Part shown: positions 1 to 33,786 of the stretch, piece by piece | Position numbering within the stretch: the stretch's first letter is position 1 | How the letters are laid out: every line of letters starts with the position of its first letter | Assembly: GCA_021736135.1 (NCBI GenBank) | Contig: JAIPGO010000040.1 | Coordinates: forward strand, 1 to 33,786 | Length of the DNA stretch: 33,786 nt | Source: Candidatus Cloacimonadota bacterium | GTDB taxonomy: Bacteria > Cloacimonadota > Cloacimonadia > Cloacimonadales > TCS61 | Reading direction: 5' to 3' | Translations under genes and position numbers: made by a program | Notes under the pieces: generated by a model | What the model saw: the letters and a program-made list of their open reading frames with translations, nothing else | The model's database searches: none | Told to the model about the DNA's origin: nothing

Positions 1-137
1 TGATAAGTGACATTATAATAGATACTTATAAATGTTCAAACTTGAACTGAAATTGCCAGAAAACAATAATTGTGCATTATTATTGATATTATTCAGCATA
101 AGTTATTGAAAAGGAGTGCCTGAAAGTGAACAGTCTC
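1..137 (+). repeat. 137-bp leader repeat, copy 1 (upstream of TPR kinase 1)
   Basis: Seen directly: positions 1-137 match the reverse complement of 25813-25949 base for base (position p pairs with 25950 minus p), with one difference at position 35. The copy touches the window edge, so its true left end is unknown. The last part (about 100-137) is also present at 33282-33321. In all three cases the element points toward the start of the next gene. It contains AAGGAG at 111-116 and a possible short ORF from GTG at 126. Being this conserved without a long ORF suggests a promoter/leader element, or a recently copied mobile or gene-converted segment. Confidence 0.9.
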
Positions 138-143
138 GGTTAG
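126..143 (+). other. Putative leader peptide, copy 1
   Basis: GTG AAC AGT CTC GGT TAG gives fMet-Asn-Ser-Leu-Gly. AAGGAG lies 9 bases upstream of the GTG, an ideal Shine-Dalgarno distance. The same SD, GTG start and first four codons occur at 25824 and 33295 on the minus strand. The only core difference in the codons (AAC or AAT) is silent. Translation is inference. It could instead be the preserved 5' end of a gene that was lost when the segment was copied. Confidence 0.3.
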
Positions 144-171
144 GATTTCTCAATTAATTTACAAGTTAAAA

Positions 172-198
172 TTGACAGTAGTAAAAGATATGTATAAT
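172..198 (+). promoter_or_regulatory. Candidate sigma70-type promoter for TPR kinase 1
   Basis: TTGACA (172-177) and TATAAT (193-198) are both perfect consensus hexamers, but only 15 bases apart, which is short. The predicted start near 205 would leave a leader of about 10 bases before the ATG at 215, overlapping the weak SD GAGG. Promoters inside the upstream repeat are an alternative. Confidence 0.4.
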
Positions 199-214
199 TA
201 GCATGTGAGGTAAA

Positions 215-2113
215 ATGGAAAGAGAAGCATATTTAGAGCAGATAAGTAACAGTAAAGGGATAGACCGGATAAGGGCTTTATTAAGCTATTCCCGTTACCA
301 GCGTCAGCATGATCCAGCCGCAAGTTGTGAATTGGCAAAACAGGCATTAATTCTTGCGGAAGAACTGGAAGATAGCAAGCTGACAATGTCGGCAATCTCA
401 CACATAGGTTATGGTTATTTCTATAATTCCGAATTTCCGGAAGCAATTCACTGGAGTAATATTCTTCTGAAGAGCAGCGTAAAGAACAAAGACCCGAAAA
501 TGATCGGGGCATCATATAATTTGAAAGCGCGGATATCGTTCCGGCAAACTAATTTATCGCTTTCTCTGGAATATCTGTTAAAGGCACTGGATTATTACCT
601 GGAAACAAACAGCAGGCTTGATCTGATGTGCTGTTATAATGATATGGGAATGATACATCAATATAATTCGGAAATGGATGAGGCATATCATTATTTTAAT
701 CTGGCGCTGCAGATAGCCGAGGAAACAGACAGCCCTTCCCGGCATTCAATTCGCATGAATGTTGGTAATACCCTGTTTGATCAGAAGAAATACGAGGAAT
801 CTCTGGATCTATTTTTAAAATCACTGGATTATTTTAGAAAGCAGGGATTGAGAAACAACGAAGCATCGGTACTGCATAATATCGGCGTTAGTTACTCTCA
901 TCTGGGAGATCTGGACAAGTCGGAAGAATTTTATTTGCGCTCTTATGAACTCCACAAGGAAATCAACGAGCCCAATGATATCTGCCGGGTTTGTTATTCG
1001 CTGGCATCGTTATTGCTCCAGAAAGATAATCCGGAAGCCGCTTTACCTTACCTTGAGGAATCTTTACTTCTGGCGACAACGCATAATATGAAAAGAAATA
1101 TAGAGATGATATATGACCTTTTTGCCTCTTATTACGAAAAAGTGGGTGACTTCAAACAGGCAGTTCAATATCTCCGCAATTCCATGGAACTAAGTAAAGA
1201 AATCTATCAGGAAAGGAACAATGAAAAGATAGCGGAGCTGGAAATAAAATATAAGACACAGATCTACAAACTGAAAAATGCAGAACTTGATGAAAAGACT
1301 GAAGTTATGTCACACCAGATCAACGAACTCAATAATTCTCTGCTTAAATTACAGAATACTCATCAAAAACTGAAGATTGAATTTCAGAATGCCGTAAATA
1401 AATTGAATTCTCAGGATGACATTTTATCATCTCAATCCCGCATGTCGGTTGTAGGTGAAATGGTTTCTTCTATTGCTCATCAATGGAAACAGCCTCTGAA
1501 TGTGATCAATCTTCTGGCGCAATCTATCACGGATGCCTGGGATTTCAATGAACTTGATAAGGAGTTACTGGAAAAACAAGTAGAACTCATCTCTGGTCAG
1601 ATCCAATATATGAATGAAACCATAAACGATTTTCGTAATTTCTTTAAACCGGAAACCATAGAGGAATTCAATCTTGAAGAAGCAGTGACCAAAGCCTTAA
1701 AATTGGCAGAATTCACCCTGGAAAATGCCAATGTTAAGGTTGAGACCGAATATGACAGAGATTTTCGGATCAGCGGGAATCCCAATGAAATAGTGCAGGT
1801 GCTTTTGAACATTATCAATAATGCGAGTGAAGCAATGCAGGGAAACAGCATTCCAGACCCCTTGATCAGGATCACTCTGCAGCAAACGCAGAGTCAAATA
1901 TTTTTCAGGATATTTAATAAAGGACCACAATTATCTGAAGAGATAAAAGCAAAGTTATTTGAACCCTATTTCACTACAAAAGGCAAATACGGAACCGGAA
2001 TTGGATTATATATCTCCCGCATGATCATTGAAAATAAGTATCAGGGTAAGCTGGAAATGGTAAATCCTGCTGACGGCGTGGAATTTCTGATAACTCTGCC
2101 TGTAGCGGGATAG
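215..2113 (+). CDS. Soluble TPR-domain sensor histidine kinase (paralogue 1)
   Basis: A 632-residue protein without signal peptide or membrane segment, so a cytosolic sensor kinase. About residues 20-370 are tetratricopeptide repeats (recurring aromatic/Ala pattern, such as EAYHYFNLALQIAEE), followed by a coiled coil to about 410. The kinase core has the H-box IAHQWKQPLN with phospho-acceptor His422, the N-box LNIINNASEAM (Asn536), an F-box LFEPYFTTK and the G-box GTGIGL from residue 593. The usual DxGxG G1 motif is reduced to NKG. No response regulator lies in the window, so the output is unknown. The ATG at 215 follows a weak SD (GAGG), and a 137-bp repeat shared with a secreted-protein gene lies just upstream. 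About half the residues match the kinase at 4169, by eye, including the same domain order. The endonuclease Q-like gene starts two bases after the stop. Confidence 0.93.
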   Translation: MEREAYLEQISNSKGIDRIRALLSYSRYQRQHDPAASCELAKQALILAEELEDSKLTMSAISHIGYGYFYNSEFPEAIHWSNILLKSSVKNKDPKMIGASYNLKARISFRQTNLSLSLEYLLKALDYYLETNSRLDLMCCYNDMGMIHQYNSEMDEAYHYFNLALQIAEETDSPSRHSIRMNVGNTLFDQKKYEESLDLFLKSLDYFRKQGLRNNEASVLHNIGVSYSHLGDLDKSEEFYLRSYELHKEINEPNDICRVCYSLASLLLQKDNPEAALPYLEESLLLATTHNMKRNIEMIYDLFASYYEKVGDFKQAVQYLRNSMELSKEIYQERNNEKIAELEIKYKTQIYKLKNAELDEKTEVMSHQINELNNSLLKLQNTHQKLKIEFQNAVNKLNSQDDILSSQSRMSVVGEMVSSIAHQWKQPLNVINLLAQSITDAWDFNELDKELLEKQVELISGQIQYMNETINDFRNFFKPETIEEFNLEEAVTKALKLAEFTLENANVKVETEYDRDFRISGNPNEIVQVLLNIINNASEAMQGNSIPDPLIRITLQQTQSQIFFRIFNKGPQLSEEIKAKLFEPYFTTKGKYGTGIGLYISRMIIENKYQGKLEMVNPADGVEFLITLPVAG

Positions 2114-2115
2114 CC

Positions 2116-3336
2116 GTGACACAAAGATTGATCGCAGATCTGCACATTCATTCCCATTTTTCGCTGGCGACAAGTAAAGAGCTTGTACCGGAAATGCTGG
2201 ACTGGTGGGCACGCCGTAAGGGAATAAATCTTTTAGGCAGCGGAGATATCAGTCATCCGGGCTGGCTTCAGGAATTAAAGGTAAAGCTGGAACCTGCCGA
2301 ACCTGGTTTATATAAGCTAAAAAAAGACTATCAGATCGAAATTACATCACTGGATAATGGATTTACAACCCGTTTTGTATTAACCGGCGAAATGAGTTCA
2401 ATCTATAAAGATAAGGGTAAAACCCGTAAAATACATCAGTTGTTTCTGCTGCCGGATATGCAGGCTGCGTTCAAGTTTCAGAATAATCTGGAAAACAAAG
2501 GTGTTAATATCCGATCAGATGGACGCCCCATCTGCGGGTTAAGCGCGCGAAACCTTCTGGAGCTGGCTTTGGAAACGGATGAGCGGATATACTGCATCCC
2601 GGCACATGTCTGGACGCCGTGGTTTTCTTTGTTTGGGGCACGCAGCGGCTATGATGCTCTAGTGGAGTGTTATGATGATCTTTCCGATAAAATTCATACT
2701 CTGGAAACCGGATTATCAGCCGATGTGCCGATGATGAGGCTGGTTTCTGCGCTTGATATTTATGGTTTGATATCCAGTTCAGATGCTCACAGCCCTGCTA
2801 AACTGGGAAGAAATGCCACTATCATCAAAGCTGATCTTAATTGGGATAATATTATTGAAGCTTTGCAAAAGGGAGATACTGAGACTATTGATTTCTATCC
2901 GGAAATTGGTAAATATCATTTTGACGGTCACCGCAAATGTGATATCTGCCTGCATCCCCGGGAAACCGCCAAGGTGCAGGGGCTCTGCCCTGTCTGCGGA
3001 AAACCACTGACGACAGGTGTTTTGAATAGAGTTTATCAATTAGCCGACCGCACAGAAATACCGCAGAATATAAGAAAGAACTGGCAATACCTGCTGCCGC
3101 TGGCAGAGATATTGAGCATTATAACCGGAAAAGGGATCAACAGCAAGAAAGTGCAATCGCTTTACAATGCCATCCTTGACAGCGGAAATAGAGAACTGGA
3201 GCTGATACTGGAAGAGGGTGAAAAGCAGCTAGAGCACATTGCCGGAAAAGAAGCTGCTAATTTCCTGAGAAAATATAAAGAAAGCGACATCAATATCAAT
3301 CCCGGATACGACGGAGTATATGGAAAAGTGAGATAA
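2116..3336 (+). CDS. Endonuclease Q-family PHP-domain DNA repair nuclease
   Basis: A 406-residue protein with a PHP metal-dependent phosphoesterase domain. DLHIHSHFS (Asp8, His10, His12), GSGDISHPGW, HVWTPWFSLFG and SSDAHSP supply the expected metal ligands. A four-Cys zinc finger follows (Cys275, Cys278, Cys291, Cys294, ending CPVCGKPLTTG and running into NRVYQLADR), then a helical C-terminus. This order and length match the EndoQ family, whose characterised archaeal and Bacillus members nick DNA 5' of deaminated bases (uracil, hypoxanthine, xanthine) and abasic sites. The GTG start is two bases after the kinase stop and lacks a strong SD, so it is probably translationally coupled. Pairing a repair nuclease with a sensor kinase is unusual. 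The family call is confident; the substrate here is inferred. Confidence 0.85.
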   Translation: MTQRLIADLHIHSHFSLATSKELVPEMLDWWARRKGINLLGSGDISHPGWLQELKVKLEPAEPGLYKLKKDYQIEITSLDNGFTTRFVLTGEMSSIYKDKGKTRKIHQLFLLPDMQAAFKFQNNLENKGVNIRSDGRPICGLSARNLLELALETDERIYCIPAHVWTPWFSLFGARSGYDALVECYDDLSDKIHTLETGLSADVPMMRLVSALDIYGLISSSDAHSPAKLGRNATIIKADLNWDNIIEALQKGDTETIDFYPEIGKYHFDGHRKCDICLHPRETAKVQGLCPVCGKPLTTGVLNRVYQLADRTEIPQNIRKNWQYLLPLAEILSIITGKGINSKKVQSLYNAILDSGNRELELILEEGEKQLEHIAGKEAANFLRKYKESDININPGYDGVYGKVR

Positions 3337-3358
3337 TGAGACTTCACTTCGTTCAGGG

Positions 3359-3393
3359 GTGAGGAGTGAGGAGTGAGAAGTGAAAAGTGAGAC
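3359..3393. repeat. Degenerate 7-bp tandem repeat (GTGAGGA type)
   Basis: Five consecutive 7-base units: GTGAGGA, GTGAGGA, GTGAGAA, GTGAAAA, GTGAGAC. The pattern resembles, on the other strand, the ACGACTC and TCAC-type runs elsewhere in the window (20026-20053, about 20740-20775). Confidence 0.75.
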
Positions 3394-4040
3394 GAAAATT
3401 TGGAAGAGGAGAGGGGAAAGGGGAGAAGAGGCGAACGTGAGAAAATGGGAAAATGGGAAACTGAGACTAATTAAAGATTAAAGTAGTATTTAATCTGTTA
3501 AATCCTTTTAATCCGCGGTTGATAATCTTATCTTTTCAATCGCATTAAGGAGTCTTAATGCACTCCCAAAAAACTCGAAGATGAGCCTTCACTTCTTTCA
3601 GAGATATCATTTACCAGGTCATTCAGTTATTTAGTAATTCAGTCATTTCGTCGCACATTCCTGGTGTCGTGTTTTCGGTTTAGAATATCGGGTCATAGAC
3701 TGCTCCTGCCCATGTCTGAGAAAGCGACAACAAAGAACAATATGGTAAAAAAATATTAAAACAATAGTTCTAATTCGTGATGATAAATGGCAATATTTTA
3801 TTAACGCCTTTAAGAAGCCACAGCATCCCCACAGCATTCTCACCATAGGGACAGTAAAAATGTATAAATGCCCATAAAAAAGGAAGATAAGGTAGAAATG
3901 CAGGGATATTTCGGAGAAAAGCACTGAAAAAAGGTTACGTGAATTGAATTGATGGTAATTGAGAATGAACGTATGAATTAGTGAGAAGTGAGATGTGAGA
4001 AGGGTATGAGTCGCCGTGTTCATTCCCCATGCTGCGCACT

Positions 4041-4073
4041 GGTGAACGTCCACTTGGTGGATCACTGATCACC
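4041..4073. repeat. Small REP-like hairpin
   Basis: Inner stem TCCAC (4049-4053) with GTGGA (4057-4061) around a 3-base loop. Outer arms are GGTGA (4041-4045) and TCACC (4069-4073). There is no T-run after it, so it does not look like an ordinary terminator. Confidence 0.45.
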
Positions 4074-4124
4074 ATAAAGCGGCATTTTTTAAAGTTTCGG
4101 TGAGATGTCAGATTTAGTTAATAA

Positions 4125-4152
4125 TTGACAATGGTGAGTAATAATTTAATAT
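4125..4152 (+). promoter_or_regulatory. Candidate sigma70-type promoter of the polysaccharide operon
   Basis: TTGACA (4125-4130), a 16-base spacer, then TAATAT (4147-4152). The predicted transcript would start a few bases before the SD GGAGAGG (4158-4164) that serves the ATG at 4169. It is the best promoter candidate for the whole run of genes to about 20446. Confidence 0.45.
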
Positions 4153-4168
4153 TTGATGGAGAGGTATT

Positions 4169-6067
4169 ATGGAAAGAAAGGCATTTTTAGAACGTATAAA
4201 TAACAGTGAAGGCATTGAGAAAATTCGAGCCTTGCTGGCTTATTCGCGTTATCTGCGTCAGCCTGATCCGTTGGAAAGCTGTGCAGTTGCCGGACAGGCT
4301 TTGAAGCTGGCAGAAGAATTAAATGATAGTTACCTGATAAAAGGTTCAATTGTGAATATTGCCTATGCTAACTTTTACGGATCGAATTTCCAGGAAGCAG
4401 AATCCTGGGCAAACCGGCTGTTGAAGATCGGAGTTAAAGAGAAATCCGGTATTGCCATAGGCACAGCATACAATCTGAAGGGCAATGTGGCTCACAGGCT
4501 TGATGATCAATCCCGAGCCATAGATTGCTTCCTGAAAGCGCTTGATTATTTTCTGGAGTTGCAGGATAAATCGGAAATGATGAGCTGCTATAACAATCTG
4601 GGGATGGTACATCAGCGATTAGCTGAAGTCGATGAAGCCTATAATTATTATAATCTGGCTCTGCAGATAGCCGAAGAAATAAATAATCCGGCTCGGCATT
4701 CCATTAGAATGAATATGGCCAATACACTTTTTAATCAGGAAAAATATTCAGAAGCTCTGGAAATATATCTAAAATCCCTGGAATACTTCCATGAACAGGA
4801 CTTGCGTGATCATGAGGCTAATGTAAATTTCAATATCGGTTTCTGTTATTCCCGGCTGGAAAAACTGGATAAATCCCTGGAATATTTTCAGAGAGCATAT
4901 AATCTCCATAAAGAGATAAATGACCCTAATTCATTGAGTAAGACCTGCAGTTCTCTGGCTTCTCTATATTTGGAACTGGATAAACCTGATTCAGCAATAG
5001 CTTATCTGGAAGAATCAATGCAACTGGCTCAAAAACATAATCTAAAGAGTAATATCTTAGCCTGTTATGATGTTTATGCCCAATATTATACCAGAAAAAA
5101 GGACTATTTGACAGCCATTGAATATCTGCGCAAACTGTTGATTGCTAAGGAGGAATTGCACCAGGAAAACAGCCGGGAAAAATTAATTGAGCTGGAAACC
5201 AAATATAAGACCCAGATCTATAAATTGAAAAGCACAGAGCTTGATGAAAAAAACAGGACTATGAGTAATCAGATAGAGGAATTAAACGCAACTCTGCAAA
5301 ATCTACAAGGAGAATTCCAGAAAGCGGCGGTAAAAATGAATGCTCAGGATAATCTGCTTACTTCACAATCCCGGATGGCTCTGATGGGAGAAATGGTCTC
5401 GGCAATAGCGCATCAATGGAGACAGCCGTTAAATGTGATCGGTTTATTAACTCAATCCATAGGTGATGCCTGGGATTATGATGAACTTAGTGAGGAGTTT
5501 TTAAAAAAACAGATAGAGACCATCTCCGGTCAAATCCAATATATGAATGAGACTATCAACGATTTCCGGAATTTCTTTAAACCGGATTTCATCATACAGT
5601 TCAGCATTGCAGAAATCATTGAAAAAGCGCTTGATCTGCAGAATTTTTTATTAAAGAAAGAAGAAATCACCATTGAAAAAGAACTTGATAACCAATGCCA
5701 GCTCAGTGGCAATCCCAATGAACTGATACAGGTCATTCTTAATATAATCAATAATGCGCGGGAAGCGATGGAAAGAGACAGCATCAAAAACAGGCTACTG
5801 AGACTAAAACTTGAGCACAGGAATAAGCAGATAATCATCAGCATATATAACAACGGAAAGCCAATTGCTTCCGAACACATGGAAAAACTTTTTGAACCTT
5901 ATTTCACGACCAGAGGAGATGAAGGCACGGGTATAGGATTGCATATCTGCCGCCTGATCATTGAAAATAAATTCCAGGGGAAAATAGAAGCTGTCAACCA
6001 TATTGACGGTGTGGAATTCATCATTACTATGGCCTGTAAATTAGCTGATCCCGGGAAAGCAGAATAA
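4169..6067 (+). CDS. Soluble TPR-domain sensor histidine kinase (paralogue 2), first gene of the polysaccharide operon
   Basis: A 632-residue cytosolic kinase with the same layout as the kinase at 215: TPR array (about 20-370), short coiled coil, then kinase core. The H-box IAHQWRQPLN carries His415, the N-box LNIINNAREAM carries Asn529, and LFEPYFTTR and GTGIGL (from residue 586) complete the ATP site. The G1 box is again reduced (YNNGKP in place of DxGxG). No membrane segment is seen, so the signal is presumably intracellular and bound by the TPRs. A good SD (GGAGAGG) precedes the ATG. The MBOAT gene starts three bases after the stop, so the kinase is part of the polysaccharide transcript. 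This suggests, but does not prove, control of exopolysaccharide. No response regulator is nearby. The two copies look like an old tandem duplication, most divergent in the TPR part. Confidence 0.93.
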   Translation: MERKAFLERINNSEGIEKIRALLAYSRYLRQPDPLESCAVAGQALKLAEELNDSYLIKGSIVNIAYANFYGSNFQEAESWANRLLKIGVKEKSGIAIGTAYNLKGNVAHRLDDQSRAIDCFLKALDYFLELQDKSEMMSCYNNLGMVHQRLAEVDEAYNYYNLALQIAEEINNPARHSIRMNMANTLFNQEKYSEALEIYLKSLEYFHEQDLRDHEANVNFNIGFCYSRLEKLDKSLEYFQRAYNLHKEINDPNSLSKTCSSLASLYLELDKPDSAIAYLEESMQLAQKHNLKSNILACYDVYAQYYTRKKDYLTAIEYLRKLLIAKEELHQENSREKLIELETKYKTQIYKLKSTELDEKNRTMSNQIEELNATLQNLQGEFQKAAVKMNAQDNLLTSQSRMALMGEMVSAIAHQWRQPLNVIGLLTQSIGDAWDYDELSEEFLKKQIETISGQIQYMNETINDFRNFFKPDFIIQFSIAEIIEKALDLQNFLLKKEEITIEKELDNQCQLSGNPNELIQVILNIINNAREAMERDSIKNRLLRLKLEHRNKQIIISIYNNGKPIASEHMEKLFEPYFTTRGDEGTGIGLHICRLIIENKFQGKIEAVNHIDGVEFIITMACKLADPGKAE

Positions 6068-6070
6068 AAA

Positions 6071-7507
6071 ATGCTGTTTAATTCATTAAGATATCTGATA
6101 TTCTTTCCGGTTATCGTATTTCTTTATTATCTACTACCGCATAAGTACCGCTGGGCTCTCCTGCTGGCAGCCAGTTATTATTTCTATATGTGCTGGCGCG
6201 TGGAATATGCACTATTAATAGTAACTTCGACCCTGGTGGACTATGCTGCCGGGATATTAATGTCAAAAGAGTCAGAGAAGAGAAAGCGAGGCAAATATCT
6301 GGCTTTAAGTCTTTTGGTGAATCTGGGACTGCTTTTTGTCTTTAAGTATTATAATTTTGTAAGTATAAATCTGATCAATCTGTTTGCAGACTACAATATT
6401 TTTCTAAATATGCCTGAATTGAAAATACTGCTGCCGGTGGGCATCTCTTTTTATACATTTCAGACCCTGAGTTATACCATTGACATATACAAAGGCAGGC
6501 GTAGGGCAGAAAGGCATCTGGGCATCTTTGCCCTTTATGTGGCTTTTTTCCCGCAACTGGTGGCAGGTCCAATCGAGCGTTCCACGCATTTGCTTCCCCA
6601 GTTTCGGCAGCAGCATCAATTTCGTTACCGCAACGTATCCGACGGTTTGAAGCTGATGCTTTGGGGATTTTTTAAGAAAGTGGTTATTGCTGACAGGCTG
6701 GCCTTACTAGTAAATACGATCTATCGTGATCCTGAGCATTATAGTGGTTTCCCGCTGTTAATCGCGGTCTATTTTTTTTCTTTTCAGATATTCTGTGATT
6801 TTTCCGCATACTCCGATATTGCCGTAGGTTCTGCCCGGGTATTGGGCTATGACCTTACAGAGAATTTCCATCGTCCCTATTTTGCCCGTAATATCAAAGA
6901 ATTCTGGCATCGCTGGCATATTTCACTAACTTCCTGGTTCCGGGATTATGTATTTATACCGCTGGGAGGAAACCGGGTAAGCCCGCTGCAGTTTTATTAT
7001 AATATCATTGTAGTTTTCCTGTTGAGCGCCTTCTGGCATGGAGCGAACTGGACATTTCTCTTCTGGGGATTTCTGCATGGAATATATTATATATTCACGG
7101 ATTTAATTGAAAGATTAAACAGCAAGTTTTTTCATCTGAATATTCAAAACCGGGTCATAAAATTATTCGATGTATTACTCACTTTTCATCTGGTAACCTT
7201 TGCCTGGATATTTTTTCGCGCCGGATCTCTGAATAAAGCTTTTTTAATAATCCGTAAAATAAGTAGCGGTATTAAAATCAACTGGCAGGATGCCTGGGGT
7301 TTGACAACAATCCAGCTAACTATCGCACTGGTATCACTTGCAATTATGCTGGGTGTCCAGATTTTTCAGGAAAAGCGTGGTTCTCTTCGGGAATATATTC
7401 TACGCTATCCCTTAATGGTGCGTTATGGCATATACCTGGCTTTGATTATTTATATCTTTTCAGCAGGATTATTTACAAATGACAAATTCCTCTATTTCCA
7501 GTTCTAG
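6071..7507 (+). CDS. MBOAT-family O-acetyltransferase (AlgI/DltB-like)
   Basis: A 478-residue integral membrane protein with many hydrophobic segments. MBOAT hallmarks are VAGPIER near residue 165, FWHRWHISLTSWFRDY (His280, His283) with IPLGGNR, and SAFWHGANWTFLFWG with the catalytic-type His323, the same place as the active His of AlgI. This family moves acetyl (or D-alanyl in DltB) groups across the inner membrane for decoration of an exported polymer. It starts three bases after the kinase and overlaps the SGNH gene by 29 bases; MBOAT plus SGNH is the usual pair for polysaccharide O-acetylation. The acetyl donor and polymer cannot be read from sequence. D-alanylation is less likely because no dltA or dltC gene is present. 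Confidence 0.93.
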   Translation: MLFNSLRYLIFFPVIVFLYYLLPHKYRWALLLAASYYFYMCWRVEYALLIVTSTLVDYAAGILMSKESEKRKRGKYLALSLLVNLGLLFVFKYYNFVSINLINLFADYNIFLNMPELKILLPVGISFYTFQTLSYTIDIYKGRRRAERHLGIFALYVAFFPQLVAGPIERSTHLLPQFRQQHQFRYRNVSDGLKLMLWGFFKKVVIADRLALLVNTIYRDPEHYSGFPLLIAVYFFSFQIFCDFSAYSDIAVGSARVLGYDLTENFHRPYFARNIKEFWHRWHISLTSWFRDYVFIPLGGNRVSPLQFYYNIIVVFLLSAFWHGANWTFLFWGFLHGIYYIFTDLIERLNSKFFHLNIQNRVIKLFDVLLTFHLVTFAWIFFRAGSLNKAFLIIRKISSGIKINWQDAWGLTTIQLTIALVSLAIMLGVQIFQEKRGSLREYILRYPLMVRYGIYLALIIYIFSAGLFTNDKFLYFQF

Positions 7508-8471
7508 GGAAGCCGGATTATTTTTCAGGCGACTAGCAGGATTTCTTCTGCTCAGTCTGGCGGTAGTCTCTCTGCTCTCGATTCTATGCTATCATACGGT
7601 GATAAAAACAATTAAAGATGATCGCCACTGCCTTCTGCCGGAAAATACGGAAATGTTAATTATGGGTGATTCGCACTCCATGACCGGGATTATGCCTGAT
7701 GAACATATAAACACATTGAACAGTGCGAAAAGAGCGGAAATCCTTCCTATGACATATCTGAAATTAAGGTTCTATACAGAAAATAATCCTCAGATCAAAT
7801 ATATAATTCTTAGTCTGGGCTATCACAGTTTAACCTGGAATAGAGAAGAGGTTATGTACTTACCGGAAGCAGTCTCTTATTACTGCGACAATTATTTTCA
7901 GCTCTATGATAAGGAAATGCGGCAGCTAGCGTCGACCGGGCAGGGCACATATTATCTTTCCTGGCTGAAATTTGTCGTGGGAGTTCCCCTGGAATTGAGC
8001 AAAAATATTAGTCAATACCTGCGAATTCATCTGGGTACATTCAATTATAGTTATTACCCCTTCTGGGGCGGTTTTACGGAAATGGAAGCCCCCGTAATTG
8101 ATAATAATTCCGAGATTCCAATCCATCGGCATTTTTTCCGTTATTCCAACCGGGTTGAAATGTCAAATATTATGATTGACTATTTTGAGAGGATTATTAA
8201 GTATTGTAATGAAAGAGGAATAGATATATTTGTGGTAAATACTCCTGTAGTTCGAGAGTATTTTGAAAAAGTACCTGAGGGATATAAGTCTGGTATGGAT
8301 AGGGTATTAGACAAAATGAGCACAAAGTATTGTAATCTATACTATCTGGATTACAGCCAGATGGAAATGCCCGGAACCTGCTGGTTAGACTCAGATCATC
8401 TCAGCATTGAAGGAGCAAAGAAATTTAGTGGAATCCTTTATAAAGAAATTGATAGACTGAATAAGGAGTGA
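7479..8471 (+). CDS. SGNH-fold acyltransferase/hydrolase, partner of the MBOAT protein
   Basis: A 330-residue protein with one N-terminal membrane anchor (about 17-42) and the rest probably periplasmic. It has a GDSH block (residues 63-66, nucleophile Ser65) and a C-terminal DSDH block (Asp304, His307), the Ser-Asp-His set of SGNH enzymes such as AlgJ, AlgX and DltD. The region between is not closely similar to a named family. It overlaps the MBOAT gene by 29 bases. The likely role is to take the acyl group delivered by the MBOAT protein and put it on the polysaccharide. It lacks the carbohydrate-binding module of AlgX. Confidence 0.8.
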   Translation: MTNSSISSSREAGLFFRRLAGFLLLSLAVVSLLSILCYHTVIKTIKDDRHCLLPENTEMLIMGDSHSMTGIMPDEHINTLNSAKRAEILPMTYLKLRFYTENNPQIKYIILSLGYHSLTWNREEVMYLPEAVSYYCDNYFQLYDKEMRQLASTGQGTYYLSWLKFVVGVPLELSKNISQYLRIHLGTFNYSYYPFWGGFTEMEAPVIDNNSEIPIHRHFFRYSNRVEMSNIMIDYFERIIKYCNERGIDIFVVNTPVVREYFEKVPEGYKSGMDRVLDKMSTKYCNLYYLDYSQMEMPGTCWLDSDHLSIEGAKKFSGILYKEIDRLNKE

Positions 8472-8474
8472 ATT

Positions 8475-8753
8475 ATGACAATTGATTTCCGTAAAGAGAG
8501 TAGAATTGGTATAATTAAAATTGTGGGTCGTCTTGATGCGTCTAATGCGAGGGAATTAAAAGATAATTTTGTAAAATATCTGGAAGAGACCATCTTTTTC
8601 ATCATGGATTTTTCAGAGCTGGAATTTATAGACAGCACAGGATTAGGAGCCGTGATCAGCGCTTTCAAACATGCTTCAGAGGTTGACGGTGATGTATATA
8701 TCGCGAATCTGCAGCCCAAGCCGCGCATGGTATTTGATATTACACGAGCCTAA
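8475..8753 (+). CDS. STAS-domain protein (anti-sigma-factor antagonist-like), cut by an in-frame stop
   Basis: A 92-residue STAS protein of the SpoIIAA/RsbV type. The site DSTGLGAV has Ser54, where the family is phosphorylated by an anti-sigma kinase; unphosphorylated antagonist binds that kinase (partner switching). AAGGAG (8463-8468) supports the ATG. The family is normally about 100-115 residues and ends in a helix. Here a TAA at 8751-8753 interrupts it. The same frame continues with RIFDVYEDVDSALEAMQ and a second stop ending at 8819, just what a complete member would have. So this is a nonsense mutation, a sequencing error or a readthrough site. The truncated form would lack the last helix. 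No matching anti-sigma kinase or phosphatase is in the window. Confidence 0.85.
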   Translation: MTIDFRKESRIGIIKIVGRLDASNARELKDNFVKYLEETIFFIMDFSELEFIDSTGLGAVISAFKHASEVDGDVYIANLQPKPRMVFDITRA

Positions 8754-8819
8754 CGGATTTTTGACGTCTATGAAGATGTGGACAGTGCACTGGAAGCGAT
8801 GCAGGAAAAAAACAAATAA
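8754..8819 (+). pseudogene. Detached in-frame C-terminal helix of the STAS protein
   Basis: These 22 codons (TAA included) follow the TAA at 8751 in the same frame. They encode RIFDVYEDVDSALEAMQEKNK, which is the usual STAS ending. No start codon or SD lies before them, so they are expressed only by readthrough or if the stop is an error. Confidence 0.7.
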
Positions 8820-8833
8820 ACAACCAGGGCAGG

Positions 8834-10279
8834 ATGAAGTGCTTAATATATTCCCCCCCGGAACAGACAGCCTGGTTAAAGGATTTTTTCCCAGGAGTAA
8901 ATCCTTTTAACCTGAAAATCCTCAATAAACCGTTATTGGAGTATTATATTGATTTCTGTGTCTTAACAGGAATAGAACAGATCCGGGTTGTGAACACAGA
9001 GACAGGCTCTGATTTGGAGAAATATTTTAATGAAGGCAGACAGTGGGGGGTAGACATCAGCTATGGTTTTGCCAAGCAGGAAGATAATCTGCTTCAGGTT
9101 CTAAAAAAGAATCGTCGCTTTTGCAGTAAACATGATCTTTTGATCATTTATGGATTTCAGTTCATTAAATACAGGAAACAGTGTTCCGAGTACGATTTCA
9201 TGCAAAGTAAGGAGATAATAGTATCACAGCAGGGAAATTGTTCAATCCTTCATTTTCCCGCGGATAGTGATCTATTAAGTTTTGATTTTTCGGATATTCA
9301 GCAGCAGAATATACAGCAGCCCTACATCCTTCCGATAAATTCAATCAAATCTTATTATAACCTTAATATGCACATTCTGTCAGAGGAAAGGGATTCCTAT
9401 TTTCTGCCCGGTTATAATAATGAAGATGGTGTATACCTGGGGAAAAACGTTATTGACAAGAAATCAACCAGTTACACTAAACCTCTGGTTCTAGGTAATA
9501 ATATACAGATCCAGATGAACACAGACATAGGTCCCAATGTGGTCTTGGGTGATAATGTGATCATTGATCACTCTACAAAAATAGAGAATAGTATTATCTA
9601 TGAGTATTCATATATTGGCAGTGAGTTGGAAATTGTTAATAAAATTGTTTTTAAAAAAAGGTTAATAGACCCTGATAATGAGGAAGTAATGCAGATAGTG
9701 GATAGTTTTCTGGTTTCAGATATTCAGAGCAATCTGTTTCATATATCGCTGCTGCGCTTTCTGAATGGCTTTATCGCCTTAATCATGATAACACTTACTC
9801 TTATACCTTTTATTTTGCTTTTCCCTTTGTGCAGAATTACCGGTATGAAAACCTCGAAAGAAAATTACTATCGAAATAAAGATAGTGCTATCTGTTCCTG
9901 CATTTCATTTTCACAGCCAGGTTACAGCTTGATAAAACGGCTCTTTTACAGATTTTCTCTGGATATCTTTCCTCTGTATTTTAAAGTAATAGGAGGGGAA
10001 TTATTACTGGTAGGAAATTTTCTAATTCCACGTCGCACCAGTACTATGAAACATTTACATCTGATGCCATATTACCAGCCGGGAGTTTACAGTTATCCCG
10101 GAAGTATGCTTCATAACGAAGAGCACGAGAATTATGTTAATGACGAACTGGAATACTGTCATACCAGGTCTGCCTGGCTTGATGTAAAAATAGTCCTGCA
10201 GAGCTGGATAGTGCGCCTGTTCAGTGAATGGCGTCTTATCAAAGACTATCTGGGAGAAAATAATTTTGATTCCAATTAA
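8834..10279 (+). CDS. Fusion of degenerate sugar nucleotidyltransferase, left-handed beta-helix and phosphoglycosyltransferase-like domain
   Basis: A 481-residue protein in three parts. Residues 1-190 resemble NDP-sugar pyrophosphorylases (NKPLLEYYID matches the NKPILEY region), but the N-terminal GGxGTRL loop and PK pair are absent. Residues about 195-285 are hexapeptide repeats of a left-handed beta-helix (LGNNIQIQ, IGPNVVLGDNVIID). After a hydrophobic stretch near 300-335, the rest aligns by eye with WcaJ/PglC phosphoglycosyltransferases. FSLDIFPLYFKVIGGELLLVG stands for SLDELPQLwNVlkGdmSLVGP, YQPGVYSYPG for RPGItG, and SAWLDVKIVLQS for SlWLDlKILlkT. The catalytic Asp-Glu pair reads Asp377-Ile378, so the Glu is lost. 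Both enzymes look dead or changed. The GG start context is GCAGG before the ATG. It may be a scaffold, or it may start the lipid-linked sugar in an unknown way. Confidence 0.7.
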   Translation: MKCLIYSPPEQTAWLKDFFPGVNPFNLKILNKPLLEYYIDFCVLTGIEQIRVVNTETGSDLEKYFNEGRQWGVDISYGFAKQEDNLLQVLKKNRRFCSKHDLLIIYGFQFIKYRKQCSEYDFMQSKEIIVSQQGNCSILHFPADSDLLSFDFSDIQQQNIQQPYILPINSIKSYYNLNMHILSEERDSYFLPGYNNEDGVYLGKNVIDKKSTSYTKPLVLGNNIQIQMNTDIGPNVVLGDNVIIDHSTKIENSIIYEYSYIGSELEIVNKIVFKKRLIDPDNEEVMQIVDSFLVSDIQSNLFHISLLRFLNGFIALIMITLTLIPFILLFPLCRITGMKTSKENYYRNKDSAICSCISFSQPGYSLIKRLFYRFSLDIFPLYFKVIGGELLLVGNFLIPRRTSTMKHLHLMPYYQPGVYSYPGSMLHNEEHENYVNDELEYCHTRSAWLDVKIVLQSWIVRLFSEWRLIKDYLGENNFDSN

Positions 10280-11273
10280 CAGTTTTCGGGATTATGTAAA
10301 AAACAGGCATTACGGCTGCTATATAATCAGCCGGCGTCCTTTGATACTAACCAGTTACTGGCATGACTTTCGCCTCAACTATGAAAAACTGGGAGAAATT
10401 CTTCCCGCAGACATTTCAGTCTGGATGATCTTCCAGATTGGTTATTATAAATCGGAAGAAGCAGCCAGGGAAATCAGAAATGAAATTTCTGAATACCAGG
10501 CACAACACCCCAATTTTCATTTCTGGTTCCAGAATAATTCCTTAGAAGAAGACAAGCGTTTTAAAGCTCTGGGTCTCAATTCTCTGTTTATTAATCAGAA
10601 TGCTTTCCTGGATGAGAAGCGCTATCGGATCATACCTGGTAAAAAACGATATGATGCCATCTATCTGGCGCGGTTTACTCCTGTTAAAAGGCATTTTCTG
10701 GCCAAGAATATAAAAAAACTGCTTCTGATCGGCTCCTACAAACCCAGCGAGTCTGATTATTATCAGGAATCCAGAACCATCCTTGCTCACGCTGATTACA
10801 AGGAAAAGATCTGGGGCAAAGAAGTGAGTAGATATATGAATAAAGCTCACGTTGGACTCTGCCTTTCAGACCTGGAAGGAGCTATGTTCGTTAGTACGGA
10901 ATACTTACTTTCCGGTTTACCTGTGGTATCTACTGAAAGCCTGGGAGGAAGAGATATTTATTATCAGGGAGAATACGCCAGAATAGTTGCAGCTGATCCG
11001 GAGGTTATTGCCAATGAAGTGTATAAGCTTATCGAATCTTCTCCCGAAGCACAAGATATTAGAAATGAAACACTTCGCATTATGCTGGCGCATCGGCGTA
11101 AATTTATAGAATTTATTCAGGGAATTTATGAACAGCAAAAAGTAACCCGGGATTTTTCAAAAGAATGGGATACGGTTTTTATTCACAAAATGGGATTACG
11201 AGCTCGAGTACCCTACTCAGTGTATAAAAGAAAAATCGTGTCATCTCATTTTACCTATACTAATATAGAGTAG
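10266..11273 (+). CDS. GT4-like glycosyltransferase
   Basis: A GT-B fold glycosyltransferase. The C-terminal half has the nucleotide-sugar site with an E-x7-E pattern (EGAMFVSTEYLLSGLPVVST), followed by a GG turn typical of GT4 enzymes. It should add a sugar to the lipid-linked repeat unit on the cytoplasmic face. I prefer the TTG at 10266: GGGAG at 10252-10256 sits 9 bases before it, and it overlaps the upstream gene by only 14 bases. The ATG at 10224 (349 residues) has no SD and would overlap by 56 bases, but remains possible. The stop is six bases before the next ATG. Sugar and linkage are unknown. Confidence 0.75.
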   Translation: MIPINSFRDYVKNRHYGCYIISRRPLILTSYWHDFRLNYEKLGEILPADISVWMIFQIGYYKSEEAAREIRNEISEYQAQHPNFHFWFQNNSLEEDKRFKALGLNSLFINQNAFLDEKRYRIIPGKKRYDAIYLARFTPVKRHFLAKNIKKLLLIGSYKPSESDYYQESRTILAHADYKEKIWGKEVSRYMNKAHVGLCLSDLEGAMFVSTEYLLSGLPVVSTESLGGRDIYYQGEYARIVAADPEVIANEVYKLIESSPEAQDIRNETLRIMLAHRRKFIEFIQGIYEQQKVTRDFSKEWDTVFIHKMGLRARVPYSVYKRKIVSSHFTYTNIE

Positions 11274-11279
11274 GAAATT

Positions 11280-13292
11280 ATGGACGAAAGTTTTATTCCG
11301 ATTGAAGACAGTACACCAAATTCGCTATTTAAATTTGATAAGCGAATTCTGCTGATAACGATTAAGAGGAAAATTATATTCATTTTTGTTGTTTCCTTTG
11401 TTACGTTTATGCTTTTTGGCATCTATGCCAAGATCAACAAGCAGGAAAGGTGGACAGCAACAGCCATGATGGTTAAGTATGATAAGAGAATCGTCTCCAG
11501 CCGCGATATACCATACTTATACCAGGACATGAATGCCAACACCATAATGGAGTCTTTCTACCGGAGAACTAATCTGGAAGAAACCATAGATACACTACGT
11601 CTGGCGATACCGGTTGAGAACCTGCATGGCTCAATCTGGATTAAGCGTGGTAACAGAGCAAATACATATCAGGTAAGTGCTCAGCATTTTGACCGTGAAC
11701 TGGCAGTTGACCTGGCAAATTCTTATTCGGAAATTTTTATCAAGAATTACAATAAAATGGTAAATGAGCCAGTACATAGAACTTATACCTATTTTAAAGA
11801 TCAGCTCGTTCTTCAAAATCAGGAACTGCTTGTGGTTCAGAAAGAGATAAGACAGTTCCAGAATGATTATAATATAACATCTATCGACGCAGAAATATCC
11901 CGCAAAAATACTCTTCTCAACGATATAGAGTTAAACATGCTTGATTCCCGTATTTCTGTCAGCAACCTGGAAGCAAAAATTACAGATATTGATACGAAAC
12001 TGCCCTTATATCCTGATATGCAGGTACCAATCGGGTATTCTGTGGATTCACCCATAGATTCCAGAATTTATAATAAAGAGAAAGAAATCGAAAGACAACT
12101 AAAAGTATATACTCCTGAAAACCCGAAAATGAAAAAACTCGCTAATGAACTATCCCAGCTCAAAGAAGAGAAAAAGGAATGGGATAAAGGAAATATAGTT
12201 CCTTCCACAATAAATTACGGTAATGATCCCGTGCGCGCAGGACTGATGCAACTGCGTAGTGATTATGAAAATGAACTAACCGGAAAACAGGAAAATCTTA
12301 AGAAATATCAGCAGCAAATGGAAGAAGTGAAAGCATCCGTGCGTTACCTTTCCGGATTGAGTGATGAATTTCAAATACTGGTAAACAAAGAACTCAGCAT
12401 CCGCAGTCGTTTGCAGGTTGCTGAAGATCGAATGCTGGAAGCAAAAATCGCGATGGAATCAAATACGAGCGATTTTGAGATTATTGACCGCGCTATTCCG
12501 CCTAAATATCCGGAAGCTACCAGAACGAAGGTTATCGCAATGGTTGGAGGCATATTAGCCTTTCTGGGCTTAACTATCTTCTTCCTGATGCGGGAATTTC
12601 TGGATGATACGGTTAAATCTGATTTCGATTTCGATCAGACTTTCAATATCAAGTTACTGGGTGAAATACCCAATAAGGACACATTTGCTCTGGAGGTATA
12701 CTGGTCTCAGGTACAAATTGTCTTTGGTCAGATCAATACTCTCCTGCGAGGGAAACGGCAATCCTTTATAACGATTGGCAGTGACCGTTCCGGTACTGGG
12801 AAAAGCTTCCTCATCAGAGAATTTCATGATCTCTTTATCTCAAGGAATAAAAGGGTTCTCTGGATCGAGACCATCGAAGATTCAGATCCCGAAATCGAAG
12901 ATTTCATCATAAATAAAAATCTCTACGAAAATTCTCCCTTTAATCCTGAAAAAAATATCTATGAGTTATCAAAAGACCAGTATAAATGCTACTTCCTCAG
13001 AGATGAAAACTCATTCGTCCGAGTGCTTGATAAATCAAATCTGCTCGATTTTATGGGTGCTTTAAAGGATTTTGATGTTGTCATCTGGGAATTATTCGAA
13101 GTACCATATAACATGCAGTTATTCACGACTATCTCTTCCGTATCCGATCTGCTGGTTATGATCACTCGTTTCCGTTATTCCAATAAAGAAAATTGTTCCA
13201 CTATTGTAGATTTTCTGAAAGAGAATCTCGATATCGAAGTTACAGGAGTTTTGAATGATATACAAAAGCCCTATTTCCAGGCAAGCTTCTAA
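11280..13292 (+). CDS. Wzc-like polysaccharide co-polymerase with degenerate tyrosine-kinase domain
   Basis: A 670-residue inner-membrane protein. Membrane segments lie near residues 31-49 and 418-437, flanking a long periplasmic coiled-coil region, with the proline-rich Wzz signature (IPPKYPEAT) before the second. It governs chain length and export with the Wza-like protein encoded next. The cytoplasmic part (about 450-670) is shaped like a BY-kinase and keeps Walker A, GSDRSGTGKS (500-509). Walker A' is IETIEDS, not the expected IDAD-type motif, and the Walker B site reads VVIWELFEV where Asp is usual. There is no C-terminal tyrosine cluster. So ATP may bind, but autophosphorylation as in Wzc/CapB is doubtful. 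AGGAAATT before the ATG is a good SD. Its end overlaps the next gene by 38 bases. Confidence 0.88.
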   Translation: MDESFIPIEDSTPNSLFKFDKRILLITIKRKIIFIFVVSFVTFMLFGIYAKINKQERWTATAMMVKYDKRIVSSRDIPYLYQDMNANTIMESFYRRTNLEETIDTLRLAIPVENLHGSIWIKRGNRANTYQVSAQHFDRELAVDLANSYSEIFIKNYNKMVNEPVHRTYTYFKDQLVLQNQELLVVQKEIRQFQNDYNITSIDAEISRKNTLLNDIELNMLDSRISVSNLEAKITDIDTKLPLYPDMQVPIGYSVDSPIDSRIYNKEKEIERQLKVYTPENPKMKKLANELSQLKEEKKEWDKGNIVPSTINYGNDPVRAGLMQLRSDYENELTGKQENLKKYQQQMEEVKASVRYLSGLSDEFQILVNKELSIRSRLQVAEDRMLEAKIAMESNTSDFEIIDRAIPPKYPEATRTKVIAMVGGILAFLGLTIFFLMREFLDDTVKSDFDFDQTFNIKLLGEIPNKDTFALEVYWSQVQIVFGQINTLLRGKRQSFITIGSDRSGTGKSFLIREFHDLFISRNKRVLWIETIEDSDPEIEDFIINKNLYENSPFNPEKNIYELSKDQYKCYFLRDENSFVRVLDKSNLLDFMGALKDFDVVIWELFEVPYNMQLFTTISSVSDLLVMITRFRYSNKENCSTIVDFLKENLDIEVTGVLNDIQKPYFQASF

Positions 13293-14352
13293 CCTCATGC
13301 AGAGATTGATTTCGGGCTTGCTATTCATTTATATCATCACAGGCGCTGCCTGTTCAAAAGTCGAACTGAAAGATGCCACAATGGAAGCTTTACCTCAATA
13401 TCTGGAAGAACTGAAAATTGAAGATACAGAAGAGGAGACACGTTATGCCACCCTGATGGAGCTCCAGAATCTGGAACTGGATACTTATTATATTGGTTCG
13501 GGTAATAAATTTGATATCAAGGTATTTGCCTACGGAGAAGAAGAAAAGGCTTATACCACCTATAACGCAATAGTAAAATCTGACGGTACAATTACCGTCA
13601 GCAATATTGACCAGGACGTTTTCGTGCTGGGATTGACCGTGGAAGAAGCAAAACAGGAAATCAGAAAAAAAATCAAGGATATTATTGATCCTAAAATCAC
13701 GCTTAATCCTATTGAACTGCAAAGCGCTTTCGTAACAGTTATGGGACAGGCGGAAATCCCCGGGAACTATCAGATCAGAGCGAATATGCGCATTCTTGAT
13801 GTTCTTGCCGAAGCTAAAGGATTTCGAACCGGACTGGTTAAAGGAACCACGAAAGAACTGGCAGACCTCTCCGGCAGCTTTATCGTGAGAGATAATAAAC
13901 TTCTCCCTGTTGATTTTCTGGAACTTGTCCGTAAAGGCAACCAGTTACATAATATTCCCGTTAAGGACAATGATTACATTTTTATTAGTTCTCTGGCTAA
14001 CCAGGAAGTATATATTCTCGGAGAAGTGACTTACCCTCTATCATATCTATATAAGGAAAACTTTACTCTCATTCAGCTCATAGCCTTCGCGGGAGGATTC
14101 ACTCAAAATGCCCAGGGAAAGGCTTATCTCATTAGAGGAACTCTTTCGCACCCACGAGTATTCATCATAGATACTGATGCCATCCTGAATGGTAATGCCC
14201 GTGACATCGTTCTCAAACAAAACGATATTGTCTATGTACCGAGGACTCTTCTGGCTGATTGGAATAATATTATTTCACAGATACTGCCTTCCATTCAGGC
14301 AATACAGGCTGGCTATTTCTTAAATGAGGCGATAAAAGACCTGAAGAACTGA
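13255..14352 (+). CDS. Wza-like outer-membrane polysaccharide export lipoprotein (OPX family)
   Basis: A 365-residue lipoprotein: hydrophobic segment followed by TGAAC, with Cys33 as the lipidated residue. The Poly_export domain begins at YYIGSGNKFDIKVF (about 78-150, including IVKSDGTITV). Two SLBB domains follow (VTVMGQAEIPGNY and VYILGEVTYPLSY, each leading into an L-D/Q-L-ix-AgG-like helix). It should form the outer-membrane pore for the polymer with the co-polymerase upstream. ATG 13255 has AGGAG (13244-13248) six bases upstream, so I chose it although it overlaps the previous gene. ATG 13297 would give a more typical short signal peptide (Cys at 19) but has a weak SD. Confidence 0.9.
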   Translation: MIYKSPISRQASNLMQRLISGLLFIYIITGAACSKVELKDATMEALPQYLEELKIEDTEEETRYATLMELQNLELDTYYIGSGNKFDIKVFAYGEEEKAYTTYNAIVKSDGTITVSNIDQDVFVLGLTVEEAKQEIRKKIKDIIDPKITLNPIELQSAFVTVMGQAEIPGNYQIRANMRILDVLAEAKGFRTGLVKGTTKELADLSGSFIVRDNKLLPVDFLELVRKGNQLHNIPVKDNDYIFISSLANQEVYILGEVTYPLSYLYKENFTLIQLIAFAGGFTQNAQGKAYLIRGTLSHPRVFIIDTDAILNGNARDIVLKQNDIVYVPRTLLADWNNIISQILPSIQAIQAGYFLNEAIKDLKN

Positions 14353-14361
14353 TAAAACTCA

Positions 14362-15750
14362 ATGAAATATCTGGTTTTCTTCTTAACGCTCTTCGTTGCC
14401 GTACCAATTGGTTCACAGCTGGCCCGTACGAATAAAAGCGTAGAAAAACTGGTACATTTTCTCTATATTTTTCTCACTACTGAAGAAATTACTATAAATT
14501 TCGTCTCTCGAGAATTTTTTAAAGGCACATCCCGCGGCTTTGAAGTTGGTATCGTTGATCTGCTGGGACTTGTTCTCTATAGTGTCATCCTTATGCGTGC
14601 CAGCAAATATCCCCCCCGCATTGTACCCCCCGGCGCACCTATCTATTTTATACTCTTTACTTTCTGTTTGATCTCCATTACTAATTCCGCAACGGGATAC
14701 ATCATGCACTCTTTCTTTGAAATCTGGAAAATGTTCAGGATGTATCTATATTTCTGGATCAATTATAATTACATTATTTATTATCATAACTATGATACTA
14801 TTATTTATAGTATTCGGGCCATCATTTTCTACATCAGCTATCATGTTTTACGGCAGAAATATGTTTTGGGATTATGGCAGGCAAAAGGACCTTTCCCCCA
14901 TCAGAATTCTCTGGTGATGTATATGATAATTTTGAACTCTCTGATCCTGGGATACATTCTCAATAAAAAGAAGAAGATCAAGCTTTTCTGGTGGGTTGTT
15001 GCCTTCTCTCTGGGCAGTCTCAGTATTGTTTCCACTTTCTCCAGAGCTGGTCTTGTCTGCTTTGTGCTTTCCTGTATGGTGATTATAATGCTCTCTTTCA
15101 CAGGTGGCGTTAGCCCCAGAAAAATTGGCGTTACAATCCTCATTATGTTTATTGGACTACTTGGTGCGCTCAGAGCGATGGATTCTATTGTAAAAAGATT
15201 CGAAACAGCTCCGGAAAATTCTGCCAATACCCGTAAAATGCTTGCCACTGCCGCCATAAAAATGGCTAATGATAAAACCTTTGGAGTGGGATTGAATAAC
15301 TTCGGAGTTAAAATAAATCCGCCCTATAATTACAGCAGTCATATCGAAGGTGTCACCGAAGAATCTATCGGAGGGCTGGTGGAAACGATTTACCTTAGTT
15401 ATGCAGCGGAAACTGGCTGGCATAATATGGTTATCTATTTTGTCCTGCTTTTCTATTTCTATTTTAAGAATCTCAATAACTTTGTAAAACACCGGAAATC
15501 CGATTATATCTGGGTGCCTATCGGCTTAGCCGGCGGATTAATGGGTATATATCTGGAATCTGCCCTGGAATGGGTGCTAAAACAGTCCAATAATTTCTAC
15601 CAGTTAATGCTGTGTTTTGCTCTCATCGGCAGCATGGAGAGAATGTATAAAAGAAAACAGGCTACCAAGAAAATTCTCTGGAGAAATAAAATGATTGAAG
15701 CCAAACGTATGGAAAGGGAAAGAGGAAATATTACTATCCCTCATTATTAA
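14362..15750 (+). CDS. Wzy-like O-antigen/exopolysaccharide polymerase
   Basis: A 462-residue polytopic membrane protein with about ten or more hydrophobic segments. It carries the O-antigen ligase/polymerase family marks: TFSRAG (Ser227-Gly230) at the end of a membrane segment, then a periplasmic loop with an FGVGLNNF block (308-314 region), as in Wzy_C proteins. It would polymerise undecaprenyl-linked repeat units on the periplasmic side. It starts nine bases after the OPX gene. The cytoplasmic tail is rich in Lys and Arg. WaaL-type ligase is the alternative, but placement between export and flippase genes favours a polymerase. Confidence 0.85.
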   Translation: MKYLVFFLTLFVAVPIGSQLARTNKSVEKLVHFLYIFLTTEEITINFVSREFFKGTSRGFEVGIVDLLGLVLYSVILMRASKYPPRIVPPGAPIYFILFTFCLISITNSATGYIMHSFFEIWKMFRMYLYFWINYNYIIYYHNYDTIIYSIRAIIFYISYHVLRQKYVLGLWQAKGPFPHQNSLVMYMIILNSLILGYILNKKKKIKLFWWVVAFSLGSLSIVSTFSRAGLVCFVLSCMVIIMLSFTGGVSPRKIGVTILIMFIGLLGALRAMDSIVKRFETAPENSANTRKMLATAAIKMANDKTFGVGLNNFGVKINPPYNYSSHIEGVTEESIGGLVETIYLSYAAETGWHNMVIYFVLLFYFYFKNLNNFVKHRKSDYIWVPIGLAGGLMGIYLESALEWVLKQSNNFYQLMLCFALIGSMERMYKRKQATKKILWRNKMIEAKRMERERGNITIPHY

Positions 15751-15751
15751 T

Positions 15752-16933
15752 ATGCAAAACAGGTTAATCAGAGCTGTTATCGCTGATCCTCTCAATGTCT
15801 TCAGGATCATTTTCTGGAACCTGAAAATGCTGCTGCTTAGATTACAGGGGAAAAAATCAATTGTGTATAATATTCAGATGGATTATTTCTTCAATATCTT
15901 CGAGCCTGTTTATGAAGCCCTGAAAACTGATAAACGAATCAGAATTTATTTTGCCTGCTTTGAAGGACATCAAAACCTTCGTTCCTATCTGCAGACTTTT
16001 CTACCTTCTGAGGAACTAATTTCCAGCTTAATTTCTCCCTTTGTCTATTTTGACCTCTTTATTACTTCTGAAATTAACGGTCCCGATTTCCCTCTCTCAC
16101 TATTTAACACGAAAAGAGTTCAGACTTATCATGGTTCAGGGGTTTATCCGCTATATACCAAAACTGATGTACTTTCACGCTTTGACACTCACCTTGCCAT
16201 TGGTCCGCAATTCGTGGAATTTATTAAAACTCTCCCCCATTCCTCTAAAAATCCAAATAATTACGCCATCACCGGATTCCCGAAACTTGATGCCGTCTTT
16301 AATCCTTCTGCTGAACTTGTAAATGAACTCACAAAATTATATCATACACAAAACCGTTTCGTAATACTATACACACCGCACTGGAATCCTTTCGGTTCGC
16401 TGCACGTGCTCTCTCTGGAAATGATTACTACTCTGGCAAAACTGGATAATGTTACGATTCTAATCAAAGTACACAATTTCCTCTTTGCTCAATACAAAGA
16501 GGATAACTGGCAGCAGAAACTAAATCGGCTTAGCGAGGATTTTCCTAATGTTCATTTTGTTACCAGACCCAATACTCAGGAAATCTATCCTTTAGGAAAT
16601 ATGCTTATTACGGACACCGGTACTTCCGCTGCTTTTGAATTCTCACTCACCCAAAAACCGCTCTTCGTTTTTTATAATCCCGAGTGGTTCTCTCATAATC
16701 AGCATGGTGAAGTTGAGAAGGATATAATAGATACGGCTATCTGCTTCACTGATATTAAGGGGATCGTGAGATATACCAGGAAACTGCAGGCAGATGATCC
16801 TGATCTACTCACCGTCATTGCTGCTCAAAAGCAGAAACAGGATCAGCTGGTAAAAAAATACCTTTTCAATCCAGGCTGTGCTACGCAAGCTGCCGTCGAA
16901 GTTATTAGGAAGGAACTAAGACTAAATGGCTGA
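15752..16933 (+). CDS. CDP-glycerol glycerophosphotransferase-like (TagB/TagF family) transferase
   Basis: A 393-residue GT-B protein of the Glyphos_transf family. It has YHGSG with His127, TGFPKLD, LYTPHW with His210, ILIKVHN and the DTGTSAAFE block (Asp288-Glu296), matching the CDP-binding and catalytic regions of TagB/TagF. It would add glycerol-phosphate, or a similar polyol-phosphate group, to the polymer. No gene for making CDP-glycerol is present in the window. ATG 15752 is one base after the upstream stop and starts where similarity begins; an upstream ATG at 15695 would overlap by 56 bases. The next gene overlaps by 8 bases. Confidence 0.83.
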   Translation: MQNRLIRAVIADPLNVFRIIFWNLKMLLLRLQGKKSIVYNIQMDYFFNIFEPVYEALKTDKRIRIYFACFEGHQNLRSYLQTFLPSEELISSLISPFVYFDLFITSEINGPDFPLSLFNTKRVQTYHGSGVYPLYTKTDVLSRFDTHLAIGPQFVEFIKTLPHSSKNPNNYAITGFPKLDAVFNPSAELVNELTKLYHTQNRFVILYTPHWNPFGSLHVLSLEMITTLAKLDNVTILIKVHNFLFAQYKEDNWQQKLNRLSEDFPNVHFVTRPNTQEIYPLGNMLITDTGTSAAFEFSLTQKPLFVFYNPEWFSHNQHGEVEKDIIDTAICFTDIKGIVRYTRKLQADDPDLLTVIAAQKQKQDQLVKKYLFNPGCATQAAVEVIRKELRLNG

Positions 16934-18488
16934 TAATCTGAAAAAACTTATTGTGCTTAATACGCTGGCAAATTACGGGCTCAGTATTACCCGTTTTTTC
17001 ACTCAGATCATTCTCACGCGTATTCTTTTTCTCAACCTGGGGCAGGTTTCCTATGGTTTCTGGGCTTTGCTCTGGTCAGTTTTCGGTTATAGTCTGCTGC
17101 TTGATTTCGGGTTCGGCACTTCCGTGCAGAAATACACAGCCGAGGCATCAGTAACCGGCGATTACAAGCATTATAACCATAAACTCAGCACAGTAATAAC
17201 CACTTATGGTTTTATGTCGCTGATCATCATTATAGCTTCCCTGGGACTTTCCCAGGTTCTTGATAAACTATTTATCTTTCCTGCCGGCACTGATATTGTT
17301 TACTATAAAAAGGTATTTATCTTCTTTGGACTCGGGTCGGCACTTACTTTTCCCTCCGGAGCTTTTACAGAAATTCTCCGCGGTTTAAACAGGATATATC
17401 TGCGAAACCTGGTAAATTTCACAACGATGATCCTCAATTTCATCGGTATTATTGTCATTTTTAAATTAGGTTATGGTCTTCTTGAACTTGCCGTTTTTTC
17501 CGTACTTATTAACTTAACCAGCAATATAATTATGGCAATTTTCTGTTTTCACCTGCTTCCGGGGATGCGCATCTCTCCGCTTCTATTTAAGTTTAGTATG
17601 CTTAAAGAAGTAATCAGTTTCAGCCTGTTTGCTTATCTGATCATGTTCGCCAATATCATAATCTTTAAAACAGATCAGATAGTTCTGGGAATTATGCTCG
17701 GTGTTACCGCCGTTACTATTTACCAGGTAGCTTCCCGTTTTGCAAATCTCCTGATGCAGTTCACCACCCAGTTCCAGGAAAATCTCACACCTATTGCTGC
17801 TTCGCTTTTCAAGGATGGTCAGGTTGAGCGGCTCCGCCATATCATGTTTAATTCCAATCGTATCATTGCAGTTATCACAACCCTGCTCTTTATTATTCTC
17901 ACCACCCTGATCCGCCCCATACTGCTGCTCTGGCTGGAAATTTCACCCGATGATCCGCAATATGCAGAAAGCTATCCCAGCATCATTGCTATTGTTTATC
18001 TGCTGAATATCTCCATGTTCCTGCTGCTGCTTTTTCGCAGCGGTTCCTCGAAAGTACTACTGATGACGGGATTTCATAAATTCCTCTCATTCGTGGCGAT
18101 TTTTGAAAGTGTAATGAATGTCGGATTCTCCATATTATTCATCAAACTCATTGGCGTTGTGGGAGTTGCCGTAGGCACTCTAATCCCCAATGTTGTTCTT
18201 GGGCTCTTTTTTATTTTCCCAAAAGCCGCTCAGTTTACCCGTATCACAGTGCTCGAAACTATCAGGCGGATCTATCTGCCACTGGCTTTCGTGACTTTGC
18301 CTGCCCTCATATTCCTTTCATTCATCAATCTGAATATACCCCTGCAAAGCTGGACAATTATAACTCTTATCTGGGTATCTGCCGTAACCGCTCTTCTTTA
18401 TTTCACCGCTGCCTGGTTCTTCATGGTAAATGCCGCTGAAAGAACCTCTATAAAAAACGTTATCAAAACAAAGCTGAAAATCAAATGA
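16926..18488 (+). CDS. Wzx-like polysaccharide flippase
   Basis: A 520-residue protein with about 12-14 hydrophobic segments, of the MATE/MOP (PST) superfamily. It opens like Wzx proteins: a basic N-terminus, a LTRILFLNLGQVSYG segment, then LLDFGFGTSVQKYTAE, the usual conserved loop (fGlgtsi.rf.ae). It should flip lipid-linked repeat units to the periplasm. With the co-polymerase, OPX and Wzy-like proteins it completes a Wzx/Wzy-dependent pathway. It overlaps the previous gene by 8 bases and the next by 4 (ATGA). Confidence 0.9.
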   Translation: MADNLKKLIVLNTLANYGLSITRFFTQIILTRILFLNLGQVSYGFWALLWSVFGYSLLLDFGFGTSVQKYTAEASVTGDYKHYNHKLSTVITTYGFMSLIIIIASLGLSQVLDKLFIFPAGTDIVYYKKVFIFFGLGSALTFPSGAFTEILRGLNRIYLRNLVNFTTMILNFIGIIVIFKLGYGLLELAVFSVLINLTSNIIMAIFCFHLLPGMRISPLLFKFSMLKEVISFSLFAYLIMFANIIIFKTDQIVLGIMLGVTAVTIYQVASRFANLLMQFTTQFQENLTPIAASLFKDGQVERLRHIMFNSNRIIAVITTLLFIILTTLIRPILLLWLEISPDDPQYAESYPSIIAIVYLLNISMFLLLLFRSGSSKVLLMTGFHKFLSFVAIFESVMNVGFSILFIKLIGVVGVAVGTLIPNVVLGLFFIFPKAAQFTRITVLETIRRIYLPLAFVTLPALIFLSFINLNIPLQSWTIITLIWVSAVTALLYFTAAWFFMVNAAERTSIKNVIKTKLKIK

Positions 18489-19078
18489 ACTCTTCCAATA
18501 GTCTATCGACAAACGCCGTTTTTCTCGACCGCGATGGCGTTATTAACCCTGATCCCGGTTATATTGGCGATCCCAATGCCATCAAACCCTATCCCTTCTC
18601 AGCACAGGCAATTAAAATTCTTAATAAACTCGGTTACAAAGTCTTCGTAGTAACTAATCAAAGCGGTATTGCCCGTGGTTTGTTTTCTTTAACAGACCTT
18701 GATAATATCCATGCTCATCTGCTGGATGCTCTCGCTCAGGACGGGGCTTATATTGATAAAATATACTTCTCTCCCTACTATAAGGATGGCAGTGTGGCTC
18801 CTTACAATATTGACCATGAAGACCGCAAGCCGGATATCGGATTATATAAAAAAGCCCGCCTTGATTTCGATATTGAACCAAAAAATTCCTTTATGATCGG
18901 CGACCGTATCTCGGATATGATCTTTGCTGAAAAAGCCGGACTTATCCCGATCCTCGTCCTCACCGGTGACGGGAAAACAGATTTTCCTCTTCGCCATAAA
19001 GCTCCTCCGCAATATATTGCGCAAGACCTGCTCGCTGCGGCACTGCTTATTCAAAAACTTACGCTGGGATTCAAATGA
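18485..19078 (+). CDS. GmhB-like HAD-IIIA phosphatase without the zinc cysteines
   Basis: A 197-residue HAD phosphatase. FLDRDGVIN gives nucleophile Asp15 and acid/base Asp17, VVTNQSGIARG gives the phosphate Thr/Ser, DRKPDIGL the Lys, and MIGDRISDMIFAEKAG the second Asp pair. This matches D-glycero-D-manno-heptose 1,7-bisphosphate phosphatase. True GmhB has a Cys/His zinc loop; here the loop reads SPYYKDGSVAPYNIDHED, with no Cys at all. It may serve another sugar phosphate, or be one of the zinc-free members. It joins the flippase and the next gene by ATGA overlaps. No other heptose genes are in the window, so the substrate is open. Confidence 0.8.
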   Translation: MNSSNSLSTNAVFLDRDGVINPDPGYIGDPNAIKPYPFSAQAIKILNKLGYKVFVVTNQSGIARGLFSLTDLDNIHAHLLDALAQDGAYIDKIYFSPYYKDGSVAPYNIDHEDRKPDIGLYKKARLDFDIEPKNSFMIGDRISDMIFAEKAGLIPILVLTGDGKTDFPLRHKAPPQYIAQDLLAAALLIQKLTLGFK

Positions 19079-20061
19079 AATTATTAAAAATATTGCTCCT
19101 TATTCTCGCAGTCTTCCTCATCTCCTGTGAAGGTGATGTTCCACTGAACATTGATCCGAATTCTGATCTCACTCTCGCTGACCTGAATTTCGGTTCTACT
19201 GAAACCCTCGAAGTTATGACCTGGAACCTGGAAAACTTTGCCAAAGCCGGAAGCGTTACCGTTGATTATCTCAACACTATCATTCAAAACCTCGATGTTG
19301 ACATCATCTGCCTTCAGGAAATTGAAAGTGCTACTTATTTTCAGTCTCTGCTTTCTGCTCTTCCCCAATATGAAGGTTTTCGCGCCAATAGCGCTTACCT
19401 TGACATCGATCTTGCCATACTATATAAAAACTCTCCTGATTTCGAACTTATCGCTATTGAGGAACTCTTTACCGGCAATTCCTGGGCATTCCCGCGCTCA
19501 CCTCTCCAGATTACGTTCACCTGGCATAATCAGACTTTTTACATTATAAATAACCACCTGAAAGCCCTAAGCGGTTCCGAAAACGAGGAACGCCGCAAAG
19601 CCGCCTGTGATCTGCTTGCCGATTATGTTTCCATTTCTCTGCCCTATGAAAACGTGATCATCGTCGGAGACTTGAATGACCTGCTTACTGACCCGCCCTC
19701 CTCAAATGTTTTTCAAAGTTTTCTGGATCAGCCGCAAAATTTCTATTTCACCGATTACTATATCGCCATTGGTCCCAGTGAAAACTGGTCATGGGGTAAT
19801 GGAACTTCCCATCTCGATCATATCATCATCACTAATGACCTTTTCGATGAATTCAGCGCTGCACACACGGAAATTACCACTCTCAGGATTGACGATTATT
19901 TACCCAACGGCTGGTCTCAATTCGAATCCTGCCTCTCAGATCATCTCCCCGTAGCCCTCCGTCTCCCCCTCGGCTCACGATCCATCAAGTGCACCGCTGG
20001 CTTACCCGCAAGCGGAGCACTATCCACGACTCACGACTCACGACTCACGACTCACGATTAA
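19075..20061 (+). CDS. Endonuclease/exonuclease/phosphatase-fold lipoprotein with a repeat-derived tail
   Basis: A 328-residue secreted lipoprotein: signal of 17 residues, lipobox FLISC with Cys18. The EEP fold has MTWNLENF, CLQEIE, NNHLKA, VGDLND, SHLDHI and SDHLPV, covering the metal and catalytic Asn, Glu, His and Asp residues. Substrate could be DNA, a lipid or a phosphosugar. Being in the envelope and at the end of a polysaccharide operon favours a surface role, perhaps extracellular DNA. The last 25-30 residues are not part of the fold: they are translated from a hairpin (19988-20021) and a 7-bp repeat (20026-20053), ending THDSRLTTHD. A repeat appears to have replaced the original stop. 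ATGA overlap with the HAD gene. Confidence 0.82.
   Translation: MKLLKILLLILAVFLISCEGDVPLNIDPNSDLTLADLNFGSTETLEVMTWNLENFAKAGSVTVDYLNTIIQNLDVDIICLQEIESATYFQSLLSALPQYEGFRANSAYLDIDLAILYKNSPDFELIAIEELFTGNSWAFPRSPLQITFTWHNQTFYIINNHLKALSGSENEERRKAACDLLADYVSISLPYENVIIVGDLNDLLTDPPSSNVFQSFLDQPQNFYFTDYYIAIGPSENWSWGNGTSHLDHIIITNDLFDEFSAAHTEITTLRIDDYLPNGWSQFESCLSDHLPVALRLPLGSRSIKCTAGLPASGALSTTHDSRLTTHD
19988..20021. repeat. Hairpin at the 3' end of the EEP gene
   Basis: AGTGC-A-CCGCT (19988-19998) pairs with AGCGG-A-GCACT (20011-20021), an 11-bp stem with one A/A mismatch and a 12-base loop. It lies inside the open frame and is followed directly by the ACGACTC tandem repeat. Confidence 0.7.
20026..20053. 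repeat. 7-bp tandem repeat (ACGACTC x4)
   Basis: Four exact 7-base units, then a partial ACGA. It forms the coding end of the preceding gene: three units make seven codons. Slippage here would change the reading frame only at the extreme C-terminus. Confidence 0.9.
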
Positions 20062-20065
20062 CAAA

Positions 20066-20446
20066 ATGAATAAAATCTACCAACTCCTTTTCTGCTCCAT
20101 AAACCTCCCTCTCCCCCTTCTTTTCGCTTTATTATTATTGCTGGTCATATTAAATATTCTGGATGCCATTTCCACCTGGAAAGTTGTCAAACTCGGCAGC
20201 AACCGCAACGAACGCAATCCGATTGCCCGTTTCCTTTTCAATAAGCTCGGTCCACTCGCTGCCATGCTCATTTTGAAGGGTATTGCCATTATCATTATCG
20301 CTTATGTAGCATTATTTTATAAAAAATTCCTCCCGGACATCCACACTTTTGCCATCATCCTCAACGCCTTTTATCTTTACATAGTCATTCACAACTACCA
20401 CGTCCTGAAAAAAATGAAATCCAGATTTTCAGCTACATCATCCTAA
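20066..20446 (+). CDS. DUF5658-like small membrane protein
   Basis: A 126-residue protein with three hydrophobic segments (about 15-34, 65-85, 90-110). The block LDAISTWKVVKLGSNRNERNP, with a conserved Asp in the first membrane segment and Glu-Asn-Pro-like turn after it, is what I recognise as DUF5658. No function is known for the family. It begins four bases after the EEP stop and has no visible SD. It is probably the last gene of the operon, though possibly separate. Confidence 0.72.
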   Translation: MNKIYQLLFCSINLPLPLLFALLLLLVILNILDAISTWKVVKLGSNRNERNPIARFLFNKLGPLAAMLILKGIAIIIIAYVALFYKKFLPDIHTFAIILNAFYLYIVIHNYHVLKKMKSRFSATSS

Positions 20447-20830
20447 CAAACCCCATATATTGTTTATTTCTTTTGTCAATAAATCCGCCAGCTCTATAAC
20501 TGCTTGTAGCATAGACGTCTCGTCTGTGTTTGTTTTTATAAACCCACGGCCTTGCTGTAAAATTCGGGATCAGGCAAAGCGTTACACAGACGGGGACGTC
20601 TGTGCTACAGGAAGCTGATATCCACGTTATAAACCAGAATTTAGCCGGCTATAAAGTCAATAATACCTTGTAGTTTGTATTTACTCTGTGATCTCTGTGT
20701 CCTCTGTGGTGAAAATATTCTTCTCTTTCTCCCCCCGATCACCGGTCACTGTTCACCGATCACCACTCTTCTCACTTGACACCAGATCGCCTCCCTACAA
20801 TTCTGCTATCTGAATAATACAGGAGTAAAT
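20447..20830. other. Repeat-rich gap before lysS
   Basis: No gene. It holds the long imperfect inverted repeat 20505-20609, a CTCTGTG-rich stretch near 20685-20710 and TCAC-type repeats near 20740-20775. TTGACA at 20776-20781 is a possible -35 box for lysS, but no good -10 box lies at 16-18 bases. AGGAG before 20831 is a clear SD. Confidence 0.55.
20505..20609. repeat. Imperfect inverted repeat, about 25 bp arms
   Basis: Left arm 20505-20529 (TGTAGCATAGACGTCTCG then TCTGTGT) pairs with right arm 20584-20609 (ACACAGACGGGGACGTC then TGTGCTACA), with two substitutions and one indel, around a 54-base spacer. It has a MITE- or REP-like shape with no ORF. No target-site duplication is obvious. Confidence 0.75.
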
Positions 20831-22327
20831 ATGGATAATCAAAATCAACTGATACAAGCTCGCCAGCAGAAAATGCAGCGGCTGCTGGATATGGGAGTTA
20901 ATCCCTATCCCAATCGCTCTTCCCGCTCCCATATCATAAAAGACCTTTGGGATAATCAGCAAAAATTCACCGATGATGAACAAAAAGTCACCATCACCGG
21001 TAGAATTATCGCTCTGCGCCGCCAGGGTAAAGTCGGTTTCGGCAATGTTGCCGATGAATCCGGCAATATCCAGATATTCGTCCGCAAGGATAATGTCGGT
21101 GAAGAAAATTATGAAATTTTTAAATCCTTTGATCTCGGTGATTTCTGCCAGATCGAAGGTTCATGTTTCGTCACGCAGATGGGTGAATATTCCGTAAGAG
21201 CCACCTGCGTCACTATGCTTGCCAAGGCGGTTCGCCCTTTGCCGGTCGTTAAAGAAAAAGTTGTAGATGGCAAAACCATTCGCTTCGACGAATTTCATGA
21301 TATCGAACTGCGCTACCGCAAACGCTACCTTGATCTGCTGCTCAATCCCGAACATAAGCATGCTTTTGAACTGCGAGCACATATCATTTCCGGAATGCGG
21401 CGTTTCTTTGAAAACCGTGGTTTCCTCGAAGTGGAAACTCCCATTCTCACACCCCTTTACGGTGGTGCGCATGCGCGTCCTTTTAATACTCATCATAATA
21501 CTCTGGATATGGAACTCTATCTCAGGATTTCCATCGAACTTTACCTTAAAAGACTCATCATCGGTGGTTTCGAAAAAGTCTATGAAATCGGAAAAGTCTT
21601 CCGCAACGAAGGCATGGATCGTGCTCATAATCCCGAATTCACACTCCTGGAACTCTACCAGGCATACACTGACCTGGACGGCATGATAGAGCTTACCGAA
21701 AGCCTTTTTAAATTTCTCGCTAAAGAAGTTCTCAATACTGATACCGTTACCTTCCATAATACGGAAATTAATCTAACCGCGCCCTTCCGCAAGGCTTCCA
21801 TGCTGGAGCTCATTAAAGAATATTCCGGCTTTGATGCTTCTGACTTTGATTATGACAAGATCAAGACATTCTGCCTCGAACATCATATCGAAGTCACTTC
21901 TGCTGCCGGTGCTGGTAAACTGATTGAAGAAATTTTCAATCATTTCGTGGAACCAAAGCTCCTCCAGCCAACCTTCGTCATCGATTACCCACGCGAAATC
22001 TCTCCCCTTGCCAAAGCAAAACCTGATGATCCCAATCTCGTGGAACGTTTCGAACTTTTCATCATGGGAAATGAATATGCCAATGCCTTCACAGAACTCA
22101 ACGATCCCCATGATCAGAGAAAGAGACTCGAAGACCAACAGAAAATGCGTGAGATGGGCGATGCCGAAGCAAACGTGATCGACGAAGACTTCCTGGAAGC
22201 CCTCGAATATGGCATGCCACCAATGGGCGGTATCGGTATCGGTATCGACCGGCTCATCATGCTGCTCACAGATAATACTTCCATCAAAGAAGTTATCCTC
22301 TTCCCCCAGATGAAACCCGAAAACTGA
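20831..22327 (+). CDS. lysS: Lysyl-tRNA synthetase, class II
   Basis: A 498-residue enzyme charging tRNA-Lys. An N-terminal OB-fold anticodon-binding domain (VTITGRIIALRRQGKVGFGNV) leads to the class II core. Motif 1 region is at FLEVETPILTPLYGGAHARPF, motif 2 at FRNEGMDRAHNPEFTLLELYQ and motif 3 at GGIGIGIDRLIMLL, with the usual end VILFPQMKPE. Full length for the bacterial family. AGGAG four to five bases before the ATG supports the start. Its codon use gives long spurious open frames on the opposite strand. It is unrelated in function to the polysaccharide operon and is a good anchor for phylogenetic placement. Confidence 0.98.
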   Translation: MDNQNQLIQARQQKMQRLLDMGVNPYPNRSSRSHIIKDLWDNQQKFTDDEQKVTITGRIIALRRQGKVGFGNVADESGNIQIFVRKDNVGEENYEIFKSFDLGDFCQIEGSCFVTQMGEYSVRATCVTMLAKAVRPLPVVKEKVVDGKTIRFDEFHDIELRYRKRYLDLLLNPEHKHAFELRAHIISGMRRFFENRGFLEVETPILTPLYGGAHARPFNTHHNTLDMELYLRISIELYLKRLIIGGFEKVYEIGKVFRNEGMDRAHNPEFTLLELYQAYTDLDGMIELTESLFKFLAKEVLNTDTVTFHNTEINLTAPFRKASMLELIKEYSGFDASDFDYDKIKTFCLEHHIEVTSAAGAGKLIEEIFNHFVEPKLLQPTFVIDYPREISPLAKAKPDDPNLVERFELFIMGNEYANAFTELNDPHDQRKRLEDQQKMREMGDAEANVIDEDFLEALEYGMPPMGGIGIGIDRLIMLLTDNTSIKEVILFPQMKPEN

Positions 22328-22336
22328 TAAATAAAA

Positions 22337-22368
22337 GGAAGCAGATCCCCCAAAAACAACCTGCTTCC
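22337..22368. terminator. Possible hairpin just after lysS
   Basis: GGAAGCAG (22337-22344) pairs with CTGCTTCC (22361-22368), an 8-bp stem with a 16-base loop. The following bases are CCTTCATTTCT, a weak T-tract, so this is a weaker terminator than the one at 22418. Confidence 0.4.
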
Positions 22369-22417
22369 CCTTCATTTCTCCCAATATTTCACCTAAATAA
22401 TAGTGAAACGAAAGTAT

Positions 22418-22465
22418 AAACAAGGCCCTATCTGACATCAAAACGTTAGATTGTGCCTTGTTTTC
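22418..22465. terminator. Strong, probably bidirectional terminator between lysS and the minus-strand genes
   Basis: AAACAAGGC (22418-22426) pairs with GCCTTGTTT (22456-22464). The inner bases CTATCTGAC and GTTAGATTG extend the stem to about 18-20 bp, with an 8-base loop. TTTT follows on the plus strand and A's precede it, so it can work for both lysS and the convergent gene ending at 22691. Confidence 0.75.
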
Positions 22466-22629
22466 CCACGGCAAAAAGGGTAATTATACACATTACTATT
22501 TAAATTATTATATTTCAATGCATTACGATTTGGCAAATGAAGTTTATATAATATTTGAGTGAAAAATCATAGTCTGCAGAAATTTCGTTTTATTTTCGAT
22601 GTAACGTTCGTTTGAGTCATTAAGTTGAT

Positions 22630-22675
22630 ACCGGTGATAATGACGATGCTGGAATTCAGAGAGTTTTTCACCGGT
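22630..22675. repeat. Inverted repeat after the 490-residue secreted protein gene
   Basis: ACCGGTGA (22630-22637) and TCACCGGT (22668-22675) are perfect inverted arms separated by 30 bases, just beyond the minus-strand stop. It may be a weak terminator or a chance palindrome. Confidence 0.3.
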
Positions 22676-22690
22676 TTTGGCAAGTAAAGA

Positions 22691-24163
22691 TCATTTCAGG
22701 AGTGTGACCTTGCGGATCCGCGCCACTGCTCCTGTTTTCATACTGATGATATAGCTGCCACTGGGAATATTGTCCGCCTGCCAGTTAATTTTATAATATC
22801 CGGGCAATCTGCTCTCGTGCAGCAAATTCCTGATCTTTTTTCCCCTGATATCATAAACCGTAATATCTATCTGAGATTCTTCGGCTATTGAAAAACTGAT
22901 TGTCGTTTCGGGATTAAAGGGATTCGGATATATAGATTGTATTGTGGTAACAGCAGGTATAATATCAGTATCAGCAACAGGTGAATAGTAGAAATCCAAT
23001 GATACAAGTTCAGAATTGCCTTCATCATAAACAGCCATCACGGAGGCAGTATGCAGTTCTGAGAGATCATGAAAAATATATTCAGTTTGAGTTATATAAT
23101 CGAGCATCACTCCATCGAGATAGATATTATAGCCAAGTAAAGCCCGGTAATCTTCTAATGGGGGCACTTCCGGCTGCTGCCATTGAAATAAAGCCTCGTT
23201 GTCGGGCAGCATTTCAATTTCCAGATCAGTTGGTTCATCACTAAACACCGATATGATCACATTATCGGTATCATATATATGCAGATCATTGACATAAAGT
23301 TGAAAATCAAGGTACAGAAAATTAACTGTTTCAGGAGCAGTAAAGACGGGATTCGCAATTGTGGGATCGTTGAGAATAACTCCAGCAGGTGGTACCCACA
23401 AAATCTCAAATTCATCACCATCGGGGTCATAAGAACCAGAGGCATCTAAAGTAACCAGATTTAGATCACCGGCTATTTGATCAATACCGGCATCTGCAAC
23501 AGGCGGATTGTTGACATCATTGAAATTAACTATAAATTGTGCACTTCCATTATTACCCAATTCATCCTCCAGAGAAATTGTGACTATTTCAAAGCCAAAC
23601 CAGCCTGGTGGTGCTGAAAAAACAGCATAATTGTAATCATATTCAAATGCTATTGAAATTTCTTCATTACCATCAAAAGAAGCATCTGCAATTCCGCAAA
23701 AGAAATTATCAATATAATCAGGAATTGCAATAGTTCTTGTTTCATTTTCCAGAATATTGAATACAGTAGGAAAATTTAAAGAAAGGGGTATTAGATCTTC
23801 CAGAATGATTCCTCCGTCATCAATGGGAAATAACTGGTAGTTTTCATAAGTGAGAATGTAGTCCGCAGTGCCACCTGATTCCTGATCAGGATCAAATACA
23901 GCTACGGATAGTGTATCACCTGCATCCCAAACAAGCATGAAGCAATCTATTTGCAGATACTGAGTTGTTGTTCCCGTTGGATAAAAGCAGTTCTCAGTTT
24001 CATTATCTGCAATCATTACATAGTCACAATTCAGCCAGGCCTGGAAGATCAGAGTATCAGGATATGCCCCGTTTTCATAAGCAACCTCTATAGCAACAGG
24101 ATGCGGCTGGCAAAAAAGGAATGAAGGTAAAACAAGAAAAATAAAAAAAACCGGATATTTCAT
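22691..24163 (-). CDS. Secreted multidomain protein with QPHPV N-domain and Por/T9SS-like C-terminal domain (490 aa)
   Basis: The start is ATG 24163 with GGAGGAAAT directly before it; a longer frame to 24199 lacks SD and spoils the signal. Signal peptide 1-18, mature protein beginning QPHPV. The N-domain (about 19-125) includes a CFYPTGT...C pair of cysteines and a run ending FPIDDGGIIL, shared with the proteins at 25722 and 33192. A cadherin-like segment (about 126-215) follows, then a PKD/K319L-like domain starting PPVADAGIDQIAGD and a Fn3-like domain (LLGYNIYLDG). The C-terminus is a sorting-type domain: YPNPFNPETT, VYDIRGKKI, IPSGSYIISMKTG, VTLLK. Expected at the cell surface or in the medium. 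Its role is unknown; adhesion or a structural part is a fair guess. Confidence 0.88.
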   Translation of the reverse strand: MKYPVFFIFLVLPSFLFCQPHPVAIEVAYENGAYPDTLIFQAWLNCDYVMIADNETENCFYPTGTTTQYLQIDCFMLVWDAGDTLSVAVFDPDQESGGTADYILTYENYQLFPIDDGGIILEDLIPLSLNFPTVFNILENETRTIAIPDYIDNFFCGIADASFDGNEEISIAFEYDYNYAVFSAPPGWFGFEIVTISLEDELGNNGSAQFIVNFNDVNNPPVADAGIDQIAGDLNLVTLDASGSYDPDGDEFEILWVPPAGVILNDPTIANPVFTAPETVNFLYLDFQLYVNDLHIYDTDNVIISVFSDEPTDLEIEMLPDNEALFQWQQPEVPPLEDYRALLGYNIYLDGVMLDYITQTEYIFHDLSELHTASVMAVYDEGNSELVSLDFYYSPVADTDIIPAVTTIQSIYPNPFNPETTISFSIAEESQIDITVYDIRGKKIRNLLHESRLPGYYKINWQADNIPSGSYIISMKTGAVARIRKVTLLK

Positions 24164-24246
24164 ATTTCCTCCAGTTAAAGAACTGTTCAATGAGAACAAA
24201 TCTCTTTTAGAATGTCAACATTAAAATTATTTTCAGGAGGATATAG

Positions 24247-25722
24247 CTATTTTATAAGATTTACTTTAACATAACGGTTTAATTTCCCTGCCTGCATCCT
24301 GATAAAATATACGCCGCTGGACTGAGAGGAGGCATTCCAGGTCAGTTCATACCAGCCGGGCTGGGCTATTTCATCAAGAAGCTGTGTTACTTTCCCTCCC
24401 CTGATGTCATAGACATCAATCTTCACCTGTGTTTTTTCAGCCAGGGCATAGGAAAGAATCGTGCTGGGATTAAAAGGATTAGGATATATCGAACTGATAT
24501 CAGTGACCCGGGGAAGGATATTTTGAGGAACAGCGCCAGTATAATTGAAGTCAATTGTCACAATATCCGAACTGCCTTCTTCGAAAACTGCCATTACTGA
24601 GGCAGTATGCTCACCGTAGACATTAGAAAGAACATATTCTGTTTCTTCAGTTACGTCGATCCACTCCAGATCAAGATAGACGTTGTAACCCAGTAATTCT
24701 CTAGTGCGGTTATTTCCGGGAAAAGCAGGCTGCTGCCAGGAAAATTCTACCTGACTATCCGGCAGCAATATAATCTCTAAACCTGCCGGTTCGTCATTAA
24801 ATACGGTTATAACGGTTTCATCCGGATCAGAAACCGCACCCTGACTGTCAGTAACCTGCAATGTAAATATCAGTTCCAGAAATTCAACAGTTTCAGGTGC
24901 CTGAAAAACAGGATTTAAAGCAGCAGGATCACTGAGATTTATACCTGCCGGAGGAGTCCAGAAATATACAAGGTCATCATCTTCAATATCACTGGAAGCA
25001 GAAGCATCAAGGGTCACAGTATTTTGATCACCGGCAATTTGATCAGCTCCGGCAACTGCAAGGGGAATATCATTTATGGGATCAAAGATAATATTGCTCT
25101 CACAGTTTACCTGGTTATTGTGCTCATCTGTAATGTTGAAAGAAATCGTTTCATAGCCGAACCAGTCAGCAGGTGCTGAAAACGTGATATCCAGGCCAGC
25201 CTGTTCGATAACAATTTCTGTGTTACCGGTAAAACCAAGAGTGATTTCATCACCATAAAGTGATACAATATAGGGAGTAAAATCCTCAGTTAAGATTTCA
25301 TCTTCGTTAATGTGAAATGAATCGGGAAGAGTAAAAATCAGGGGAGGAAAAAGTGATAACACTATTCCGCCTGCTCCCAGGGGAAATATTTGAAAATTAT
25401 CGAAAGTAAGCACGTAATCGCCATTGCCTTCTTCACCAGTATCCGGATCAAGCACTTCAACATGAAGCGTATCACCCGCAATCCAGGAAGAAAAAGCACC
25501 ACATTGGATCTGTAAATATTGAGTAATTGTTCCGGTTGGATAAAAACAGTCAGGACTCTCATTATTGAGCACCTGACCTGGATTTACAGTTCTCCAGGCT
25601 TCAAAGAGCAATGTATCAGGATAGCCACCATCTTCATTTACAACCTCAATAAGCACCGGATGCGGCTGGCAATATAACGAAACTGATAAAATTATTATAA
25701 ATAAACTCACATAAAATCTCAT
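24247..25722 (-). CDS. Secreted multidomain protein with QPHPV N-domain and Por/T9SS-like C-terminal domain (491 aa)
   Basis: Close relative of the protein at 24163, with the same order of domains. ATG 25722 has GGAGGGAG four bases upstream and gives a normal signal peptide (residues 1-18, then QPHPV). The frame open to 25779 has no such support. N-domain with CFYPTGT...C, a cadherin-like segment (WFGYETISFNITDE), a PKD-like domain (VAGADQIAGDQNTVTLDASASS), a Fn3-like domain (LLGYNVYLD) and the sorting-type end YPNPFNPSTI to VKVNLIK. It is preceded by the 137-bp repeat (25813-25949) and a TTGACA at 25774-25779. The leader from TAATTTTCATTGACAC to the start resembles that of the gene at 33192, suggesting common control. 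Confidence 0.9.
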   Translation of the reverse strand: MRFYVSLFIIILSVSLYCQPHPVLIEVVNEDGGYPDTLLFEAWRTVNPGQVLNNESPDCFYPTGTITQYLQIQCGAFSSWIAGDTLHVEVLDPDTGEEGNGDYVLTFDNFQIFPLGAGGIVLSLFPPLIFTLPDSFHINEDEILTEDFTPYIVSLYGDEITLGFTGNTEIVIEQAGLDITFSAPADWFGYETISFNITDEHNNQVNCESNIIFDPINDIPLAVAGADQIAGDQNTVTLDASASSDIEDDDLVYFWTPPAGINLSDPAALNPVFQAPETVEFLELIFTLQVTDSQGAVSDPDETVITVFNDEPAGLEIILLPDSQVEFSWQQPAFPGNNRTRELLGYNVYLDLEWIDVTEETEYVLSNVYGEHTASVMAVFEEGSSDIVTIDFNYTGAVPQNILPRVTDISSIYPNPFNPSTILSYALAEKTQVKIDVYDIRGGKVTQLLDEIAQPGWYELTWNASSQSSGVYFIRMQAGKLNRYVKVNLIK

Positions 25723-25785
25723 TACTCCCTCCGGATCATACATCTCTTTAAAGATGGGAAAATCCTCTGAATGTGTCAATGAAAA

Positions 25786-25824
25786 TTAATACAAAGAGAA
25801 GCTATATAGTGAGAGACTGTTCAC
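25786..25824 (-). other. Putative leader peptide, copy 2
   Basis: On the minus strand GTG AAC AGT CTC opens a 12-codon frame (fMet-Asn-Ser-Leu-Ser-Leu-Tyr-Ser-Phe-Ser-Leu-Tyr), with AAGGAG 9 bases upstream. The stop TAA begins the conserved TAATTTTCATTGACAC. The copy at 33295 has exactly the same length although eight middle codons differ. Translation is not shown. Confidence 0.35.
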
Positions 25825-25949
25825 TTTCAGGCACTCCTTTTCAATAACTTATGCTGAATAATATCAATAATAATGCACAATTATTGTTTTCTGGCAATTT
25901 CAGTTCAAGTTTGATCATTTATAAGTATCTATTATAATGTCACTTATCA
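25813..25949 (-). repeat. 137-bp leader repeat, copy 2 (upstream of the 491-aa secreted protein)
   Basis: Reverse complement of 1-137 with a single substitution (25915), lying 91 bases before ATG 25722. It ends sharply on the gene side at 25813, two bases inside the 40-bp core shared with 33282-33321. The far end may run past 25949, but its partner is cut off by the window edge. Within it, TTGAAC-17-AATAAT is a possible promoter. Copies 1 and 2 lie in inverted orientation 25.7 kb apart. Confidence 0.9.
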
Positions 25950-25982
25950 CTGTTTTCGTTTTCCCCATAGGGGATATTTAAT

Positions 25983-26075
25983 TGTAGAAATAGACATCGG
26001 TCATCCCCCTCCACCCCAGCGAGCGGCTCCCCCGGTCGCTGGGGGGGAAGGGGGGGGATAATATTATATTCTACA
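25983..26075. repeat. 93-bp MITE-like inverted repeat with a GC-rich stem
   Basis: Outer ends TGTAGAA (25983-25989) and TTCTACA (26069-26075) are perfect inverted repeats. Inside, ATCCCCCTCCACCCCAGCGA (26003-26022) pairs with TCGCTGGGGGGGAAG then GGGGGGGAT (26036-26059), making a stem far richer in G and C than the surroundings. No ORF. A non-autonomous transposon or a REP-like element is likely. Confidence 0.65.
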
Positions 26076-26143
26076 AATAGATAAGTCCTACGGACTAACT
26101 AACATTCCCTAAACTATCTCAGGAAATTTAGTTTTGTCAATTA

Positions 26144-26296
26144 CGATAATCCTGTGCCTAAAGCGTAGCAGATGTGCACATTTCATCTTCATTTCGATAA
26201 TCCTGTGCCTAAAGCGTAGCAGATGTGCACATTTCATCTTCATTTCGATAATCCTGTGCCTAAAGCGTAGCAGATGTGCACATTTCATCTTCATTT
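26144..26296. repeat. Three tandem 51-bp direct repeats
   Basis: Three identical units start at 26144, 26195 and 26246. Each holds CGATAATCCTGTGCC, TAAAGCGTAGCAG and the palindromic core TGTGCACA. The unit is 17 codons long, so both strands have short open frames of repeated peptides, which I do not regard as genes. Copies are back to back with no spacers, so this is not a CRISPR array. Confidence 0.95.
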
Positions 26297-26633
26297 TAAG
26301 AATTTTGGTAATTATATAAAGAGTTACACTGAACAGTATCTATAGTGAACAGTGATCAGTGAATCGAAAACCGGAATCCGAAACTCGTTGGACCTTGCGG
26401 GCAGTTGGCAAACCTCAGTTAGGTCTTTACTGAGTTCATGTATTATCTATATTAATTTCAGTTCTGTAATAAACAGAATCTGTGACGGAAAAATAAACGA
26501 GAGAAATATGCCCCATTTACTTAGCTCATAAATTTTAAATTGCCCTCAAAATGCTAATAAGGATCATTACATCATATTTCGAAAATATTCTTTATTTATA
26601 AAGTGATAAAGTGCAGGCTGTTATATATGTCAA

Positions 26634-27539
26634 TTAAGTAAAATCGCTTTCTTCTTTTAATAGATCCATTAATTGCTCTTTACTACCTTTTTTAAGTTCT
26701 AATTTCTGTGAATAATTGGCAGCATCACTATGGCGTTGTATCAATATATCGCATAATTCTGGTGAATCAAATACAATAGTCGTTGATCTTCTTTCGAATT
26801 CTTTGTGATAATCCTCAACTAAACAAATAGAACGGTCAAATTCATGCACAATACTGTGAAAATTTACTCTCTTCAAAGCATGATAAAAAGAATGCTGTGC
26901 TCTAAATTTATCTATTAAGTAAATCATATAGTTAGCATCCTCTAAATTACCTGACTTTTTATCAAATCCATCTGGACAAGATATCCGGGGTCCTGCGATA
27001 AAGCTAAATTTTGTGATAGGTTTGAAAGCCATATGCATAATAGTATCAAAATACATCGTCCTTAATTCTGAATATGATTTATAGTCTAATTCCCCTGCCG
27101 TCACAAAAACTTCACCTGGTTTATTTTTTCCGGTTATAGTATTATTAGAATATTTTTCATAAAAGTAACTAATTAAGAAGCTGACTGATAGAGAGTCATC
27201 CTTGTTAATTCTAAAAGCTTTGCAGTTTTGGGCAGCTTCTGTACTTAATTCAAACAAGGGATGATTTCTATTTAAATCAGCAATATGATTATTTTCGAAT
27301 TCTGTTTTCATCTGTGGTAATATCTCGCTTAACGATTTTGGCACTTTTCTGTTAAAAGCAGAATATTCTTTCAATTTCAGGCTATTTATCACATGATGAA
27401 GCTTCATAGCACAATCTGCATTATTATGAAAATCATCCTTGTAGCGTCTAAAAAAAGAATCAACCATTGATGTATTTAATATGGCTTCTAATTCCCAATA
27501 TGTAAAAGGACATCTTTCTTTCTTTTGGATATCTACCAT
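26634..27539 (-). CDS. Unrecognised 301-residue protein, partner of the dehydrogenase-like gene
   Basis: I do not recognise a family. It is soluble, charged, mostly helical in look, with no signal peptide or membrane segment. Visible features: an aromatic N-terminal stretch (CPFTYWELEAIL), a central block (FVTAGELDYKSYSELRTMYFD), FIAGPRISCPDG, and a His-rich segment FHSIVHEFDRS followed by EDYHKEFERRS. The ATG at 27539 lies three bases after the stop of the upstream gene, with AAGGAG in that gene's last codons, so the two are translationally linked. Base composition is clearly more AT-rich than in the polysaccharide genes, hinting at transfer. A joint function with the dehydrogenase-like protein is inferred from context alone. 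Confidence 0.75.
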   Translation of the reverse strand: MVDIQKKERCPFTYWELEAILNTSMVDSFFRRYKDDFHNNADCAMKLHHVINSLKLKEYSAFNRKVPKSLSEILPQMKTEFENNHIADLNRNHPLFELSTEAAQNCKAFRINKDDSLSVSFLISYFYEKYSNNTITGKNKPGEVFVTAGELDYKSYSELRTMYFDTIMHMAFKPITKFSFIAGPRISCPDGFDKKSGNLEDANYMIYLIDKFRAQHSFYHALKRVNFHSIVHEFDRSICLVEDYHKEFERRSTTIVFDSPELCDILIQRHSDAANYSQKLELKKGSKEQLMDLLKEESDFT

Positions 27540-27542
27540 TTA

Positions 27543-28844
27543 TTAACTGCTCCTTACTATCCTTTCCTGCTCTTCTAACATTGAAATAATATCATGTACT
27601 CTTTCTGTAACCTTGCCAAGTACGCACACTGACGCCAAAGTTAAACTCTCTAATGATAAGATATTGGATATATAATTTGTGTCAAGAAGATTTACAGTCT
27701 GTTCTCTTTTTTGCCTTCTTAATGACTTTATTGGACTTATTATTCTATCATGGAACTTAACTTCAAAATCATTTAAATTCAACTTAGCAATTATCTCCTT
27801 TTGAGAATACTCTTCGATATTTTCATGCAGCTTTCTATATACTTCATCAAATTGAAACAAATTTTTAAATATTCTGCTTCTTGTATCTTCATTATACTTT
27901 ATTCTAATTAAAAATTTATTAAAATATTCATCTAGCTCCTCATAAATGCCAGCATCGAGATTGTCCTCACTTAAAAATCTCATTTCTCTTTTTGCTGCTT
28001 CACGGATTTCACCTATGATATTTAAAGTAAATTCCATTAGATCAGGATCATCAAGTAATTCGTGCAAATATTTCCTGTCATCTCCAATTTCTTCCCGCCA
28101 TATATATTCCTGTATCATTGATAAAGCATAATGAATACCATTTACACAGTACGTTTTCTTAATGAAATAAGATTCATAATACTGATCATCGATAAATTTT
28201 ATCTCTATCTTTAATGCATCACAGCCTTTTTTTAAGTATTCAATCATTTTATTGATTGCTGGAATTCCTGTCATTTCTGATTCCTTGAGGAATATTTCCC
28301 ACAAGCCAAAAGATTCCGTATTAATAATAATTTCTGATTTTTTTGTGTCTAGATAACTAACTACCCTGTCAACTATACAATCAAAGAAGAATGTATAAAT
28401 AGATTCATCATCTCTTAGTACTTTATTTTTATAAAGAGAAGATACTCTGTGTCCGTTTTCACATGCAATAATTAAAGTATATTTCTTTTCCTTTTCTCTT
28501 TTTTTCACAATTTCTCTTATAGTATATGCTATAGCTTCACGAGCTTCATCTATACCTGCAATTGTAATAATTAGTATTTCAGATTTAAAATATTCTGATA
28601 TACTTTCTACTCCATCAACTAAATTAAAGACATCATGTATTTTTATCAACTCAGATGACATTGTATCTTTATAAAATAATTCATATTCTTTATTTTTTTT
28701 CAATAATTCATACTTTTCAGGAGTATCACTCTTAATTTTGTTATCAAAAATTCCTACTTGTATTCCTGATTTGTAAAAAATCGCCACCGGTAACGCTAAC
28801 CCTAATTTCACCGGGCAAAAATGCAATGCCTTTATACTTTTCAT
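27543..28844 (-). CDS. Divergent mannitol-dehydrogenase-like protein
   Basis: A 433-residue protein, somewhat longer than MtlD (about 380). Several blocks follow mannitol-1-phosphate 5-dehydrogenase in order: KALHF at the start, LIIACENGHR (as NIIACENMVR), FFDCIVDRVV (as FVDSAVDRIV), INTESFGLWEIF (as VTVETFSEWIVD) and KTYCVNGIHYAL (as KLFTLNTGHAIT). The KxxxxNxxH catalytic signature is intact (Lys230, Asn235, His238). The nucleotide loop is not: HFCPVKLGLA replaces HFGAGNIGRG, so two of three glycines are gone. ATG 28844 has GGAGAA upstream; a TTG at 28874 is less likely. AT-rich like its partner. It may act on an unusual polyol or cofactor, or bind rather than oxidise. The family call is mine by motif. 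Confidence 0.62.
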   Translation of the reverse strand: MKSIKALHFCPVKLGLALPVAIFYKSGIQVGIFDNKIKSDTPEKYELLKKNKEYELFYKDTMSSELIKIHDVFNLVDGVESISEYFKSEILIITIAGIDEAREAIAYTIREIVKKREKEKKYTLIIACENGHRVSSLYKNKVLRDDESIYTFFFDCIVDRVVSYLDTKKSEIIINTESFGLWEIFLKESEMTGIPAINKMIEYLKKGCDALKIEIKFIDDQYYESYFIKKTYCVNGIHYALSMIQEYIWREEIGDDRKYLHELLDDPDLMEFTLNIIGEIREAAKREMRFLSEDNLDAGIYEELDEYFNKFLIRIKYNEDTRSRIFKNLFQFDEVYRKLHENIEEYSQKEIIAKLNLNDFEVKFHDRIISPIKSLRRQKREQTVNLLDTNYISNILSLESLTLASVCVLGKVTERVHDIISMLEEQERIVRSS

Positions 28845-28919
28845 AAAGAATTTCTCCAATATTGAATCATTCAATAAAATTAATGATAGTATCTATATAT
28901 ATTTTTTCTTATCTTTAAA

Positions 28920-29144
28920 CTATTTCAGCAGATTAACCTTCTCATAAAGTATAACACAGCCTGCGTGGGACCGGATATAATAGACGCCGCTTGTCTGGGT
29001 ATCAGCATTCCAGGTCAGGTTAAATTTGCCGGGATTGGATAATTCATTAAGCAGTTCTCTTACTTTCCGTCCTCTGATATCGTAAACATCTATTTTCACC
29101 TGTGCTTCTTCTGCCAGAGCGAAGGAAATAGTTGTGCAGGGATT
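28920..29144 (-). pseudogene. C-terminal remnant of a secreted Por/T9SS-like protein
   Basis: About 75 codons match the sorting-type ends of the neighbouring secreted proteins: TTISFALAEE, VKIDVYDIRGRKV, SGVYYIRSHAG, KVNLLK. Similarity breaks off inside the YPNPFNP motif (only NPC remains), where sequence gives way to an ACGGAC-type simple repeat (about 29150-29176). There is no signal peptide or SD. A fourth member of the family was evidently deleted or interrupted here. Confidence 0.8.
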
Positions 29145-29149
29145 ATCAA

Positions 29150-29176
29150 CCACGGACGTTACGGACAGCACGGATA
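29150..29176. repeat. ACGGAC-type simple repeat
   Basis: Three roughly 9-base units, ACGGACGTT, ACGGACAGC, ACGGATAGT, directly at the break of the secreted-protein remnant. Confidence 0.6.
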
Positions 29177-29718
29177 GTGTAAGAAAATGAAAGATTTATT
29201 CTGGCATTATTTTCGGCAGTGTGGTTAGTGGTTGAAAATTTTTTCTTCCAGAAACCGGATATTAGTTATTGGCAGAGGAACATAGTACCTGCGGAGGACT
29301 GGCTACCATTCGCAGGTTTTGGTTTAATATTCTGCCAGAAATTTACAGAATATTTATTGTGAGGTACTACTGCACAAAATGGGATCAACAGAATCGATAG
29401 GAGTTCAAAATTATAGGATATTAATATAAATATGTAAGCAATTACTCCAATGGCTATTGATGCATAATCGCTTTAAAAAAAAATAACTGTGGTTTGGTAG
29501 ATTGTTTTTTGCCCCATAATTTCAAAGTCACTATTTATATTTTCCTGTCAAAATAAATCTCAATACCAGATTTATCCTCCTGCTTTCTGAAAGTCATCCA
29601 TAATTATAATGACGGATGTAGTTAAGGCTCATCAATGGTCAATAACTGATCCCTCCGCAAAGTCTTAGCTCAATATACCCGCGTTAATTATAATTAAGTT
29701 CCGGAATAAGCAGATTCG
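29172..29718. other. Intergenic region without a visible gene
   Basis: AT-rich, no ORF of substance on either strand. The only structure I see is a nested inverted repeat at 29270-29337. The missing front part of the disrupted secreted-protein gene is not recognisable here, so it was deleted rather than merely separated. Confidence 0.5.
29270..29337. repeat. Nested inverted repeat
   Basis: Outer arms TGGCAGA (29270-29276) and TCTGCCA (29331-29337), inner arms ACCTGCG (29287-29293) and CGCAGGT (29311-29317). The bases between do not pair well. Possible structured RNA or remnant of a mobile element. Confidence 0.4.
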
Positions 29719-32700
29719 CTATTTTATCAGGATGATCTTATTTGTGAGAGATATTTTCGCTGTTTTCAATTGCACGAAATAAAGACCTGAGGGATTATTT
29801 TCGGCATTCCAGACTATTTTGTGATTACCGGCTGGTAGAATTTCATTAACCAGTTCTGTGACTTTCTGCCCTTTCACGTTGAAGATATTGATATTAATCC
29901 TTTCTTCTGATGCCAGGTCAAAGTCAATAGTCGTTTGAGGATTGAATGGATTAGGATAGTTCGCCTTCAATGATGTTGATACGGGGAGCAGGTTTTCTTC
30001 CGTTGCAGATGGATAGTTAAAATCAATGCTGATGATCTCGGAAATGCCATCATCATAAACCGCCTGCACTCCGGCAGTATGTGCACCGGAAACTTCCGTA
30101 AAAAGGAATTCCCTTTCTTCCTCAAAATCCACGAATACGTTGTCAAAATAGACGTTATAACCCGTTAGCTCGCGAGTATTCCTGCTTTCAAGATCAGCAT
30201 TATAGATGCGGACATCATCCAGTTTCAAGAGAAACTGGTCTGTGCAATCATGATGAACAAAGGCAATATATACATTTTCTCCGGCAAAATCCACCAGAGG
30301 AAGAGTGATATCATACCACTGATCATCACTGAGTGTTTCGCTGTAAAGCAATTCGGTAAAGCTGGCAGGAGCCGTATCGGTAATAGATAATAAGACGCTG
30401 TAGTGTTCAGAGAAATGATACTGGTCATTTGCTGCAACCCAGAATTGCAGAGTGGAGAGTCCCCCGATCTCTATTTGAGGAGTGATCAGCCAGTTATCCG
30501 GTTCCAGGGCGATGTTATTCCAGAAAGAAGCGCTGGCAATGCAATTTGTGCCGGAATGGGGAGATTGTGTGAGTATAAACCAGCCATATCCGTCGGCATC
30601 ATTATCAATATTTGTCCAATCCTGAGGAATAACAGAACCTTCAAATCCCTGTTCCAGTTCTTCCCCGCTGCCGCCAGTGCCGGGTGCCAGCCAGGTAAAG
30701 AGTGCTTCATTATCAGGCAGAAGCTCGATCTGCAGGAAAGCTGGTTCGTCATCACAGATCGTGACAATGACTTCATCAGTATCAGTTTCCCGCGCCTGCC
30801 CATCACTTACCTGCAAAGTGAATGTGTAATCTTCTGGGTCAGTCGTCTGGGGTGCTGTGAATGTGGGATTTACGGCAAACGGATCGGAAAGTGTTATTCC
30901 CCCGGGAGCGATCCACAGAAAAGAGAGTTCGTCATCATCAATATCAGAAGAACCTGATGCATCCAGGGTTACTGTTTGTCCGTCATGTACCGTCTGATCA
31001 GCACCGGCATCTGCTGTTGGTGCGTCATTTACAGGTTCAACTGTTATTTCAATATCATCTGAATCGGTTAATCTGCCCAGATTATCATCAATAGTGAAGG
31101 TCATCATCTCACTGCCGTTCCAGTTGGCAGCTGCGGTGAATGTAACCAGTAGTCCGGCAATATCCACGCTGAGCGCTAGATTGCCCGTAACAGATAAAGT
31201 GAGATCATCCGGATCTATTTCCGTTATATATTCACTAAAATCTATAACCAGGGTGCTGTCTTCCGGGAAAGTTAAATTATCAGGCAAAGTGATTTCAGGC
31301 GCATGATTCACGTAAAGAACTGTAACGATGAGCATATCGGGCGGGGAATTGAGATTCCCGTCGTTACAGACCAGGTTGATCATAAATTCGGTATCTTCAC
31401 TCACATCCGGAGCCATAAAGGCCGGTGTCATGGAAGTGTTATCATCAAATACTATCTGCGGCGGGGCAGTCCAGAGATAAGTTATAAGATCACCATCAGG
31501 ATCAAAGGAGGCTGTGCCATCCAGTTGTACTTCCGTTAACTCATCTACGGTGAGATCAGGTCCTGCTATTGCCACGGGAGGATGTTCCAGGCCAATATCA
31601 TGAACGATGACGTATCCGTCAGAAACATTCGTCAGGATTTCAGTCGAGAAAAGTGCATTCTGAATATCGAGTTCTGATTCTCCAAAACAGAAAGTATCAA
31701 AATCAAGATGCAGAAGTAACCCGGCACCGGATATAGGCAGATAATACATATAGGCGATCTCAATAAATCCCGCCGTATTTTCCTCTACCAGCAGCGTGCC
31801 ATTACTGATAATCGTATTCTCTGTGGAATAGCCTGTCCAGCTTAATACATAAGGGTCATATTGAATATCAAGACTGAAGCCGACAACCAACCAGTCCTCA
31901 TAGAGCTGGGAAACTTCCAGAGCAACCGTAAATGATTCCCCGTCATCGATCTCTATAACTGGCAATTCCAGGTATGTATCAGCTAAAGCAAGGATATTTA
32001 CGGACACAGTATCGCAGACAACGTCTCTTTGTTGATCATCATCCACACAGAATACCATTGTTTCCGAGCCATGCCAGCCGTTTGGAACTTCGAAGGTGAC
32101 AACTAAACCCTCGAAAACCGGAGTGATCTGCTGATTACCGCTGACAGATATTTCCAGTTCATCACCATCCACATCCCAGATCATACCGGATAGATCCTGA
32201 ATATATTCGCTCCCATATAGAAACGTTAAATTTTCCGGAATATTAACAACAGGAGCGTCATTTACGGGATTAACAATTACTTCCACCTCATCAGAGGCAG
32301 ATGCTCTGCTAACACCATCACTAACTGTAAATGTAATAATTTCCGAGCCGTTCCAGTCCGGTTCCGGAAGGAATACTACTTCTCCCAGGCTGATCAGAAC
32401 ATCAATATTCTGATTACCGGAACAGCTCAAAGTGAGCTCGTAATTATCTACGTCACTGAAATAGGACGAAAAATCCACCCAGAGTGAATCATCTTCATTG
32501 AAAGTGAAATAGGTAACCGGGATATCAAAGACGGGGGGATCATTAACCGGATCAAAGATAATGTTGATCTGATCGCTAACCGTATTAGAATGCTGGTCAA
32601 TAACTGTGAAAGTTATCAGCTCGCTTCCCCACCAGTTTTCCGGGGCTGAAAAAGTTACATCCAGTCCATTAATATCAACGTATATCTCTGTATTACCTGA

Positions 32701-33192
32701 ACAACTGAGACTCAGGTCATCTCCAAAAATGGACGTGATAAATTGAGCAAAGTACACGGAAAAAAAATCATCTTCGTTAATATGGAATGCTTCAGGAAGA
32801 TCAATTAACAAAGGGGCAACATAAGCTAAAACAATACCACCTGCTCCGATGGGAAAAAGCTGTAAATTCTCATAATTAAGAATATAATTTCCACTGCCGC
32901 CCTCGCTGGTAGCGGGATCAAATACTTCCACATGAAGTTCGTCACCTGCATCCCAATCTATAAAAGAGCCGCACTGGATCTGTAAAAACCAGGTTAAAGT
33001 GCCGGTGGGATAAAAGCAATCCGGTGACCCATTAGTGAGGATATCAGTAGGATTAATAGTTCTCCAGGCTTGAAAGAGCAAAGAATCCGGATAAGCTCCA
33101 TTTTCGTTAGTAACCTCAATGAATACAGGATGCGGCTGGCTATATAAGAAAACTGATAAAATCATTATTAATAAAACTACATAATATCTCAT
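29719..33192 (-). CDS. Large secreted multidomain protein with QPHPV N-domain, cadherin-like, cohesin-like and PKD domains and Por/T9SS-like end (1157 aa)
   Basis: ATG 33192 with GGAGGGAG upstream gives signal peptide 1-18 then QPHPV. Order, with rough positions: QPHPV N-domain (19-125, CFYPTGT...C); three cadherin-like repeats (to about 400, with NDPPVF and NDAPVV links and WNGSEIITFTV); a cohesin-like domain (about 404-530, FSLDIQYDPYVLSW); PKD-like (535-630, VAIAGPDLTVDELTEVQLDG); a fourth cadherin-like repeat (634-725); PKD-like (727-815). Then a cleaved-adhesin/choice-of-anchor J-like domain (849-1000, EQGFEGSVIPQDW...PDNWLITPQIEI), a Fn3-like domain, and the sorting-type end (YPNPFNPQTT at about 1077). 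Probably a surface adhesin or scaffold exported by a type IX-like system. The leader core 33282-33321 lies 90 bases upstream. Confidence 0.9.
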   Translation of the reverse strand: MRYYVVLLIMILSVFLYSQPHPVFIEVTNENGAYPDSLLFQAWRTINPTDILTNGSPDCFYPTGTLTWFLQIQCGSFIDWDAGDELHVEVFDPATSEGGSGNYILNYENLQLFPIGAGGIVLAYVAPLLIDLPEAFHINEDDFFSVYFAQFITSIFGDDLSLSCSGNTEIYVDINGLDVTFSAPENWWGSELITFTVIDQHSNTVSDQINIIFDPVNDPPVFDIPVTYFTFNEDDSLWVDFSSYFSDVDNYELTLSCSGNQNIDVLISLGEVVFLPEPDWNGSEIITFTVSDGVSRASASDEVEVIVNPVNDAPVVNIPENLTFLYGSEYIQDLSGMIWDVDGDELEISVSGNQQITPVFEGLVVTFEVPNGWHGSETMVFCVDDDQQRDVVCDTVSVNILALADTYLELPVIEIDDGESFTVALEVSQLYEDWLVVGFSLDIQYDPYVLSWTGYSTENTIISNGTLLVEENTAGFIEIAYMYYLPISGAGLLLHLDFDTFCFGESELDIQNALFSTEILTNVSDGYVIVHDIGLEHPPVAIAGPDLTVDELTEVQLDGTASFDPDGDLITYLWTAPPQIVFDDNTSMTPAFMAPDVSEDTEFMINLVCNDGNLNSPPDMLIVTVLYVNHAPEITLPDNLTFPEDSTLVIDFSEYITEIDPDDLTLSVTGNLALSVDIAGLLVTFTAAANWNGSEMMTFTIDDNLGRLTDSDDIEITVEPVNDAPTADAGADQTVHDGQTVTLDASGSSDIDDDELSFLWIAPGGITLSDPFAVNPTFTAPQTTDPEDYTFTLQVSDGQARETDTDEVIVTICDDEPAFLQIELLPDNEALFTWLAPGTGGSGEELEQGFEGSVIPQDWTNIDNDADGYGWFILTQSPHSGTNCIASASFWNNIALEPDNWLITPQIEIGGLSTLQFWVAANDQYHFSEHYSVLLSITDTAPASFTELLYSETLSDDQWYDITLPLVDFAGENVYIAFVHHDCTDQFLLKLDDVRIYNADLESRNTRELTGYNVYFDNVFVDFEEEREFLFTEVSGAHTAGVQAVYDDGISEIISIDFNYPSATEENLLPVSTSLKANYPNPFNPQTTIDFDLASEERININIFNVKGQKVTELVNEILPAGNHKIVWNAENNPSGLYFVQLKTAKISLTNKIILIK

Positions 33193-33256
33193 TACTCCCT
33201 CCGGATCATGCAACTCTTTGAATGTGAGAAAAGCCCTCCGAATGTGTCAATGAAAA

Positions 33257-33295
33257 TTATTGCCCGCCGAATCGAATTTCGGAGAGACTATTCAC
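33257..33295 (-). other. Putative leader peptide, copy 3
   Basis: GTG AAT AGT CTC opens a 12-codon frame (fMet-Asn-Ser-Leu-Ser-Glu-Ile-Arg-Phe-Gly-Gly-Gln) with AAGGAG 9 bases before it, stopping at the TAA of TAATTTTCATTGACAC. Same length as copy 2 though the middle is different, and the AAC-to-AAT change is silent. Confidence 0.35.
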
Positions 33296-33321
33296 TTTCA
33301 GGCACTCCTTTTCAATAACTT
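33282..33321 (-). repeat. 40-bp leader core, copy 3 (upstream of the 1157-aa secreted protein)
   Basis: Matches 25811-25850 at 39 of 40 bases (difference at 33290) and therefore also the end of the repeat at 1-137. It lies 90 bases before the ATG, as in copy 2. Upstream of 33321 the similarity stops abruptly, so this is the minimal shared element. Confidence 0.88.
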
Positions 33322-33786
33322 CAGAACACCTGACCTCATAAAAGGTAACTAAATTGTAATACTATACATTTCAATATATTATCTCTTATTCACATTTTAT
33401 CCCTTGCCAAAATAAAGATTTATAATTGAACTTAATTTTTGAAAATCATGGAGGATATAATCAAAGATACGCCGGTAAATGCATTACTCTTCCCAAACTG
33501 AAAGACGTGAAGTCCATTTTCAATTTCTTTGTTATTTGTTTAATCTCTTTCTTTATTGGGCTTATTAGAAATATTTTACCTATATTTAATCCGCCTAAGT
33601 ACCTGTTATATTAATAAATACAGATCTCAAATAAAAAGTGACAATAAAGTGACAGTCTATTTGATTTATTTATATAGCTTTAACCTGTGTTTGTCACTCT
33701 TTTTCATTTTTTTGCAAATACATACCCATTATTTGTATTTTTTTTAGTAGTAATTTAGACCGTAAATATAATGCAATCATTCGGAT
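33322..33786. other. AT-rich end of window, no gene recognised
   Basis: Very AT-rich. A short plus-strand frame (33426-33614) has a hydrophobic end but no SD, no family resemblance and lies in low-complexity sequence. I see no promoter, RNA gene or repeat that I can support. A gene beginning past the right edge may be controlled from here. Confidence 0.45.

Follow-up and report, generated by a model that had tools for sequence, protein, structure and literature searches.

A conserved repeat before Cloacimonadota genes is the right end of a non-coding MITE whose parent insertion sequence probably targets promoters

The 137-bp repeat that precedes a histidine kinase gene and two secreted-protein genes in a Candidatus Cloacimonadota genome is, judged from sequence comparison, the right end of a non-coding MITE of ∼0.4–0.53 kb. 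We consider it very probable (roughly 0.87) that this MITE is mobilised by an unclassified, promoter-targeting IS of the Mutator superfamily from Cloacimonadota, with a transposase that would dock at the target −35 region and cut at a fixed distance from it. Alignment of copies and relatives establishes the inverted ends, the 8-bp duplications, the existence of an autonomous relative, the origin of the MITE's right part in a transposase 3′ end, and insertion in one orientation with the right end 33–35 nt upstream of TTGACA. The window, that is, the whole stretch of 33,786 nt that was analysed, is the entire contig C31 of a 4.14-Mb genome assembled in 148 contigs.

Positions 1–137 match the reverse complement of 25813–25949 at 136 of 137 bases, as a sequence-only reading of the window had reported, and recent copying, one of the explanations it had offered, was borne out. 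The genome holds 24 near-full copies, with 89–100% identity across most of the 137 bp; another ∼16 are older or partial. The repeat exceeds 137 bp; the copy starting at 25813 extends to 26340, and alignment of copies with both flanks gave a homology of 430–530 bp. A third copy recurs as reported, at 37 of 38 bases (33284–33321, corresponding to 100–137). It is not the independent 40-bp core that had been described, and is the right end of the same MITE, since another insertion parts this stub from the remainder. A 29-nt core had no chance occurrence in the window in 100 shuffles. Many contigs begin or finish within the element, which explains why the window opens exactly at the repeat, and because position 1 is the contig start, the truncation of the first copy reflects assembly and not biology.

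The MITE combines terminal inverted repeats, target-site duplications, a lack of transposase coding capacity and a matching autonomous element. Its inverted ends read GA(G/T)ACTGTTCA...TGAACAGTCTC, with the left terminus GA(G/T)ACTGTTCAGTGTAACTC and the right terminus GTGAACAGTCTC in the aligned copies; the terminal C/G is present at the ends, and clear identity between them is limited to about 11–12 bp. Comparison of 42 left and 63 right ends yielded 21 pairs with exact 8-bp duplications (0.06 expected), among them TCACTATA, GCTTAATT and ACTCTTGC, while none of 32 shifted control offsets gave more than one match. Duplication pairs also link contig ends parted by the assembler, for instance C22 and C31. 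Within the last ∼70 bp of the repeat (positions 71–119, forward strand), the decayed 3′ end of a transposase, LCIIIDIIQHKLLKRSA*, matches the C-terminus LKVCNIIDIMKRKLLQGAA* of an IS in another Cloacimonadota genome (G004), which indicates that the MITE arose from an IS by internal deletion. Most copies contain in their middle a variable inverted repeat rich in G/C (CCCCCCAGCGACCGG...CCGGTCGCTGGGG; 25990–26070 in the window), possibly a terminator-like hairpin.

Copy A in the window comprises the right end alone (1–137, forward strand), with its terminal inverted repeat GTGAACAGTCTC at 126–137. The remainder lies outside the contig, and its left end, in contig C22 at 36273, was paired with it through the 8-bp duplication GGTTAGGA (138–145, forward strand). 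The TTGACA of the downstream gene, a −35 box, follows at 172–177, 34 nt beyond the right end; the gene itself (215–2113, forward strand), encoding a histidine kinase with TPR, HisKA and HATPase_c domains, is outside the element. Copy B (25813–26340, reverse strand) is complete, with 528 bp and no ORF of 80 aa. The duplication TCACTATA flanks it on the right (25805–25812) and left (26341–26348), a TTGACA −35 box stands 33 nt beyond its right end (25774–25779), and outside it lies the gene for a secreted protein with a Por_Secre_tail domain (24247–25722, 491 aa from ATG), all on the reverse strand. Copy B carries three 51-bp tandem units (26140–26303, reverse strand), where most copies have one; they form a minisatellite inside the MITE.

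Copy C is the right-end stub at 33284–33321 (reverse strand), with TTGACA 33 nt beyond it (33245–33250) and, outside the element, a gene for a secreted adhesin-like protein (29719–33192, 1157 aa from ATG), both on the reverse strand. It was split by a second, unrelated element (33322–33786, reverse strand) that has terminal inverted repeats CAGAACACCTGAC and a 5-bp duplication AAGTT and is ended by the contig end. This second element is complete in contig C125 (L052, 1872–2396), where it measures 525 bp between inverted ends CAGAACACCTGAC, again with AAGTT and no long ORF, so that copy C is a composite in which it sits inside the MITE. Right ends with the same insert were also found in C88, C125 and C139, each with TTGACA or TTGGCA at 33–34 nt. 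The occurrence of the composite in these different places indicates that it has itself moved.

The sequence-only reading had taken the repeat for a conserved promoter-proximal element, a common promoter or RNA leader that makes the kinase and surface proteins members of one regulon. Each of the three window copies is indeed directed at a gene start, 70–95 nt away and in the right orientation, and many downstream genes encode secreted proteins. The proposal fails at the flanks of the copies, where exact 8-bp target duplications stand as in a transposon, an observation that the reading itself had named as counting against it. The repeat does not contain the −35 box, which follows downstream, and the placement is unchanged where the interior sequence is unrelated (see below). 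No RNA structure emerged from the 137 nt, which folded no better than shuffles (z = +1.23), and an Rfam search gave no match. The genes downstream of the copies are functionally mixed, including those for a DNA ligase, Hsp90, a fumarase-type lyase, a carboxyl transferase, TrkH, a Na/H exchanger, an Mrr nuclease, secreted proteins and the histidine kinase; with no common function among them, a single regulon is not supported. We regard a shared leader as very improbable.

The mobile-element reading is carried further by where the right ends lie. TTGACA, with at most one mismatch, was found 32–35 nt outside 51 of the 63 right ends in this genome, 39 times perfectly; the 63 count among them three stacked junctions and two coding matches due to chance, and ∼2.3% was expected (binomial P about 1e-72). 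The same placement occurred in six of 42 left ends, once perfectly, under a strict left-end pattern. Genuine right ends without TTGACA at 32–35 nt number seven, of which one has it at 31 nt and four (L060, L070, L247 and L248) face another repeat, C(T/A)GGCATCCCCCCG-like, at 30–31 nt. This other repeat begins C(T/A)GGCATCCCCCCGT.TTATTATTCA at those four loci, one copy reading CTAGCATCC. The hexamer belongs to the non-repeated flank, and the DNA between it and the right end is not conserved. Older copies (∼79% identity) have kept the spacing.

The targets resemble promoters in their composition, being AT-rich from −9 to −3, with C or A at −1, then TTGACA, a T-rich position at +27/+28 and a flat profile between. 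With 17-nt spacing, a −10 box would be expected to end at this T (+27/+28). An ORF of at least 100 aa starts 25–330 nt past the hexamer at 43 of 52 element targets, as against 102 of 270 (38%) other TTGACA sites. TTGACA sites that lack an element fall inside genes in 150 of 253 cases; element targets lie within an ORF of at least 120 aa in five of 53, some of these at least being 5′ over-extensions of the downstream gene.

A complete IS of 1828 bp whose ends match the MITE was found in contig C105, with a transposase frame of 504 codons. The transposase (P0001) matched the Pfam models MULE (5.6e-8) and Transposase_mut (3e-7). No NCBIfam cut-off was reached by this DDE transposase, which scored 49 bits against IS6 (NF033587; cut-off 125) and 46.5 bits against IS256 (NF033543; cut-off 150). 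IS256 was rejected as the family on account of a single weak Pfam match and an NCBIfam score under the cut-off. Homologues occur in 10 of 125 Cloacimonadota genomes, with identity down to 28–35%. Residues D268, D326 and E427 and the motif C347-x2-H350 are invariant in the four sequences compared; such a DDE triad with a C(2)H motif is typical of the Mutator superfamily, the C lying 21 residues past the second D here versus 11–19 in the published set (PMC3942029). The enzyme that presumably moved the window copies is identified by the IS ends alone, since the multi-copy IS of this genome is known without an assembled interior.

The sole full-length transposase of this genome comes into frame only through slippage at an A8 tract. 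Two copies (L118 at about 587–600; L170 near the end) have the sequence ATG C A8 C where the transposase starts, an arrangement that could reflect programmed slippage. A short simple repeat array (GAAACCCGAAACTCGA...) lies immediately upstream of the IS at L118, 1–235. A search of genome contigs with the single transposase gave no match, and one with a two-sequence alignment returned PWNZ01000191.1 only. No transposase relatives were found in viral contigs; their 29 DNA-pattern matches may be due to chance, given a 17-base pattern and four spacings. The plasmid collection gave only weak matches (∼24% identity) in regions annotated as IS6-like, a PDB sequence search returned meaningless matches only, and structure prediction without an alignment reached a pLDDT of 38.

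The autonomous ISs follow the same rule as the MITE. In all 13 flanked right ends, from seven genomes (the multi-copy IS of this genome and those of G004, G045, G046, G079, G080 and G081), the hexamer stands at 33–35 nt, as TTTACA or TTGACT in two of them. These right ends have nothing in common with the window repeat beyond ∼12 terminal bases or a transposase end that has diverged. A search left open from 20 to 49 nt placed 114 of 131 matches in 22 other Cloacimonadota genomes at 33–35 nt, and the reversed pattern gave three matches in 125 genomes. As copies with unrelated interiors are placed alike, the link of the window copies to promoters does not stem from the sequence they share.

Such a distribution might also arise if insertion were random and selection then spared only those copies that were harmless or helpful, in this orientation and with a −35 box ∼33 nt downstream. 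Nearly all surviving copies are intergenic and have genes directly downstream, as this account predicts. Tolerated upstream insertions should, however, scatter over −40 to −200 in both orientations, whereas the observed spacing holds within 1–2 nt across families with only ∼12 terminal bases in common. Insertions moreover pile up at the same site. At such stacks a duplication of 8 bp (or 7 bp) separates the end of one element from the start of the next, both elements lying above one promoter; stacks were found at L114/L249 (exact ATTCTGGT), L061 (9035–9042), L254 and, in genome G024, L220 (AACGAGGG). Site re-use is what would be predicted if the distance from the −35 box were measured by a fixed ruler. 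At L068 a copy lies 34 nt from a TTGACA that belongs to an older element and has no nearby gene downstream, a placement that speaks against retention through selection on a gene. Taken together, these data suggest strongly that targeting, not selection, causes the placement; we judge selection after random insertion to be improbable. The stacked elements are arranged head to tail with a common target duplication between them.

In the targeting mechanism that we propose, the transposase, or a complex of transposase and RNA polymerase, would dock on the target −35 region. The cut, at a constant 25–26 bp plus an 8-bp stagger upstream, would fall just above the polymerase footprint. Because the two ends of the element would be treated differently, the right one would come to adjoin the promoter. 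Because genes are spared and promoters left in place, many copies would be tolerated.

What reads the target is less certain. Recruitment through promoter-bound RNA polymerase holoenzyme, a model put forward for TnGBS on the example of yeast Ty3 and TFIIIB, is a realistic possibility, if somewhat short of even odds. The target profile resembles a complete promoter including a −10 signal, and contact with the polymerase initiation complex has been suggested for promoter-targeting Mutator-like elements, TnGBS among them (PMC3942029). The −35 hexamer is, however, conserved far better than the −10 signal, and the elements carry in the left end a TTGACA of their own whose position is fixed, even in MITEs without a gene. 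Among ISs it lies 96–99 nt inside the left end in the present genome and four others; MITEs of the present genome and of G004 have it at that distance too, apart from a few MITE copies with 87–95 or 102 nt and a few that lack it. This hexamer has been kept although its surroundings have diverged and the MITEs have no gene to transcribe.

The left-end TTGACA may serve for docking in the same manner as the target does, or it may be what is left of a promoter. Since the elements examined carry it at 96–99 nt, we slightly favour a transposase that reads the hexamer directly over recruitment by the polymerase. A fuller version, in which the transposase itself reads the −35 hexamer in targets and docks on its own left-end TTGACA, a promoter mimicry serving end assembly and distance measuring, is tentative and on balance doubtful. 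In copy B the hexamer (26135–26140, reverse strand) stands 200 nt from the left end, as against 96 in most copies, on account of the extra 51-bp units. The normal seating of copy B weakens the need for an exact internal spacing; the units may have expanded after insertion, in which case that need could still hold.

Mutator-like transposases are known whose insertions lie upstream of sigma-A promoters in a single orientation, the right inverted repeat adjoining the promoter, at offsets of 15–17 bp (peak at 16 bp) for TnGBS/ISLre2 and 13–17 bp for some ISKra4 elements, in a scan that counted promoters up to 30 bp only (PMC3942029). The element described here resembles TnGBS/ISLre2 (p-MULT 3) in its Mutator-superfamily DDE transposase, 8–9 bp duplications and right end toward a sigma-A promoter. 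It differs in its distance to the −35 box, 33–35 nt in place of 15–17 bp, and in its host, Cloacimonadota as against mainly Firmicutes for TnGBS/ISLre2; no ISLre2/TnGBS model was among the NCBIfam matches at E up to 10, in a comparison made through models alone. The ISKra4 group (p-MULT 4) inserts at 13–17 bp with promoters on both sides, which has been ascribed to nearly perfectly complementary ends (PMC3942029), whereas our element is strict in orientation. IS256 and IS6/IS26 share with it a weak match to the catalytic region and 8-bp duplications, but its transposase scores under their cut-offs and has an extra N-terminal region of ∼200 residues; IS256 insertion has been reported to be likely random (PMC3942029). 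Like bacterial MITEs in general, the MITE is short, non-coding and IS-derived, with inverted ends and duplications; unlike them, it is strictly placed relative to a −35 box. We conclude that the element is a new family, set apart from ISLre2 as far as sequence models tell, with an offset about double that of known promoter-targeting elements. The papers searched held no description of this IS/MITE family, which does not prove that none exists.

To our knowledge, very few bacterial transposons target promoters, and we know of no account of how they measure the distance. The present element adds a further promoter-targeting family with a different ruler, 33–35 instead of 13–17 bp. Its mechanism is directly testable, since the natural insertion sites within one phylum number well beyond a hundred and the element contains a candidate motif; a transposase that inserts just above promoters and leaves genes unbroken could serve as a tool. 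For the annotation of Cloacimonadota genomes a caution follows, as conserved ‘leaders’ in this phylum can be transposon ends. For a phylum that has received little study, the insertions also mark out ∼50 natural −35 boxes, and landing upstream of promoters in a set orientation is a rare mode of transposition that spares genes.
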